Shown here one piece after another: positions 1 through 64,000 of a DNA stretch of 64,000 nt. This stretch comes from Betaproteobacteria bacterium HGW-Betaproteobacteria-11. Its GTDB lineage: Bacteria > Pseudomonadota > Gammaproteobacteria > Burkholderiales > Rhodocyclaceae. Position numbers and translations under genes: made by a program. Under the pieces are notes generated by a model. The model did not search any database, was not told the DNA's origin, and saw nothing but the letters and a program-made list of their open reading frames with translations. Every line of letters begins with the position of its first letter. Positions within the stretch are counted from its first letter, which is position 1. The stretch lies in contig PHCV01000004.1 of the NCBI GenBank assembly GCA_002842395.1, forward strand, positions 1 through 64,000, in the 5' to 3' direction.

Positions 1-1274
1 ACGTCACCCGTGCCGGCGGAGGCCAGCCCCGGATTGCCGCTGGTGTTGATGCGCCAGCGGCCATCGGGCAGGGCCAGCACCGTGCCGCAGCCCTTGAGGG
101 CGACCGTGGCCTTGAAGCGTTGCGCCAGGGTCAGCGCCGCCGTGATGCGGTCGGCCTGCACGGTCTCGGTCGACAGGCCCAGCAGCCGCGCCGCCTCGGC
201 CGGATGCGGGGTGAGCAGCGTCGCCGCGGGGCGGCCGGCGAGCCTGGCGGCGAGCACCGGATGCGCGGCCAGGAGATTCAGGGCATCGGCGTCGAAGAGC
301 ACGGAAAACTCGGCGCTGGCGAGACGGCGAACGAGGTCGAGGGCGGCGGCCGATTGTCCCAGCCCCGGGCCGATCACCGCCGCAGTGGCGTTTTCCAGGG
401 TGGATTCCGGCGGGCGCAGCATCAGCTCGGGTTGCAGCGGATCGACGGCCAGCGGCTCGAGCAGGCCGAGGTATACCCGTCCGGCGCCGAGTTTCAGTGC
501 TGCCCGCCCGGCCAGCAGCGCGGCGCCGCTCATGCCGCGGGCGCCGCCGATCACGGCGAGCGAACCGAAGCTGCCCTTGTGGCTGTTTCGCGGCCGGGGA
601 TTGAGCCGCGCGGCGAAGTCCGCGCGCGCGAGCAACGCGCCGCTCGCCTCGGGCAGCGTCAGGCCAAGCGTATCGAGGATGACCTTTCCCGCGTGATCGG
701 GGCCATCGAGCGTGTAGAGCCCGGGTTTGCCGGCAATGAAACTCAGGGTGTGGCTGGCGCGCACGGTGCTGCCTCGCGCCACGCCGGTATCGGCAGCGAG
801 CCCGCTCGGTACGTCGAGCGCCAGCACCGGGCCGTCGAAGCGGTTGATGCGCTCGATCCAGGCTGCATATTCGCCCGTGGGCGGACGGGTCAGGCCGATC
901 CCGAACAGGCCGTCGATGACCAGGCTGTAGCGGTTGTCGGGAGCGTCGGGCGGCGCCCTGAAAAACTCGGCGCTGGCGGCACGGCAAGCTTGATAGGCCA
1001 GGCGTGCCTCGGGCGGCAAGTTTTCCGGATCGCCGCGGAACACGACATGCACCGCGCGTCCGGCCTGCTTCAGTACGCGGGCGAGGACCAGGGCATCGCC
1101 ACCATTGTTGCCGGGGCCGGCGAAAACCAGCACGGGCGCGGGGTTGCCATCCAGCAGCGAACACGCCAACGCCGCCGCGGCCCGCCCGGCCCGTTCCATC
1201 AAGGGCGGGTCGGCTGGCGCATGGCGGGTTTCAAGAAGCCGCAGCTCGGCGGCGCGGAGCAAGGGAATGGACAT
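1..1274 (-). CDS. nnr: Bifunctional NAD(P)H-hydrate epimerase / ADP-dependent dehydratase (C-terminus outside window)
   Basis: Repairs hydrated NADH/NADPH: an N-terminal YjeF_N epimerase and a C-terminal ribokinase-like dehydratase. About 424 residues are visible; the gene runs off the left edge. GPGNNGGD (53-60) is the epimerase signature; NSHKGSFG (near 235), TPHPAEAARLL and the closing GNPGLASAGTGDV are dehydratase signatures. The reading frame is uninterrupted from the ATG at 1274. Two copies of the dispersed 26-bp repeat lie in frame, giving SAEF-type peptides near residues 96-105 and 315-323; the second directly precedes the conserved DADALNLL. E. coli Nnr is about 515 residues, so roughly 80-100 are missing here. 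Confidence 0.95.
   Translation of the reverse strand, partial: MSIPLLRAAELRLLETRHAPADPPLMERAGRAAAALACSLLDGNPAPVLVFAGPGNNGGDALVLARVLKQAGRAVHVVFRGDPENLPPEARLAYQACRAASAEFFRAPPDAPDNRYSLVIDGLFGIGLTRPPTGEYAAWIERINRFDGPVLALDVPSGLAADTGVARGSTVRASHTLSFIAGKPGLYTLDGPDHAGKVILDTLGLTLPEASGALLARADFAARLNPRPRNSHKGSFGSLAVIGGARGMSGAALLAGRAALKLGAGRVYLGLLEPLAVDPLQPELMLRPPESTLENATAAVIGPGLGQSAAALDLVRRLASAEFSVLFDADALNLLAAHPVLAARLAGRPAATLLTPHPAEAARLLGLSTETVQADRITAALTLAQRFKATVALKGCGTVLALPDGRWRINTSGNPGLASAGTGD
305..330 (+). repeat. Dispersed 26-bp repeat, copy 1 (inside nnr)
   Basis: AAAACTCGGCGCTGG, spacer CGAG, ACGGCGA. It is read antisense in frame in nnr as RRLASAEF. Confidence 0.85.
962..987 (+). repeat. Dispersed 26-bp repeat, copy 2 (inside nnr)
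   Basis: AAAACTCGGCGCTGG, spacer CGGC, ACGGCAA. It is read antisense in nnr as CRAASAEFF. Confidence 0.85.
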
Positions 1275-1310
1275 GGCGGGATTGTAATCGCGCCATGTCC
1301 GGGTGAAGCA

Positions 1311-2588
1311 TCAGAATGTGTGACGCAGGCCCATTTGCAGTCCGGCCAGGGTACGCTCCGGGCCAGCGAAACCGGTGCCGGAATTGCCGAAGTCATAGCC
1401 GCCATTCCACTTGCCGGCATTGGTGTCGTTCTTCAGATGTGCATAGACGGCGCGCAGCAGCGTGCGTTTCGACAGGCTGTGTTCGTAACCGAAAGTGTAG
1501 AACCTCGCGCCGGTATCGGCGAGCGGGTTGGTGCCGTTGCCCAGGCTGCCGGAGATATCCTCGGCACGGAAGGCCTGGGCGATGACGCGGCTGTGGTCGG
1601 TCACGTTATAAGTGCCGTTGATGCCCCAGACATTCTGTTTCAGATCCAGTCCGTTGGTGGCGGCAATCCGGCCGGCCAGGGCATTGGCATCGGCCTTGGT
1701 GCGGTTGTGCGACCACAGGAAGCCGACACTGGCCGCGGAAAATTTGTAGCGGGCGCCAAAACGGGTTTCGTTGCTGCGGAAGTTGTCACCCCAACGTTCG
1801 GACAGTGTGCCCACGGCTGCCGTGCCGTCGTCCTGATTCCTCAAACGGATCGCGGCGTTGGTCAGGCTGAGTCGCACCGGGCCGTTGTCATAAGAGAGGC
1901 CGAGGTCGTAGAGCGAGGTATTGATCCGGGAGGCGGCCAGCTCGTCCTTGTTTTCGCTGGTGGCATACAGGGCGATGGCCTGGAAGCCCGAAATCTTCGG
2001 CGAGGCCCAGGAGACCGCATTGGCGTAATAGATGTCGAAGGGCGAGGCCGTGCTGCCGGAGCGCGTGGTGCTGGGCGCGGACTGGGTACCCAGGGAGCCT
2101 GAACTGCCCTTGAGCAGCCCGCCCATCTTGCCGACCACCGCGCGGGCGGAATCGATGCCGCCGTTGGTGCCGGGGCCATAGCCATTGACGCTGAGATCGA
2201 TCTCGCTTTCGAAGGCGCGGGTCGGGCCTTCGAAATTGCCCAGCTTGAACGTGCCCAAGTCGTTGCTTTCGAGGCCGACGAAGCTGTTGCGCGCGGTGCC
2301 GAAGAGGGAATTGCCACCCCCGGCATCGAGATTCATGGCCACTTCGTACTGGAAAATGGCGGCGAGGCCGTTGCCCAAATTTTCCTTGCCCTTGAAGCCG
2401 AGCAGGGAACTGGTCGAGGTTACCCGGTTGAAGGTCGGCGTATTGGCCGCTGCCGCGCCGGTGCCGCCGCTGACGCTGATGACGTCGAAGTTGCCATGCA
2501 GGGTGCCATAAATGTTTACGTTGTTTGACTGGGCCAGCGCGGCTCCGGAAAGGCTGGCAAGAGCGAGGGCGATGAGTTTGCGTTGCAT
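1311..2588 (-). CDS. Outer-membrane porin (Gram-negative porin, Porin_4 type)
   Basis: General diffusion porin of 425 aa. The start is placed at MQRKL, which gives a clean signal peptide (residues 1-19, ending ALA before QSNNVNIYG); an upstream in-frame ATG would add 23 residues with no signal character. NVNIYGTLHGNFD is the usual first strand, the body is rich in alternating aromatic/hydrophobic strands, and the protein ends in Phe (GLRHTF) as expected for BAM-dependent assembly. The gene stands alone between nnr and a divergent amidohydrolase. Substrate preference cannot be read from the sequence. Confidence 0.95.
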   Translation of the reverse strand: MQRKLIALALASLSGAALAQSNNVNIYGTLHGNFDVISVSGGTGAAAANTPTFNRVTSTSSLLGFKGKENLGNGLAAIFQYEVAMNLDAGGGNSLFGTARNSFVGLESNDLGTFKLGNFEGPTRAFESEIDLSVNGYGPGTNGGIDSARAVVGKMGGLLKGSSGSLGTQSAPSTTRSGSTASPFDIYYANAVSWASPKISGFQAIALYATSENKDELAASRINTSLYDLGLSYDNGPVRLSLTNAAIRLRNQDDGTAAVGTLSERWGDNFRSNETRFGARYKFSAASVGFLWSHNRTKADANALAGRIAATNGLDLKQNVWGINGTYNVTDHSRVIAQAFRAEDISGSLGNGTNPLADTGARFYTFGYEHSLSKRTLLRAVYAHLKNDTNAGKWNGGYDFGNSGTGFAGPERTLAGLQMGLRHTF

Positions 2589-2729
2589 GCGGGTTCTCGG
2601 CGGGAAGTGAAATGAGGTGTAACTATATGCACGGAAGAGCATGACTGCCACAGGCAAATAATTGCATATTTCGCGTCCGGATTACGCTACGATGGAGCGC
2701 TAAATTAAATCCGTACTTCCCGACCCACG

Positions 2730-3899
2730 ATGAAGCTCGACGACCTGTTGCCTGCCCTGGTGCCGAAAATTGCCGCTTTCCGCCGCGATATCCATGCGCA
2801 TCCCGAGCTGGCCTTCGACGAGCACCGCACGGCGCAGCAGGTGGCGGACTATCTTGCGGGCCTGGGTCTCGAGGTGCATCGCGGACTGGCCAGGACCGGG
2901 GTGGTGGCCACGCTCACGGCGGGCAGCGGGGCGCGCTCGATCGGCCTGCGCGCCGACATGGATGCGCTGCCGCTCACCGAGTTGAACGGTTTTCCGCATC
3001 GCTCGCAACATCGCGGCCGGATGCATGCCTGCGGGCATGACGGCCACACGGCGATGCTGCTCGGCGCGGCCGAGGCGCTGGTCCGCCTGCGCGATTTTGA
3101 CGGCACCGTGGTGTTCATCTTCCAGCCGGCCGAGGAGCATGAAGGCGGCGGCCGGGTGATGGTCGAGGAAGGACTGTTCGAGCGCTTTCCGATGCAGCAG
3201 GTGTTCGGCCTGCACAACTGGCCAGGGCTACCGGCGGGCAGTATCGGCGTCACCGACGGGCCGGTGATGGCCGGTGCCGACCGCTTCGAGATCACGCTCA
3301 CCGGCCGTGGCGGCCATGCCGCGCTACCGCACCAGGCGGTCGATGTGGTGGTGGCCGGCAGCGCTCTGGTGCAGGCGGCGCAGTCGCTGGTTTCGCGCCA
3401 GTCCGACCCGCTCGACGCGGCGGTGGTCAGCATCACCCGCTTCCACGCCGGCCATGCCGACAACGTGTTGCCGGAAACGGCGCAGCTCGGCGGCACGGTG
3501 CGCACCTTGAATGCCACGGTGCAGATGCAACTCGAGGAGGGCTTGCGGCGCATCTGCACCGGCATCGAGGCGCTTCATGACGTGCGCATCGAACTGACCT
3601 ACGAACGTGGGTATCCGCCGCTGGTCAATGCCGCGAGCGCCACGGCGATTGCCCGCCAGGCGGCGATCGCGGCGGTGGGCGAACACGCCGTGCAGCTGAA
3701 TCTCAGGCCGAGCATGGGCGCCGAGGACTTCGCCTATCTGGCGCAAGTCGTGCCGGCGAGTTATGTCTGGCTCGGCAACGGCCCGACCGAGGGCGGCTGC
3801 CTGCTGCACAGCCCGCACTACGATTTCAACGACGAGGTGATCGCCACCGGCATCCGCTACTGGGTCGAGCTGGCACGCCAGGCGCTGGCTCGGAGCTGA
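2730..3899 (+). CDS. M20D-family amidohydrolase (hippurate / N-acyl-amino-acid hydrolase type)
   Basis: Cytosolic metal-dependent hydrolase, 389 aa, the usual length for the AbgB/HipO/IAA-conjugate hydrolase family. Metal-binding signatures are MHACGHDGHT (98-107) and QPAEE (133-137); RADMDALP (75-81) is also family-typical. The exact substrate (N-acyl amino acid, hippurate, aminobenzoyl-glutamate) is not determinable. No strong Shine-Dalgarno precedes the ATG. The 3' end overlaps by 43 bp the convergent spermidine-synthase-like gene. Confidence 0.93.
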   Translation: MKLDDLLPALVPKIAAFRRDIHAHPELAFDEHRTAQQVADYLAGLGLEVHRGLARTGVVATLTAGSGARSIGLRADMDALPLTELNGFPHRSQHRGRMHACGHDGHTAMLLGAAEALVRLRDFDGTVVFIFQPAEEHEGGGRVMVEEGLFERFPMQQVFGLHNWPGLPAGSIGVTDGPVMAGADRFEITLTGRGGHAALPHQAVDVVVAGSALVQAAQSLVSRQSDPLDAAVVSITRFHAGHADNVLPETAQLGGTVRTLNATVQMQLEEGLRRICTGIEALHDVRIELTYERGYPPLVNAASATAIARQAAIAAVGEHAVQLNLRPSMGAEDFAYLAQVVPASYVWLGNGPTEGGCLLHSPHYDFNDEVIATGIRYWVELARQALARS

Positions 3900-4651
3900 A
3901 GCGTATCGCCGGCCATTAGACCCGCCTGCGCCAGCCGGGCGAGCGTGGGCAGCAGGTTGAGTCCGCTTTGCGTCTTGAGTGCGACGGCGGCCTGCTTTAC
4001 TTCCGAAAAATAAAAACTCGGCGCGGGTGCGTCGGCGACGGGCGAAGCCAGGGCGATGGCGATGGCGTTGCCGCTGTCGCTGGAGGGAAAGGCAATGGCA
4101 TGGCCGGTGAAGGCTGCCTCGAGGCGTGCCACGCTCTGGCTGAAATCCTTGCACCGCGAGAGCAGATTGACGCAGAGCAGGCCCTCGGCGGCGAGGCGCG
4201 CCATGCAGTCGAGATAAAACGCCAGGCTATCGAGGCGTCCGGCACGCGCGTTGCGGTCGAAGCCATCGACCAGGATCAGGTCGAATTTCTGTTTGCTGCG
4301 GATGACGAAGTCGGCGCCATCGGCGTGCTGGATGTCGATCCGCGGATCGTCCGGCAGACGGAAGAACTGCCGGGCGCAGGCGGTCACCCGCGGCTCGATC
4401 TCGACCACGGTGAGTCTGGCCCGTGGCCGGTGGCGCCAGAGGAATTTGGTCAGCGAGCCGGCGCCAAGGCCAATCAGCAGCACGCGCCGCGGCCAGTCGT
4501 CGGGCCGCAGCAGCAGCGGCAGCAGCATCTCGCGGGTGTACTCGAGCTCCAGCGCGAATGGACGGGCGATGCGCATCGCGCCCTGCACCCAGTCCGAGCC
4601 GAAATGCAGATAGCGCACCCCGGCCTGTTCGCTGACATCGATCGACGTCAA
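3857..4651 (-). CDS. Spermidine-synthase-like methyltransferase-fold protein
   Basis: 264 aa, Rossmann SAM/dcSAM-binding fold of the polyamine-synthase superfamily: VLLIGLGAGSLTKFL near residue 57 is the glycine loop, VVEIEP the acidic strand-2 end, and an ILVDGFD strand follows. It lacks the N-terminal beta domain of true SpeE, so a polyamine role is uncertain. The start is TTG at 4651, overlapping the hslO stop (TTGA), which implies translational coupling. Third gene of a short operon with the Spx-like gene and hslO. A degenerate repeat copy lies in frame near residues 205-213 (DAPAPSF). Confidence 0.85.
   Translation of the reverse strand: MTSIDVSEQAGVRYLHFGSDWVQGAMRIARPFALELEYTREMLLPLLLRPDDWPRRVLLIGLGAGSLTKFLWRHRPRARLTVVEIEPRVTACARQFFRLPDDPRIDIQHADGADFVIRSKQKFDLILVDGFDRNARAGRLDSLAFYLDCMARLAAEGLLCVNLLSRCKDFSQSVARLEAAFTGHAIAFPSSDSGNAIAIALASPVADAPAPSFYFSEVKQAAVALKTQSGLNLLPTLARLAQAGLMAGDTLQLRASAWRASSTQ
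4013..4038 (+). repeat. Dispersed 26-bp repeat, copy 3 (degenerate)
   Basis: AAAACTCGGCGCGGG, spacer TGCG, TCGGCGA: two mismatches to the conserved arms, with the 26-bp length and spacing kept. It lies inside the spermidine-synthase-like gene. Confidence 0.65.
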
Positions 4652-5538
4652 TGCAGCAGACGGCCTTGCGGCGGAAACAGTTCGTCGAGAATCTCCGGGC
4701 CGAAGCGATATTCATGGCCGCAGATTTCATCGGCGATGGCGATCGTCTCGGCCTCGCCGAGGATTTCCTCGACTTCGTCGCGGCCGAGGGAGAGCAGCAG
4801 GTTGCGGATTTTTTCCTCGTCGCGCGGGCAATGCCAGGTCACGTGACGGGACCCGAACAGACGTATTTCTTCTTCGGCGAACAACCGCGGCAACAGGATT
4901 TCCGGCGCCAGCGCAAGCTCTTCGGCGCGTACCGTGGCCGCCAGTTGCTCGATGCGGTTCCAGCCATCGGCATCCTTCGCCGCGGCCTCCGGCAGCTTCT
5001 GCAGAAACAGACCGCAGGCGGTGTCGGCCGTGGCGGTCAGCCACAAGCGGGCTGGCTGCTGTTCCGACTGGCTCAGGTAATGCTGGAAAATTTCCGCCAC
5101 GCTTTTCCCCACGCGCGGCACCACGCTTTGCCAGGGCGAGGCATTGGCGGTCTGCAGCGTCAGCACCAGCTGGCCGTCGCCGAGTAGTTGGCCGATCGGC
5201 AAGGAGGCAGGAAAACTCGGCGTTGGCGGCACACCGATCCCGGCATCTGGCGTTTTTGCAGCAGCGCTGCGCGCCATGCCGCGCAGACGCAGCTGTTCGT
5301 CGCAATCCATCACCAGCAGGGAGAGCGGACCATCGCCTTGCAACTGAAAGCGTACTCGCCCCGGTGTTTTCAGATTGCTGCCGATGAGGGCTGTCACGGC
5401 GGCCAGTTCGCCGAGCAGATGGACCGTGGCCGGCGGATAGTCGCGTCCGGCCTGCATCGTGCGCCAGGCCGGGCCGAGCCTGACCAGACAGCCGCGGATG
5501 TCGAGCTGCTCGAAGAGGAAGCGGTGGATGGTATCCAT
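4648..5538 (-). CDS. hslO: Hsp33-family redox-regulated chaperonin with a reduced cysteine set
   Basis: 296 aa, full Hsp33 length; binds unfolding proteins during oxidative stress. The start at MDTIHRF overlaps the preceding gene's stop (TGATG). Canonical Hsp33 has CxC and CxxC zinc motifs near the C-terminus. Here the first reads WHC (235-237, only C237) and the second DEIC (270-273, only C273), so one cysteine of each pair is absent; the flanking CPRDEEK and GHEYRF align well. Zinc binding and oxidative switching may therefore differ from E. coli Hsp33. A dispersed repeat gives an in-frame VPPTPSF stretch near residues 101-109. Confidence 0.92.
   Translation of the reverse strand: MDTIHRFLFEQLDIRGCLVRLGPAWRTMQAGRDYPPATVHLLGELAAVTALIGSNLKTPGRVRFQLQGDGPLSLLVMDCDEQLRLRGMARSAAAKTPDAGIGVPPTPSFPASLPIGQLLGDGQLVLTLQTANASPWQSVVPRVGKSVAEIFQHYLSQSEQQPARLWLTATADTACGLFLQKLPEAAAKDADGWNRIEQLAATVRAEELALAPEILLPRLFAEEEIRLFGSRHVTWHCPRDEEKIRNLLLSLGRDEVEEILGEAETIAIADEICGHEYRFGPEILDELFPPQGRLLH
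5212..5237 (+). repeat. Dispersed 26-bp repeat, copy 4 (inside hslO)
   Basis: AAAACTCGGCGTTGG, spacer CGGC, ACACCGA. It is read antisense in frame as GVPPTPSF. Confidence 0.8.
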
Positions 5539-5885
5539 CAGCGCACGAAGCTGTCGAACAACGTCGGATCGAAACCGACCAGCAGCTGCCCGCGACCATT
5601 GTCGGTCAGCGGACGGCGGATCAGGCTCGGGTGTTCGAGCATCAGCGCCACGGCCTGGCTCTGGGTGCTGACGGTCTGCTGCTCGGGCGAAAGCTTGCGC
5701 CAGGTGGTGCCCCTGGTATTGAGCAGCGTTTGCCAGCCGAGCGCCTTGCACCACGTCACCAGCGTCTCGCGCGGCACGCCGTGTTTTTTGTAGTCATGAA
5801 ACTCGTAACCAATGTGATTGGCTTCGCACCAGGCGAAGGCTTTTTTCATCGTGTCGCAGTTCTTGATGCCGTAAAGCGTGATCAT
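5538..5885 (-). CDS. ArsC/Spx-family thioredoxin-fold protein (YffB-like)
   Basis: 115 aa, starting at MITLYGIKNCDTMKK. The family has a single active-site Cys in the CDTMKK loop (C10) and an RRPL motif near the C-terminus (LIRRPLTDNG), both present. Members are glutathione-linked reductase-like proteins of unclear substrate; true arsenate reductase activity is not implied. First gene of the operon with hslO and the spermidine-synthase-like gene. Upstream in-frame codons exist, but the family N-terminus matches this Met. Confidence 0.9.
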   Translation of the reverse strand: MITLYGIKNCDTMKKAFAWCEANHIGYEFHDYKKHGVPRETLVTWCKALGWQTLLNTRGTTWRKLSPEQQTVSTQSQAVALMLEHPSLIRRPLTDNGRGQLLVGFDPTLFDSFVR

Positions 5886-5961
5886 GGAATCTCTCGAAAT
5901 ACCGCGTGAGCGGGGAAATGGGCAAATGATAGCAAACGCGGTTCGGGCATAATCCGTGGCC

Positions 5962-7131
5962 ATGAAAACTTCAATGTTCATCCGCCGTGCCCTTGGGATG
6001 GTTTTGTTCTCATTGCTTGCGGCCGCGGGTCTGTGGTGGTGGCTGCAGCCGCCGCCGGTCGCGGTGACGGTCAAGGTGGCTCAGCGCGGCGCGGTCGAGG
6101 CCACCGTGGTGAATACCCGCGCCGGCACCGTCGAAGCTTGCCAGCGCACGCGGCTGTCGCCGATTCTCGGCGGGCGCATCGCCTATCTTGGCGTCAAGGA
6201 AGGTGACCGGGTGAAAAAAGGCCAGCTCCTGATGCGGCTGTGGAACGAGGATCAGAAGGCGCAGCAACACCTGGCTGAAACGCAGCGCAATGCGGCGGCG
6301 GCGCGAGTCGGGGAGGTTTGCATCAGTGCCGCCAACGCCGCGCGCGAGGCGGAACGCCAGACGGCATTGCGCGCCAGAGGCTATGTTTCGGTGGCGCGCG
6401 AGGACGCGGCGCGCAGCGATGCCGAGGCGCGGGCGGCGGCCTGCCGCACGGCGCGGGCCGATGTCGCCTCGGCCGAGGCGCGGATCGGGGCGACGCGCAC
6501 CGAGCAGACGCGCACCGTGCTGTATGCGCCGTTCGACGGCACGGTGGCGAAGATCGTCGGCGAGCTGGGCGAATATTCGACCCCTTCACCGCCGGGGGTG
6601 CAGACGCCGCCGGCGATCGACCTGATCGATGAATCCTGTCTTTACGTCAAGGCGCCGATGGATGAAGTCGATGCGCCAAAATTCCGTCTCGGCCAGCCGG
6701 TGCGGGTCCGCCTCGATGCCTTGCCGAAACAGGTCTTCCCCGGTCGCGTGCGGCGCATCGCGCCCTATGTGCTGGCGGTGGAGAAGCAATCGCGCACGGT
6801 GGATGTGGAAGTCGATTTCACGCCTCTGCCGAACGAGCGCCTGCTGGTCGGCTACAGCGCCGATGTCGAGGTGGTGCTCGATCGTCATGACAACGTCTTG
6901 CGCGTGCCGACGCCCGCGCTGGGCGAGGGTAACCGGGTGCTGATCGTCGATGGCGACGGACGGCTCGCCGAGCGCAAGGTGAAGACCGGGCTGGCCAACT
7001 GGGAATGGACGGAAGTGGTCGAGGGCCTCGCCGGCGGCGAGCGCGTCGTCACCTCGCTCGACAAGGAAGGTGTAAAAGTCGGCGCTCGCGTGACGGCGAG
7101 CGAGGCATCGAACGAGCCCCCGACGAAGTGA
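5962..7131 (+). CDS. Periplasmic adaptor (HlyD/MacA-type membrane fusion protein)
   Basis: 389 aa from the ATG at 5962 (a GTG two codons earlier is possible). One N-terminal membrane helix (about 9-27) precedes a periplasmic part with a biotinyl-lipoyl half (LGVKEGDRVKKGQLL), a short Ala/Arg-rich coiled coil and a beta-barrel domain. It would bridge the inner-membrane ABC permeases downstream to an outer-membrane duct not encoded here. Followed at +2 bp by its ATPase. The last ~15 codons carry a dispersed repeat copy (KVGARVTASE). Confidence 0.92.
   Translation: MKTSMFIRRALGMVLFSLLAAAGLWWWLQPPPVAVTVKVAQRGAVEATVVNTRAGTVEACQRTRLSPILGGRIAYLGVKEGDRVKKGQLLMRLWNEDQKAQQHLAETQRNAAAARVGEVCISAANAAREAERQTALRARGYVSVAREDAARSDAEARAAACRTARADVASAEARIGATRTEQTRTVLYAPFDGTVAKIVGELGEYSTPSPPGVQTPPAIDLIDESCLYVKAPMDEVDAPKFRLGQPVRVRLDALPKQVFPGRVRRIAPYVLAVEKQSRTVDVEVDFTPLPNERLLVGYSADVEVVLDRHDNVLRVPTPALGEGNRVLIVDGDGRLAERKVKTGLANWEWTEVVEGLAGGERVVTSLDKEGVKVGARVTASEASNEPPTK
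7074..7099 (+). repeat. Dispersed 26-bp repeat, copy 5 (3' end of adaptor gene)
   Basis: AAAAGTCGGCGCTCG, spacer CGTG, ACGGCGA: a single mismatch in the left arm. Read in frame as KVGARVTA. Confidence 0.75.
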
Positions 7132-7132
7132 G

Positions 7133-7813
7133 ATGGCGCTGATCGAGCTCTCGGGCATCGAGCGTGCCTTTCATCTGGGTGACAGCGTGGTCCATGCCTT
7201 GGCCGGCATCGACCTGGTCATCAAGGCTGGCGAGTATGTCTCGATCGTCGGCGCCTCCGGTTCGGGCAAGTCCACGCTGCTCAATGTCCTCGGTCTGCTC
7301 GACCGGCCCGCGGCCGGCAGCTACCATCTGGAAGACCGCGATGTCACCACCCTTTCCGCCAACGAGCAGGCGGCCGTGCGCAGCCGCCGCATCGGTTTCG
7401 TGTTTCAGAGTTTCCATCTGGTGCCGCGCCTGACCGCCGCCGAGAATATCGCCCTGCCCTTGCTGCTGGCCGGGATCGCGCCTGCCGAGCGCGAGGCGCG
7501 GGTTGGGCGCGCGTTACGCGAGTTCGGCCTCGAGCAACGCGCCCGGCATCGGCCCGACGAGCTTTCCGGCGGCCAGCGGCAGCGGGTGGCGATTGCCCGC
7601 GCCACCATCATGCAGCCGGCCTTGCTGCTGGCCGACGAGCCGACCGGCAATCTCGATCGCGCCACCGGCGAGGAGGTGATCCGCCTGCTCGAGGCCTTGA
7701 ATGCCGGCGGCGTCACGCTGATTCTGGTCACTCACGATCCGGCGCTGGCGGCCCATGCACAGCGGCAACTGGTGATGGAAGATGGCCGGTTGAAGAGCGA
7801 TACGGATCGATGA
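7133..7813 (+). CDS. ABC transporter ATP-binding protein (MacB/LolD type)
   Basis: 226 aa. Walker [10 protein letters not shown] (40-48), Q-loop FQSFHL, signature [14 protein letters not shown] and Walker [12 protein letters not shown] are intact. MacB/LolD-type ATPases power mechanotransmission exporters rather than importers. It lies 1 bp after the adaptor gene and its stop overlaps the next gene's ATG (ATGA), so adaptor-ATPase-permease-permease form one operon. The substrate (peptide, macrolide-like compound, lipoprotein) is unknown. Confidence 0.95.
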
Positions 7814-9075
7814 ACATGCCGGCCGGCGAACAGGTGACGCCTGATCCGGAAAGGATGCCGGTCATGAGCGGCGCCGACATACTGCGCTTTGCGCGAACGG
7901 CCGCGCTCGGCTATCCGCTGCGCACCGCGCTGTCGGTTCTGGCGATGGCCATCGGCGTGGCGGCGGTGGTGGTGCTCACCGCGCTCGGCGACGGCGCGCG
8001 GCGTTATGTGGTTGGCCAGTTCTCGGCGCTGGGCAGCAATCTGGTGATCGTCCTCCCCGGCCGTTCGGCGACCGGCGGCTTCAACCCGGTCAACGTCGTT
8101 ACTTCCACACCGCGCGACCTGACCGTGGAGGATGCACAGGCGCTGCTCGCCGCGCCGGCCGTGCGGCAACTGGCGCCGTTGACGGTGGGCACATCGGAAA
8201 TCAGTTTCGGCGGCCGCCTGCGGGAAGTAGTGCTCGCCGGGTCGACCGCCTCGCTCAAGGATGTGCGCCACTATCAGCTCGAGCCCGGCTCGCACTTTTT
8301 GCCGGAGGGCGAGGCAGGGCGGGTGGCGCCGGTGGCGGTGGTCGGGGCGAAGATTCGCGACGAGGTGTTCGGCACGCAGCCGGCGATCGGCCAGCTGATC
8401 CGCCTCGGCGACCGGCGACTGCGGGTGATCGGCATCCTCAAGGCCAGCGGCCAGGGCATGGGCATGAACACCGACGAGCTGGTGGTGGTGCCGGTGGCGC
8501 TGGCGCAGAGCCTGTTCAACTCCAACACGCTGTTCCGCATCCTGGTCGAAGCCAGGAGCCGCGGCCAGATCGAGGCGGCCAAGGCCCAGGTGCTGGACAT
8601 CCTCAAGGCCCGGCATGGCGGCGAGGAGGATGTCACCGTCATCACCCAGGATGCGGTGCTGGCCACCTTCGATCGCCTGCTCGGCGCACTGACGGCGGCG
8701 GTGGGCGGGATCGCCGCGATCAGCCTGCTGGTGGCGGGCATCCTGGTGATGAACGTGATGCTGGTGGCGGTCGCCCAGCGCACGGGGGAGATCGGCCTGC
8801 TCAAGGCGCTCGGTGCGCGCGAGGCGGACATCCGCCAGCTGTTTCTGGCCGAAGCGGCGATGCTCTCGCTGTTCGGCGCGGCGAGCGGCTATCTGCTTGG
8901 CGAGGCCGGCGCCTTTGCCTTGCGCTCATTTTTTCCGGTATTTCCAGCGTATCCACCGGGCTGGGCGGTGGCCGCCGCGCTGATCACCGCGCTTGCCACC
9001 GGGCTGGGGTTCAGCCTGCTGCCGGCGCAGCGCGCGGCGCGGCTCGATCCGGTGCAGGCACTGATGCGGCACTAG
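7810..9075 (+). CDS. ABC transporter permease 1 (MacB periplasmic core + FtsX domain)
   Basis: 421 aa. An N-terminal membrane helix (about 38-60), a large periplasmic MacB_PCD-like domain (to about 290) and three C-terminal FtsX helices ending in RAARLDPVQALMRH give the type VII exporter topology. The ATG overlaps the ATPase stop. The closely related second permease downstream suggests a heterodimeric transporter instead of the MacB homodimer. Confidence 0.93.
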   Translation: MNMPAGEQVTPDPERMPVMSGADILRFARTAALGYPLRTALSVLAMAIGVAAVVVLTALGDGARRYVVGQFSALGSNLVIVLPGRSATGGFNPVNVVTSTPRDLTVEDAQALLAAPAVRQLAPLTVGTSEISFGGRLREVVLAGSTASLKDVRHYQLEPGSHFLPEGEAGRVAPVAVVGAKIRDEVFGTQPAIGQLIRLGDRRLRVIGILKASGQGMGMNTDELVVVPVALAQSLFNSNTLFRILVEARSRGQIEAAKAQVLDILKARHGGEEDVTVITQDAVLATFDRLLGALTAAVGGIAAISLLVAGILVMNVMLVAVAQRTGEIGLLKALGAREADIRQLFLAEAAMLSLFGAASGYLLGEAGAFALRSFFPVFPAYPPGWAVAAALITALATGLGFSLLPAQRAARLDPVQALMRH

Positions 9076-9156
9076 GATGAAACGATCCCCACGCTTGCTT
9101 CGCGCGCTCCTCCGAGGGGACGTGTCACTACCTTCGGGTGGCCGGGCGGTACTGAC
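9076..9156. other. Intergenic spacer between the two permease genes
   Basis: 81 bp containing short GC-rich inverted segments (CTCCTCCGAGGGG; ACCTTCGGGTGGCCGGGCGGT) of the kind common in betaproteobacterial intergenic regions. It has no T-run, so it is probably not a full terminator. Confidence 0.35.
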
Positions 9157-10359
9157 ATGATTATTCGCGACGTCCTCGATCTTGCCTTCCGCTCGGTCAT
9201 CGCCCAGCGGCTGCGCAGTGCGCTGACCCTGCTCGGCATCGCGGTTGGCATCGCCGCGGTGATCCTGCTCACCTCGATCGGCGAGGGCATCCATCGCTAT
9301 GTGCTGGAAGAATTCAGCCAGTTCGGCACCAATGTCATCGGCATTCATCCGGGCAAGGTCAAGACCGGCGGCGCGGCGTTTTCCAGTCTGCCCTCGAGCG
9401 CCCGGGCGCTCACCCTCGAGGATGCCGCCGCGCTCGCCCGTCTGCCACAGGTGGTGGCGGTCACCCCGAGCGTGTTCGGCAATGCCGAAGTGAATGGCAA
9501 TGGCCGCCTGCGCCGCGTCTCGGTGTATGGCGTCGGCCCCGACATGCTGACGGTATTCAAGGGACGGGTGCAAAGCGGCCAGTTTTTGCCGGCGGAGGAG
9601 GCGGGCAATGCGCGCAATCTGGTGGTGCTCGGACCGAAGCTCAAGCAGGAGCTGTTCGGCGCGGACAATGCCCTGGGCGCCAAGCTTGGCATCGGCAACC
9701 TGCAGTTTCGCGTGATCGGCGTGCTGGAACCCAAGGGCCAGTTCCTCGGCATCGATCTCGACGACACCGCCTTCATTCCGGCGGCGCGTGCCGCCGAGCT
9801 GTTCAATCGGGCGAGTCTCAATGAAATCGATGTCGCGGTGAAGGAGGGCGTGCCCGCGGCCAGGGTCGAGGCCGAGATTCGCGCCCTGCTTGCGGCGCGG
9901 CATGGACGCGAGGATTTCACGCTCATCAGTCAGGAGGAAATGCTCTCCACCCTGTCCAGCATTCTCGATGTGCTGACCATGGCGGTCGGCGCCCTGGGCG
10001 GCATTTCGCTGCTGGTGGGGGCGGTTGGCATCGTCACCATCATGACCATCGCGGTGGCCGAGCGGACCAGCGAAATCGGCCTGATGGTGGCGCTCGGCGC
10101 CCGCCGGCAGACGATCCTCGGCCTGTTCCTCGGCGAGGCGGTGCTGCTTGCCGCACTCGGCGGACTGGCCGGCCTGGGACTGGGCTTCGCCCTGATTGGC
10201 GTGATTCGCCTGGCCGTGCCCCAGTTGCCGGTGCATACGCCGTTCTCCTTCGTGCTGCTGGCCGAGCTGCTGGCCATCGGCATCGGCCTGGCCGCCGGTG
10301 TGCTGCCGGCGCGGCATGCCGCCCGGCTCGATCCGGTCGAGGCACTGCGCAGCGAGTGA
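9157..10359 (+). CDS. ABC transporter permease 2 (MacB periplasmic core + FtsX domain)
   Basis: 400 aa, paralogue of the preceding permease: the same order of N-terminal helix (about 17-40), periplasmic core and three C-terminal helices, ending RHAARLDPVEALRSE. A glycine-rich helix (GALGGISLLVGAVGIV) starts the FtsX part. The operon ends at the strong hairpin downstream. Likely pairs with permease 1 on the shared ATPase. Confidence 0.93.
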   Translation: MIIRDVLDLAFRSVIAQRLRSALTLLGIAVGIAAVILLTSIGEGIHRYVLEEFSQFGTNVIGIHPGKVKTGGAAFSSLPSSARALTLEDAAALARLPQVVAVTPSVFGNAEVNGNGRLRRVSVYGVGPDMLTVFKGRVQSGQFLPAEEAGNARNLVVLGPKLKQELFGADNALGAKLGIGNLQFRVIGVLEPKGQFLGIDLDDTAFIPAARAAELFNRASLNEIDVAVKEGVPAARVEAEIRALLAARHGREDFTLISQEEMLSTLSSILDVLTMAVGALGGISLLVGAVGIVTIMTIAVAERTSEIGLMVALGARRQTILGLFLGEAVLLAALGGLAGLGLGFALIGVIRLAVPQLPVHTPFSFVLLAELLAIGIGLAAGVLPARHAARLDPVEALRSE

Positions 10360-10379
10360 GTCGGAGCCGCCCCCCTTCG

Positions 10380-10400
10380 CCCCCCTCGCGGGGGGTTCTT
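10380..10400 (+). terminator. Rho-independent terminator of the exporter operon
   Basis: Six C, loop TCGC, six G, then TTCTT, starting 20 bp after the permease stop. Confidence 0.7.
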
Positions 10401-10525
10401 GCCAGCTCGCTTGCGCTCGTCCATGACGCGGTGCGTTCGGTAGCCCGCCGCGCGGTTTGCGCCTCCGGCGCGTGCCGCGTTTGCTCGGGGCGGCCCTTCA
10501 CAAACGCTGCGGGTTTTCACGCTTT

Positions 10526-10551
10526 AAAAGTCGGCGCTGGTACTACGGCGA
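10526..10551 (+). repeat. Dispersed 26-bp repeat, copy 6 (intergenic)
   Basis: AAAAGTCGGCGCTGG, spacer TACT, ACGGCGA. Both arms are perfect. It lies 50 bp upstream of the oxidoreductase start. Confidence 0.9.
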
Positions 10552-10600
10552 TTTTTTGTGCGCTACACTTCTTTCGCCGACCTTCCTTCCCTGCCCGCCC

Positions 10601-11698
10601 ATGTCCAGCGCGTTGTTTACCCCGTTCCCCCTGCGTTCGCTGACCCTCGCCAACCGCATCGTGGTCTCGCCGATGTGCCAGTACTCGGCGAGCGGCGGCA
10701 ATGCCAGCGATTGGCATCTCATTCATCTCGGCCAGATGGCGCAATCCGGCGCCGGGCTCCTGATTCTCGAAGCCACCGCGGTGACGCTCGCAGGACGCAT
10801 CTCGCCGGGATGTCTGGCGCTCGCCTCGGACGAGAACGAGGCGGCGCTTTCCCGCGTGCTGACCAGCGTGCGGCGCTGGTCGTCGATGCCGCTGGCGATC
10901 CAGCTTGCCCATGCCGGACGCAAGGCTTCGACCGGCGTGCCCTGGGAGGGCGGTGGCGTGTTGAGCCCCAGCGAGGGTGGCTGGCCGACCGTCGCTCCTT
11001 CGGCGCTGCCTTTTCATGCGGGCGATCCGGCACCGCAGGCGCTCGACCTGGCCGCCATCGCTGCCGTGCGCGCCGCTTTCGTCACGGCGGCCGAGCGGGC
11101 GGCGCGGCTGGGGTTCGATGCCATCGAATTGCACATGGCGCATGGCTATCTGCTGCACCAGTTCCTCTCGCCGCTTTCCAACCGGCGCGAGGATGCCTAC
11201 GGCGGCTCGCTGGAAAACCGGATGCGCCTGCCGCTCGAGGTCTTCGCCGCCGTGCGTGCCGTCTGGCCGGGGGACAAACCCTTGGGCGTGCGGGTTTCCG
11301 CCACCGACTGGGTGGCGGGCGGCTGGGAAATCGAGCAGACGCTCGCCCTCGCCCGTGAGTTGAAACAACTGGGTTGCGACTGGATCGATGCCTCCTCTGG
11401 CGGGCTCGCGCCGGAGCAGCAGATTCCGGCCGCGCCCGGTTTTCAGGTCGGTTTTGCCGAGCGCATTCGTCATGAGGCGGGGCTGCCCAGCATCGCCGTC
11501 GGCCTGATCACCGAACCGGCCCAGGCCGAGGCGATCATCGCCGGGGGTAGGGCGGACCTGGTGGCTCTGGCCCGCGCCATCCTCTGGAACCCGCACTGGC
11601 CCTGGCAGGCCGCGGTGGCGCTGGGCGGCCGGGTCACGGGGCCACAGCAGTATCAGCGCGGCGCACCCCAGGGCGTGCACAACCTGTTCGTAAAATGA
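10601..11698 (+). CDS. NADH:flavin oxidoreductase of the Old Yellow Enzyme family (YqjM-like)
   Basis: 365 aa. Reduces activated C=C bonds using FMN and NAD(P)H. The start is placed at MSSALFTPFPLR, the normal family N-terminus; an in-frame extension to 10457 would be low-complexity and include the dispersed repeat. NRIVVSPMCQYSA (with the thermophilic-like Cys), LEATAV, the HMAHGYLLHQFLSP motif and SNRREDAYGGSLENR are present. Physiological substrate unknown. Confidence 0.94.
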   Translation: MSSALFTPFPLRSLTLANRIVVSPMCQYSASGGNASDWHLIHLGQMAQSGAGLLILEATAVTLAGRISPGCLALASDENEAALSRVLTSVRRWSSMPLAIQLAHAGRKASTGVPWEGGGVLSPSEGGWPTVAPSALPFHAGDPAPQALDLAAIAAVRAAFVTAAERAARLGFDAIELHMAHGYLLHQFLSPLSNRREDAYGGSLENRMRLPLEVFAAVRAVWPGDKPLGVRVSATDWVAGGWEIEQTLALARELKQLGCDWIDASSGGLAPEQQIPAAPGFQVGFAERIRHEAGLPSIAVGLITEPAQAEAIIAGGRADLVALARAILWNPHWPWQAAVALGGRVTGPQQYQRGAPQGVHNLFVK

Positions 11699-11809
11699 AA
11701 AATGTCCGCTGTCAAGTTTTTAGTGCAGACATGCAGCGGTGTGGAAGGTCTTGCGGGGCAACAGGTTAGGCCAGATTTCGGCCGTTGCGTGCTCCCGCCG
11801 CTTTTTGAG
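11699..11809. other. Possible transposon-end remnant
   Basis: TGTCCGCTGTCAAG at 11702 and GTGCAGACA shortly after look like a decayed terminal inverted repeat; the minus strand can be read as a short transposase-like tail (LLPRKTFHTAACLH). The family cannot be assigned. Confidence 0.3.
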
Positions 11810-11813
11810 CTAG

Positions 11814-11937
11814 GGTCTGTTCTCAATCAAGCCAGGCAGACGAAAGCGCAAGCGAGATGAATGAACGACAGGAAGGATGTGGCGAGTTTGTCGTAGCGCG
11901 TGGCGATGCGTCTGAATTGCTTGATTGAGAACAGACC
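11814..11937 (-). mobile_element. 124-bp MITE derived from an IS5-family element
   Basis: Perfect 19-bp terminal inverted repeats (GGTCTGTTCTCAATCAAGC and its complement) enclose only the last ~30 codons of an IS5-type transposase, read on the minus strand as FRRIATRYDKLATSFLSFIH. Flanked by CTAG at 11810-11813 and 11938-11941, matching the 4-bp CTAR-type target duplication of the IS5 group. Non-autonomous internal-deletion derivative. Confidence 0.88.
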
Positions 11938-11941
11938 CTAG

Positions 11942-12303
11942 AGATTGAAACAGCGGCGTAAATCCAGCCGAGACTGACTGCAATACCGCAAGCAACAAGT
12001 AAATCTGCCAAATCTCGGTGACGAACGGCAATATCAGCACGACGCAAGCTCGTACAGCATCGAGTGAGATCAATACGGTTTTTCGCTTTTCTGGCGGCAC
12101 GATAGCGCCTGCCACTGGCGCCAGCAGGATATAGACCGTCATCTTGATCGCCAGCGCGGTTCCCAGGACTGCGCCAGCGCCGGAACCAGCAGCTCGTAGG
12201 CCAATAGAGCGAGTGCCGCAGTCGCTAAGCCGGTTTCGACAAGCGATGTAACTTGCGCGAAAAACAATCGGCGGAATGTGGTGTTTTGAAGGATTGCGAG
12301 CAT
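11942..12303 (-). pseudogene. MFS transporter, 5' fragment, frameshifted and cut by the MITE
   Basis: From the ATG at 12303 the frame reads MLAILQNTTFRRLFFAQVTS and then ETGLATAALALLAYEL, a typical first helix of a major-facilitator exporter. A single-base loss near 12185-12195 shifts the frame; in the new frame it continues GSGAGAVLGTALAIKM, then APVAGAIVPPEKRK, to TPLFQSL, where the MITE begins. About 120 of ~400 residues remain, so the gene is dead. Confidence 0.8.
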
Positions 12304-12379
12304 GGACAGATAACTCCCAGCTAATGGGCATCACAGGCTGTAGCTGCGACCTGTGAGTCACAGCTACAGCCTTGAAAGA

Positions 12380-12643
12380 TCAGTTGCCGCTACCGGATGA
12401 GCTACGGGGTGCCAGGGACGGTGTTGCAGCCGACTTCTTCTTCGCGGCGTCGCACTGCTTTTTCAGCCTCTTTACCTCTGGATAAGCCACATCGCTGAGA
12501 TACCGCTTCGTATCTGCCAACTGCTCGCATGTCTTCGGCATCGCCTTTTCATCGTCGTCATGCCCGCCGGGATGGGCCATGACGATGGGTGAAGCGAACA
12601 ATGCGCTAGTCATAACGGTAATCAGGAATGGACGGATCTTCAT
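12380..12643 (-). CDS. Small secreted His/Asp-rich protein (putative metal binder)
   Basis: 87 aa. The start MKIRPFLITV is preceded by a strong AGGAG. A signal peptide (1-22, ending VMA) exposes a mature N-terminus HPGGHDDDEK that could hold a metal ion. The rest is helical with two Cys (PKTCEQLADTKRY, KKQCDAAKKK), and the tail is Ser/Pro-rich. No named family is claimed. Last gene of the apparent operon with the anchor protein and HupE. Confidence 0.7.
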   Translation of the reverse strand: MKIRPFLITVMTSALFASPIVMAHPGGHDDDEKAMPKTCEQLADTKRYLSDVAYPEVKRLKKQCDAAKKKSAATPSLAPRSSSGSGN

Positions 12644-12771
12644 TTCACTATCTCCTGCTGGTGAGGCCCCGGCTACGTGCCAGGACGGGGAAATTTTGGT
12701 CTCCTGCTGTGCGCTCGACGTAGCAGCGAGACCGGAGTGCATGGAACATTGCTCCATGTCTGGTTGACCGA

Positions 12772-13404
12772 TCACAAGACACGTTTCATTTCTGCGTACT
12801 GACCGCGGGCGCGAACAATTACCGTCACGTCAGCTTCTCCGCGGTTTCTCCAGAACCAACCGTGGTTGCCATCAAAAGCGGCTTCGATTGCGCCGTCATC
12901 TGCGGGTACTGCGCGCCCCTTCTCATAGCTGATCGACTGCCCGCCGCCATCGCCATGCGTGTCGAAATTCACCACGCCGCCTTCGGCGACCCAACTAAAA
13001 TTCGCCTGTTCGCCGGCCTTCATGCTTAGCTTCACTTCGGCCCCTTGGCCCGGCTTGAGTACGATGCGCATTTCATCGCGCCAAGCAGAAGCGTTCGCCG
13101 CCCGTGATGCGCCTTCGGGCTGCGCAGGCGCTGTAGTGCTTGCCTTCTGTGTCGTCACCGGGGCGGCCTGAGCAGCATCCATTGTGGCGTCGGCAGCAGC
13201 TTCTTCGGCCAATTGCACTTTCACCTCTCCCATCTCCGTCAGCCCAAGCACACGGCCGATCCCTGTGGGGTCGATTGCGTATTCGGAGGGAAGAACGATC
13301 GTGACCAGAATTGCGATAGCGGCGACGAACGCGATAAGCGTTGAACGCAGCAATTGCTTCGACGTGGGTAGATCGTCAGGAGTTGGCTTGGATACGTTGT
13401 ACAT
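12772..13404 (-). CDS. Single-pass membrane-anchored periplasmic protein next to HupE
   Basis: 210 aa. One membrane helix (about 21-41, STLIAFVAAIAILVTIVLP) follows a short cytoplasmic N-terminus; an Ala/Thr-rich linker (about 65-105) leads to a beta-type domain (110-210) containing LKPGQGAEVKLSMKAGE and FDGNHGWFWRN. The layout suits a periplasmic partner of the HupE-like protein 22 bp upstream. Molecular function unknown; a metal-related role is inferred from the neighbours only. Confidence 0.75.
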   Translation of the reverse strand: MYNVSKPTPDDLPTSKQLLRSTLIAFVAAIAILVTIVLPSEYAIDPTGIGRVLGLTEMGEVKVQLAEEAAADATMDAAQAAPVTTQKASTTAPAQPEGASRAANASAWRDEMRIVLKPGQGAEVKLSMKAGEQANFSWVAEGGVVNFDTHGDGGGQSISYEKGRAVPADDGAIEAAFDGNHGWFWRNRGEADVTVIVRARGQYAEMKRVL

Positions 13405-13426
13405 AAAGATTTTCTCCGGAGGTGGT

Positions 13427-14173
13427 TCAGGAAACGAAATAGCCGGTGAGCTGGTAGCCGATCAGGACGAATCCCGCACACATCATCGCAACGTTTGCGG
13501 CATACGCATGACGCCAGAAACTAGATGTTTTACGCCAGTAGCTCATGGCGATAAGTATCGTGCCGAGGGCAACCAACTGCCCGATTTCGACACCGACATT
13601 GAATGCCAACAGGTTGGGGATCAGGCCATCCGGCGAGATGTTGTATTCAATGATCTTCGTGGACAGGCCAAATCCATGAAAGAGTCCGAAAACAATCGTC
13701 GCGACTTTCGTATTGGGCTGAAACCCGAGCCATCGCTGGAATCCGCCAATGTTGTCGAGCGCCTTATAGACCACCGAAAGGCCGATAATCGCGTCGATGA
13801 TGTAGCTGTTTATCCCGACGTTGAAGTAAACGCCAAGGAGCATCGTGGTCGAGTGGCCTATAGCAAATAGGGTCACGTAGAAGGCGATATGCTTCATCCG
13901 ATATAGGAAAAAGATCACGCCGAGCAGGAAAAGAATATGGTCGTAACCCGTCGACATATGCTTTGCCCCTAAATACATAAAGGGAATCAGATGAATGCCA
14001 GAGATTTCCTGGATGTAGCCCTTGTCGCCTTCAGCAACCGCATGTGCGAGCGCCTCATTGGCGCTCGCGAACAGAAGAAGAAACACAGCCGCGAGAAATA
14101 GGGGAATCCGATGCCAAGCCGATGAATAGCGGCCGGACGTTACTTCAAAGAATCTTGTACGCATGAATGTCAT
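13427..14173 (-). CDS. HupE/UreJ-family membrane protein
   Basis: 248 aa. A signal-like helix (about 24-43) is followed by HAVAEGDKGYI and six or seven membrane segments. GAKHMSTGYDHILFLLGVIFF and FGLFHGFGLST are the His-containing membrane motifs of HupE/UreJ metal permeases, so Ni/Co-type transport is the family expectation. A GGAGG lies 15 bp and a GAGG 4 bp before the ATG at 14173; the ATG at 14164 is an alternative. Sits downstream of the truncated czcC-like gene. Confidence 0.85.
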   Translation of the reverse strand: MTFMRTRFFEVTSGRYSSAWHRIPLFLAAVFLLLFASANEALAHAVAEGDKGYIQEISGIHLIPFMYLGAKHMSTGYDHILFLLGVIFFLYRMKHIAFYVTLFAIGHSTTMLLGVYFNVGINSYIIDAIIGLSVVYKALDNIGGFQRWLGFQPNTKVATIVFGLFHGFGLSTKIIEYNISPDGLIPNLLAFNVGVEIGQLVALGTILIAMSYWRKTSSFWRHAYAANVAMMCAGFVLIGYQLTGYFVS

Positions 14174-14265
14174 ACCTCAATTAACCTCCATAAATTCTTG
14201 CTGATCGGGCGCGGCGCACGGATTTGTCGGCTCGCCGGGCCCCGCGTGAATCGGGTTGCATAGAG

Positions 14266-14508
14266 TCAGCGCCTGCCGTTACCGGCAACGTTCTCTACCT
14301 CGCCGCCAATGGTGTAGGGCGGCGGCAGCGCCTCGCGCTGCATGCGGGCTTGCACGGCCTGGAGTTGAGCCGTTTCAGCGGTAATGGATGGATGGGCGGC
14401 CAACGCGCGGGAGACTGCTTCCTCCAACCGTAAGGGTTCGGCGGCTAAGGCTGCGGACGTAACGCAGGCTCCGACGAACACCAAGGCCACTAAGCGGATT
14501 AAATTCAT
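14266..14508 (-). pseudogene. Truncated CzcC/TolC-family outer-membrane efflux gene (5' end only)
   Basis: 80 codons: signal peptide MNLIRLVALVFVGACVTSAA, then LRLEEAVSRALAAHPSI and an IGGEVENVAGNG segment typical of the start of CzcC/CusC proteins (~420 aa). The frame ends right after this conserved block, and no continuation is seen in the 90 bp before hupE. The remainder, and presumably the czcB/czcA partners, have been deleted. Confidence 0.78.
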
Positions 14509-14587
14509 GAAAACCCTCACGACGACGACAGTTGGCGAGCAAACGATTCCATGTGACACCTTCGCGCACACACCACAGTGGAGATGC

Positions 14588-14616
14588 CATAAAACCGACC
14601 ATTAATCGGTTTTATG
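14588..14616. promoter_or_regulatory. Operator 1: 11-bp perfect inverted repeat before the czcC remnant
   Basis: CATAAAACCGA, 7-bp spacer CCATTAA, then the exact reverse complement. The core AAACCGA-N7-TCGGTTT recurs upstream of the BlaI-like gene (16091), with a similar spacer. Probable binding site for that repressor. Confidence 0.75.
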
Positions 14617-14648
14617 GGCAAAAAAACACAACGAGCGTGCATATGCAC

Positions 14649-15647
14649 TTACCTCGTCAATGCGGTAATAAATGATTCGGTCAACGAATGCAGCCAGCCT
14701 GTCGATAGGCTGCAAAACGCCAACACAAGAAAACCTAACAGCGCCCCCAAGTACGAGACAGATGGGCGTTTAGGCGACAGCAATACTTCGACACGCTCAG
14801 CAACAAAATCGGAGAAGAACGTCATTGCCAATGGCATCTGTTCCTTGGCGTGTTGCCGAAAGATCTTCTCCACCACAACGATGGTCTCGGCCACTGCGAC
14901 GGGACACCCAACCTCGCTTGCAGCAGCAAAATCACAACGCTGTTCCAAGGCGAGTTCCAGATCTCGTAACAACCTGCGGCGAGTGCCTGGCAATTGGATG
15001 CTCGACAGTATGATGGCAATCAGGCGATACAGAACATCGCGATTGGCGATGTGCGCCTGTTCGTGCGCCAACACAACGCGCAACTGCGTTGGGTCAAGCT
15101 GCCGCATCAACGAGGTTGAAAGTAGGATATGCCCATGCCCGACACCGCAGGCCAGCGCCATTGGTTGATCGACATCGAGCACATAAAGTTTATCTGGATG
15201 CCCCGGGCGCCAGCTCAAGCGCACCATCGACGCAAGGGTTCGCCGAGCACGCCAGAGACCCGCTGCGGCCCTGGATGCCAGCCAGGTCGCATATCCCGCC
15301 AGCAAAGCCAGTGCCCCCCATAACCAGGCACTTTCCCCACTGTCGCTCGGGTGCCAAATGCACAGGTGCAAGAGCGTGTCCGCGTGCGCGGAACAGGCGG
15401 CGGAAAATCGGGCCGAGTCATCAAACATCGACGGCATGGCAATGGTCATGGTCGTATAGGCAATACCCGCCAACGCGGGCGTTACCAGCATCCACCAAGC
15501 CATCCGTGCTCGCTGAGAAGGCGTTTTCCCCGACAAGATGCGGCGCAACGGGCGCTCACAGGCCGTAATCAGCAGGGATAGCGTGACCGCCAGAACGAAG
15601 CCGGCTAGCAGCGCAAACTGAAGTAGTGGGCCATAACTCGCCATCAT
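14649..15647 (-). CDS. M56-family membrane metallopeptidase (BlaR1-like, no sensor domain)
   Basis: 332 aa. Membrane helices near 8-27, 48-68, 108-128 and 305-325 surround a cytoplasmic zinc-peptidase domain with the HExxH motif LAHEQAHIANRD. BlaR1/MecR1 members cleave the partner repressor on signal; here the penicillin-binding sensor domain is absent and the protein ends after the last helix, so the inducer is something else, perhaps a metal given the neighbouring czcC remnant. The ATG overlaps the repressor stop codon. Confidence 0.88.
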   Translation of the reverse strand: MMASYGPLLQFALLAGFVLAVTLSLLITACERPLRRILSGKTPSQRARMAWWMLVTPALAGIAYTTMTIAMPSMFDDSARFSAACSAHADTLLHLCIWHPSDSGESAWLWGALALLAGYATWLASRAAAGLWRARRTLASMVRLSWRPGHPDKLYVLDVDQPMALACGVGHGHILLSTSLMRQLDPTQLRVVLAHEQAHIANRDVLYRLIAIILSSIQLPGTRRRLLRDLELALEQRCDFAAASEVGCPVAVAETIVVVEKIFRQHAKEQMPLAMTFFSDFVAERVEVLLSPKRPSVSYLGALLGFLVLAFCSLSTGWLHSLTESFITALTR

Positions 15648-16042
15648 GTCTGATCCAATTCAGCGCGACGACGGGCAATCAACTCCTCCAGCCTCTTGAT
15701 CTGGTCATCATCCGCCCTTGCAGCAAGATCGGCAAAGGCGCTCAGCAACGCATCCGGCTGTGGGCCTGCGACACGACGCACTGTGGATTCCACCAACTTC
15801 TGGATCAATTCCCGGCGGGAAACTCGCGCCGAATACTCATAGGCATGACTGATCTTTTCGCGTTGGAGCATAGCCTTGCGGAATAGACGTTCCAGCGTAG
15901 ATTGCACGGTGTTCAAAGAAATCGAGCGGGATTGCCCAATGCGTGCATACACCGCCTTGGTGTCGGACGGGCCGAAGCGCCAGATGTCTTCGAGCACGGC
16001 GATTTCCAGATCGCCCAGTGTTGATACGCGGTGATTGGTCAA
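15644..16042 (-). CDS. BlaI/MecI/CopY-family transcriptional repressor
   Basis: 132 aa if started at TTG 16042 (TNHRVSTLGDLEIAVLEDIW follows), the normal family length. The winged helix includes DTKAVYARIG and ISLNTVQSTLERLFRK, then a dimerisation helix bundle. No ATG exists in frame; GTG codons at 16084-16087 abut the operator and would add a non-conserved N-terminus, so the TTG is preferred but unproven. Repressor and M56 peptidase form a coupled two-gene signalling unit. Confidence 0.85.
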   Translation of the reverse strand: MTNHRVSTLGDLEIAVLEDIWRFGPSDTKAVYARIGQSRSISLNTVQSTLERLFRKAMLQREKISHAYEYSARVSRRELIQKLVESTVRRVAGPQPDALLSAFADLAARADDDQIKRLEELIARRRAELDQT

Positions 16043-16090
16043 GGTATTGACCCAAGGTGACGTCCTGAACCTAACAGTGTCCACCACAAA

Positions 16091-16111
16091 AAACCGACCG
16101 TCAATCGGTTT
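16091..16111. promoter_or_regulatory. Operator 2 overlapping the repressor promoter
   Basis: AAACCGA, spacer CCGTCAA, TCGGTTT. On the minus strand it contains TTGACG, a possible -35, so binding would autorepress the blaI-like/M56 pair. Between here and the IS630 remnant (16112-16320) I see nothing else. Confidence 0.72.
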
Positions 16112-16320
16112 ATTGCACCGCGCTGGTGCCACACTTTGCCGGCAAGTCGATCAACCGACGCTAAGCCCAGCGGCGGCAAGTCATCGGTGCGCCATCCTGC
16201 GGCGACTGGCGGCCAGGGGCAGCGCTCCGGCCAACGGCCCGGCTCGCGCCTGGGGTGCGGCCATACGGCGGCGCGCTTCGCGGGCGCGAACCTTACGCCT
16301 CTCTCACGGCGCGTGACCAT

Positions 16321-17232
16321 TATTAAGCCGGCTGCCATGAACTTGAATCAAGCTGCATGGGAACGGGGGTATGTTGAAAGTAGCCGCGAACACGACTGGG
16401 TTGTTTCTGAACACTGCGAAGATGGCGGGAAGCTGCCTTGACCAGTTGCAACTTGGTGCGCGCCGGAGCTTGCTTTGTCACCACCTGCTTGATGTCGGCG
16501 TTGGCCATTTCGTCAGGATTGAGTTCTGGACTGTAGCTGGGCAAGTAGAACACCTCGATCGCATCTGCGTGCCTGGCAAGCCATGCCTTAACCAGCTTGC
16601 TGTGATGCACCCGAAGGTTGTTGAGGATGAGGAACACCTTTTTGCTTGCCCCCTTGATCAGTCGGCGCCTTCCTTCTTTGCCCGCGCCGCAATCTCCGGA
16701 TAGGCCGTGTCCATCCAGTGCTTGACAGCCGTCGGCGATTGCTCGTAGGCGCGCCGGATCGGCTTCTGCGGCGTAAAACCCCAGCGCTTCAGGTAGGTGC
16801 CCATGGTGCGCACCGGCACACGAATACCAAACCGGTCAGCAATCAGTTCTGCTACGGCACCACGCGACCAAAGCGCATAGGGCAACTTGATCTGGTCAGG
16901 GGTCTGGTCCCGGATCAGTTGCTGAACCTCGCGTTCCTGCTCCGCAGTCAGCATCCGAAACTCGCCGAGCTTGCGTCTACCGACAGCATCACGCAGGGCC
17001 TTGACGCCGCCCGTCTCATGCCGCTTGCAGATGTCGAACACTCCGGTGCGGCTCAAGCCCGTCTGCACAGCAATAGCTGTCATAAGTCAGTCCCGATTTG
17101 CGCAGCCGAATTACCTGCACCCGTCTCTCATGCCGCGCTTCTCGCGGCAGCGATCTCATGTCTGTCGTTTCCATCCGTTTCATGTGGGGACGATACACGG
17201 AATTTTAAGTACATTAAAGCCGGATCAATAGC
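16321..17232 (-). mobile_element. IS630-family element, internally deleted
   Basis: Imperfect 24-bp terminal repeats: one end reads TATTAAGCCGGCTGCC and the inverted other end TATTGATCCGGCTTTA, both beginning at TA as in IS630/Tc1 elements. It encloses only transposase fragments. Confidence 0.8.
16323..17198 (-). pseudogene. IS630 transposase remnant
   Basis: Three pieces on the minus strand. The N-terminal start (RVQVIRLRKSGLTY) is frameshifted into a helix-turn-helix region (QTGLSRTGVFDICKRHETGG) running to YPEIAARAKKEGAD. It is then joined, in another frame, to the C-terminal catalytic part FLILNNLRVHHSKLVK with LPSYSPELNPDE. About 60-70 residues carrying the first catalytic Asp region are deleted at 16640-16660. 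Inactive. Confidence 0.85.
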
Positions 17233-17411
17233 CATGATGACTCCTCGGAAAGACCTGGTTCCCAGGAGCCTTGTAGGTGCCAACAGAGGGGAAGTCGGGT
17301 CAAGTTTCGGAAAGCACCGGCATATGTTTAACTCGCCTAACTCATTGATAAACATTATGTATCTGGCTGTAGCGTAGTGCAGCGAAGCCCGGTATTGGAG
17401 TCATGTTGAAA
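17233..17411. other. Non-coding interval between the IS630 remnant and the phasin terminator
   Basis: No supported ORF, RNA or repeat recognised. Confidence 0.4.
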
Positions 17412-17443
17412 TGAAAAAAGCCCGCCTCGGCGGGCTTTTTTCA
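17412..17443. terminator. Bidirectional rho-independent terminator after the phasin gene
   Basis: AAAAAAGCCCGCC, loop TC, GGCGGGC then TTTTTT; A-run and T-run on opposite sides of the stem. Confidence 0.9.
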
Positions 17444-17456
17444 CGGGCTTGGCCGC

Positions 17457-17972
17457 TTATTTCTTGCGCGCAGCAGCTTTCTTCACGGCCTCGCTGGCGT
17501 TGCCCATGGCGGCGGCGGAGGCTTGAGCGACCTGTTCGAAGGCGGCGGTCGCGGTGGTGATGGCTTGCTGGAAGCCTTCCATCAGTTGCGGGTTCTGTGC
17601 CGGCAGGCCCTTGAAGAACTCCTGCATCGCGCCGCTCAGGTCCTGGCTGCCGGTCGCTAGTTGCTCGGTGACCAGGCGGGTGATTTCGGTGCGCGCCTGG
17701 TTGCCGATTTCGGCGATCTGCTGAGCCACGGCCATCATCTGCTGCGTGGTTTCCTCGGTGTAGCTCTTCACCAGTTGCGCCGCTTCCTTGGGATCGCGCA
17801 CGCCGGCTTGCGCCTTGGCGTTTTCCACGCCGTGCTGGAACAGCGACTTGGCGAGATCGGTTTGCAGCGCCAGGATGCGCTGGGAATTTTCGATCGACAT
17901 CTGCGCCAGCCGGGTGGCGGCTTCCATGTTCTTGCGTTGCAGGGCGTTGAATTGTTCCAATTTGCTTGTCAT
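17457..17972 (-). CDS. phaP: Phasin (PHA granule-associated protein)
   Basis: 171 aa, almost entirely helical and lacking Cys and Trp; the N-terminus MTSKLEQFNALQRKNMEA and the KAAARKK tail are typical of the Phasin_2 family. Coats polyhydroxyalkanoate granules and controls their size, so it signals PHA storage. GAGG precedes the ATG. The upstream region contains TGTTGCAATGCACAA (18044-18058), possibly a PhaR-type site. Monocistronic, with the strong terminator behind it. Confidence 0.94.
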   Translation of the reverse strand: MTSKLEQFNALQRKNMEAATRLAQMSIENSQRILALQTDLAKSLFQHGVENAKAQAGVRDPKEAAQLVKSYTEETTQQMMAVAQQIAEIGNQARTEITRLVTEQLATGSQDLSGAMQEFFKGLPAQNPQLMEGFQQAITTATAAFEQVAQASAAAMGNASEAVKKAAARKK

Positions 17973-18043
17973 GATGGTAGTCCTCTATGAAAGATTGTTT
18001 GGGAGGTGTAGCAAATTCAGTTTAGCATCAATTAGTTAAAAAT

Positions 18044-18058
18044 TGTTGCAATGCACAA
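18044..18058. promoter_or_regulatory. Candidate regulatory motif upstream of the phasin gene
   Basis: TGTTGCAATGCACAA, near-palindromic and sharing its first 12 bases with the perfect palindrome at 23998. A PhaR site is inferred, not shown. Confidence 0.4.
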
Positions 18059-18060
18059 AT

Positions 18061-19533
18061 TTATTTTTCCCAGTCCAGCGTCCATGCCACGGCACGGTGC
18101 CAGCGGGCGAGCTGTTGCTCGCGCTGGTCGCTGCCGATGGCCGGTTCGAAGCGGCGGGAACGAATATCAACGGCTTCCGCGAGCGGCTGACCGACGCCCA
18201 GCGCGGCCAGCCGTGCCGCGCCGAGTGCGGTGGTTTCGATGCACTGCGGGCGGACCACGGTAACTCCGAGCAGGTCGGCCTGGATCTGCATGAGCAGATC
18301 GTTGGCTGCGGCGCCGCCATCGACGCGCAGCTCGTGCAGGCGAATTCCCGCATCCTGTTCCATCGCTTGCGCCAGGTCCACGCACTGGCAGGCGATGGCC
18401 TCGAGCGCGGCACGGGCGAGGTGAGCGCGGGTGGTGCCGCGCGTCATGCCGGAGAGCGTGGCGCGTGCTTCGCTCGCCCACCAGGGTGCGCCAAGGCCGG
18501 CGAAGGCCGGCACCAGCACCACGCCGTCGCTGTCCGCCACGCTGGCAGCCAGGGCTTCGACCTCGTCGACGCGGGTGATGATGCCCAGTCCATCGCGCAA
18601 CCACTGGATGATCGCGCCGGCCATGAAGACGCTGCCTTCGAGCATGTAGTCGGTGCGCTCGCCGATGCGCCAGCCGACGGTGGTGAGCAACCGGTGTCCG
18701 GAGGCGATGGGCTGCGTGCCGGTATTGAGCAGCAGGAAGGCGCCGGTGCCGTAGGTGTTCTTGGCTGTACCAGGTGCGTTACAGCCCTGGCCGAAAGCTG
18801 CCGCCTGCTGGTCGCCGGCGATGCCGGAAAGCGGAATCGCCGCGCCCAGCCAGCGCGGATCGGCGCGAGCGTAGACCTCGCTGCTGCTTCCGACTTCCGG
18901 CAGCAGGGCGCGGGGGATGTCGAGCAGGTCGAGCAGTTCGTCGTCCCACACTCCCTGGTGGATGTTGAACAACAGCGTGCGCGAGGCATTGCCGGGGTCG
19001 GTGACATGCAGGCCGGGACAGAGGTTCCAGGCCAGCCAGGTGTCGATGGTGCCGAAGGCCAGCTCGCCGCGCCGGGCGCGCTCACGAGCGCCGGGCAGGG
19101 TGTCGAGCAGCCACTTGAGTTTGCTGCCGGAAAAATACGGGTCGAGCCGCAGTCCGGTTTTCTCGACGAAGCGCGGCTCGTGGCCGGCGGTGCGCAGGGC
19201 TTCGCACAGGGCTGCGGTACGCCGGTCCTGCCAGACGATGGCACGCTGCAGCGGCCGCCCGCTGGCGCGTTCCCAGAGCACGGTGGTTTCGCGCTGGTTG
19301 GCGATGCCGATGGCGGCGATGTCGCTCGCTACGAGGCCGGCGTCACGGATCGCCGCGGCGGCGACGGCGATCTGGCTCTGCCAGATTTCCCCGGCATCGT
19401 GCTCGACCCAGCCGGGCTGCGGAAAATGCTGGGTGAATTCGCGCTGGGCGCGACCGACCGGCTGGCCGCTGGCGTCGAAGACGATGGCGCGGGAACTGGA
19501 CGTGCCTTGATCGAGGGCGAGGATGAAGGTCAT
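18061..19533 (-). CDS. glpK: Glycerol kinase
   Basis: 490 aa, FGGY family. ATP + glycerol gives sn-glycerol-3-phosphate. [16 protein letters not shown] (5-20) is the phosphate-1 motif; QDRRTA and [11 protein letters not shown], and the C-terminal [15 protein letters not shown] motif, are intact. Lies downstream of glpD in the same direction; a 170-bp spacer with two repeat elements separates them. Confidence 0.97.
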
Positions 19534-19549
19534 GATGATTCCCTTCGGA

Positions 19550-19575
19550 AAAAGTCGGCGCTGGCGAGACGGCGA
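19550..19575 (+). repeat. Dispersed 26-bp repeat, copy 7 (intergenic glpD-glpK)
   Basis: AAAAGTCGGCGCTGG, spacer CGAG, ACGGCGA. It begins 17 bp upstream of the glpK start. Confidence 0.9.
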
Positions 19576-19586
19576 GCCATGCGGAA

Positions 19587-19707
19587 ATTATCCTTGAAAC
19601 CTCAGTTGACCGCTTATCCATCCTTGACCTGCCGCGTCGTCGCTGCGCGCCGGCCATCCCGCCCAAACGTACCATCAGCCGCGTCCAACCGAGGTTTCAA
19701 GGATTAT
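19587..19707. repeat. 121-bp inverted-repeat element between glpD and glpK
   Basis: ATTATCCTTGAAACCTCAG (left) matches the reverse complement of the right end (ATAATCCTTGAAACCTCGG) over about 21 bp, with ~78 bp between. The right arm supplies the glpD stop codon. MITE-like or a long hairpin; no TSD identified. Confidence 0.6.
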
Positions 19708-21218
19708 CCGTCCGGGCTTCGCTTGTCTACCAGCCACCGGGCGAAAGCCAGGCGTTGGGCGGCGGTCATGTGCAGGCCGGCCTTGCTTCGCCGCCAGAGA
19801 ATGTCGTCGGCCTCGCGCGCCCATTCGTGGGCGATGAAGTGACGTACTTCGCACTCGAACAGGCCGCCGCCGAAGTCTTCGCCCAGATCGCCGGGTTGCT
19901 CCACGCCAGCGAGGAGGCGCGTCGCGCGGCTGCCATGGCGGCGGGCGAGCTGTTCCAGCCAGACGGGATCGAGGTGCGGGTGCCGGGTGCGAAGTTCGGC
20001 GACCACTTCGCCGAACGGACGATCGCCACCGGGCAGGGGCGCGCGAGCCGTCCACGCCGGCGCCGGCGTTGGCAACCAGGGGGCGAGCCGGTTCATTACC
20101 GTTTCCGCCAGTGCCCGGTAGGTGGTGAGCTTGCCGCCGAAGATGGAGAGCAGCGGCGCCTCGCTGTGGCGGCCGTCGAGCTCGAGGTGGTAGTCGCGGG
20201 TGATCGCGGCGGGATCGTGTTTCCCGTCGTCGAACAGCGCCCGCAGCCCGGCGAATGACCAGACCACGTCAGCGGCCTTGAGCGGCACACGCAGAGTGCG
20301 GTTGGCGGCGGCGCACAGGTAGTCGATCTCGGCGGTGCTCGGTTGCGGCTTCTGTTCGGGATCGGGATGGTCGATTTCGGTGGTGCCGATCAGGGTGAAT
20401 TCGCGTTCGAAGGGCAGCAGGAACACCACCCGGCCGTCGGGCTGTTGCAGGGTGAAGGCGTGCTCGCCGGGTTCGATTCGCGGCACCACGATGTGGCTAC
20501 CCTTGATCAACCGCAGGCCGACCGGCCTCGGGTCATGCGCGAGCCGCTCACGCAGTGCGCCGACCCAGGGTCCGGCGGCGTTCACCAGGGCGCGGGCGCG
20601 GACTTCATGCGGTTTGCCGCTTTCGCTGTCCTCCAGCGTGACGCACCACAGTGCGCCCTCGCGGCGGGCGGCACGGACGCGGGTGCGATCGCATACCGTG
20701 GCGCCGTGTTCGACCGCATCGCGCAAGTTGAGCACCACCAGTCGGGCATCGTCGGTCTGCACGTCGGAGTAGATGAAGCCCTTGCGGTATTCCGGCTTGA
20801 GCCAGGCGCTCCACGGCGGCCGGGAAAGGTCGACCGTCTCGCTCGCCGGCAGGCTGGGGCTTCCTTCCAGTCGATCATAGAGCGCAAGGCCGAGGCGAAT
20901 CAACCAGGCCGGCCGCAGCTGCGGCGCATGGGGCAGGATGAAGCGCAGCGGCCGCGACAGGTGCGGCGCGATACGCAGCAGGATTTCGCGCTCGCGCAGC
21001 GATTCGCGCACCAGGCGAAAGTCGGCGTGCTCGAGATAGCGCAGGCCGCCGTGAATCAGCTTGCTGCTCGCCGACGAGGTTGCCCCGGCCGGATCGCCCT
21101 GCTCGCAGAGCAGCACCGACAGGCCCCGTCCGGCGGCATCGCGGGCGATCCCGGCGCCATTGATGCCGCCGCCGATGACGAGCAGGTCGACCACCGGGTA
21201 TGCAGGGGAAGGGGCCAT
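19704..21218 (-). CDS. glpD: Aerobic glycerol-3-phosphate dehydrogenase
   Basis: 504 aa FAD-dependent membrane-associated enzyme oxidising glycerol-3-phosphate to DHAP with electrons to quinone. FAD motif VIGGGINGAGIARDAAGRG (14-32), then SSASSKLIHGGLRYLEHADF and the later GGKLTTYRALAE motif match GlpD. Directly upstream of glpK, forming a glycerol-use pair; no glpF or glpR is seen nearby. Confidence 0.97.
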   Translation of the reverse strand: MAPSPAYPVVDLLVIGGGINGAGIARDAAGRGLSVLLCEQGDPAGATSSASSKLIHGGLRYLEHADFRLVRESLREREILLRIAPHLSRPLRFILPHAPQLRPAWLIRLGLALYDRLEGSPSLPASETVDLSRPPWSAWLKPEYRKGFIYSDVQTDDARLVVLNLRDAVEHGATVCDRTRVRAARREGALWCVTLEDSESGKPHEVRARALVNAAGPWVGALRERLAHDPRPVGLRLIKGSHIVVPRIEPGEHAFTLQQPDGRVVFLLPFEREFTLIGTTEIDHPDPEQKPQPSTAEIDYLCAAANRTLRVPLKAADVVWSFAGLRALFDDGKHDPAAITRDYHLELDGRHSEAPLLSIFGGKLTTYRALAETVMNRLAPWLPTPAPAWTARAPLPGGDRPFGEVVAELRTRHPHLDPVWLEQLARRHGSRATRLLAGVEQPGDLGEDFGGGLFECEVRHFIAHEWAREADDILWRRSKAGLHMTAAQRLAFARWLVDKRSPDG

Positions 21219-21243
21219 GGCCGCGATATTACCCGCCCGGCGT

Positions 21244-21272
21244 CTTGAAAAAACAGCACAATCGCCCCAGCT
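21244..21272 (+). promoter_or_regulatory. sigma-32-like heat-shock promoter of clpB
   Basis: CTTGAAA (21244-21250), 14-bp spacer, CCCCAGCT (21265-21272), close to the RpoH consensus CTTGAAA / CCCCATnT and 37 bp before the clpB ATG. Confidence 0.8.
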
Positions 21273-21308
21273 AGCCGGTAATCATCTTTCGAAGAAGGAA
21301 TCCATTTC

Positions 21309-23921
<2,613 letters not shown>

Positions 23922-23963
23922 TCGGCTGCTGCCGGGCCTTTTTTGTGCGTTGCAATAAATCGA

Positions 23964-23991
23964 TTGACAAGTCGTAGTGGCTTGTTATAAT
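23964..23991 (+). promoter_or_regulatory. Strong sigma-70 promoter of the lytic transglycosylase gene
   Basis: TTGACA (23964-23969), 16-bp spacer, TATAAT (23986-23991): both hexamers are perfect consensus. Confidence 0.88.
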
Positions 23992-23997
23992 GCGAAT

Positions 23998-24012
23998 TGT
24001 TGCAATGCAACA
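23998..24012. promoter_or_regulatory. Perfect palindrome at the predicted transcription start
   Basis: TGTTGCA, one centre base, TGCAACA, starting 7 bp after the -10 box. Well placed to be an operator. Confidence 0.55.
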
Positions 24013-24125
24013 TCGATGGGGTGGTGTTAGCGCCCCATGTCTATCCCCTGCCTCTGGCCCGCTTTGCGGAGGTTGGCTGGCGCCTGAAGTAACCGACAGA
24101 AGTTTTCGATCTCGAAGGAGTACAC

Positions 24126-24833
24126 ATGCCTATAACAGCCACGCGTGTCCTGATGTCGTGCCTGACGCCGCACATCTGTACTGAAATCCATAAAGTTTTG
24201 CGCATGATCCTGGCGGTAGTTGGACTGTTGTGTGCCGTGGCCTTGGTCGGCATGCTGGGCGAGCGCGTCCTGGCTACCGGAATGTTGCAGCCAGTCCTGC
24301 CACGACTTTTCCCGCCAACCGAAGCCGCCGATCTCAAAATGGATGAACCGGCGCGGGAAACCCTGCCCCCCCGCATGCAGGCTGCCCTCGACTCCGTTGC
24401 CCAGCGTTACCGGGTTTCGGCCGAGGTGCTGGTGCCGATTTTTGCGACCGCTCAATCGTTCGGGCGCGAACGGCATGTCGATCCGCTGCTGGTCGTCGCC
24501 GTGATTGGCATCGAGTCCGGTTTCAATCCTTTTGCCGAGAGTTCGATGGGTGCGCAGGGACTGATGCAGATCATTCCCCGCTTTCACCAGGACAAAGTGC
24601 CCAAAGGGTCGGAGGGCGCCGGAAAGTCGCCTTTTTTCGACCCGGTGCTCAATGTCCGGATGGGAACCCTGGTTCTGGAAGAGGCGATTCGTCAGCGCGG
24701 CGGTCTGATTGCCGGCCTGCAGCAGTACGGTGGAGCGATGAGTGACGAGGAACAGACCTATGCAAACAAGGTTCTCGCCGAAAAACAGCGGCTCGAACAG
24801 GCGGCTTCGCGCAGGCGTGGCGCAACGGCTTGA
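24126..24833 (+). CDS. Lytic transglycosylase (SLT domain)
   Basis: 235 aa. A membrane or signal helix (about 27-48, ILAVVGLLCAVALVGMLG) precedes a Goose-lysozyme-like SLT domain: VVAVIGIESGFNPFAESSMGAQGLMQI contains the catalytic Glu, followed by the RMGTLVLEEA and LQQYGG segments. Cleaves peptidoglycan with anhydromuropeptide formation. GAAGGAG lies well placed before the ATG; the long 5' leader (about 125 nt from the promoter) is unusual. Confidence 0.88.
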   Translation: MPITATRVLMSCLTPHICTEIHKVLRMILAVVGLLCAVALVGMLGERVLATGMLQPVLPRLFPPTEAADLKMDEPARETLPPRMQAALDSVAQRYRVSAEVLVPIFATAQSFGRERHVDPLLVVAVIGIESGFNPFAESSMGAQGLMQIIPRFHQDKVPKGSEGAGKSPFFDPVLNVRMGTLVLEEAIRQRGGLIAGLQQYGGAMSDEEQTYANKVLAEKQRLEQAASRRRGATA

Positions 24834-24860
24834 TCGAAGGCGAGGGTTGCGGCCGCCGTC

Positions 24861-25439
24861 TCAGGATAGAGCGGCGTGGCGCGGGCAGCGGACGAGATGG
24901 TCGTTCACCATGCCGGTCGCCTGCATGTGCGAATAGATTACCACCGGGCCGACGAAGCGGAAGCCGCGCCGCTTGAGTTCTTTCGATAGCGCTGCAGCGG
25001 TTGGTGTGGAGACCGGTACTTCGTCAGGCCGCTGCCAGCGGTTGATGACCGGCCGGCCATCGACGAATTGCCAGAATAGTCTGTCCAGACTGCTGCCGGC
25101 CTCGTAAAGCGCCAGGGTGGCACGGGCGTTGTCGATGGCGGCAGCGATCTTGAGCTTGTTGCGCACGATGCCGGCATCGCCGAGCAGCCGCGCCACGTCA
25201 TTTTCGCCGTAGCGGGCGATCTTTCCCGCATCGAAGCCGGCGAAGGCGCGGCGGTAGTTTTCGCGCTTCCTCAGGATGGTGATCCACGACAGCCCGGCCT
25301 GGGCGCCCTCAAGAATCAGAAATTCGAACAGCGTGCGTTCGTCATGACAGGGGACGCCCCATTCCGTGTCGTGATAGGCGATATACAAATCGTCGCCTAA
25401 GCACCACGGGCAGCGGTTATCGTCGCTCGATGAATTCAT
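24861..25439 (-). CDS. tag: DNA-3-methyladenine glycosylase I
   Basis: 192 aa, monofunctional base-excision glycosylase removing 3-methyladenine. CPWCLGDDLYIAYHDTEWGVP holds the first zinc ligands and the base pocket; the HLVRCPRH near the C-terminus supplies the His/Cys pair of the zinc snap. LSWITILRKRENYRRAF is also family-typical. Convergent with the lytic transglycosylase and 39 bp downstream of the Pat-like gene's stop on the same strand side. Confidence 0.96.
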   Translation of the reverse strand: MNSSSDDNRCPWCLGDDLYIAYHDTEWGVPCHDERTLFEFLILEGAQAGLSWITILRKRENYRRAFAGFDAGKIARYGENDVARLLGDAGIVRNKLKIAAAIDNARATLALYEAGSSLDRLFWQFVDGRPVINRWQRPDEVPVSTPTAAALSKELKRRGFRFVGPVVIYSHMQATGMVNDHLVRCPRHAALS

Positions 25440-25478
25440 GGTGGGTCGCCTACGGGAACTCTTTTACTCATGCCACTT

Positions 25479-28190
25479 TCAGTTGAGGGGCAGCACGCCA
25501 TGCTTGAGGCCGGGATCGTCGGCATGGGGCGAGAGGACGAAGCCGAGTTTGGCGACGAACTTGAGCATGCGGGTATTTTCCGCCAGGAAATCTCCGGTCA
25601 TCGCCTTGAAACCACGCTGGCGTGCGGCCTCGATCAGCGCCGCCATCAACCGGCGGGCGAGGCCCCGTCCCTGCCATTCGTCGGCGACGACGATGGCGAA
25701 TTCGCAGGATTCGCCATCCGGGTTCATCGCATAGCGGCAGACGCCGATTTCCTTTTCCTTGCCGTCCTCTTCAAGCATGGCGACGAAGGCCATCTCGCGG
25801 TCGTAGTCGATCTGGGTGAGCCTGGCCAGTTGCGCCGGCGAGATCTCGCGCAGGGTGTTCATGAAACGCAGGTAACGTGCCTCGGGCGAGAGGCAGTGGA
25901 AGAATTCCTGCTCCAGCGCGGCATCTTCCGGCTTGATCGGGCGCAGGGCGATGCGCAGGCCATCGGCCGTGACGAACTCGCTTTTCAGGTGCGAGGGATA
26001 CGGATGGATCGCCATGTGGTCATAGCGGCCGGCTCCCGGCGGCAGATGGTCGATGACGATGCTGGCATCGACGGCGACGGCGCCGTGTTCGTCGACAATC
26101 AGCGGATTGATGTCGAGCTTTCTGATCCATGGCAGTTCGCAGACCAGCGCCGAGATGCGCAGCAGGACCGCCTCCAGCGCCGCCTGGCTGACCGGCGGCA
26201 TGTGGCGGAATTCGCCCAGCCGGGCGCTGACTTCGGCCCGTGCCAGCATGTCCTGAATCAGCACCCGGTTGAGGGGGGGCAGGGCCACGGCGCGGTCGCG
26301 TTGCTCATGCCGGCCATGGGCAGGATTGGCGTGACCGGCATCGCCGCCGGCGGCGAAGAGAATGGTCGGACCGAAGATCTTGTCCTGCAGCATGCCGACC
26401 TTGAGTTCGCGGCCATGCGTTTTCTGGATCATCGGCTCGATGGCAATCCCGTTGATCGTCGCCGCCGGGCAGTTTTGCTTGACGGCGGCCTGGATGTCGT
26501 TCCAGGCATCGCGCACCGCCGCCAGGCTATTGAGATTCAGCCGAATGCCGCCGGCATCGCTCTTGTGCACGATCTGCGGCGAGTCGATCTTCATCACCAC
26601 CGGCAGGCCGATCTGTTCGGCGAGCACCATGGCTTCGCTGGCGGAGTGGGCCACCACGGTCTGGGCGATCGGAATCTGAAAGGCGGCCAGCACCGATTTC
26701 GATTCCATCTCGCTCAAGGTCTTGCGTCCTTCCAGCAGCGCCGTCTCGATCACCAGGCGGGCCGATTCGACGCGCGGCGGCATTTCTTCCGAAAGCGCCG
26801 GCGGCGCCTGCAACAAGAGCTGGCGGTTGAGGTAATAGCTGGAAATCTGGGCGAACAGATCGACCGCCGGTTCAGGTGTGCGGAAAGTGGGAATGCCGGC
26901 GCCCTTGAACAGCCGGCGGGCCTCGCCGACCTGTTCCTCACCCATCCAGCAGGTGACCAGTGGTTTTCGCGAATTGTGAGCCGCTTCGATGACGGCGCGC
27001 GCGGTCTGGGTCGGATCACTCAGTGCCTGCGGCGCAAAAATGGTCAATGCCCCATCCACGGCATCGTCGGCCAGACAGGCCTTGAGTGCCGCGGCATAAC
27101 GCCGATGGTCGGCATCGCCGAGCAGATCGAGCGGATTGGCCGGCACTCCGTCGGACGGCGAACCGGCCTTCAGCCGGGGTGTCAGCACGGATTCGAGCGT
27201 GGCCAGCGGGATGCCGATGTCCGCGGCATGATCGGCGGCCATGGCGCCCGGTCCGCCGCCATTGGTAATGATCGCCAGCCGCTGGCCGCGCGGCTCGAAA
27301 TGGGCGAACAGGGCCGAGGCGGCGGCATACATCTGGTCGACGTTGGCCAGGCGCACCACCCCGGCCCGGCGTAGCGCGGCATCGAACACGTCGTCGGCGC
27401 CGATCAGCGCGCCGGTATGCGAGCGGATGGCCTGTTCGCCGGCCGGGTGGCGGCCGACCTTGATCAGCAATACCGGCTTGCAGCGTGCCGCGGCACGCAG
27501 CGCGCTCATGAAGCGGCGGGCATTGCGGATGCCCTCGATGTAGAGAAAAATGCTTTCGGTATGGGTGTCGGCGACCATGAAATCGAGCGCCTCGCCGAAG
27601 TCGATATCGGTTTCTGCGCCCAGCGAGATCACCGTGGAGAAGCCAACGCCGTTGGGCCGTGCCCAATCGAGAATGGCGGTGCACAAGGCGCCCGATTGGG
27701 AGATCAGGCCGATGCTGCCGGGAATTGCGCCGCCATGGGCAAAGGAAAGATCGATGTGGCTGGATGGGCGCAGAAAGCCCAGGCAATTCGGGCCAACGAC
27801 ACGAACCCCGTGACGCCGCGCGCTTTCCAGCAGGGTGCGTTCGAGTGTGGCGCCCCGCGGTCCGCTCTCGGCAAACCCGCCGGAAATGACCATGACATGA
27901 CGGCAGCCGGCGCGGCCACAGCTTTCGACGATCGCGGGTACGGTGGCGGCCGGAGTGCAGATCACCGCCAGATCGAGTCGTTGCGGGATGGCCTCGACCG
28001 AGGCATGGCATTCGCGGCCGAACACGGTTTTGTGTTTCGGGTTGACGCAATACAGCGTGCCGGCAAAATCGGCATCGAGCAAATTGCGCACCAGCGTGCT
28101 GCCGATCGAGCCAGATGTTTCCGAGGCGCCGATGATGGCTACCGTGGCTGGTTCGAACAGGGTGCTCAGATAATGTTTTTCATTGTCCAT
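25479..28190 (-). CDS. Pat/YfiQ-like protein: NDP-forming acyl-CoA ligase-like region fused to a GNAT acetyltransferase
   Basis: 903 aa from MDNEKHYL. Order: CoA-binding domain (about 5-130, VAIIGASETSGSIG), succinyl-CoA-ligase-like domains (to about 470), ATP-grasp (about 490-700, IGLPVVMKIDSPQIVHKSDAGG), GNAT (about 735-903, acetyl-CoA loop DEWQGRGLARRL). This is the layout of Salmonella/E. coli protein lysine acetyltransferase, which inactivates acetyl- and propionyl-CoA synthetases; prpE in this window is a plausible target. An SHTGA motif is present in the ligase-like part. Residual ligase activity cannot be judged by eye. Confidence 0.92.
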   Translation of the reverse strand: MDNEKHYLSTLFEPATVAIIGASETSGSIGSTLVRNLLDADFAGTLYCVNPKHKTVFGRECHASVEAIPQRLDLAVICTPAATVPAIVESCGRAGCRHVMVISGGFAESGPRGATLERTLLESARRHGVRVVGPNCLGFLRPSSHIDLSFAHGGAIPGSIGLISQSGALCTAILDWARPNGVGFSTVISLGAETDIDFGEALDFMVADTHTESIFLYIEGIRNARRFMSALRAAARCKPVLLIKVGRHPAGEQAIRSHTGALIGADDVFDAALRRAGVVRLANVDQMYAAASALFAHFEPRGQRLAIITNGGGPGAMAADHAADIGIPLATLESVLTPRLKAGSPSDGVPANPLDLLGDADHRRYAAALKACLADDAVDGALTIFAPQALSDPTQTARAVIEAAHNSRKPLVTCWMGEEQVGEARRLFKGAGIPTFRTPEPAVDLFAQISSYYLNRQLLLQAPPALSEEMPPRVESARLVIETALLEGRKTLSEMESKSVLAAFQIPIAQTVVAHSASEAMVLAEQIGLPVVMKIDSPQIVHKSDAGGIRLNLNSLAAVRDAWNDIQAAVKQNCPAATINGIAIEPMIQKTHGRELKVGMLQDKIFGPTILFAAGGDAGHANPAHGRHEQRDRAVALPPLNRVLIQDMLARAEVSARLGEFRHMPPVSQAALEAVLLRISALVCELPWIRKLDINPLIVDEHGAVAVDASIVIDHLPPGAGRYDHMAIHPYPSHLKSEFVTADGLRIALRPIKPEDAALEQEFFHCLSPEARYLRFMNTLREISPAQLARLTQIDYDREMAFVAMLEEDGKEKEIGVCRYAMNPDGESCEFAIVVADEWQGRGLARRLMAALIEAARQRGFKAMTGDFLAENTRMLKFVAKLGFVLSPHADDPGLKHGVLPLN

Positions 28191-28230
28191 GCGTAGGGCT
28201 GGTTGTCCCGGGCTGCTTCGACGCACCCGC

Positions 28231-29517
28231 TCAGAGGGTGTGTCGATAGGTCAGGTGGCGATCGGCGGTCAGGATGTGATCGATCAGCCAGTCGATGAGC
28301 CTTTGCCGGATATGGAAGGTGGTCAGAATGGGATCGTCGCTGCCGATCGTGAGTTCCTGCTCAAGGGCACTCAGTGTGGCAAGGAAATGGCGATGTTGAC
28401 GCAGATGAAGTTCGCTGAACGCATATTGGTTGGCTCGCATGAGCGTTTCTTCGGCGGCGAAATTGCGTTCGGCGGCCGAGATGATTTTGGGCAGCAGCAG
28501 TGGGATCAGGTTGGAGGAGCCGAGATAGACCGCGCGGGCGAGCGCATTGAGGCCGGAGAGCATGGTTTGATGTTCGGCGTCGACGACCTTGTCCCCGGTG
28601 GCGAATTCCAGGCGCCAGGGCTCCGTCAGTTCGATCCTGGCGTTGCCGCTGGACGGTGCGTTGCAGTATTCGAGATACATGCGCGTTGGTTTGTCGCCAG
28701 GCATCCGTTCATGACACACGTTAAGCCGCTCGCGGGCGCCGGCCAGATCGCCAAGATGGTAGTGCGCCAGTGCCATCTCGAAAAGTTCGAGGTTTTTCTG
28801 TTTGGATTCCCTGATTCCGGGCGGATCGGCGTCGAAAATCTCGAATACCGGTTGATGGTTCTGTTTGCCGCGAACGCGAGCCCGGTCGACGAAACGTACC
28901 CGCCAGGAATCCGGCTCTGACAGCCGCTCCAGGGTGTGTTCGCTGGTCAGGATGGGGATTTCATAGAACTTCGTCAGGCGTTCGAGCCGCGCAGCGAGAT
29001 TGACGGCATCGCCGATCACCGTGCCGTCCATGCGGTCGTGCCCGCCGATGGTGCCGAGGGTGACGATCCCGCTGTTGATGCCGATGCCGATGCGAACCGG
29101 TGCATATCCGGCGCGTTCCCGGCCGATGTTATATTCATCGAGCTTGGCCAGCATCGCCAGGCTGCAGCGCAGGGCATCGTCCGGTCCGCTCGGGAACAGC
29201 GCCATGATGGCATCGCCGATATACTTGTCGATGAGGCCGCCGTGGGCGGCGATCACCGGTTCCATCTGATCGAGATAGGCGTTGAGGAAGTTGAAGACTT
29301 CCTGGGGGCTGATGGTTTCGGCCAGGGCGGTGAACCCGCGAATGTCGGCGAACATGATGGTCATTTCGCATTCGACCTGCTGGCTGATCTGTACTTTGCG
29401 AATGTCTTCCACGCCCAGCAGTTGCAGGAACTGGCGCGGCACGAAACGGCTGTAGGCCAGTTCGGTTTCCGTCAGGCGTTCATGCCACGGGTTGTCGGTA
29501 GTAGGAAGCGTCGTCAT
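28231..29517 (-). CDS. Class III adenylate/guanylate cyclase fused to a C-terminal hemerythrin domain
   Basis: 428 aa from MTTLPTTDN. Cyclase domain (about 45-225): metal Asp in IMFADIRGFTALAE and in IDKYIGDAIMALF, and the Asn/Arg pair in VIGDAVNLAARLE, so it looks catalytically complete. A TPR-like linker (about 250-290) leads to a hemerythrin domain (about 305-425) with DAEHQTML, EETLM, HLRQHRHF and WLIDHILTADRHL. The usual His of the HFxxEE motif is Asn (ERNFAAEE), so the di-iron site may lack one ligand. Likely an O2- or redox-gated cyclic nucleotide source. Confidence 0.9.
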   Translation of the reverse strand: MTTLPTTDNPWHERLTETELAYSRFVPRQFLQLLGVEDIRKVQISQQVECEMTIMFADIRGFTALAETISPQEVFNFLNAYLDQMEPVIAAHGGLIDKYIGDAIMALFPSGPDDALRCSLAMLAKLDEYNIGRERAGYAPVRIGIGINSGIVTLGTIGGHDRMDGTVIGDAVNLAARLERLTKFYEIPILTSEHTLERLSEPDSWRVRFVDRARVRGKQNHQPVFEIFDADPPGIRESKQKNLELFEMALAHYHLGDLAGARERLNVCHERMPGDKPTRMYLEYCNAPSSGNARIELTEPWRLEFATGDKVVDAEHQTMLSGLNALARAVYLGSSNLIPLLLPKIISAAERNFAAEETLMRANQYAFSELHLRQHRHFLATLSALEQELTIGSDDPILTTFHIRQRLIDWLIDHILTADRHLTYRHTL

Positions 29518-29548
29518 GGGCTGGAGAGAAAGAGGGCACCTGAGTCGT

Positions 29549-30142
29549 ATGGTGAAAATGATACCTGACCTGAGCCCCGGCAAGGGCAAAGGGAATGAGA
29601 CGAGTGCAGCGCCATCACCCTGGGTGGTGCGTTTTGCCGGACTGATCGAGCCGGGCGGGCGAGTGCTCGACCTGGCCTGTGGCAGCGGCCGCCATGCGTG
29701 CTGGCTGGCTGATCTCGGTCATGTAGTGGAGGCGGTCGACCGCGATGCCGTGGCCCTGGCCGAGCTTTCCCGTGCCCGGCCGCAGGTGCGCACCCGCGTG
29801 GCCGACCTGGAGGGCGGGCCCTGGCCGTATCACGGCTGTGCATTCGATGCCATCGTGGTCACCAACTACCTCTACCGACCCTTGCTGCCATTGATCCTCA
29901 GCGCGCTGGATAGTAACGGGGTGCTGATTTACGAAACCTTCATGGTCGGCAATGAACGGTTTGGCAAGCCTTCCAATCCGGCCTTTCTGCTGCATTCCGG
30001 CGAGCTGCTGGAGGTAGTGCGGCAGCACCTGAACATCGTTGCCTTCGAGCAGGGCGAGGTGGCGACACCACGCCCGCTGGTCGTTCAGCGGTTATGCGCG
30101 ACCCGGCGGATCGCGTGGCGCTTGCCGGAAACCGGTGGCTAA
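29549..30142 (+). CDS. SAM-dependent methyltransferase (class I)
   Basis: 197 aa from ATG 29549; upstream in-frame ATGs (29492, 29516) overlap the divergent cyclase gene and add no conserved sequence. Motif I VLDLACGSGRHACWLADLG, motif II VEAVDRD and motif IV IVVTNYLYRP are clear. Short methyltransferases of this type (TehB/YodH-like) have unknown substrates. A dispersed repeat follows 12 bp after the stop. Confidence 0.88.
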   Translation: MVKMIPDLSPGKGKGNETSAAPSPWVVRFAGLIEPGGRVLDLACGSGRHACWLADLGHVVEAVDRDAVALAELSRARPQVRTRVADLEGGPWPYHGCAFDAIVVTNYLYRPLLPLILSALDSNGVLIYETFMVGNERFGKPSNPAFLLHSGELLEVVRQHLNIVAFEQGEVATPRPLVVQRLCATRRIAWRLPETGG

Positions 30143-30154
30143 GAAAGCGGCGTA

Positions 30155-30180
30155 AAAAGTCGGCGCTGGCGGCACGGTGA
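30155..30180 (+). repeat. Dispersed 26-bp repeat, copy 9 (intergenic)
   Basis: AAAAGTCGGCGCTGG, spacer CGGC, ACGGTGA, between convergent genes. Confidence 0.9.
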
Positions 30181-30208
30181 TTGTCGGATACGCATGCCCT
30201 GCGCGGCT

Positions 30209-30826
30209 TCAACGCAGCAATGGCGACAAGGCATCCAGCATGTGCTGCATCAGCCGTGGCTGGGCCTCGGCCGTCGGGTGCAGGCCATCGGCCTGAAAGG
30301 CGTTCGCATCGAGCGCGATCGGCTCGAGCAGGAAAGGCAACAGGGCAACCTTCTCGCGCCGTGCCAGGATGCGGAAGCTGGCGGTGAATTCCCGGGTGTA
30401 CTGCTCCCCGTAGTTGGGCGGCAGGCGCATGCCGACCAGCAGGATTTTTGCCCGCTGCCGTTTGGCCTGGCCGATCATGGTGGCGAGGTTGTCGCGCATC
30501 GCGGCCAGGGGCAGGCCGCGCAAACCGTCATTGGCGCCCAGGGCAAGAATGACGATCGCCGGCTTCGTTTGCCGCAGGACGCGTTCGAAACGCGCCCGGC
30601 CACCGGCGGTGGTCTCGCCGCTGATGCTCGCATTGGCCATGGTGAGGGCCTTGCCTTCCTCGTGCAGGCGGCGTTCGAGCAACACCGGCCAGCTTTGTTC
30701 GCGCGCGATGCCGTAGCCCGCCGAGAGGCTATCGCCGAAGACGAGCAGGGTCGGCGGTGTAGCATGCGCGCTCGGCGCAAACCAACAGAGCAGAACAATG
30801 GAAAGTCGTTTGAACAGGAAAGACAT
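30209..30826 (-). CDS. tesA: Periplasmic GDSL arylesterase / thioesterase I
   Basis: 205 aa. A signal peptide (1-22) precedes the SGNH blocks: FGDSLSAGYG (catalytic Ser), NASISGETTAGG, LALGANDGLRG (Asn) and DGLHPTAEAQ (Asp/His). Hydrolyses acyl-CoA thioesters and aryl esters in the TesA family. Divergent from the ybbA-like gene, as in E. coli. Its start codon overlaps the other gene's start within a single CATG. Confidence 0.94.
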   Translation of the reverse strand: MSFLFKRLSIVLLCWFAPSAHATPPTLLVFGDSLSAGYGIAREQSWPVLLERRLHEEGKALTMANASISGETTAGGRARFERVLRQTKPAIVILALGANDGLRGLPLAAMRDNLATMIGQAKRQRAKILLVGMRLPPNYGEQYTREFTASFRILARREKVALLPFLLEPIALDANAFQADGLHPTAEAQPRLMQHMLDALSPLLR

Positions 30827-31496
30827 GGCGAATCCGGTGATCGAAGCGAGGGCCTTGAGCAAGACCGTGCCCAGCGGAACGGGCTGGCTGCCGATTCTGC
30901 ACGAGATCACGTTTGCCGTGGGCGAGGGCGAGGCGGTGGCCATCGTCGGCGCCTCCGGCTCGGGCAAGTCGACCCTGCTCGGGCTGATGGCCGGCCTTGA
31001 TCTGCCAACGGCGGGGACGGTACGGCTGGTGGGAGAAGACCTGGCGACGCTCGACGAAGACCGGCGCGCTGCCTTGCGCGGCCGGGTGCTGGGATTCGTC
31101 TTCCAGTCCTTCCAGTTGCTGCCGGCCCTGACCGCGCTGGAGAACGTCATGCTGCCGCTGGAACTGGCCGGGCGAACCGACGCGCCTGTCGTGGCCGGAG
31201 CCATGCTCGAGCGGGTCGGCCTGGCGGCCCGCCTCGGCCATTATCCCAAGCATCTTTCCGGCGGCGAGCAGCAGCGCGTGGCCCTGGCGCGCGCCTTCGC
31301 CGTCCGCCCCCGGCTGTTGCTGGCCGACGAGCCGACCGGCAATCTCGATGCCGAGACCGGGGCGCAGATCATCGAGCTGATGTTCGCCCTGAACCGCGAG
31401 GCCGGCACCACGCTGATTCTGGTCACCCATGACGATCAGCTCGCCCGGCGCTGCGGGCGGACGCTGCGCTTGGCGGGCGGGCGGCTGGCCGGGTAG
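30825..31496 (+). CDS. ybbA: ABC transporter ATP-binding protein (YbbA/LolD type), no adjacent permease
   Basis: 223 aa from [13 protein letters not shown]; an upstream start at 30798 would extend further into tesA. Walker [11 protein letters not shown]-loop [16 protein letters not shown], signature [14 protein letters not shown] and Walker [12 protein letters not shown] are intact. In E. coli ybbA is followed by the large permease gene ybbP; here an hpnD-like gene on the other strand comes next, so the permease must lie elsewhere or be lost. Confidence 0.92.
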
Positions 31497-31520
31497 TGCG
31501 GGACTAGCGGGTAGCGGCAC

Positions 31521-32354
31521 TCAGGTGCCGATCCAGGTCTTGCTGGTCAGCCAGAATTTGCGTAACGGGGTGAGATCGATGCGCTGGTGCAGGACCTGAC
31601 AGTCATCGCGGGCGATTTCCTTCAACAAAGCACGATCGATGGCCGCCAGAACGAGTCCGGCACGCTGGGACTTGCGGTCGTCCCCCGGCAGCCTGGCCAG
31701 TGCCTGCGCGTAGGTTGCCTCGGCACGCGCGATCTGGAATTCCATCAGGCGGCGGAAATTGTCCGTGTGGCTTGCCTGACGGAGTTCGGCTGGATCGACA
31801 CCGAACTGCGCAAGTTCTTCCTGGGGCAGGTAGATGCGGCCATGCCGGACATCTTTGCCGACATCGCGGATGATGCGGGTGAGTTCAAATGCCAGCCCCA
31901 GTTCGTGCGCATATTTGAGCGTATGGCGGTCACGGTAGCCGAGAATTTCGGCGCTGAGCAGGCTGACGATGCTGCCGGCGCGATAGCAGTAGAGGCGCAA
32001 GGCGCGGAAATCGGGATAACTCCGCGTGTCGATGTTCATTTCCATCCCGTCGATGAGTTCCAGCATCTGTTCCCGAGGCAGCGGGAAGCGGAGGATGGCG
32101 TGGGCCAGTGCCTGGGTTGCCGGGTGACTGGGCTGGCCGGCATAGAGTGCGGCGACTTCACCGCGCCACCAGGCCAGTTTGGTGCGCGCCAGATGCGGAT
32201 CGGAAGTTGCGTTGAGGGTGTCCTCGAACTCGCGGCGAAGGGCATGGAGGGCGGTGATTGCCTGCCGCTGTTCCGGTTCGATAAAGAGGACACTGTAGTA
32301 GAGCGAGGAGCCGGTGGCCGCAACGCGCTGCCGGCAGTAATCGTCGGGGGTCAT
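31521..32354 (-). CDS. hpnD: Squalene/phytoene synthase family protein, HpnD-like
   Basis: 277 aa from MTPDDYCRQR. Prenyl-diphosphate head-to-head condensing fold: GSSLYYSVLFIEPEQR, KLAWWRGEV, IDGMEMNIDTRSYPDF and the second Asp motif LTRIIRDVGKDVRHGRIYLP match presqualene-diphosphate synthase HpnD. The first Asp-rich motif, usually DDxxD, reads EDTLN, so activity or product may differ. No other hopanoid gene is nearby. The ATG overlaps the stop of a tiny upstream ORF (TGATG). Confidence 0.85.
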   Translation of the reverse strand: MTPDDYCRQRVAATGSSLYYSVLFIEPEQRQAITALHALRREFEDTLNATSDPHLARTKLAWWRGEVAALYAGQPSHPATQALAHAILRFPLPREQMLELIDGMEMNIDTRSYPDFRALRLYCYRAGSIVSLLSAEILGYRDRHTLKYAHELGLAFELTRIIRDVGKDVRHGRIYLPQEELAQFGVDPAELRQASHTDNFRRLMEFQIARAEATYAQALARLPGDDRKSQRAGLVLAAIDRALLKEIARDDCQVLHQRIDLTPLRKFWLTSKTWIGT

Positions 32355-32437
32355 CAGGCCAACCGGGTGCGCTGGGCGGGTAAGTACCGGTTCGTGCCCT
32401 TGCACATGGGGCAGCGGCGAATCGGGTGGTCGGTCAT
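32354..32437 (-). CDS. Possible 27-residue leader ORF coupled to the hpnD-like gene
   Basis: Starts MTDHPIRRCPMCKG, carries one CxxC, and its TGA overlaps the hpnD ATG. Basic and short. The RBS is weak (GAGAAAA), so translation is uncertain; it could be a translational-coupling leader or chance. Confidence 0.3.
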   Translation of the reverse strand: MTDHPIRRCPMCKGTNRYLPAQRTRLA

Positions 32438-32744
32438 TGGTCGATTTTCTCGGGCGTTATGGGATGCCGGAGATAATGGCACGGATTTCGCTCGCCAAAC
32501 ATCCGGATAGCCCGTTACCGGGACGACACTCCGCTCCTCGAGTCGCTCGAAAAGTCGGCGCTGGTGACACGGCGAGCCCGTCGCCCCGCATGATTGCCGT
32601 GGTGGGCAGGGCTTTCCGCAGGTGGGTCGCAGGCAGGTAAGAAGCGGGGAAAGCAGGTAAAATCGCCCTTCCATGTCGTATCGTTTTGTCTTGTCGTGTC
32701 GTGTAATGCAACACAACGGTGGCAGGTAACGGCAAGGCACCTGT
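32438..32744. other. Intergenic interval upstream of tRNA-Leu
   Basis: Contains dispersed repeat copy 10 at 32550 and short direct repeats of TGTCGTGTCGT type near 32684-32702. No ORF is supported on either strand; long frames here are tRNA read-through. Confidence 0.5.
32550..32575 (+). repeat. Dispersed 26-bp repeat, copy 10 (intergenic)
   Basis: AAAAGTCGGCGCTGG, spacer TGAC, ACGGCGA; both arms perfect. Confidence 0.9.
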
Positions 32745-32829
32745 GCCCAGGTGGCGGAATTGGTAGACGCACCAGATTTAGGTTCTGGCGCCGCGAGGCG
32801 TGGGGGTTCGAGTCCCTTCCTGGGCACCA
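32745..32829 (+). tRNA. tRNA-Leu (anticodon UAG)
   Basis: 85 nt including encoded CCA. Acceptor GCCCAGG pairs with CCTGGGC; anticodon stem CCAGA/TCTGG with loop TTTAGGT gives TAG; a long class-II variable arm (GCGCCGCGAGGCGT region) and GGTTCGAGTCC T-arm fit Leu. Confidence 0.95.
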
Positions 32830-32879
32830 GAGAAAAACGATCACGATGTTCATGAATTCTTTACTTTGACGGATAGAAA

Positions 32880-34187
32880 ATGACGGATACGCAATCGATA
32901 GTGCAAAGCTCGCTGGAACGACGGATCGATATCGTGGTGAATCTTGCCGATGTCGAAAAAGATGTGGGCGGGCGTTTGAAAAGGCTCGCGCGCACGGTCA
33001 AGATGCCTGGGTTCCGGCCTGGCAAGGTGCCGATGAAAATCGTCGAGCAGCAATATGGCGATCAGGCGCGTTCCGAGGCCATCGGCAGCGCCGTGGAACG
33101 GGTTTTCAACGAGCAGGTGCGTGAGCAGGGCTTGCGCGTGGCCGGTTATCCGCAAGTCGAGCCCAAGGCCGACGCCGCTGAAGGCGCGCTCGGTTTCAGC
33201 GCCGTATTCGAGATCTACCCTGAAATTGCCTCGGCGGATGTTGCCGGGCAAGGCATCGAAAAGCCGGTGCTGACGGTGACCGATGCCGAAGTGGCGAAGA
33301 CGCTGGAAGTGTTGCGCAAGCAGCGTGTCAGCTACGTCGAGTCTGATCGTCCGGCGCAGAAGGAAGACCGGGTGATCATCGATTTCGTTGGTCGCAGGGA
33401 TGGCGAGGAGTTCCCGGGCGGCAAGGCCGACGATTACACCGTGGTGGTGGGGGGGGGCATGATGCTGCCGGATTTCGATGCCGCGCTAGAGGGCCTCAAG
33501 GCTACCGAACGCAAGACATTCGATGTCACCTTTCCCGCAGACTATCAGGCTGCGGAACTGGCGGGCAAGACCGTGCAGTTCGACGTGCTGGTCAAAAAGG
33601 TCGAGACGCCGCGCCTGCCGGAAATCGATGCCGATTTCGCTCGCTCGCTCGGCGTGGCGGATGGCGACGTGGAGAAAATGCACGCCGAAGTGCGGGCCAA
33701 TCTCGAGCGCGAGGTGAAGAAACGCCTGCGGGCGAAGGTCAAGCAGCAAGTCATGGATCTTCTGGTCAAGGCTCACCCGATCGAAGTGCCCAAGGCATTG
33801 GTCGAGGCAGAATCCCAGCAGATGGCGGAAGCTACCCGTCACGACATGGAAGCGCGCGGCATGGCCGGGAAAAACGTACCGATCGATCCGTCCTGGTTCG
33901 CCGAGCAGGCAACCCGCCGCGTGACCCTGGGGCTGATCCTTGCCGAACTGGTGAAGACGCAGGAGCTGCACGTCAAGCCCGAGCAGGTGCGTGCCACGAT
34001 CGACGAGTTTGCCGAAACCTTTGAAGACCCGAAGGAGGTCGTGCGCTGGTATTACTCGCAGCCGCAGCGCCTGGCCGAGGCCGAAGCGCTGACGCTGGAG
34101 AACAATGTGGTCGAATGGGTGCTGGCCAGGGCCGCGGTTACGGAGAAGTCCGTGGCATTCGAAGATCTGATGAGTGGTGCAGCGTAA
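32880..34187 (+). CDS. tig: Trigger factor (ribosome-associated chaperone, peptidyl-prolyl isomerase)
   Basis: 435 aa. The ribosome-binding signature GFRPGKVPMKIVEQQYG (about 43-59) is intact in the N-domain, the FKBP-type PPIase region spans about 155-245 (EDRVIIDFVGRRDGEEFPGG), and the rest is the helical C-domain. Opens the classical tig-clpP-clpX-lon quality-control cluster. Starts 50 bp after tRNA-Leu. Confidence 0.98.
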   Translation: MTDTQSIVQSSLERRIDIVVNLADVEKDVGGRLKRLARTVKMPGFRPGKVPMKIVEQQYGDQARSEAIGSAVERVFNEQVREQGLRVAGYPQVEPKADAAEGALGFSAVFEIYPEIASADVAGQGIEKPVLTVTDAEVAKTLEVLRKQRVSYVESDRPAQKEDRVIIDFVGRRDGEEFPGGKADDYTVVVGGGMMLPDFDAALEGLKATERKTFDVTFPADYQAAELAGKTVQFDVLVKKVETPRLPEIDADFARSLGVADGDVEKMHAEVRANLEREVKKRLRAKVKQQVMDLLVKAHPIEVPKALVEAESQQMAEATRHDMEARGMAGKNVPIDPSWFAEQATRRVTLGLILAELVKTQELHVKPEQVRATIDEFAETFEDPKEVVRWYYSQPQRLAEAEALTLENNVVEWVLARAAVTEKSVAFEDLMSGAA

Positions 34188-34204
34188 TTTAAAGCGAGGG
34201 TTCG

Positions 34205-34849
34205 ATGAGCAATTGGCAAAACAACGGTAGCGTCATGGAGCCGAGCGCCCTGGGTCTGGTGCCGATGGTGATCGAGACCAGCGGCCGGGGCGAACGGGCG
34301 TATGACATCTATTCGCGCCTGCTGCGCGAACGGGTGGTTTTTCTGGTCGGGCCGGTTACCGATGCAACCGCCAACCTGATCGTTGCGCAGTTGCTGTTCC
34401 TCGAATCGGAAAATCCGGACAAGGATATTTTTCTCTATATCAACTCGCCCGGCGGTTCGGTTTCCGCCGGCATGGCGATCTACGACACCATGCAGTTCAT
34501 CAAGCCGGACGTCTCGACCTTGTGCATTGGCCAGGCGGCCAGCATGGGGGCTTTTTTGCTGACTGCCGGAGCCAAGGGCAAGCGCTACTGCCTGCCCAAT
34601 TCGCGGGTGATGATTCACCAGCCGCTGGGTGGGTTTCAGGGGCAGGCTTCGGATATCGAGATTCATGCCCGGGAAATCCTGTTTCTCAAGCAGAAGTTGA
34701 ACTCCATGCTGGCACAGCACACCGGCCAGCCGCTGGAGCGGATCGAGCGCGATACGGATCGCGATAATTTTCTGTCGGCAGAGGCTGCTGTGGACTACGG
34801 GTTGGTCGACAAGGTATTGCAGAGTCGCGCCGAAGTGGCCGTGGCTTGA
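34205..34849 (+). CDS. clpP: ATP-dependent Clp protease proteolytic subunit
   Basis: 214 aa serine peptidase forming the ClpXP/ClpAP barrel. Catalytic Ser in [11 protein letters not shown], His in MIHQPLGG, Asp in [10 protein letters not shown] propeptide-like N-terminus precedes [23 protein letters not shown]. 17 bp after tig, upstream of clpX. Confidence 0.98.
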
Positions 34850-34876
34850 TGCCCTCTTCAAACGGAGACGAAGATC

Positions 34877-36142
34877 GTGGAAAAGAAAACAGGAAACGGT
34901 GACAAGCTGCTGTATTGCTCCTTTTGTGGCAAGAGCCAGCATGAGGTCAAGAAGCTGATTGCCGGCCCCTCGGTCTTTATCTGCGACGAATGCATCGATC
35001 TTTGCAACGACATCGTCCGCGACGAGATGGCTGGCGAGGAAACCGGCAAGGAAGGCGGGGGGCTGCCGACACCGAAGGAAATTAGGGAGATGCTCGATCA
35101 ATATGTGATCGGGCAGGAATCGGCCAAGAAAATTCTCGCGGTTGCCGTCTATAACCACTACAAGCGCATCCGTCACAAGGAAAAAGGCAGCGATGGCGTC
35201 GAACTGGCAAAGAGCAATATTTTGCTGATCGGCCCGACCGGATCGGGCAAGACCCTGTTGGCCCAAACCCTGGCGCGGATGTTGAATGTGCCCTTCGTGA
35301 TGGCTGACGCAACGACCCTGACCGAGGCGGGCTATGTCGGCGAGGATGTCGAGAACATCATCCAGAAACTGCTGCAGAATTGTGACTATGAGGTCGAGAA
35401 GGCCCAGCAAGGGATCATCTACATCGATGAAATCGACAAGATTTCACGCAAGGCCGACAATCCGTCGATCACCCGCGACGTTTCTGGCGAGGGCGTGCAG
35501 CAGGCCTTGCTGAAATTGATCGAAGGAACGGTGGCCAGCATTCCGCCGCAAGGCGGGCGCAAGCATCCCAACCAGGACTTCATCCAGGTCGATACCACGA
35601 ATATCCTGTTTTTCTGCGGCGGTGCTTTCGATGGGTTGGACAAGGTCATTCGTGGCCGCTCGGAGAAAGGTGGCATCGGTTTTGGCGCCGAAGTGAAAAG
35701 TCGTGATGCGGGGAATGTGAGCGAGGTGCTGAAACAGGTGGAGCCGGAGGATTTGATCAAGTTCGGGCTGATTCCAGAACTGATCGGCCGTCTTCCGGTT
35801 TTGGCGACCCTGCAGGAACTCGACGAAGCTGCCCTGGTCACAATCCTCATCGAGCCGAAGAATGCCTTGGTCAAGCAATACCAGAAGCTGTTTGCCATGG
35901 AAGGCGTCGACCTTGAGATACGCCCGTCGGCGTTGCAGGCGATTGCCCGCAAGGCGCTGAAGCGCAAGACCGGGGCGCGTGGTTTGCGTTCGATACTGGA
36001 GAACGTGCTGCTCGATACCATGTACGAGTTGCCGACCCTGGAAAATGTGAGCAAGGTGGTGATCGATGAAAATAGCATCGAATCCGGCGCCCAGCCACTG
36101 ATGATTTACGCTGACCAGCCCAAAGTCTCGGGCGCCAATTGA
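34877..36142 (+). CDS. clpX: ATP-dependent Clp protease ATP-binding subunit ClpX
   Basis: 421 aa unfoldase. A GTG start follows GGAG. C4 zinc domain ([10 protein letters not shown] ... CDECIDLC), Walker [16 protein letters not shown], Walker [11 protein letters not shown], pore/IGF region and sensor 2 ([10 protein letters not shown]) are all recognisable. Recognises tagged substrates and feeds ClpP. Confidence 0.98.
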
Positions 36143-36184
36143 TCAAGAGCCCAGGGCTCCCGGCTCGGTCACGGTTCCGGGCGC

Positions 36185-36213
36185 CTTGAATTCCAGTCAT
36201 GTTGTCCCAATGT
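36185..36213 (+). promoter_or_regulatory. sigma-32-like heat-shock promoter of lon
   Basis: CTTGAAT (36185-36191), 14-bp spacer, CCCAATGT (36206-36213), 33 bp before the lon ATG; same spacing as the clpB site. Confidence 0.72.
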
Positions 36214-36245
36214 GGGGCGCGTGAACATTAAATTCAGAGGGCACG

Positions 36246-38663
36246 ATGATGTCTGATCCAGAAAATTCCCCAGTAGAAAAACAAGGTCTTCCCTTGCTGC
36301 CATTGCGCGATGTCGTGGTTTTCCCGCACATGGTGATTCCGTTGTTCGTCGGTCGCCCCAAGTCGATCAAGGCGCTGGAGACGGCAATGGAAGCGGGGCA
36401 GGGCATTTTGCTCGTGGCGCAGAAGTTTGCCGCCAAGGATGAGCCCGGCCCGGACGACATGTATGAGATCGGCTGCCTGGCCAATATTCTGCAGATGTTG
36501 AAATTGCCCGATGGCACGGTCAAGGTGCTGGTCGAAGGCATCGAGCGGGCGCGGGTGGTGCGCGTAGAGGATCGGGGCGAACTCTTCGTTGCCGATACCC
36601 AGCCGTTGCTTGTCGAAACCGATGGCGACCATGAAATCGAGGCGTTGCGCCGCACGGTGCTGGCCCAGTTCGACCAGTATGTGAAGCTCAACAAAAAAAT
36701 CCCTCCGGAAGTGCTGACCTCTCTCGCCGGGATTGAAGAGGGCGGGCGCCTGGCGGATACCATTGCCGCCCATTTGCCGCTGAAGCTCGAGCAGAAGCAG
36801 GAAATTCTCGAAATCATTGGCGTCACGGAACGACTGGAAAAACTGCTCGGTCAGCTTGAGTCCGAGCTCGACATCCTTCAGGTCGAAAAGCGCATCCGTG
36901 GTCGGGTCAAGCGGCAGATGGAAAAAAGCCAGCGCGAGTACTACCTCAACGAACAGGTCAAGGCGATCCAGAAAGAACTCGGTGAGGGTGACGAAGGCGC
37001 CGACATCGAGGAGCTGGAAAAGAAGATCAAGGCGGCCGGAATGAGCAAGGAGGCGCTGACCAAGGCCAGCTCCGAGATGAAGAAATTGAAGCTGATGTCG
37101 CCCATGTCGGCGGAAGCTTCCGTGGTGCGCAATTACATAGAGACCCTGGTTGGCCTGCCGTGGCGCAAGAAATCCCGCGTCAGCAAGGATCTCGCACTGG
37201 CGCAGAAGACTCTCGACAAGGATCACTACGGACTGGAGAAGGTCAAGGAACGCATCGTCGAGTATCTCGCCGTGCAGCAGCGGGTGGACAAGGTCAAGGC
37301 GCCGATTCTCTGTCTGGTTGGCCCCCCGGGCGTGGGCAAGACGTCGCTTGGACAGTCGATTGCCAAGTCGACCAATCGCAAGTTCGTCCGCATGGCCCTG
37401 GGTGGCGTGCGCGACGAGGCCGAGATTCGCGGCCATCGCCGGACCTATATCGGTTCGATGCCAGGGAAGATTCTGCAAAGCATGACCAAGATCGGGGTCA
37501 AAAACCCGCTCTTCCTGCTCGACGAGGTCGACAAGATGGGGCAGGACTTCCGCGGCGATCCTTCGTCTGCGCTGCTCGAGGTACTGGATCCGGAGCAGAA
37601 CCATACTTTCCAGGATCACTACGTCGAGGTCGACTTCGACCTGTCCGACGTCATGTTCGTCGCGACGGCCAATACGCTGAACATCCCGCATGCCCTGCTT
37701 GACCGGATGGAGGTGATTCGGCTCGCAGGCTATACGGAAGACGAAAAGGTGAGTATTGCCCAGCGCTATCTGCTGGCGAAGCAGATGAAAAATAACGGTA
37801 TCAAGTCGACCGAGCTTGCGGTGACGGAAGATGCCTTGCGCGACATCGTTCGCTATTACACGCGCGAAGCCGGAGTGCGGGCACTCGAGCGCGAGATTTC
37901 TAAAATTTGCCGCAAGGTGGTCAAGGCGTTGGTGCTGCGTCCACGGAAAAACAAGATCGTGGTCAATGCCAATAACATAGATAAATATCTTGGAGTTCGG
38001 CGTTACAGTTTCGGCATGGCCGAGAAAGAAAATCAGGTGGGCCAGGTTTCCGGACTGGCATGGACCGAAGTGGGCGGCGAGTTGCTGACGGTCGAGGCGA
38101 CCGTGATGCCGGGGAAAGGCAACATCATTCGCACCGGGCAGATTGGCGATGTCATGAAGGAATCGGTGGAAGCGGCCCGCTCGGTGGTTCGCAGTCGCGC
38201 GCGTCGCTTGGGCATCACCGATGAAATTTTCGAGAAGAGCGATATCCACATCCACTTCCCGGAAGGGGCAACGCCGAAAGATGGCCCCAGCGCCGGGATC
38301 GCGATTTGCACGGCGCTGGTTTCCGTGCTGACCGGAATTCCGGTGCGTGCCGATGTGGCCATGACGGGCGAGATTACCCTGCGCGGTGAAGTATTGCCGA
38401 TCGGCGGACTCAAGGAGAAGCTCCTGGCCGCGGTGCGTGGCGGGATTCGCCTGGCGATGATCCCGCAAGAGAACCTCAAGGATCTCGCCGAGATTCCGGA
38501 GACGATCAAGAATCGGATCGAAATCCAGCCGGTCAGGTGGATCGACCAGGTACTCGAGTTGGCCCTGGAACGCAAGCCGGAAGCCTTGCCCGATCTGGCT
38601 GTTGCCGCGACCCTGCCGGCTGTCGTAACCGAGGGCGTGCCCCCCGCGGTCTTGCCGCACTGA
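36246..38663 (+). CDS. lon: ATP-dependent protease La
   Basis: 805 aa. N-terminal substrate-binding domain ([20 protein letters not shown]), AAA+ module with Walker [17 protein letters not shown] and [10 protein letters not shown], and C-terminal Ser-Lys protease domain with catalytic Ser in [10 protein letters not shown] and Lys in [15 protein letters not shown] codons at 36246 and 36249 are both possible. Heat-shock promoter upstream, stem-loop downstream. Confidence 0.98.
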
Positions 38664-38672
38664 TGATAGAAT

Positions 38673-38704
38673 TCGCCGCTGTCAAGCAAGAGCGGCGAGC
38701 TTTC
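38673..38704 (+). terminator. Stem-loop after lon
   Basis: TCGCCGCT, 10-nt loop, AGCGGCGA, then GCTTTCTT. Confidence 0.65.
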
Positions 38705-38709
38705 TTCCA

Positions 38710-38785
38710 GGGTGCTTAGCTCAGTTGGTAGAGCGTCTGCCTTACACGCAGGATGTCGGCGGTTCGAGCCCGTCAGCACCCACCA
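38710..38785 (+). tRNA. tRNA-Val (anticodon UAC)
   Basis: 76 nt with encoded CCA. GGGTGCT/AGCACCC acceptor; anticodon loop CTTACAC gives TAC; D-arm AGCTCAGTTGG and T-arm GGTTCGAGCC are standard. Confidence 0.96.
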
Positions 38786-38790
38786 CTCAA

Positions 38791-38820
38791 GACAAAGGCG
38801 AACCTTCGTTCGCCTTTGTC
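38791..38820. terminator. Perfect 13-bp hairpin between tRNA-Val and ppiD
   Basis: GACAAAGGCGAAC, loop CTTC, and the exact complement. A likely tRNA terminator or processing hairpin; the T-run is weak. Confidence 0.6.
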
Positions 38821-38839
38821 ATATTCAGGATTCCAGCGC

Positions 38840-40741
38840 ATGTTCGATACTGTCCGCAACAACAAAAGAATCGTCCAACTGTTTCTCGTCCTGATTACCT
38901 TGCCCTTCGCTTTTTGGGGCGTCGAATCCTACATGCACAAAGCCGACTCTAGTGTGGAGTTGGCTGTCGTTGGGGGCGAACGGATATCCCGCCAGGAATT
39001 GCGCGCAGCCCTGACCCAGCAACAGGAAAGGCTACGTACGCAGTTTGGCGGAAAGGTCGATCCGGCATTGTTCGAATCACCCGAGATGCAGCGCATGACA
39101 CTGGATTCACTGGTTCGACGTCATTTGCTGGCACAGCAGATCAGAAGTAACCGTTTCATGGTGGCCGATGCCGAGTTGGCTCAACTGATCGCCACGAACC
39201 CGGAATTTCAGGAAAACGGAAAATTCTCCGCGCAACGCTACGAAGCCGCAGTCAATGCGCAAGGCATGACCAAGGAAGTGTTCGAAGCACGTCTGCGCCA
39301 ACAACTCACTTTCCAGCAGGTCATCATGCCCATCAACGATGCCGCCATGGTCGGCGAGACTTCATCTGGCCAGTGGTTGTCCATTCTGCTCGAGAAACGC
39401 GAAATCGCCGAGGCCGGATTCCGGCCCGAAGCCTATCTCGGACAGGTCAGGCTGGGTGCCGATGCGGCAAAAAAATTCTACGAAACGAATACCGGGAAAT
39501 TTTCAGTGCCCGAGCAGGTGCGGGCGGAATATGTCGAACTCAATTCGGCGGCCCTGACGGATCAGGTGGTCGTCAGCGATGACGAGATCAAGGCACGCTA
39601 TCAGACGCATCTCGACCAGTACAAGGAAGGCGAGATGCGGCGGGCCAGCCACATCCTGATTCTGGCGCCTAAAAATGCGGGTGAGGCCGTTGTAAAGGCC
39701 GCTCGGGAGAAGGCGGAGAAAATTCTTGCCCAGCTCAAAAAATCGCCGGCCGAGTTTGACAAACTGGCCAAGGAGTCCTCTCAGGATCCCGGCTCCGCCG
39801 AAAAAGGCGGCGATCTGGGCTGGTTTGCGCGTGGCGCGATGGTGAAGCCCTTCGAGGATGTGGCCTTCACCCTCAAGGAAGGTGCGATATCCGATCTCGT
39901 TCGTTCCGATTTCGGTTTTCATGTCATTCGGGTGGCGGGTGTGCGCCAGGAGCGGGTCAAACCCCTGGAAGAAGTGCGTGTCGCAATCATTGCCGAGATC
40001 AAGCGGGAGCTTGGCCCGAAGAAGTTTGCCGAGAAGGCCGAGGCGTTCGGCAACACGGTCTACGAACAGGCCGACAGCCTGGCTCCGGCAGCGGAAAAAT
40101 GGAAGCTGCCGACAAAGCAGACCGGCTGGCTTGCCCAAGGGGGTCAGCTACCGCCTCCCTTCGATAACCCGAAACTGGCGACGGCCTTGTTCAGCGAGGA
40201 TGCAATCAAGAACAAGCACAATACCGAGGCTGTCGAAGTCGCCCCCGGCGTGCTGGTCGCGGCGCGTGTCATCGAAGTTAAACCGGCGTCGGTGCAACCT
40301 TTCGAAACGGTCAAACCGGCCATCGAGCGGTATCTGCAACATGAAGAAGCACTCAAGCTGGCGGTCAGGGATGGCGAGCAGAAGCTTGCGCAACTTGGCA
40401 AGGGTGACGTTTCCGGGCTGACCTGGTCGGCGCCCCGCACTATCAGCCGTATCGACCCGCAAGACCTGAACCAGGAAGCCCTGCATTCGATATTCAAGAT
40501 GGATGTGGCGCACTTGCCGGCGTATACCGGCCTGCCCGAGCCTGGCAATGGTTACGTGGTCTTTCGCGTCACTGCCGTGAAAAAAGGAGTGGTCGATCGG
40601 AAGGACTCCAGGCAGGCTGAGCTATCCCAACGCCAAGCGGGGATCATTGCCGAAGAGGAGTTCTCGGCCTGGCTGGAAACCTTGAAAGACAAGTTTCCGG
40701 TCAAGGTCAACCAAAGTGCGCTGGAAAGCAAGGAACACTGA
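38840..40741 (+). CDS. ppiD: SurA N-terminal domain / parvulin peptidyl-prolyl isomerase (PpiD)
   Basis: 633 aa from MFDTVRNNKR, the conserved PpiD N-terminus; an in-frame extension to 38753 would run into the tRNA and hairpin. One membrane helix (about 12-32, IVQLFLVLITLPFAFWGVES) anchors it at the periplasmic face of the inner membrane. SurA-like chaperone region (to about 240), parvulin domain (about 265-365: RRASHILI ... GGDLGWFARGAMVKPFEDVAF), C-terminal helical region. Assists periplasmic folding near the Sec translocon. Confidence 0.95.
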   Translation: MFDTVRNNKRIVQLFLVLITLPFAFWGVESYMHKADSSVELAVVGGERISRQELRAALTQQQERLRTQFGGKVDPALFESPEMQRMTLDSLVRRHLLAQQIRSNRFMVADAELAQLIATNPEFQENGKFSAQRYEAAVNAQGMTKEVFEARLRQQLTFQQVIMPINDAAMVGETSSGQWLSILLEKREIAEAGFRPEAYLGQVRLGADAAKKFYETNTGKFSVPEQVRAEYVELNSAALTDQVVVSDDEIKARYQTHLDQYKEGEMRRASHILILAPKNAGEAVVKAAREKAEKILAQLKKSPAEFDKLAKESSQDPGSAEKGGDLGWFARGAMVKPFEDVAFTLKEGAISDLVRSDFGFHVIRVAGVRQERVKPLEEVRVAIIAEIKRELGPKKFAEKAEAFGNTVYEQADSLAPAAEKWKLPTKQTGWLAQGGQLPPPFDNPKLATALFSEDAIKNKHNTEAVEVAPGVLVAARVIEVKPASVQPFETVKPAIERYLQHEEALKLAVRDGEQKLAQLGKGDVSGLTWSAPRTISRIDPQDLNQEALHSIFKMDVAHLPAYTGLPEPGNGYVVFRVTAVKKGVVDRKDSRQAELSQRQAGIIAEEEFSAWLETLKDKFPVKVNQSALESKEH

Positions 40742-40753
40742 ATCCGAGGACAA

Positions 40754-40781
40754 AAAAACCCCGCCACGGCGGGGTTTTTTG
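40754..40781. terminator. Bidirectional terminator between ppiD and fabI
   Basis: AAAAAACCCCGCC, loop AC, GGCGGGG TTTTTT; shared by the convergent genes. Confidence 0.92.
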
Positions 40782-40817
40782 CTTTCTTGGGAGGCGAAAA
40801 GCAAACCCGAGGATGAA

Positions 40818-41618
40818 TCAGGCGGGCAGAGGCTCTGCGTTACCGAGCGCGGTGGTATTCAGGCCGCCATCGACATACATGATTTCGCCTGTGATGCCGC
40901 TGGCCAGATCGGAGAGCAGGAAGGCCGCCGCGTTGCCGACTTCATCGATGGTGATGTTGCGGCGTAATGGCGCATGGTGGGCGTTGTAGGCCAGCAACTT
41001 GCCGAAGTTGCCGATTCCTGAAGCCGCCAGGGTCTTGATCGGGCCGGCCGAGATGGCGTTGGCGCGGATACCCTGCGGCCCGAGGCAGAACGCCAGGTAG
41101 CGGGTCGCGGCTTCGAGGCTGGCCTTGGCCAGGCCCATGGTGTTGTAGTTGGGCAAGGTGCGCTCGGCGCCAAGATAGGTCATGGCCAGCAGCGCCGATT
41201 TGTTGCCTTTGAGCAGCATCGGGCGCGCGGCTTTGGCGAGCGCCGGGAAGCTGTACGAAGAAACATCATGGGCAATGTGGAAGGCCTCGCGCGAAATGCC
41301 GTCGAGAAAATCGCCTTCAATGGCTTCGGTGGGCGCGAAAGCGATCGAATGCACCAGACCATCGAGGCCATCCCAGTGTTTGGCCAGGGCGGCGAATAGG
41401 GCGTCGATCTGTGCGTCATCGGCGACGTCGCAAGGATAGACCGCCTGCGAACCGAACTCTTCGGAAAACTTGGTGATGCGATCGAGGAAACGCTCGTTCT
41501 GGTAGGTGAATGCCAACTCGGCGCCTTCGCGGTGGCAGGCGCGGGCAACCCCGTAGGCAATTGATCGGTTGGAGAGCAGCCCGGTAATCAGGATGCGTTT
41601 GCCGGTTAGAAATCCCAT
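40818..41618 (-). CDS. fabI: Enoyl-[acyl-carrier-protein] reductase (NADH)
   Basis: 266 aa SDR-type FabI, last reduction of each fatty-acid elongation cycle. [15 protein letters not shown] is the divergent cofactor loop; catalytic Tyr/Lys lie in [18 protein letters not shown] with the FabI Y-x6-K spacing. Converges on ppiD across the terminator. Confidence 0.97.
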
Positions 41619-41686
41619 TGCTTTTCCTTGTTTCGATTCGAATCAATCGGGCTGTGAATTATAACGGATCGGCTAAACTCGCCGTC

Positions 41687-43855
41687 ATGCCATTCTCCTT
41701 GCGTTTGAAGCCGGCTCTTGCCTGTGCATTCTTGTTGGCGGGTTGCGATGCCGCGCTGAACGACCCTTATCCGGCGGCGGAACGCAACGTGAACATTCTT
41801 CACAGCGCATTTACCGATCGCCCCAAGCACCTCGATCCGGTGCAGTCGTACAGCGAAGACGAGATCGTTTTTACGGCGCAGATCTACGAGCCGCCGCTGC
41901 AATATCATTACCTCAAGCGTCCGTACACCCTGGAGCCTGCCACGGCCACCCGCGTGCCGCAGCCGGTTTACCTCGATGCGGAAAAGCGCGTGCTGCCGGC
42001 GAATGTCAATCCCGAACGGATTGCCTTCACCGACTACGTGATCTCGATCAAACCGGGAATTCTTTATCAGCCGCATCCGGCCTTTGCCCGCGATGCGGCG
42101 GGTGGCTACGTGTATCACCAGCTTGCCCCCGGGCAACTGGCGCGGATCGAGACCCTGGCCGATTTTCCCTTGCAGGGCAGCCGCGAATTGACGGCCGAGG
42201 ACTATGTCTATGGGCTGAAACGCCTGGCCCATCCGCGGCTCCACTCGCCGATTCTCGGCCTGATGAGCGAATACATCGTCGGCCTCGACGATTTTGCCGG
42301 GCGTTTGAAAAAGTCGGCGCTGGCGGAACGGCGGGATGAATGGCTGGACCTGCGCCAATACCCTCTGGCCGGAGCGGAGGTCATCGATCGTTACCGCTAC
42401 CGGATCCGCATAAAGGGAAAGTATCCGCAGTTTTTGTACTGGCTGGCGATGCCGTTTTTCGCGCCGATGCCGTGGGAAGCCGACAAGTTTTACAGCCAGC
42501 CGGGCATGGCGCAGAAAAACCTGACGCTGGACTGGTATCCGGTCGGCAGCGGGCCCTACATGCTGACCGAGAACGACCCGAATTCACGCATGATCCTACA
42601 GCGCAATCCGAATTTCCATGGCGAACGCTACCCTTGCGCGGGTGAGGTGGAAGACGCCAAGGCCGGCCTGCTAGACGATTGCGGCAAGCCGTTGCCCTTC
42701 ATCGACAAAATCGTTTTCACCCGGGAGAAAGAGCAGATCCCCTACTGGAACAAATTTTTGCAGGGGTATTACGATGCCTCGGGGATTTCCTCGGATACCT
42801 TCGACCAAGCCGTGCAGACCGGAAGCGGCGGCGAAGCGACGCTGACCGAAGCGATGCGGGGGCAGGGCATCACGCTGTCGACCTCGGTGGCGACCTCGAC
42901 CTTTTACATGGGATTCAACTGGCTCGACCCGCTGGTCGGCGGCGGCAATCCGGCAACCGCCGAGCGGGCGCGCAAATTGCGCCAGGCGATCGGCATCGCC
43001 ATCGACCAGGAAGAATTCATCTCGATTTTCCAGAATGGCCGCGGCGTCGCGGCGCAGGGACCGATTCCACCGGGTATCTTTGGCTTCAGGGAGGGCGAGC
43101 CCGGGATCAATCGCTTGATGTACGACTGGGTCGATGGCCAACCGCGGCGCAAACCGGTGGTCGAGGCGCGGCGCCTGCTGGCCGAAGCCGGCTGGCCCAA
43201 CGGCCGGGATGCACAGACCGGCGAGCCGCTGATCATTTATCTCGACACCACGGCGACCGGGGTGGGCGCCAAGTCGCGAATCGATTGGCTGGCCAAGCAG
43301 TTCGCCAAAATCGACGTACAGCTCGTGGTGCGCAACACCGACTACAACCGGTTTCAGGAGAAGGTACGCAAGGGCGCAGCCCAGCTTTTCTATTTCGGCT
43401 GGAATGCCGATTATCCCGATCCGGAAAATTTTCTTTTCCTGTTCTACGGCAAGCAGGCGGCCGTTGGCCAGGGCGGTTCGAACGCGGCCAATTACAGCAA
43501 TCCCGAGTATGACCGCCTGTTCGAGCAGATGCAGACCATGGAAAACGGGCCGCAGCGGCAAGCCTTGATCGACCGCATGATCGTCATCCTGCGCCAGGAT
43601 GCCCCCTGGGTCTGGGGCTTTCACCCGAAGGATTACAGCCTGCAACATGCCTGGCTGAAAAATAGCAAACCAAGCAAGGTTGGCCACAACACCTTGAAAT
43701 ATCAGCGGGTGGATGCCGCCCTGCGTGCGGCACGGCGTACCGAGTGGAACCGGCCGGTGTTCTGGCCGCTGGGGCTGCTGCTGTTGACCGGGGTCATCAT
43801 GGTCTGGCCGGCCTGGCGCAGCTATCGGCAGCGGGAGCGCATGACGGCCCGCTAG
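41687..43855 (+). CDS. ABC transporter substrate-binding lipoprotein (SBP family 5, oligopeptide type) with C-terminal helix
   Basis: 722 aa from MPFSLRLKPALACAFLLAGC, whose LAGC lipobox places the lipidated Cys at residue 20. SBP_bac_5 fold: DPVQSYSEDEIVFTAQIYEPP, YPVGSGPYML and the FFGWNADYPDPENFLF-type segment near residue 565. Unusual: a C-terminal membrane-like helix (about 690-708, FWPLGLLLLTGVIMVWPAW) and no permease or ATPase genes adjacent; the accessory block begins right after. A dispersed repeat gives KKSALAERRD at 208-217. Confidence 0.88.
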   Translation: MPFSLRLKPALACAFLLAGCDAALNDPYPAAERNVNILHSAFTDRPKHLDPVQSYSEDEIVFTAQIYEPPLQYHYLKRPYTLEPATATRVPQPVYLDAEKRVLPANVNPERIAFTDYVISIKPGILYQPHPAFARDAAGGYVYHQLAPGQLARIETLADFPLQGSRELTAEDYVYGLKRLAHPRLHSPILGLMSEYIVGLDDFAGRLKKSALAERRDEWLDLRQYPLAGAEVIDRYRYRIRIKGKYPQFLYWLAMPFFAPMPWEADKFYSQPGMAQKNLTLDWYPVGSGPYMLTENDPNSRMILQRNPNFHGERYPCAGEVEDAKAGLLDDCGKPLPFIDKIVFTREKEQIPYWNKFLQGYYDASGISSDTFDQAVQTGSGGEATLTEAMRGQGITLSTSVATSTFYMGFNWLDPLVGGGNPATAERARKLRQAIGIAIDQEEFISIFQNGRGVAAQGPIPPGIFGFREGEPGINRLMYDWVDGQPRRKPVVEARRLLAEAGWPNGRDAQTGEPLIIYLDTTATGVGAKSRIDWLAKQFAKIDVQLVVRNTDYNRFQEKVRKGAAQLFYFGWNADYPDPENFLFLFYGKQAAVGQGGSNAANYSNPEYDRLFEQMQTMENGPQRQALIDRMIVILRQDAPWVWGFHPKDYSLQHAWLKNSKPSKVGHNTLKYQRVDAALRAARRTEWNRPVFWPLGLLLLTGVIMVWPAWRSYRQRERMTAR
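42309..42334 (+). repeat. Dispersed 26-bp repeat, copy 11 (inside the binding-protein gene)
   Basis: AAAAGTCGGCGCTGG, spacer CGGA, ACGGCGG. In frame as KSALAERR. Confidence 0.9.
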
Positions 43856-43940
43856 CTGTGATGCTTCAACCGGTTGTTCACCCGGAAGATATGGGAAACC
43901 GGAGTTCACGACGCTTCAGTACCCAGAGGAGTCCCACCGG
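43856..43940. other. Junction between core genome and second accessory block
   Basis: No gene recognised; base composition starts to fall here. Confidence 0.35.
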
Positions 43941-44078
43941 ATGAACAGTCATAAGAATGCAGAACAACCTACATGGGGCACAAGTTGCCGATTGGGCGGA
44001 TTGAGATCGTGGGGCTGATGCCGACGGCCGAGGCCTCGGGCATCAGCGTGCGCACAGCCCGCAAGTGGCGCAGGCGCT
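43941..44078 (+). pseudogene. IS481-type transposase, 5' fragment
   Basis: Begins MNSHKNAE, the usual IS481 start, then shifts frame and reads LMPTAEASGISVRTARKWRR, a helix-turn-helix as in IS481 N-termini. Stops abruptly at the integrase fragment. Confidence 0.6.
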
Positions 44079-44087
44079 ACCCTCTAC

Positions 44088-44267
44088 CGCCAGATGCGCA
44101 AGAAACGCCTCGACCTCTGGCGCGCCCATGCCGCGCGGGTGGCGCTTTTCATGAAATAAAATAAACCGCCTAACCCATTGAGCATAAGACTCTTCCGTCC
44201 GAATGCTATAGTGCTTCAGACGGATCTTGTTGCGCACGGACTCAAGAAATGGAGAAGACGATGCCAT
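44088..44267 (-). pseudogene. Integron integrase (IntI-type tyrosine recombinase), 5' fragment
   Basis: About 60 codons from the ATG at 44267: MASSSPFLESVRNKIRLKHY, then SIRTEESYAQWVRRFILFHE, KRHPRGMGAPEVEAFLAHLA and VEG. This is the N-terminal SAM-like domain in the form typical of integron integrases (hYSxRTE.aY..W, fH.kRHP..mg). The catalytic domain is gone; IS481-fragment sequence abuts the break. Divergent from the cassette-like gene at 44401, the arrangement of an integron platform. Confidence 0.8.
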
Positions 44268-44400
44268 GTGGTATTGACCCGGATAAATACGCCCCCTATT
44301 ATTTACGTAACAAAATGATTTATCAATAAATATGAAAAGCACTGCGCTCGGTTTTTGTCCCATATTGGGACGGCTACTTATTAGTTAGGGTACCAGTACC
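44268..44400. other. Putative attI region between intI fragment and cassette gene
   Basis: 133 bp of AT-rich DNA upstream of the intI start. Contains the palindrome GTCCCA-TAT-TGGGAC (44357-44371) and, 14 bp before the next ATG, GTTAGGG (44384-44390), close to the integron core GTTRRRY except for its last base. Confidence 0.5.
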
Positions 44401-45462
44401 ATGAGCAAACGTCGTACCGAGGTGAATCTTGACCCCTTATGCCTAGAGTTGGTACCAGCAAGCATGTGGGGTAAGAATGTTCGCGCTGTAATCTCAAGAG
44501 AAAATTGGGATGCTCTTAGATGGAGTTTCGGTGCCACGAAAACCAAGCCACAATTTATGAAGCTTGATCTCCCTTATCCAGATTGGGAAGCACCAGTTGA
44601 ATGCAGAATATGTGGTGCCAAAGAAAATAACCTTGAACTTCATGAACAATGGCAATATGACGACGAGCGCTTTGTTCAGAAATTAATCGGCATGATTCCT
44701 ATATGTCAGGATTGTCATTTGGCAATGCATCTTGGGCGTGCGAACCAACTTGGATTGGCGGATAAGGCAAAAGATCATCTTGCTAGAGTCAATCAATGGA
44801 CAACGCGGCAGGTACAAAATCATGTCAAGGAAGCATTTGAAAAATGGATGCTACGTTCTCAAAATCGGTATACGTTAGACCTAAGTTGGCTTGCTCAGTG
44901 GATTCCGGAATCCAAAACACATTTAGGCTGGCTGGAGACGTCAAAGCGCTGGGCAGGGAACCGCCTAGATGCTATTGCATGGGCGCAAGAACTTTTAGAA
45001 TCGGATGCCGTTATTATCGATACCGAAACGACAGGATTGTTGGATTACTCTCGCGCAGAGGTCATAGAGCTTGCTGTTGTTACCACACGAGGGAAAATCG
45101 TTTATAACTCGCGCTTTCGTCCTCGTTACAGAATTCCGAAGCGAACAACAGAGATACATGGAATCACAGATGACGACGTTAAAAATGAATCGACATTCAA
45201 GGATGAGTATTCAAGCATAATGAAATCGATACATTCAAAAATTGCTATCGCTTACAAGGCAGATTTTGATAAAGGGGTTATAGAGCGTACTTGTGGGCTA
45301 TACAAGCTTGAGTCACCAGAATGCCGATGGGAATGCGCGATGCATGCATATCGCGCCTTTCAGGAGTCAGGGAGGTGGCTTCCGTTGCCAAGCGGTAAAC
45401 ACAATGCCCTGGATGACTGCAAGGCAGTGCTCAAGTTAATTCGTCGCATGGCAAAGGGGTGA
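44401..45462 (+). CDS. HNH-like zinc domain fused to a DEDDh (DnaQ-type) 3'-5' exonuclease; probable integron cassette gene
   Basis: 353 aa, markedly lower GC than neighbours. N-terminal part (about 60-125): CRICGAKENNLELHEQW and, 25 residues on, MIPICQDCHLAMH, i.e. CxxC - His - CxxCHxxxH as in HNH/McrA-type nucleases, but with HE where the HH pair is expected. A linker with Trp-rich helices follows. C-terminal part (about 205-350): Exo I VIIDTETTGLLD, HGITDDD, Exo II AYKADFDKGV, Exo III KHNALDDCKAV, a complete DEDDh set. Flanked by attI-like and attC-like sequence. No named family assigned; a nucleic-acid-degrading, possibly defensive, role is inferred. Confidence 0.8.
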   Translation: MSKRRTEVNLDPLCLELVPASMWGKNVRAVISRENWDALRWSFGATKTKPQFMKLDLPYPDWEAPVECRICGAKENNLELHEQWQYDDERFVQKLIGMIPICQDCHLAMHLGRANQLGLADKAKDHLARVNQWTTRQVQNHVKEAFEKWMLRSQNRYTLDLSWLAQWIPESKTHLGWLETSKRWAGNRLDAIAWAQELLESDAVIIDTETTGLLDYSRAEVIELAVVTTRGKIVYNSRFRPRYRIPKRTTEIHGITDDDVKNESTFKDEYSSIMKSIHSKIAIAYKADFDKGVIERTCGLYKLESPECRWECAMHAYRAFQESGRWLPLPSGKHNALDDCKAVLKLIRRMAKG

Positions 45463-45484
45463 AATATCTTGAAACTCTGGGTAT

Positions 45485-45505
45485 GCCCTAACAATCGCAT
45501 GAACT
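45485..45505 (+). other. attC-like left half-site after the cassette gene
   Basis: GCCCTAACAATCGCATGAAC, resembling the R''-L'' half of attC sites (RYYYAAC then AAT..TCAAG). The right half with GTTRRRY is missing, apparently cut by the RAYT element beginning at 45506. Confidence 0.45.
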
Positions 45506-46285
45506 AAAGGGGCCAGGCTCAATTAAGTTATAGTTCCCCCATGCCTCGCCGCCCCCGCATCCACTTGCCCGGACACCCGCTTCACATCGTGCAGCGCGGG
45601 CACAACCGCGATGCCTGTTTCTTCGGCGAGGACGATTACTTGGCCTATCGCCAATGGCTGGGCGAAGGACTGAAAGCCAGCGGTTGCCTGTTGCATGCCT
45701 ACGTGCAAATGACCAACCACGTTCATTTGCTGCTCACGCCTCCCGATTCGGCGGCGGCGGCGCAACTGATGATTTCGCTGGGGCGGCGTTACGTCCAGTA
45801 CATCAACAAGGCCTACCGCCGCACGGGCACCTTGTGGGATAGCCGCTACAAGTCGTCGCTGGTGCAGTCCGACCACTACCTGCTGCTTTGCCAGCGCTAC
45901 ATCGAGCTGAACCCGGTGCGGGCCGGCATGGTGGATGATCCGGCACACTACCGCTGGAGCAGCTACCGGGCCAACGGGCTGGGACAGGCGGATGAGCTGC
46001 TGGTGCCGCATGCGGTTTATCTGGCGCTGGATCGCGCGGCGGCGGAGCGGCAGGCGGCTTATCGGGCCTTGTTTCGCTCTGAACTGGACTCCGCCACGAT
46101 TGACGATATCCGACTGGCCCTGAACCAGGGGCAGCCCTTGGGCACCTCACGCTTTTATGCGGCCATCGAGCAGGCGACCGGCCAGCGCCGGGAGATACGC
46201 CCACGCGGGCGACCAAGAAAACCAGTCGGGGATGTCGAGGTGGCGGCGCGACAAGCTGACCTTGATATTTGAGCCTGGCCCCTTT
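45506..46285 (+). mobile_element. RAYT-type transposon unit
   Basis: Perfect 15-bp terminal inverted repeats (AAAGGGGCCAGGCTC and its complement) flank a single Y1 transposase gene; the right repeat overlaps the stop codon region. Confidence 0.8.
45541..46272 (+). CDS. REP-associated tyrosine transposase (Y1_Tnp, IS200-like)
   Basis: 243 aa. HUH motif in TNHVHLLLTP, N-terminal MPRRPRIHLPGHPLHIVQRG and the later YKSSLVQSDHYLLLCQRYIELNPVRAGMV segment carrying the nucleophile Tyr are diagnostic. A basic tail (RPRGRPRKP) fits DNA binding. High GC unlike the upstream cassette gene, so a separate arrival. Likely intact. Confidence 0.93.
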   Translation: MPRRPRIHLPGHPLHIVQRGHNRDACFFGEDDYLAYRQWLGEGLKASGCLLHAYVQMTNHVHLLLTPPDSAAAAQLMISLGRRYVQYINKAYRRTGTLWDSRYKSSLVQSDHYLLLCQRYIELNPVRAGMVDDPAHYRWSSYRANGLGQADELLVPHAVYLALDRAAAERQAAYRALFRSELDSATIDDIRLALNQGQPLGTSRFYAAIEQATGQRREIRPRGRPRKPVGDVEVAARQADLDI

Positions 46286-46289
46286 TATT

Positions 46290-46544
46290 CTAGTAGTGGA
46301 AGCGCAACTGAGCGATCAGGAGGGAGTCACCGTCGACGCGATACACCATGCGATGCTCATCTGTTATGCGGCGTGACCAAAATCCTGATAGCGCATGTTT
46401 TAACGGTTCGGGTTTTCCCACGCCCGCGAACGGCTCGCGTTGCGTCTCACGTATTAGCTTGTTGATCCGCTCGACCATGCGCTTGTCTTGCTTTTGCCAA
46501 TAGAGATAATCGTCCCATGCCTCGTCCGCGAAAATCAGCTTCAC
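46290..46544 (-). CDS. yoeB: YoeB/Txe-family toxin (ribosome-dependent mRNA endonuclease)
   Basis: 84 aa, start MKLIFADEAWDDYLYWQKQD and end HRMVYRVDGDSLLIAQLRFHY match YoeB closely, including the C-terminal His-Tyr. RelE fold, cleaves mRNA at the ribosomal A site. Its ATG overlaps the antitoxin stop (ATGA). Confidence 0.95.
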   Translation of the reverse strand: MKLIFADEAWDDYLYWQKQDKRMVERINKLIRETQREPFAGVGKPEPLKHALSGFWSRRITDEHRMVYRVDGDSLLIAQLRFHY

Positions 46545-46792
46545 TTTGCCAGTTTCCGCTCAACGCCTTTGCCGGCGTTCAGTTGCGCAATGGCCGACAG
46601 AAGGCGCTTGGCGTTGGCGGGTGTTCGCAAAAGGTAGGCGGTTTCTTCAAGCGCCTTGTAGTCTTCGAGCGAGAGCATCACAACGGACTGTTCGCCGTTG
46701 CGGGTAATGATCAACGCTTCGTGGTCGTTACAAACTCGGTCCATGGTGGTGGCAAGGTTTGCACGAACAGTGGTGTAGGTTATTGCGTCCAT
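46541..46792 (-). CDS. yefM: YefM/Phd-family antitoxin
   Basis: 83 aa. N-terminal DNA-binding half (MDAITYTTVRANLATTMDRV, then ITRNGEQSVVMLSLEDYKAL) and a disordered toxin-binding tail. Neutralises YoeB and autoregulates the operon, probably via the TGTAC palindrome upstream. Confidence 0.94.
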   Translation of the reverse strand: MDAITYTTVRANLATTMDRVCNDHEALIITRNGEQSVVMLSLEDYKALEETAYLLRTPANAKRLLSAIAQLNAGKGVERKLAK

Positions 46793-46808
46793 GGTGGGGC
46801 TCCAGTAA

Positions 46809-46826
46809 TGTACGCCTTACTGTACA
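46809..46826. promoter_or_regulatory. yefM-yoeB operator
   Basis: TGTACGCCTTACTGTACA: two TGTAC cores 12 bp apart, as in E. coli yefM operators, directly upstream of the antitoxin ATG. Confidence 0.65.
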
Positions 46827-46948
46827 GAACAAAAAGCGGGGTGTCCAGCAGTCCAGGATGACCAATCCTTCGTTGCAGGGGACGTTCCGCCTATCGGTGG
46901 CGCGATCCGCATCGCGCCATTTGTCATTTCCATCCTCGGAAGTTCAAA

Positions 46949-46974
46949 TTGCCGTACTGCCAGCGCCGACTTTC
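46949..46974 (-). repeat. Dispersed 26-bp repeat, copy 12 (intergenic, minus)
   Basis: On the minus strand GAAAGTCGGCGCTGG, spacer CAGT, ACGGCAA. Confidence 0.85.
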
Positions 46975-46994
46975 AAGGAAGCACGGAATAAGTC

Positions 46995-47070
46995 GTCATG
47001 CCCGCGCAGGCGGGCATCCAGTGCGTTGATGTTCATGGAGTCCCGGGTGTGTCGAGACCGCGGGAATGAC
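46995..47070. repeat. REP/MITE-like element
   Basis: Begins GTCATGCCCGCG and ends CGCGGGAATGAC, with an internal CCCGCGCAGGCGGG hairpin; the common proteobacterial GTCATTCCCGCG-type repeat, about 76 bp. Confidence 0.75.
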
Positions 47071-47084
47071 GAAATCGGGCTTGT

Positions 47085-47250
47085 TCAGCGGTTCCTTAAC
47101 GCCGGTCGCCGGTGCCTCGTCTTTCGGGCATTTTTGCGCTTTTCTCCCTGCTGTCCCGGCCCGTGGTGCGTGAGCTTCTCGATGTTGTGCACCAGACAGA
47201 ACAGCTTCCGTTGCCTGTCCACCTTCGTCTGACCGCGCAGCGTGAAGCGC
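47085..47250 (-). pseudogene. IS1182-type transposase, 3' fragment
   Basis: Minus-strand frame CGKRFTLRGQTKVDRQRK then LFCLVHNIEKLTHHG is the C-terminal end of IS1182/DDE transposases. About 40 codons; no ends or upstream portion found. Confidence 0.6.
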
Positions 47251-47609
47251 TTACCGCAACGACACGGGCTACACGCAAGACCAGACGAGCGATTTTTTCC
47301 GTTTCGTCGATGCCGGCATGAGCCAGTTCCACGCGGGTGGCGGCGACGCACTCCTGCAACGGGCGCTCACGGCTACGGCCGCCCCAACGCCATGCGCCGC
47401 TACCTCTACGCGAAAATCAGACAGAAGGAAGCCGTTCGACATCCTGTATTTCATGCCTTCCGTCACCGCGATCGTCAACCTCGACGACCGGCTTTTCCAT
47501 GACCCCGGAGCTGCTCTACACCGGGATCACCAACCTGGAGTTGAGATTCAGGCTGTATGCGCTGAGCGGCGACAGCCAGACGGAGTTCGGCGAGAAGAAG
47601 AGGCGTTGA
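47248..47609 (+). pseudogene. Outer-membrane-protein-like gene, 3' fragment with frameshifts
   Basis: Successive plus frames read NDTGYTQDQTSDFFRFVDAG, then GYGRPNAMRRYLYAKIRQKE, then FDILYFMPSVTAIVNLDDR, then MTPELLYTGITNLELRFRL ending FGEKK. Together these look like the last beta-strands of a barrel protein broken by at least two frameshifts. Family not identified. Confidence 0.45.
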
Positions 47610-47654
47610 ATTCCTATCCTTTGGCGGCAAACCCGTGCCCATCACCCAAAAGAA

Positions 47655-47685
47655 AACGCCCATCCTGTTGAACAGGATGGGCGGA
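47655..47685 (-). terminator. Terminator of the copper-storage protein gene
   Basis: On the minus strand a 13-bp stem CGCCCATCCTGTT/AACAGGATGGGCG followed by TTTTCTTTT. Confidence 0.85.
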
Positions 47686-47716
47686 AAGGACAGCAGCCTG
47701 ACGGTTGCGCCAATTA

Positions 47717-48175
47717 TCAACTTGTTATTTTCTTGCACTCCTTGTAGCAGGCGTCACAGGCATCCGCTGCCTGCCTGCATTGCACGTGCTCTTTCTCGAA
47801 TTTGCGGCACTCCTTTTCGCAATCCTGGCAGACATCCATCACCACCCTGGCCATTTTGACAAGATGCGCCGAGTCGTAGAGGGCAAGCTGCTCGATCGCC
47901 TCGCACGCGGCAATCATTTCGCTGACGCGCATCGCGCAGATGGCCATCCCCTTGTTCTCGCCCTCGGTCCACAGATGGGTGCCGTGGCTGAGGCAGGCAT
48001 GGCCTTTTTTCACGCAGTCGGCGGCGGCATCAATCAGGCTCTGGCTCTTGTTCATGCCCTGCATACGCTGGTGACCGGCAGCATGGCCGGCATGTTCTGC
48101 CGCAAATGCAGTATGTCCAGCGGCAGCAAGCATCAAGCCTCCGATGGTTCCTTTAAACATTTCTCTTCTGTCCAT
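47717..48175 (-). CDS. Csp-like four-helix-bundle copper-storage protein, Tat-exported
   Basis: 152 aa from ATG 48175, which sits 7 bp after AAGGAG (an ATG two codons upstream is too close). Twin-arginine-like signal MDRREMFKGTIGGLMLAAAG ending at about residue 26, then an HAGHAAGH stretch and a helical body with 11 Cys, many as CxxC/CxxxC (VCQDCEKECRKF, ACDACYKECKK) facing one bundle core. Csp1 of methanotrophs binds many Cu(I) ions this way and is also Tat-exported. Stands alone among decayed genes, so it is the useful cargo of this block. Confidence 0.88.
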   Translation of the reverse strand: MDRREMFKGTIGGLMLAAAGHTAFAAEHAGHAAGHQRMQGMNKSQSLIDAAADCVKKGHACLSHGTHLWTEGENKGMAICAMRVSEMIAACEAIEQLALYDSAHLVKMARVVMDVCQDCEKECRKFEKEHVQCRQAADACDACYKECKKITS

Positions 48176-48239
48176 GATCATTCTCCTTGGGTTGGTAAAC
48201 TCAACTGAAAAACGGAAACGGGCACAAGCCCGCTGTCAT

Positions 48240-48592
48240 CCTATTCCGTTTCCAAATCAAAAGTTGCTTTATTGCGAATGCAATCAAATTGCACAACACC
48301 AGCATCAAGCGCCGCAGGCCCAGCAATATCAGCACCACCGCCGCACCCCTGCGTATCCAGCGCGTGATCCACTCGCGGTTATGACGCAGGTTTTTGGCAA
48401 ACAGGCCACAAAGGTCTGGATCTCCAGCAGCAGGGCAGCCTCATCTACCGTACTGTCTCCGCTCCAGTCGAGCATGACATCGGCGACCCGTGCGGGTTCG
48501 TGCCGCACTAGGCCGAGCAGCATCCGGATCATCTGGTCGCGGCGTTCCTCGGTGAGACGGCCCACCATGCCGAAGTCGTAAAGCCAAACAGA
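48240..48592 (-). pseudogene. UbiB/AarF (ABC1) kinase-like gene, internally deleted fragment
   Basis: Minus strand: LYDFGMVGRLTEERRDQMIR, then LGLVRHEPARVADVMLDW, EAALLLEIQTFVA, joined to a hydrophobic tail (RRGAAVVLILLGLRRLMLVL). The DFG-containing kinase block and the C-terminal helices survive; the rest is lost. Confidence 0.6.
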
Positions 48593-48610
48593 AGCCTATC
48601 GGCCGTCAGC

Positions 48611-48801
48611 CCGCAATTGACATTGGCGCTGAACTACTAACGTCGGTGCGTGAAATGAAGGTCGGCATTCGTGCTCGTGCCCATCACCCCGAGATTTCTG
48701 AAATTGCTCGCGCTCGTTTGGTGTCTTGGCTTTCTCAAACCGCATTCGCGGCACTACTCGGAGTTTCCGTGCGCACACTCCAAGACTGGGAACAGGGGCG
48801 T
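48611..48801 (+). pseudogene. HTH antitoxin-like fragment (NadS/HigA type)
   Basis: ELLTSVREMKVGIRARAHH, then LSQTAFAALLGVSVRTLQDW and EQGR, the helix-turn-helix of NadS/HigA antitoxins; the usual C-terminal continuation is replaced by unrelated sequence. No toxin partner nearby. Confidence 0.5.
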
Positions 48802-48869
48802 CTACCTTTTCATTCAACCCGGACTGGCGCGATAAAGCCGCGCCAGCTGCCCAGCGCAATGGGGTGGCC

Positions 48870-49619
48870 TCAGTCTTGCGCCGGCTCGGCCGGCATGTCG
48901 AGGCGTTGCCAATGACCACGGCGTAACACTTCGAGCGGGTGGAACTTTGCCTTATAGGCCATTTTTCGGCTGTCGCGAATCCAGTAGCCGAGATACAGCC
49001 AGGGTAGCCCGGCATGCTGGCACTGGGCGATCTGCCAGAGTACGGCGAATGTGCCGTAACTGGCCTGTGGATCGGAACAATCATAGAAGGTGTAGACCGC
49101 CGAGAGGCCGTCATCGAGAACGTCGATGACGCTGACGATGCGCAGGATGCCGTTTTCGCGGAACTCGATCAGCCGGGTGTCGATCTGGGTTTGCAGCAGG
49201 AACTGGCTGTATTGTTCCCGGCTGTCCTGATCCATCCCGCCACCGGCATGACGTGCGGCCTGGTAGCGTTGGTAGAGCTGATAGTGCTCTTCGCTGAAGA
49301 CAGGGGAGCATTCGACCACCTGCAATGCGGCATGGCGGGCGAGTGCGCGCCGCTGGCTGCGATCGGGTGTGAAATGACCGACATCGAGCCTGACCGGCTG
49401 GCATTCACGGCAGGTATCGCAGTGCGGCCGGTAGGTGAACAGGCCGCTACGGCGAAACCCGGCATGTACCAGTTGGCTGTAGGTGATCGGGTCGATCAGG
49501 TGGGCCGGGCCGGCGACCTGGGAACGTGCCATGCGCCCAGGCAGATAAGAACAGCCATAGGGGGCCGTGGCGTAGAACTGGAGCAAAGGGAAGGGTGGCA
49601 GATCGCGCAGGTGCGTCAT
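48870..49619 (-). CDS. bpt: Aspartate/glutamate leucyltransferase (bacterial ATE1-like)
   Basis: 249 aa from [10 protein letters not shown]. Transfers Leu from leucyl-tRNA to N-terminal Asp/Glu, creating ClpS/ClpAP N-degrons. [40 protein letters not shown] (split Cys pair) and [24 protein letters not shown] are diagnostic. Its ATG overlaps the aat stop, so the two transferases are co-translated. Confidence 0.96.
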
Positions 49620-50335
49620 TTCCGGCTCCTGAAGCAGCCATCGACCGCCGTCGCCGGCCACGGGCCGGACATGCCTTCGGTAGTGGCGAACCGATCCAGC
49701 GCCGCGAGGAACGCGTCGCGAGAAATCGGCCGGGCGCCGAGCGAGAGGAGATGCGCTGTTTCCATTTGGCAGTCGATTATGCCGAAACCGAGCCGTTCGA
49801 GGTAAACACACAGGTGCGCCAGGGCGATCTTCGAGGCGTCCGGCTTGAGCGAGAACATCGACTCGCCATAAAAAACCCGTCCCAGCGCCATACCATAGAG
49901 CCCGCCTGCCAGTTGCCCATCGATCCAGACCTCCACGCTATGAGCATAGCCCAGACGGTGCATTTCGTCATACGCGGCCTGCATTTCGGGCGTGATCCAG
50001 GTGCCCGGCGACCCGTTGCGCGGCGTCCGTGCGCAGGCGCGGATGACGGCGGCAAAGGCGGTGTCGAGGCGGACGCTGTAGGCCTTGTTGCGCAGGGTCT
50101 TGGCCAGCGAACGGGAGATGTTCAGTTCTGCCGGAAACAGCACCAGGCGCGGGTCGGGGCTCCACCACAGGATCGGGTCAGCACGAGAGTACCAGGGGAA
50201 GATGCCCTGTCGATAGGCGGCCAGCAGGCGAGGCGGGGCAAGGTCGCCCCCGGCCGCGAGCAGGCCGTTGGGTTCGGCCAGCGCGGTGCGTGGATCAGGA
50301 AACCAGGCGGAATCGGAAGGCAGCCAGGGAATCAC
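49616..50335 (-). CDS. aat: Leucyl/phenylalanyl-tRNA-protein transferase
   Basis: 239 aa. Adds Leu/Phe to N-terminal Arg/Lys. [40 protein letters not shown] and [18 protein letters not shown] are the family signatures. Forms a two-gene N-degron operon with bpt. Confidence 0.97.
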
Positions 50336-50395
50336 GGCGCAGCATCGTGCCGGATGAGGATAGAACCGTCAGCGCAGGGGAAATTGCCGCTGGAG

Positions 50396-50635
50396 TTACA
50401 GCGAGTTGTGCGTGCCGTCGCACAGCGGCGGCGTCTTGGTGTGCTTGCAGCCGCAAAAATAAAGCGTGGTGCTGGCGCTGGCGGTATATTTCAAAGGGAC
50501 GAACTCCGTGCCTTTGTGGCTGCCATCGCAGAAAGGCTGCGACTTGGAGCGGCCGCAGGTACACCAGTAATACTCCTTGCCTTGTTCGACGGCCACGGGG
50601 AAGGGATGCTTGGCGGCAATGACCGGTTCGGGCAT
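50396..50635 (-). CDS. CDGSH iron-sulfur domain protein (two CDGSH motifs)
   Basis: 79 aa. Two [2Fe-2S] mini-domains: CTCGRSKSQPFCDGSH (25-40) and CGCKHTKTPPLCDGTH (about 61-76), each C-x-C plus CDGxH. Small soluble electron-transfer or redox-sensing proteins; role in bacteria unsettled. Confidence 0.93.
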   Translation of the reverse strand: MPEPVIAAKHPFPVAVEQGKEYYWCTCGRSKSQPFCDGSHKGTEFVPLKYTASASTTLYFCGCKHTKTPPLCDGTHNSL

Positions 50636-50665
50636 GAGTGACTCCTTGGATGGGTGATGGGCTGG

Positions 50666-51199
50666 TTATTCCGGGTTGATCCGGCGCGCACCGTTGAAGC
50701 GATTTTTCCAGTAGTTGTCGCGCAGGTCTTCGATGCGAATCCGGCCGCCGGCGCGCGGCGCATGAACGAACTGGTTGTTGCCGAGATAAATGCCGACGTG
50801 GGAAAAAGCACGGCGCATGGTGTTGAAAAAGACCAGGTCGCCGGGTTGCAGCTGATCTTCCTTGACCGCTTCACCGGTTTTACTCAATTCTTTCGAGGTA
50901 CGCGGCAAAATCAAACCCACTCCCTCGCGGAAGACGTGGATGACGAACCCGGAGCAGTCGAATCCGGCTTCCGGCGAACTGCCGCCCCGGCGGTAGGGAA
51001 TCCCCAGCATCTCCACGGCTTGGTCGAGCACATCCTGCACCGAAGCGGTGGCGCGATCGACGAAAGAGACGGCTGGCGGGTTGGCCACGACGACGGGAGC
51101 GAGCGGCGGCGCTGCTTGCACTAGGTTGGAAAAGCCGGCCGCGACGGCGAAGGTCGCGACCAAAACCAACGCCCGAATATCTGAAGGTCCGACATGCAT
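50666..51199 (-). CDS. NlpC/P60-family cell-wall hydrolase (C40 peptidase)
   Basis: 177 aa. A signal-type N-terminus (MHVGPSDIRALVLVATFAVA) and a C40 domain (about 55-175) with catalytic Cys in GFDCSGFVIHVF and His in FSHVGIYLGNNQFVHAPR. Cleaves peptide stems of peptidoglycan. The start at 51199 gives the signal peptide directly; upstream in-frame codons do not. Confidence 0.92.
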   Translation of the reverse strand: MHVGPSDIRALVLVATFAVAAGFSNLVQAAPPLAPVVVANPPAVSFVDRATASVQDVLDQAVEMLGIPYRRGGSSPEAGFDCSGFVIHVFREGVGLILPRTSKELSKTGEAVKEDQLQPGDLVFFNTMRRAFSHVGIYLGNNQFVHAPRAGGRIRIEDLRDNYWKNRFNGARRINPE

Positions 51200-51336
51200 G
51201 GGCAGACTATAACCAAACCCGGGCCAATCCGCAAATGGGGGGCCAGCGATTCGGTGTTGTATAAGAGTTGCCGGCCAGCACAATTAGAATCGGCATTCCC
51301 GCGAAGGACGCTAGATGGCCGCTCGGCCATGCTCAA

Positions 51337-51362
51337 AAAAGTCGGCGCTGGCGGGACGCCGA
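51337..51362 (+). repeat. Dispersed 26-bp repeat, copy 13 (just upstream of acuI)
   Basis: AAAAGTCGGCGCTGG, spacer CGGG, ACGCCGA; the acuI Shine-Dalgarno GAGGAG starts 4 bp further on. Confidence 0.88.
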
Positions 51363-51377
51363 TCCGAGGAGAATTCG

Positions 51378-52367
51378 ATGAGTTTCAAGGCCTATCTGAT
51401 CGATCAGGAGGGTGACAAGGTTGTCAGCCGTTTCGTCGACCTGGACGACGCGCGACTCGATCGGGGCGAGGTGACGATTGCCGTTACCCACTCCAGCATC
51501 AATTACAAGGATGCGTTGGCGGCCACTGGCGCCGGACGCATCATCCGCCGTTTCCCCTGTATTGGCGGGATCGATCTGGCCGGGCAGGTGGTCGCCAGTA
51601 CCGATGCCCGCTTCCAGCCGGGGGATGCCGTGCTGGCCACCAGCTATGACATTGGGGTTGCACATCACGGCGGCTATGCCGAAAAGGCCCGGGTGCCGGC
51701 CGACTGGGTGGTCAAGCTGCCGGCCGGCCTCACTGCACACGACGCCATGGCACTGGGCACCGCGGGCTTTACCGCCGCACTGGCCGTGGTGCGCATGGAG
51801 CACGATGGCTTGCGGCCGGAGAACGGGCCGGTCATCGTTTCCGGGGCAACGGGCGGCGTCGGCAGTATCGCCATCCAGATTCTCGGCGGACTCGGCTATC
51901 ACGTCGTCGCCCTGACCGGCAAGGCCGCCGAGCAGGACTATCTGCTGCACTTGGGGGCAAAGGAAGTGATGCTGCGCCAATCGCTCGACTTGGCCAAAAT
52001 CAAGCCGCTGGGGAAGGAAACCTGGGCCGGCGCGGTGGACAATCTGGGTGGCGAGGTGTTGTCCTGGATGGCGAGCACGATGAAAACCGATGGTACGCTG
52101 GCCGCCATCGGCCTGGCCGCCAGCATGACCTTCAACACCACGGTCGCGCCGTTCATCCTGCGCGGCGTCAGCCTGCTCGGCATCGATTCGGTCAATTGTC
52201 CAATGCCCCGGCGCGTCGAGGTCTGGCGGCGGCTGGCGACCGACATGCGGCCGCGGCATCTCGCCGCGATGACTCGCGAGATCGACTTTACCGACCTGCC
52301 GGCGGCCTTCGACGACTTCATCCAGGGGCGCGTCAAGGGCCGCGTGGTGGTGAAGGTTGCAGCGTAA
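51378..52367 (+). CDS. acuI: Acrylyl-CoA reductase (NADPH) / YhdH-type MDR oxidoreductase
   Basis: 329 aa from MSFKAYLIDQEG, preceded by GAGGAG. Medium-chain reductase without structural zinc: SSINYKDALAATGAGRIIRR, IGGIDLAGQV, NADPH loop VSGATGGVGSIAIQILGGLG and the C-terminal GRVVVKV. AcuI makes propionyl-CoA from acrylyl-CoA; the neighbouring propionyl-CoA synthetase gene 38 bp downstream supports this assignment. Confidence 0.92.
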   Translation: MSFKAYLIDQEGDKVVSRFVDLDDARLDRGEVTIAVTHSSINYKDALAATGAGRIIRRFPCIGGIDLAGQVVASTDARFQPGDAVLATSYDIGVAHHGGYAEKARVPADWVVKLPAGLTAHDAMALGTAGFTAALAVVRMEHDGLRPENGPVIVSGATGGVGSIAIQILGGLGYHVVALTGKAAEQDYLLHLGAKEVMLRQSLDLAKIKPLGKETWAGAVDNLGGEVLSWMASTMKTDGTLAAIGLAASMTFNTTVAPFILRGVSLLGIDSVNCPMPRRVEVWRRLATDMRPRHLAAMTREIDFTDLPAAFDDFIQGRVKGRVVVKVAA

Positions 52368-52405
52368 TTCAAAAATTCACCGACACAACGAACAGGAGAA
52401 AGACC

Positions 52406-54307
52406 ATGGGCAAGTATGCCGATTTTCACCAACGCTCGATCGAGCAGCGCGATGAGTTCTGGGCCGAGCAGACCGCTCTCGTCGACTGGCAGACGCCGCC
52501 GCGGCAGATTTGCGATTATTCACGGCCGCCGTTTGTCAACTGGTTCGTCGGCGGCAAGACCAACCTCTGTCATAACGCGGTCGACCGTCATGCCGCAAAA
52601 CGGCCGAATGATCGTGCCCTGGTCTACGTCTCGACCGAAACCAACGAAGAGAAAATCTATACCTTCGCCGAACTGAAGACCGAAGTCGTGCGCATGGCGG
52701 CAATCATGAAGTCGCTCGGCGTCGGGCATGGCGATCGCGTGCTGATCTACATGCCGATGATCGCCGAAGCGGCCTTCGCCATGCTCGCCTGCGCGCGCAT
52801 CGGCGCGATTCATTCGGTGGTGTTCGGCGGCTTTGCTTCCGGTTCCCTGGCCACCCGCATCGACGATGCCAAGCCGAAACTGGTCGTTTCCGCCGATGCC
52901 GGCGTACGGGGTGGCAAGGCCGTGCCTTACAAGAATCTGCTGGATGAGGCCTGCACGCTGGCTGAATTTCCGCCGCAAACGGTGCTGATGGTGGATCGCG
53001 GTCTCGATCCGGGCTTCAACAGGGTCGCCGGCCGCGATGTCGACTACGCTACCTTGCGCAGCCAACACATGGCGGCCGACGTGCCCTGCGAGTGGCTCGA
53101 ATCCAGCGAGCCCTCATACATTCTTTACACCTCCGGTACCACGGGCAAACCCAAGGGCGTGCAGCGCGACACCGGGGGCTATGCCGTGGCGCTCGCCGCT
53201 TCGATGAAACACATCTTCACCGGCTTTGCAGGAGAGACGATGTTCGCCACCTCCGACATCGGCTGGGTGGTGGGCCACAGCTACATCGTCTACGGGCCCC
53301 TCATCGCCGGCATGGCGACGATCATGTACGAAGGCACGCCGATCCGGCCGGATGCGGGCATCTGGTGGCAACTGGTGGAGAAATACAAGGTCAGCGTGAT
53401 GTTCTCGGCACCGACCGCGATTCGCGTCCTGAAAAAATACGACCCCGCCTTCCTCAAGAAATACGATCTGTCCTCGCTCAAGCATCTGTTCCTGGCCGGC
53501 GAGCCGCTCGACGAATCGACCCATGCCTGGATCATGGGCGAACTGAACCTGCCGGTGATCGACAACTACTGGCAGACCGAGACCGGCTGGCCGATGCTTT
53601 CCACTGTGCGTGGCGTCGAGGAAACCAAGATCAAGTTCGGCACGCCGAGCTTTCCGGTCTATGGTTTCGACCTGCGGATTTTTCGCGAGGACGGCAGCGA
53701 ATGCGGGGTCAATGAAAAGGGCATCGTCGGCGTCGTGCCGCCCCTGCCGCCGGGTTGTCTGTCGACCATCTGGGGTCAGGATGATCGCTTCGTCAGCACC
53801 TATTTCAGCCTGTTCAAGGAACCGCTGGTGTACTCCTCGTTCGACTGGGGCATCCGTGACGAAGAGGGCTACCACTACATCCTCGGCCGTACCGATGACG
53901 TCATCAATGTCGCCGGACACCGCCTGGGCACGCGCGAAATCGAGGAAGCCATCCAGAGTCACAGCGCCATCGCCGAAGTGGCCGTGGTCGGTGTCAATGA
54001 TGCCCTCAAAGGCCAGGAGCCGGTGGCCTTTGCCGTGGTCAAGGACGAGGCCAGGGTAGCCACGCCCGAACTGCGCGCGGCGCTGGAAGCCGAGGTGAAA
54101 AAGCGGGTGGATGAAAGCCTCGGCGCCATCGCCCGACCCAAGCGGATTCACTTTGTCCGCGGGCTGCCCAAAACACGTTCCGGCAAGATGCTGCGTCGTT
54201 CGATTCAGGCTCTGGCCGAAGGCCGCGATCCGGGCGATCTGACGACCATCGACGACGTGTCGCCCCTGGAACAGATCAAGACGGCATTGCAGCCCAACGG
54301 CAGCTGA
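52406..54307 (+). CDS. prpE: Propionyl-CoA synthetase
   Basis: 633 aa AMP-forming acyl-CoA synthetase from MGKYADFHQRSI after AGGAG. YTSGTTGKPKGVQRDTGGYA (near 240) is the P-loop; NYWQTETGWPM, the GRTDDVINVAGHRLGTREIE hinge and the C-terminal PKTRSGKMLRR Lys (acetylation target of Pat-type enzymes) are present. Length and the RDTGGY form fit PrpE better than Acs. Confidence 0.93.
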   Translation: MGKYADFHQRSIEQRDEFWAEQTALVDWQTPPRQICDYSRPPFVNWFVGGKTNLCHNAVDRHAAKRPNDRALVYVSTETNEEKIYTFAELKTEVVRMAAIMKSLGVGHGDRVLIYMPMIAEAAFAMLACARIGAIHSVVFGGFASGSLATRIDDAKPKLVVSADAGVRGGKAVPYKNLLDEACTLAEFPPQTVLMVDRGLDPGFNRVAGRDVDYATLRSQHMAADVPCEWLESSEPSYILYTSGTTGKPKGVQRDTGGYAVALAASMKHIFTGFAGETMFATSDIGWVVGHSYIVYGPLIAGMATIMYEGTPIRPDAGIWWQLVEKYKVSVMFSAPTAIRVLKKYDPAFLKKYDLSSLKHLFLAGEPLDESTHAWIMGELNLPVIDNYWQTETGWPMLSTVRGVEETKIKFGTPSFPVYGFDLRIFREDGSECGVNEKGIVGVVPPLPPGCLSTIWGQDDRFVSTYFSLFKEPLVYSSFDWGIRDEEGYHYILGRTDDVINVAGHRLGTREIEEAIQSHSAIAEVAVVGVNDALKGQEPVAFAVVKDEARVATPELRAALEAEVKKRVDESLGAIARPKRIHFVRGLPKTRSGKMLRRSIQALAEGRDPGDLTTIDDVSPLEQIKTALQPNGS

Positions 54308-54322
54308 CAGGCGGTAAAAGCT

Positions 54323-54350
54323 TTGACGCGCGGCGCAGTTCAGGTAGAAT
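54323..54350 (+). promoter_or_regulatory. tRNA-Val promoter
   Basis: TTGACG (54323-54328), 16-bp spacer, TAGAAT (54345-54350), 17 bp before the tRNA, with a GC-rich discriminator. Confidence 0.8.
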
Positions 54351-54366
54351 GCGCCGCTCTTGTAGC

Positions 54367-54443
54367 AGGCGCGTAGCTCAGCTGGTTAGAGCACCACCTT
54401 GACATGGTGGGGGTCGTTGGTTCGAGTCCAATCGCGCCTACCA
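54367..54443 (+). tRNA. tRNA-Val (anticodon GAC)
   Basis: 77 nt with encoded CCA. Acceptor AGGCGCG/CGCGCCT; anticodon arm CCACC-TTGACAT-GGTGG gives GAC; T-arm TTGGTTCGAGTCCAA. Confidence 0.96.
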
Positions 54444-54494
54444 GATACCTCGGCAGGAGCATCCCGGATCGGGTTGCCATCTGGTGGGATTGCC

Positions 54495-54530
54495 CATGAA
54501 AAAAGCCACCGCACGGTGGCTTTTTTCATG
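54495..54530. terminator. Bidirectional terminator between tRNA-Val and suhB
   Basis: AAAAAAGCCACCG, loop CA, CGGTGGC TTTTTT, extended by CATG on both sides. Confidence 0.92.
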
Positions 54531-54553
54531 GGCATGCTTTTCCTGCCTTTGCT

Positions 54554-55360
54554 TCAGGCCGACAGCGTGACTGTCCGGTGCGCAGCGATGATCTGCAGCA
54601 GCTGGCTGAAAATCTTCGGATTGCCGCCAACGATGTTGCCGGTCTGCAGGTAGTTTGCTTCCCCGGCCAGGTCGCCGACCAGGCCGCCGGCCTCGGTGAT
54701 CAGCAGGCTGCCGGCGGCCATGTCCCACGGCGCCAGGCCAAGCTCCCAGAAGCCATCCATGCGGCCGCACGCTACCCAGGCCAGATCGAGTGCGGCGGCG
54801 CCCGGGCGGCGCATGCCTGCCGTCTTCCGGGCGATTTCCTTGAAGATGGCAAGGTAGGTATCGATGTGGTCGAACATCCGGTAGGGGAAGCCGGTGCCGA
54901 TCAGGGTATCGGCAAGTTTCGTGCGCTGCGCGACCCGCATGCGTCGGCCATTGATGAAGGCGCCGCCTCCCTTGCTTGCAGTGAATAATTCATTCCGGTT
55001 CGGATCGAAAACCACGGCCTGTTGCACTACGCCTTTCTTTGCCAGGGCAATCGAGATGGCATATTGGGGCAGGCCGTGGATGAAGTTGGTGGTGCCATCG
55101 AGCGGATCGATGATCCACTGGAATTCGGCTTCGGCATCGGTGCCGGCGAGACCGGACTCCTCTGCTAGAATTCCGTAGGCCGGATAGGCCGTGCGCAGGA
55201 CGTCGATGATCTCGGCCTCGGCGGCGCGGTCCACTTCCGTGACGTAGTCGCTCTGCTGCTTGAGGCTGACATGGAGTGCATCGATATCCAGACTGGCGCG
55301 GTTGATGACCTTGCCGGCGCGACGCGCGGCCTTGACGGCGATATTGAGTGTGGGGTGCAT
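54554..55360 (-). CDS. suhB: Inositol-1-monophosphatase family protein SuhB
   Basis: 268 aa. Metal motifs [20 protein letters not shown] and [18 protein letters not shown] are complete. SuhB also acts as an rRNA antitermination factor in E. coli. Convergent with tRNA-Val and divergent from trmJ. Confidence 0.96.
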
Positions 55361-55486
55361 GAAATTTTACGAGAGCGAAAGCCAGGCGCATGATGCGCGA
55401 AGCCGCGATTCTAATATGAACCTGCCTGTCTGCTGCATTGCGGTGACGAAACTCGCCTGCTTCTGACGGCCACCCGGTACCCCGAA

Positions 55487-56242
55487 TTGAATTCCGCCGT
55501 AGCGCCAACGCCGATTTTTCACCGGATTCGCATCGTCCTTTCGCATACCAGCCATCCGGGCAACATCGGTGCGGCGGCGCGGGCGATGCAGACGATGGGA
55601 TTTTCCCGCCTGGTATTGGTCAACCCCAGGCGATTCCCCGATCCGCAGGCCGAGGCGATGGCCGCGGGGGCGGCGGATGTTCTGGCCGCCGTGCAGGTGG
55701 TTTCTTCGCTCTCCGCGGCACTCGCCGGGACAGTGCTGGCGGTGGCGATGAGCGCGCGTCGCCGTGAATTGGCGGTGCCGGCGCTGTGGGCGCGGGATGC
55801 CGCCAGCGAAGCGGTGGCGCAGGCGGCGAGCGGCGAGGTGGCGCTGGTTTTCGGCAATGAAACGGCGGGCCTGTCGAACGAGGAATTGGCACAATGCCGG
55901 CGCTGGGCGATGATTCCGGTGAATCCCGAATTCAGTTCGCTCAATGTGGCCGCTGCGGTGCAGATCATGTGCTACGAGATGCGTCTGGCGGTAGTGGCTC
56001 CGGGACTTCCCCCCGCCATTTCCGGCGCCGGTCAGCCGGCCAGCCACGAGGACGTGGAACGCCTCGTGGCTCACCTCGAAGAGGCCGCGCTGGGCTGCGG
56101 CTTCCTCGATCCGGCGAGCCCGAAACGCTTCGTGCCGCGCATGCGACGATTGTTTTCTCGTGCTACCGTAGAACAGGAAGAAGTGAATATTTTGCGCGGT
56201 CTGCTGGCGGCGCTCGAAGGTAAAGGAAAATTTGGACGATGA
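55487..56242 (+). CDS. trmJ: tRNA (cytidine/uridine-2'-O-)-methyltransferase TrmJ
   Basis: 251 aa SPOUT enzyme modifying tRNA position 32. [38 protein letters not shown] and [14 protein letters not shown] are the SPOUT motifs. The only plausible start is TTG 55487, with no Shine-Dalgarno; homologues begin near RIRIVL, so residues 1-12 come largely from a dispersed repeat copy that sits exactly at the 5' end. The stop overlaps cysE. Confidence 0.92.
55494..55519 (-). repeat. Dispersed 26-bp repeat, copy 14 (5' end of trmJ, minus)
   Basis: On the minus strand AAAAATCGGCGTTGG, spacer CGCT, ACGGCGG. Encodes AVAPTPIF at the TrmJ N-terminus. Confidence 0.85.
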
Positions 56243-56991
56243 TTGCCCGTCTGCGAGAAGATATCACCTGCGTTTTCGAACGCGATCCGGCCGCGCGCTC
56301 GACCTGGGAGGTGCTGACCTGCTACCCGGGGCTGCATGCGCTGGTCATGCACCGGCTGACGCACTGGCTGTGGGGTATGCGGCTGCGCTGGCTGGCGCGC
56401 TTCATCGCCCATCTGACCCGCTGGGCGACGGGCATCGAGATCCATCCTGGCGCCACCATCGGGCATCGGGTATTCATCGACCACGGGATGGGCGTCGTGA
56501 TTGGCGAAACCGCCGTCATCGCGGACGATTGCACGCTGTATCACGGCGTTACGCTCGGCGGCACTTCATGGAACAAGGGCAAGCGTCATCCCACCCTGCT
56601 GCGCGGCGTGGTCATCGGCGCCGGCGCCAAGGTGCTCGGCCCGATCACCCTGGGCGAAGGGGCCAAGGTCGGTTCCAATGCGGTGGTGGTGCGCGATGTT
56701 CCCGCCGGGGCGACGGCGGTGGGTATTCCGGCGCGCATCGTCGATGCCGGGGTGCAGGCCGAGCGCGAGGAAAAAGCCGAGAAAATGGGCTTTTCCGCGT
56801 ACGCCATCAGCAGTACGGAAGACGATCCCCTGGTCAAGGCGATTCACGGTCTGCTCGATCACGCGGTCGATACCGACCGCCGGCTGGAAACGCTGCTGAA
56901 AGCCATCGAGCGTAGCGGGGTCTCGCTCGAGGACGATATGGCGACGGCCGACAAGTTCGATCCCAACTATCTCTCGAAAATAGTTGACTGA
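56239..56991 (+). CDS. cysE: Serine O-acetyltransferase
   Basis: 250 aa. First step of cysteine synthesis. Left-handed beta-helix hexapeptides ([20 protein letters not shown], then [20 protein letters not shown]) and catalytic His are clear. ATG overlaps the trmJ stop. Placed directly before the isc operon; its last codons overlap the first IscR-type box. Confidence 0.96.
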
Positions 56992-57033
56992 AATAGTCAA
57001 TATCCTTTATAGTTGACAAATGTAGTCGGGTAT
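56980..57033 (+). promoter_or_regulatory. isc promoter with two IscR type-1 boxes
   Basis: Box 1 (56980-57003): ATAGTTGACT, GAAAT, AGTCAATAT; box 2 (57009-57033): ATAGTTGAC, AAATGT, AGTCGGGTAT. Both fit the E. coli type-1 IscR pattern. TTGACT (56984) with TTATAG (57007) gives a 17-bp-spaced promoter inside them, so holo-IscR would repress. Confidence 0.85.
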
Positions 57034-57099
57034 TGGCTGTGGAGGTGTCAAGAGGGTTGTGACATTCTCCGGTCAGCCCTTCGAGGAGAGAGGTTCATC

Positions 57100-57582
57100 A
57101 TGAGACTGACGACCAAAGGACGCTTTGCCGTAACCGCGATGATCGATCTTGCCTTGCGCCAGCAGGCGGGGCCGGTGACGCTGGCCGGTATCAGCGAGCG
57201 GCAGAAGATTTCCCTTTCCTATCTCGAGCAGCTGTTCGGCAAGTTGCGCCGCCGCGAGCTGGTCGCCAGTGTTCGCGGCCCGGGTGGCGGCTATACCCTG
57301 AGCCGGCCGCTGGAGCAGATCTCGGTGGCCGAAATCGTCAATGCGGTGGATGAGTCGCTCGATGCCACGCAATGCGGTGGCAAGAAGAACTGCAACGATG
57401 ACGTTCGTCCCTGCATGACCCACCAGCTATGGACCACGCTCAACGAAAAAATGCTCGCCTATCTCAATTCGGTGAGCCTGGCCGATCTGGTGGCCCAGCA
57501 GAAGTCGAGAGCCGAAACGCCGCTCCGCGACGAGCGGGTGCGAGCCCAGGCCAAGGGTCCGAATGCCGAGTGCACCGTCTGA
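57100..57582 (+). CDS. iscR: Fe-S cluster assembly transcriptional repressor IscR
   Basis: 160 aa Rrf2-family regulator from [11 protein letters not shown] with GGAGAG before it. Winged helix ([19 protein letters not shown]) and [2Fe-2S] ligands in [18 protein letters not shown] (three Cys plus His). Senses cluster supply and represses the operon through the two upstream boxes. Confidence 0.97.
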
Positions 57583-57602
57583 TCCGCGCTCAAGACGATC
57601 CC

Positions 57603-58790
57603 ATGTTCGCTCCGGCCTATTTCGATCACAACGCCACCACGCCACTCGATGCGCGGGTGCTGGAGGGAATGTTGCCGTACCTGCGGCAGCATTACGGCAA
57701 CCCATCCAGCCGCCACGAGTACGGGCGGGCGGCGCGCCGGGCGGTCGACGAGGCGCGGCAGCGGGTAGCGGTTGCGGTTGGCGCCCATCCGACGGAAGTC
57801 ATTTTTACCAGCGGTGGATCGGAAGCCAACAACCTCTTCATCAAGGGCGTTGCAGCGACGCTGAGGCCTGGCCTGATGGCCGTTTCGGCAATCGAACATC
57901 CCTGCGTGCGCGAGCCGGCGATGCAGTTGCAGCGCGCGGGCTGGCAACTGCGCGAGATTGCAGTCGATACCGATTGCCGTATCGCCAGCGCCGACTTTTC
58001 CGCGGTACTGGCGACTCGCCCCGCGGTGGTCTCGGTGATGCTGGCCAACAATGAGACCGGGGTCATTCAGGACATCGCGCAGCTGGCGGCGCACGCCAGG
58101 AGCAGCGCGCAACCCTGGTTCCATACCGATGCGGTGCAGGCGTTCGGCAAGCTTGCCCTGGATTTCCGGGAATTGAATGCCGCCGGGGTGCACGCGATGA
58201 CGCTCTCGGCGCACAAGATCGGCGGGCCGAAAGGCACTGGCGCGCTGGTCGTGGACAAACGGGTGGACATGGAACCGCTGATTGCCGGCGGAGGGCACGA
58301 GCGTGGCTTGCGCTCGGGTACGGAAAACGTGGCGGCGATCGTCGGCTTCGGCCTGGCGGCAGAGCTTGCCGTGGCGCAACGGCCGCTCCGGGCCGCCAGG
58401 CTCAAGGCCTTGCAACAGCAACTGGAAGCTGGATTGGACGCACGTGGTGCGGTGATTTTTGCCGAGCTGTCTAGCCGGTTGCCGAATACGACGTATTTCG
58501 CCTTTGCCGGGCTCGATGGCGAGACGCTGGTGGCCAAACTCGATCGCGCCGGTTTTGCCGTGGCCTCGGGCGCGGCTTGTTCCAGCGCCCATCCCGAAGC
58601 TTCGCGTGTCCTGCGTGCGATGGGCATGGATCATGAACTGGCGCGGGGCGCGGTGCGGGTCAGTCTCGGCGAGGGCAACACGGCGGCGCAGATTGCCGAT
58701 TTTCTTGCCGTGCTCGATAGCACACGGCAGCAACTTTCCGGGCTGACCTCGCTGGGGTCAAGCCGTTCGACTGCAATGGAGAATGTTTGA
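57603..58790 (+). CDS. Cysteine desulfurase, NifS/IscS-like paralogue 1
   Basis: 395 aa from [16 protein letters not shown] enzyme: SGGSEANN, the Lys in [10 protein letters not shown] and the mobile Cys loop [11 protein letters not shown] are intact. It diverges from its downstream neighbour, which is the clear IscS; a tandem second desulfurase is not part of the E. coli operon. A dispersed repeat encodes IASADFS near 125-132. Its TGA overlaps the next ATG. Confidence 0.93.
57974..57999 (-). repeat. Dispersed 26-bp repeat, copy 15 (inside desulfurase paralogue 1, minus)
   Basis: On the minus strand AAAAGTCGGCGCTGG, spacer CGAT, ACGGCAA; left arm perfect. Confidence 0.85.
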
Positions 58791-60001
58791 TGAAGATGCC
58801 GATTTACCTCGATTATTCCGCGACCACTCCGGTCGATCCGCGTGTCGCGGCGAAAATGATTCCCTGGCTGACCGAACATTTCGGCAATCCGGCCTCGCGC
58901 TCCCATGCCTACGGCTGGGAGGCCGAGAAAGTCGTGGAGGAGGCCCGCGAGGAGGTGGCGAAGCTGGTCGGCGCCGATGCCAAGGACATCATCTGGACCT
59001 CGGGCGCGACCGAATCGAACAATCTGGCGATCAAGGGCGCGGCGCATTTCTATGCCGGTACCAAGGGCAAGCACATCGTCACCGTCACCACCGAACACAA
59101 GGCAGTGCTCGACACGGTCAAGGAACTGGAGCGCCAGGGCTTCGAGGCGACCTATCTCCAGCCCCAGGAAAATGGCCTGATTACTGTCGAGCAATTCACG
59201 GCCGCACTGCGTCCGGATACCGTGCTGGCTTCGGTGATGGCGGTTAACAACGAGATCGGCGTGATCCAGCCGATCGCCGCCATCGGCGAGATCTGCCGCG
59301 CGAAGGGCGTGATCTTTCACGTCGATGCGGCACAGGCTACCGGCAAGATGCCGATTGACCTAGCGACGCTGAAAGTCGATCTGATGTCGTTCTCGGCACA
59401 CAAGACCTACGGTCCGAAGGGTGTTGGCGCGCTGTACGTGCGCCGCAAGCCGCGGGCGCGCCTGGAAGCGCAGATCCATGGTGGCGGACACGAGCGCGGC
59501 TTGCGTTCGGGCACCCTGGCGACGCACCAGATTGTTGGCATGGGCGAGGCGTTTCGCATCGCGCGCGAGGAAATGGCGACCGAAAACGAGCGTATCCGCA
59601 TGTTGCGCGACAAGCTGATGAAAGGGCTCATGGATATCGAGGAGACCTACATCAACGGCGATCTGGAGCAGCGTGTGCCGCACAACCTCAACGTCAGTTT
59701 CAATTTTGTCGAAGGCGAATCGCTGATCATGGCGATCAAGGAGATTGCCGTCTCCAGCGGCTCGGCCTGTACCTCGGCCAGTCTCGAACCTTCCTATGTG
59801 CTGCGCGCGCTGGGCCGTTCCGACGAACTGGCGCACAGCTCGATCCGCTTTACCCTGGGCCGTTTCACCACGGAACGGGATATCGATTTCACGGTCAAAT
59901 TACTGCATGAGAAAATTGGCCGCTTGCGTGAGTTGTCGCCCTTGTGGGAGATGTTCAAGGAAGGCGTTGACCTCAATACCGTGCAGTGGGCTGCACATTG
60001 A
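58790..60001 (+). CDS. iscS: Cysteine desulfurase IscS
   Basis: 403 aa from [20 protein letters not shown], nearly identical in form to E. coli IscS. PLP Lys in [11 protein letters not shown] and catalytic Cys in [19 protein letters not shown], and the conserved IscS C-terminus ([19 protein letters not shown]). Supplies sulfur for IscU and tRNA thiolation. Confidence 0.98.
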
Positions 60002-60021
60002 TTTGACCAAGGAGAACTGTC

Positions 60022-60405
60022 ATGGCCTATAGCGAAAAGGTACTGGACCACTACGAAAATCCCCGCAACGTCGGTTCGTTCGCCAAGGATGAGGAAGGCG
60101 TTGCCACGGGCATGGTCGGAGCACCGGCCTGCGGCGATGTGATGAAGCTACAGATCAAGGTCGGCAAGGACGGCATCATCGAGGATGCCAAATTCAAGAC
60201 CTATGGCTGCGGCTCGGCGATTGCGTCCTCTTCGCTGGTAACCGAATGGGTCAAGGGCAAGACGCTGGATCAGGCGCTGGAAATCAAGAACACGCTGATT
60301 GCCGAGGAACTGGCGCTGCCGCCGGTAAAGATCCACTGTTCGATCCTGGCCGAAGATGCGATCAAGGCCGCCGTGGCCGATTACAAACAAAAACAGGGAG
60401 TCTGA
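60022..60405 (+). CDS. iscU: Fe-S cluster scaffold IscU
   Basis: 127 aa. Three ligand Cys in [21 protein letters not shown] and [12 protein letters not shown], and the HscA-recognition motif LPPVK (98-102 region). AAGGAG precedes the ATG. Confidence 0.98.
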
Positions 60406-60407
60406 CC

Positions 60408-60731
60408 ATGGCGGTGACTCTTTCCGAACCGGCGGCACAACACGTCGCCAGCTTCCTGGCCAGGCGCGGCAAGGGAGTGGGCATCCGGCTTGGCGTCAAG
60501 ACATCGGGCTGCTCGGGGCTGGCCTACAAGCTCGAGTTCGCCGATGCGGCGTTGCCCGAGGACATCGTGTTCGAAAGCCATGGCGTGAAGGTGCTGGTCG
60601 ATCCCAAAAGCCTGCCCTATCTCGAAGGCACCGAGCTCGATTACACACGGGAAGGATTGAACGAGGGCTTCAAGTTCAATAACCCGAACGTCAAGGATCA
60701 ATGCGGCTGCGGCGAGTCGTTTACCACCTGA
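60408..60731 (+). CDS. iscA: A-type Fe-S carrier IscA
   Basis: 107 aa from [10 protein letters not shown], 2 bp after iscU. Conserved Cys in [12 protein letters not shown] and the C-terminal QCGCGESF. Confidence 0.97.
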
Positions 60732-60749
60732 TTCCGGGTTTGGTAACGG

Positions 60750-61289
60750 ATGATGTCTGATCTCGATTTCGCGGCGGATCATTTCGCCCTGTTCGGTTTG
60801 CCACGGAGCCAGCAGCTGGATTCGGCAGCGCTCGATCTTCGTTTCCGGCAACTGCAAACTGAAGTCCATCCCGACCGCCATGTCCAGGCGGGCGATGCGG
60901 GGCAACGGCTGTCGATGCAGTGGGCCTCGCGCGTCAATGAGGCCTACCAGACGCTGAAAAATCCGTTACGGCGCGCGCTTTATCTCTTGCAACTGACTGG
61001 CCATGATCCCCAAGTCGAAAACAACACAGCCATGCCCGCCGATTTTCTGTTCAGGCAGATGGAATTGCGCGAGTCTGTGGCCGAGGCCCGGCGCGATGGC
61101 GACGAGGGTGTGCTCGAAGCGGCACGCTTGCAACTGGTGCAGGAGATCGCCGCAGTGCACCGGCGCTTGATCGAGCTCATGGATGGCGAACATGAGTATG
61201 TTGCCGCGAGTGGGCTTGTGCGCCAGCTGATGTTCCAGGAAAAACTGCTCGGCGAAATCGACGATGCGCTCGAAGTCGTCGCTTCCTGA
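60750..61289 (+). CDS. hscB: J-domain co-chaperone HscB
   Basis: 179 aa. N-terminal J domain with the HPD loop in [18 protein letters not shown] and a C-terminal three-helix bundle that binds IscU. ATGs at 60750 and 60753 are equivalent. Confidence 0.96.
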
Positions 61290-61315
61290 TTCGTAACCAC
61301 ACGCAGACCAAGTTT

Positions 61316-63184
61316 ATGGCCCTACTACAGATCGTCGAGCCGGGAGAGACCACGGCTCCGCACCAGCATCGTCTTGCCGTCGGTATCGATCTGGGAACCA
61401 CCAACTCTCTGGTGGCAACCGTCCGCAGCGGCATGAGCGTCGTGCTCAATGATGTTCAGGGACATTCCCTGCTGCCTTCCGTCGTTCGCTATCTTGCCGA
61501 TGGGCGGGTCGAGATCGGTCGCACCGCGGAAAAGCATCGCTCGCTCGACCCCAAAAACACCATCGTTTCGGTCAAACGGCTGATGGGGCGTGGCCGGGGC
61601 GATATCGCCCATGGCGAAACCCTGCCTCATGATTTTGTCGATGGCGAAGGCATGGTCCGGATTCGCACCATCGCCGGCATCAAGAGTCCGGTCGAGGTTT
61701 CGGCAGAAATCCTCAAGGTTTTGCGCCAGCGTGCCGAAGCCGCGCTCGGCGGCGAGTTGATCGGTGCGGTGATCACCGTCCCGGCCTACTTCGACGATGC
61801 GCAGCGGCAGGCGACCAAGGACGCCGCGCGGCTGGCCGGACTCAATGTCCTGCGCCTGCTCAACGAGCCGACGGCGGCGGCGATTGCCTACGGACTCGAC
61901 AATGCGTCCGAAGGTGTCTTCGCCGTCTTCGACCTCGGCGGAGGCACCTTCGACATCTCGATCCTGCGCCTGTCCAAGGGCATTTTTGAAGTCCTCGCCA
62001 CCGGTGGCGACTCGGCTCTGGGTGGGGACGATTTCGACCATCGCGTGTTTTGCTGGATCATCGAGCAGGCCGGCCTCAGACCCCTTTCGCCGCACGATGC
62101 CAGACTGTTGCAGGCCCATGCGCGCGAGGCCAAGGAATATCTGTCAAGCCATGGCGAGGCGCCGATCACCATCAAGCTCGGTAGCGGCGAGTATGTCGAT
62201 CTGCTGCTGACCACCGACAGCTTCACCGAAATTACTCGGACGCTGGTACAAAAGACCCTCACCGCGACCAAAAAGGCGTTGCGTGATGCCGGGCTGACGG
62301 TGGGCGATATCCGTGGCGTGGTCATGGTCGGCGGTTCGACGCGGATGCCGCAAATCCAGCAGGCGGTGGCCGAACTGTTCGGGCAGGAACCGCTCAACAA
62401 TCTCGATCCCGACAAGGTGGTGGCGCTCGGTGCGGCGATGCAGGCCAATCTGCTGGCCGGCAACCGCGCGGCCGGGGACGACTGGCTGCTGCTCGACGTG
62501 ATTCCGCTCTCGCTCGGGCTGGAGACGATGGGCGGCCTGGTCGAAAAAGTCATTCCGCGCAATTCCACCCTGCCCATCGCCCGGGCGCAGGAGTTCACCA
62601 CCTTCAAGGATGGCCAGACGGCACTGGCTATTCACATCGTTCAGGGCGAGCGGGAACTGGTGGCCGATTGCCGCAGCCTGGGACGTTTCGAGTTGCGCGG
62701 GATTCCGCCGCTGGTCGCCGGCGCGGCACGGATTCGCGTCACCTTTCAGGTTGACGCCGACGGCCTGCTCTCGGTCACGGCGCGCGAGCAGAGCACGGGA
62801 TGCGAAGCGCATATCGAGGTCAAGCCATCCTATGGCCTGAGCGATGACGAAATCGCCGTCATGCTCAAGGAAAGTTTCACCCATGCCGGCGATGATGCCT
62901 TCCGCCGCGCCTTGCGCGAGGCGCAGGTCGAGGCGCAGCGCCTGCTCGAGGCGACCCGCTCGGCCCTCGAAGACAGCAGCACACTGCTCTCGCCCGCGGA
63001 GCGCGAAACAATCGACCGGGCCATCGTCAAGCTGGAAGCGGTGATGCTCGGCGACGATCGTCGCGCGATCGACGCGGCGATGCAGGCCCTGGGCGCGGCG
63101 ACCGAAGACTTCGCGGCGCGGCGCATGAACCAGAGCGTGCAGCGCGCCCTCGCCGGAAAAACTATTGACCAGATATCCCCATGA
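61316..63184 (+). CDS. hscA: Hsp70-type chaperone HscA
   Basis: 622 aa. [15 protein letters not shown] (ATPase phosphate loop), [14 protein letters not shown] and [13 protein letters not shown] mark the Hsp70 nucleotide domain; the substrate domain binds the IscU LPPVK motif. The stop overlaps the fdx ATG. Confidence 0.98.
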
Positions 63185-63522
63185 CCCAGATCATCGTCCT
63201 GCCCCATGTCGAACTCTGTCCCGAAGGCGCCGTCATCGAAGCGCCCGAGGGCACCAGCCTCTGCGATGCCTTGCTCGACCACCACATCGAGATCGAACAT
63301 GCCTGCGAAAAGTCCTGCGCCTGCACCACCTGTCACGTCGTGGTGCGCGAGGGCTTCAATACCTTGCTGCCGGCGGAAGAGGCCGAGGAGGACCTGCTCG
63401 ACAAGGCCTGGGGGCTGGAGCCGAATTCGCGCCTGTCCTGCCAGGCCATCGTCGGCTCGACCCCGCTGGTCATCGAAATTCCAAGATACACGATCAACAT
63501 GGTGAAAGAGATCAAAAAATGA
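63181..63522 (+). CDS. fdx: [2Fe-2S] ferredoxin of the Isc system
   Basis: 113 aa adrenodoxin-type ferredoxin. Cluster Cys in [16 protein letters not shown] (C-x5-C-x2-C, with the fourth in RLSCQAIV). Donates electrons to IscS/IscU. Overlaps hscA upstream and iscX downstream. Confidence 0.97.
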
Positions 63523-63713
63523 AATGGATCGACAGTCTCGACATCGCGATCGCCCTGGCGGAGGCGCACCCCGGGGTGGATCCGGTACACGTTAATTTCG
63601 TCGACCTGATGCGCATGGTGCTTGCCTTGCCGGGCTTCGAGGAAAACGAGGGCCATTGCGGCGAGCGCAAGCTCGAGGCGATTCAGCAGGCCTGGATCGA
63701 CGAGCTCTGCTGA
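63519..63713 (+). CDS. iscX: Fe-S assembly protein IscX
   Basis: 64 aa, acidic: [20 protein letters not shown] and VNFVDLMRMVLALPGFE match IscX/YfhJ, an iron-binding modulator of IscS. Too short for many gene callers; its ATG overlaps the fdx stop. Confidence 0.95.
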   Translation: MKWIDSLDIAIALAEAHPGVDPVHVNFVDLMRMVLALPGFEENEGHCGERKLEAIQQAWIDELC

Positions 63714-63716
63714 GTG

Positions 63717-64000
63717 ATGCTGATCGACACCCATTGCCATCTGGATGCCGCCGAGTTCGATGCCGATCGTGAGGCAGTGATCGGAGCGGCGCGACGGGCC
63801 GGCGTGGGCGCGGTTATCGTCCCGGCCGTGGAGCGGGCCAACTTTGGCGCCGTGGCCTCGCTTTGCCGGGAATACGCCGGCTGTTTTCCGGCGTACGGCA
63901 TCCATCCGCTGTACGTCGATCGAGCCGAGGACGAAGACCTCGCGGCCTTGCAGGCGACCCTCGTGCGCGAGCGCGCGCTGGCGGTGGGCGAGATCGGACT
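63717..64000 (+). CDS. TatD-family metal-dependent DNase/hydrolase (5' part)
   Basis: About 94 residues visible before the window ends: MLIDTHCHLDAAEFDADRE carries the HxH metal motif; AYGIHPLYV and VGEIGL follow. Start ATG 63717, 4 bp after iscX (GTG 63714 also possible). The rest lies beyond the right edge. Confidence 0.92.
   Translation, partial: MLIDTHCHLDAAEFDADREAVIGAARRAGVGAVIVPAVERANFGAVASLCREYAGCFPAYGIHPLYVDRAEDEDLAALQATLVRERALAVGEIG

Follow-up and report, generated by a model that had tools for sequence, protein, structure and literature searches.

HNH-type restriction enzymes, such as the McrA-like proteins, have a zinc-knuckle HNH-type domain in common with the protein described here. 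One such enzyme, encoded in genome G656, also occupies the same genomic slot as a relative of this protein, but it keeps the HH pair and has no exonuclease domain. CasDinG-HNH and ExoDinG likewise carry HNH or 3'-5' exonuclease add-ons on DNA enzymes. However, both are built on a DinG helicase, and no subgroup seen in the accessible part of the source joins the two nuclease domains (PMC11981726). The stand-alone phage and plasmid proteins of PHROG 5200, in which the name "endonuclease" is an annotation only, share the pattern CxxC...ExHExWxYD...CxxCHxxxHxG...RS with the N-terminal domain (33-46% identity for aligned members), whereas the present copy is fused to an exonuclease and carries a 17-residue insertion before the CxxC. 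TrwB/TraD-type coupling proteins bear a C-terminal copy of the same N-domain family, but their partner is a conjugation-type ATPase. Phage 186-type exonucleases (PHROG 192) share all DEDDh residues with the C-terminal domain, which is 28-38% identical to 45 viral members, but no viral member found bears the present HNH-like domain. Exonuclease X and DnaQ epsilon share its fold and active site at 20-26% identity; neither is known to carry an HNH-like domain.

The fusion is thus built from known parts, and their combination is covered by no PADLOC model. Four PADLOC matches to the protein (DEDDh, PDC-S48 twice, and a weak Cas13Nterm) stop short of the N-terminal domain, and a known PADLOC system was rejected because no model covers both domains. 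The fusion was also not described in the titles or abstract starts found in a literature search whose coverage mostly excluded subscription journals. A previous sequence-only reading had proposed the gene as the best candidate for an undescribed system. This holds for the whole protein as far as PADLOC is concerned, but not for the N-terminal module by itself, which belongs to PHROG 5200 and occurs in many viral contigs and plasmids.

The gene lies in a window of 64,000 nucleotides, the whole stretch of DNA that was analyzed, and its features are listed in Table 1. The open reading frame is exactly where it had been reported, and it is not a chance frame because RNase_T, phrog_192, and phrog_5200 profiles match its product. 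The 353-aa protein is an altered HNH-type zinc domain joined to a DEDDh exonuclease with intact active-site residues. The AlphaFold model of the full-length protein has a mean pLDDT of 88.3 and a pTM of 0.61, with residues 171-183 below 50.

Table 1. Features of the fusion-gene locus in the window, and contents of the slot upstream of the psd-like gene in the genus of G581 (flanking genes named by eye).
Feature	Positions	Strand	Basis or content
HNH-like + DEDDh exonuclease fusion gene	44401..45462	+	353 aa; profile matches; full-length relative 41% identical
N-terminal HNH-like zinc domain, aa 13-166	44437..44898	+	phrog_5200, alignments, AlphaFold, HNH-type alignment
C-terminal DEDDh 3'-5' exonuclease domain, aa 195-353	44983..45459	+	RNase_T, phrog_192, Foldseek, conservation
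~5-kb insertion	43856..48869	.	Between solute-binding-protein-like and bpt-like genes (by eye); absent from four genus-mates
Truncated integron integrase, ~61 N-terminal IntI residues	44043..44363	-	TIGR02249 E 3.2e-18, profile 1-61 of 315
GTTAGGG, attI/cassette recombination junction	44384-44390	+	Sequence; comparison with intI upstream regions of this genome and of genus-mates
5' half of cassette attC, truncated	45485-45503	+	CCCTAAC at 45486-45492 is the exact reverse complement of GTTAGGG
REP-associated Y1 transposase element	45501..46290	+	25-nt terminal inverted repeats, 88% complementary; cuts attC
psd slot G656			C5 methylase + HNH-type mREase_IV (1.6e-21) + control protein
psd slot G682			mREase_IV (1.3e-62)
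psd slot G679			HNH family (1.8e-114)
psd slot G431 C7			MTase_II + REase_II
psd slot G647			C5 methylase + REase_II (1e-94)
psd slot G563			HEC-05 piece (3.1e-97); another gene between HEC-05 piece and psd
psd slot G437			Two ORFs, no PADLOC match
psd slots G431 C13, G589			No defence gene, different neighbours; judged from ORFs by eye

The C-terminal half matches Pfam RNase_T over residues 204-346 (E 7.7e-16; 59.5 bits against a gathering score of 24) and phrog_192 over residues 195-352 (E 1.5e-33). As previously claimed, all DEDDh motifs are present. Alignment A4, built from 44 N rows and 45 of 50 chosen C rows, shows the catalytic residues D207, E209, D290, H334, and D339 unvarying in every one of its 45 viral C-domain sequences. 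Its retrieval patterns spanned DTETTG and IHGIT and left D290, H334, and D339 free to vary. Relatives of this half include the phage 186 exonuclease, which is annotated in that phage as of unknown function and not essential. A pattern scan of genome contigs gave 12 loci, each of which matches the exonuclease half alone. In a Foldseek search with the full-length model, Exonuclease X (2.3e-8) and then DnaQ epsilon (6.2e-8) were at the top. The closeness of the DEDDh fold to these enzymes would fit an ordinary chromosomal repair exonuclease, but we consider this very improbable: no full-length match was found in 60 relatives, the fusion occurs in one of 399 genomes of the window's order (its own), and the gene is a cassette within an insertion. 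A housekeeping repair gene was rejected on this distribution and context.

Six exonuclease relatives on viral contigs (L203, L209, L212, L226, L237, and L265) carry other cysteine-rich N-terminal extensions, as judged by eye. Because of these extensions, a zinc module ahead of a PHROG 192-type exonuclease may be a recurrent design.

The N-terminal half has no Pfam match at E 0.1 and matches phrog_5200 ("HNH endonuclease") over residues 64-170 (E 6.9e-29). All 45 viral relatives in alignment A5 match the same profile, and 39 and 35 of them match two other HNH PHROGs. Among the 29 weak N-domain rows of a phylum search, eight were checked; seven of these match Pfam HNH, six above the cut-off. When modeled alone, the N-terminal part has a mean pLDDT of 84.9 and a pTM of 0.79. 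Over the core (residues 71-160), block means are 92-97 in one of the two models and similar in the other. The predicted strands at 79-87 and 92-101 and helix at 103-109 follow the order of a bba-metal core, which the C68/C71/C102/C105 zinc knuckle surrounds.

Solved structures resemble this model at a weak level. Foldseek against the PDB returned nothing at E below 0.001. A second structural look gave Z 3.2 for the HNH nickase 4h9d and Z 4.8 for the top two rows, 6sz9_C (a coupling-complex chain) and 5x1h_C (DotN), over 81-84 residues (for DotN, 84 residues at 12% identity), where a Z under 8 may reflect a common arrangement. When solved structures were searched by profile up to E 5, the hits were an HNH endonuclease (E 0.035) and three rows between 0.8 and 1.2, including two McrA enzymes. 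DotN, from the type IV coupling complex, was not returned by this search and, at Z 4.8, is kept as a weak lead to a homologue of the domain. Among viral predictions, Foldseek matched an unnamed protein (1.5e-4) and then the "HNH endonuclease" of phage V18 (4e-3). Because the solved-fold comparison is weak, the HNH assignment rests mainly on profiles. The HNH-type reading made earlier, with its altered residue pair, is supported by the profiles and the predicted topology, though the Foldseek search of the PDB offered no counterpart at E below 0.001.

The motif of the module is as first described (C68-x2-C71, L80-H81-E82, and C102-x2-C105-H106-x3-H110). As first noted, the HH pair lacks its second His: profile alignments to HNH-type proteins place Glu82 where most of them have this residue. 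The general-base His of HNH enzymes (the second of HH, or the His of DH) is therefore absent. The HNH Asn is also absent, and Gly97 stands in a column with G in 39, R in five, and K in one of the 45 A5 rows. H106 and H110, the putative metal-ligand histidines of the helix, are kept in 45 of 45 A5 rows, in which the four cysteines, N131, R152, and S153 are invariant as well. D87 is also identical in all 45, but the fusion relative has Asn there. The retrieval pattern of A5, ExHEx[WF]xY[DQV][DN], fixed E79, H81, E82, W/F84, and Y86 by construction, forced D87 only partly, and left H106 and H110 unforced. Free of this selection, H81-E82 is kept in eight of eight A1 rows and in the fusion relative. 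Judging from these alignments, the histidines of metal-ligand type seem to have been retained and the general base to have been exchanged.

With this altered site, the N domain could have lost catalysis and serve the exonuclease solely as a zinc module for DNA binding or protein docking, an arrangement compatible with either a defence or an accessory role. Glu for the general-base His and Gly for the Asn point in this direction, as do the cysteine-rich extensions of several phage exonuclease relatives and, weakly, the coupling-complex chains (DotN included) at the top of the structural rows. Against this reading stand the identity of H106, H110, and the partly forced D87 throughout A5, and the H-E pair in all A1 rows and in the fusion relative with its Asn at D87. 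Also on this side, the HNH domain of IscB likewise lacks the Asn, according to the accessible part of the source (PMC11981726). Overall, we place a dead N domain slightly below an even chance.

The surroundings of the gene identify how it arrived. Low GC content and cassette-like flanks had been taken to indicate transfer, and all three points are borne out. The GC content of the gene is 45.4%, compared with 61.9% for the window, and its flanks comprise an intI remnant, a GTTAGGG junction, and a 5' attC half. The intI remnant, also located at 44067-44249 in a genome search, reads away from the fusion gene. GTTAGGG stands ten bases before the ATG, and the sequence after the stop codon, GCCCTAACAATCGCATGAA, is the 5' half of an attC that resembles an attC of the same genome starting GCCCAACAATCGGTTCCA. 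The gene adjoins attI/intI and is oriented as a first cassette. A complete 3' attC is absent, as the site is cut by the transposase element (PF01797 above cut-off, NF047646 below cut-off). The gene was filed as a decayed cassette because its attC keeps the 5' half only, and the locus is a decayed integron with one trapped cassette. In four examined genus-mates, of eight with the site, the bpt-like gene lies within ~100 nt of the solute-binding-protein-like gene, without the insertion. The fusion gene was therefore acquired by horizontal transfer. A cassette promoter could correspond to the promoter-like site at 44274-44302, but sites of this kind are about as common in shuffled sequence (three found, 2.4 expected). 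Rfam matched nothing in 43800-49000.

The same insertion holds a YoeB/YefM toxin-antitoxin pair beside the cassette (46290-46792, minus strand; Pfam). At ~43920-44110, where intI breaks off, there is a remnant that by eye resembles what is presumably the start of an IS481-type transposase.

A full-length relative of 380 aa is encoded in G581, a genome from another class of the phylum, and is 41% identical over both halves. This relative rules out a chance fusion or an assembly artefact. The HNH-like and DEDDh fusion is a real, rare family, with two members found. G581 is the only carrier among 78 genomes of its class. The N domain by itself is more widespread, standing alone in viral contigs (155 had a relative, of which 80 were kept and read) and occurring in 105 plasmid records. 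In genomes, it occurs in 4 of 369 of the class, and in the phylum in 3 of 398 strongly and 29 of 398 with weak HNH-like hits; these counts include the window's own genome, and the G072 copy is itself an A1 row. Other partners of the N domain are TrwB/TraD-type coupling ATPases and DUF5710 (two loci each). The coupling ATPases, which carry the HNH-like domain at the C-terminus, are at L028 1468-3354 (minus strand) and L029 88-1851 (plus strand).

These relatives raise the main rival explanation, in which the gene is a phage- or plasmid-derived accessory for DNA processing (replication, recombination, or end repair) captured as a cassette, with no function in defence. The C-terminal half groups with phage 186-type exonucleases of unknown, non-essential function, and the N-terminal half is a phage and plasmid family with conjugation-type and DUF5710 fusions of its own. 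Additionally, in one phage clade the HNH-like gene is beside a polymerase with a phrog_192 exonuclease. These are 3 of 52 scanned same-strand viral neighbours of the HNH-like gene, all encoding one kind of DNA polymerase that matches phrog_192, as inspected in detail for L076 (the set comprised 88 neighbours, 53 on the same strand, with the upstream neighbour of L101 left out). In L069, L076, and L088, the HNH-like gene follows this ~1,370-aa DNA polymerase, and the L076 polymerase bears the phrog_192 exonuclease domain at its N-terminus. Both halves have their closest relatives in phages and plasmids, where these probably serve the element. The fusion, however, has not been found among them. 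Two pattern-based full-length viral scans returned none, none of 160 viral loci has both halves in one ORF, and coverage of the protein stays below 80% in all 308 phage records. Two of 1862 plasmid records attain this coverage, and the one inspected has no N domain (the best 40 matches were listed of the 308 and of the 1862). The locus scans started from short peptide patterns, with which relatives can be missed, and the viral exonuclease scan kept 80 of 305 hits. Both fusion genes are instead on bacterial-genome contigs, in contexts shared with defence genes. We regard the accessory explanation as unlikely. A homing-endonuclease-like phage gene as such was rejected, as no viral fusion was seen in the scans.

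Integron cassettes can protect against phages. In the accessible parts of published screens, at least 16 of 179 cassettes from V. cholerae and 9 of 57 from V. parahaemolyticus had anti-phage activity, and most tested cassettes gave none (PMC12409362; see also PMC12444791). The window's own genome has two other integron stretches. A second decayed integron, on contig C24 (L194 7243-11300), contains an intI remnant, a ThsB-type TIR gene (PADLOC 2.5e-74), and PDC-M50A (1.1e-30), followed by a HEAT-repeat protein adjoining an N6/N4 methyltransferase and then by an attC-like site. Contig C3 has a complete intI, a ThsB-type TIR gene adjoining a caspase-domain gene, and a C5 methyltransferase. In these two stretches, whose cassette boundaries were mapped in part, six of ten hand-picked ORFs have such PADLOC matches, one has a weak HEAT-model match only, and three have none. 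The TIR and caspase-domain genes of C3 (L193, G000:C3, 6807-8164, minus strand) lie upstream of the complete integrase and look like what we take to be a TIR-caspase defence pair.

The second fusion gene has a different setting. In G581 it is alone between valS-like and psd-like genes, and GTTRRRY sites are not enriched around it (10 matches, 8.0 expected). The sequence-only reading had named housekeeping DNA-repair operons as the setting that would speak against its proposal, and the sole full-length relative is not in one. Gene names here (valS, alaS, psd, bpt, solute-binding protein, and MYG1) were assigned by eye from translations. The psd-like gene is present in 12 of 16 genomes of G581's genus, and nine loci besides that of G581 were fetched; G668, G531, and G623, where the contig start falls at or within the gene, were left out, as was another, partial copy in G563. 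Restriction or other defence genes occupy the slot upstream of the psd-like gene at six of the nine (a raw count). Seven of the loci have valS or alaS at the opposite flank, and six of these are defence-type. G656, whose slot holds a restriction-modification-like set, is a close sister of G581 (valS 97-99% and psd 96% identical). Across the genus, this slot (L141, L296-L304) is a hotspot in which the restriction-modification or nuclease genes differ from one sister genome to another. The two placements, in different classes and contexts, put the lone fusion gene where defence genes sit.

Because of these two defence-type placements and the intact exonuclease, we favour, at marginally better than even, that the single-gene cassette encodes a stand-alone two-domain DNA nuclease directed at phage or plasmid DNA entering the cell. 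Its HNH-derived zinc domain at the N-terminus would engage DNA, either nicking it via the unusual His-Glu site or binding only. It would then deliver the DEDDh domain, which would degrade the DNA from 3' ends. It is inferred that the substrate is DNA, that the domains cooperate, and that the role is anti-phage or anti-plasmid. The putative stand-alone defence nuclease of the sequence-only reading thus gains circumstantial evidence of position in two contexts. Several findings count against defence: the N domain has neither the general-base His nor the HNH Asn, only two fusion members were found, both halves have phage and plasmid relatives, some psd slots hold no defence gene (G437, G431 C13, and G589), most cassettes in the published screens were inactive against phages, and no means of sparing host DNA is visible. 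Host DNA could conceivably be spared through modified bases, DNA ends, or replication structures.

Since no modification gene accompanies the fusion gene, either foreign DNA is recognized or the activity is restrained. The latter would suit a nuclease effector of abortive infection, silent until a phage signal releases it to destroy cellular DNA. We judge this improbable, as no obvious partner, sensor, or inhibitor gene was seen by eye in the cassette or beside the relative. A more specific form of the stand-alone nuclease against incoming DNA is a new class of one-gene restriction-like nucleases. In such a class, a His-Glu HNH-derived domain would nick or license foreign DNA, and the DEDDh exonuclease of the same protein would take over the 3' end. 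Neither a modification enzyme nor a helicase or NTPase would be involved, and the protein would have been assembled from phage and plasmid parts and traded via integrons and restriction hotspots. We offer this class tentatively and consider it rather unlikely.

If the defence role is true, the fusion would be a self-contained defence protein that degrades DNA, very small and of cassette size, needing no methylase, helicase, or NTPase. It would also give a hint of function for the PHROG 5200 family of phages and plasmids, whose members lack the canonical base. One member of the family, an HNH-like ORF on plasmid pA313-CMY-97 (L026 3995-4492, plus strand), is absent from the gene table, which lists a smaller gene on the opposite strand.
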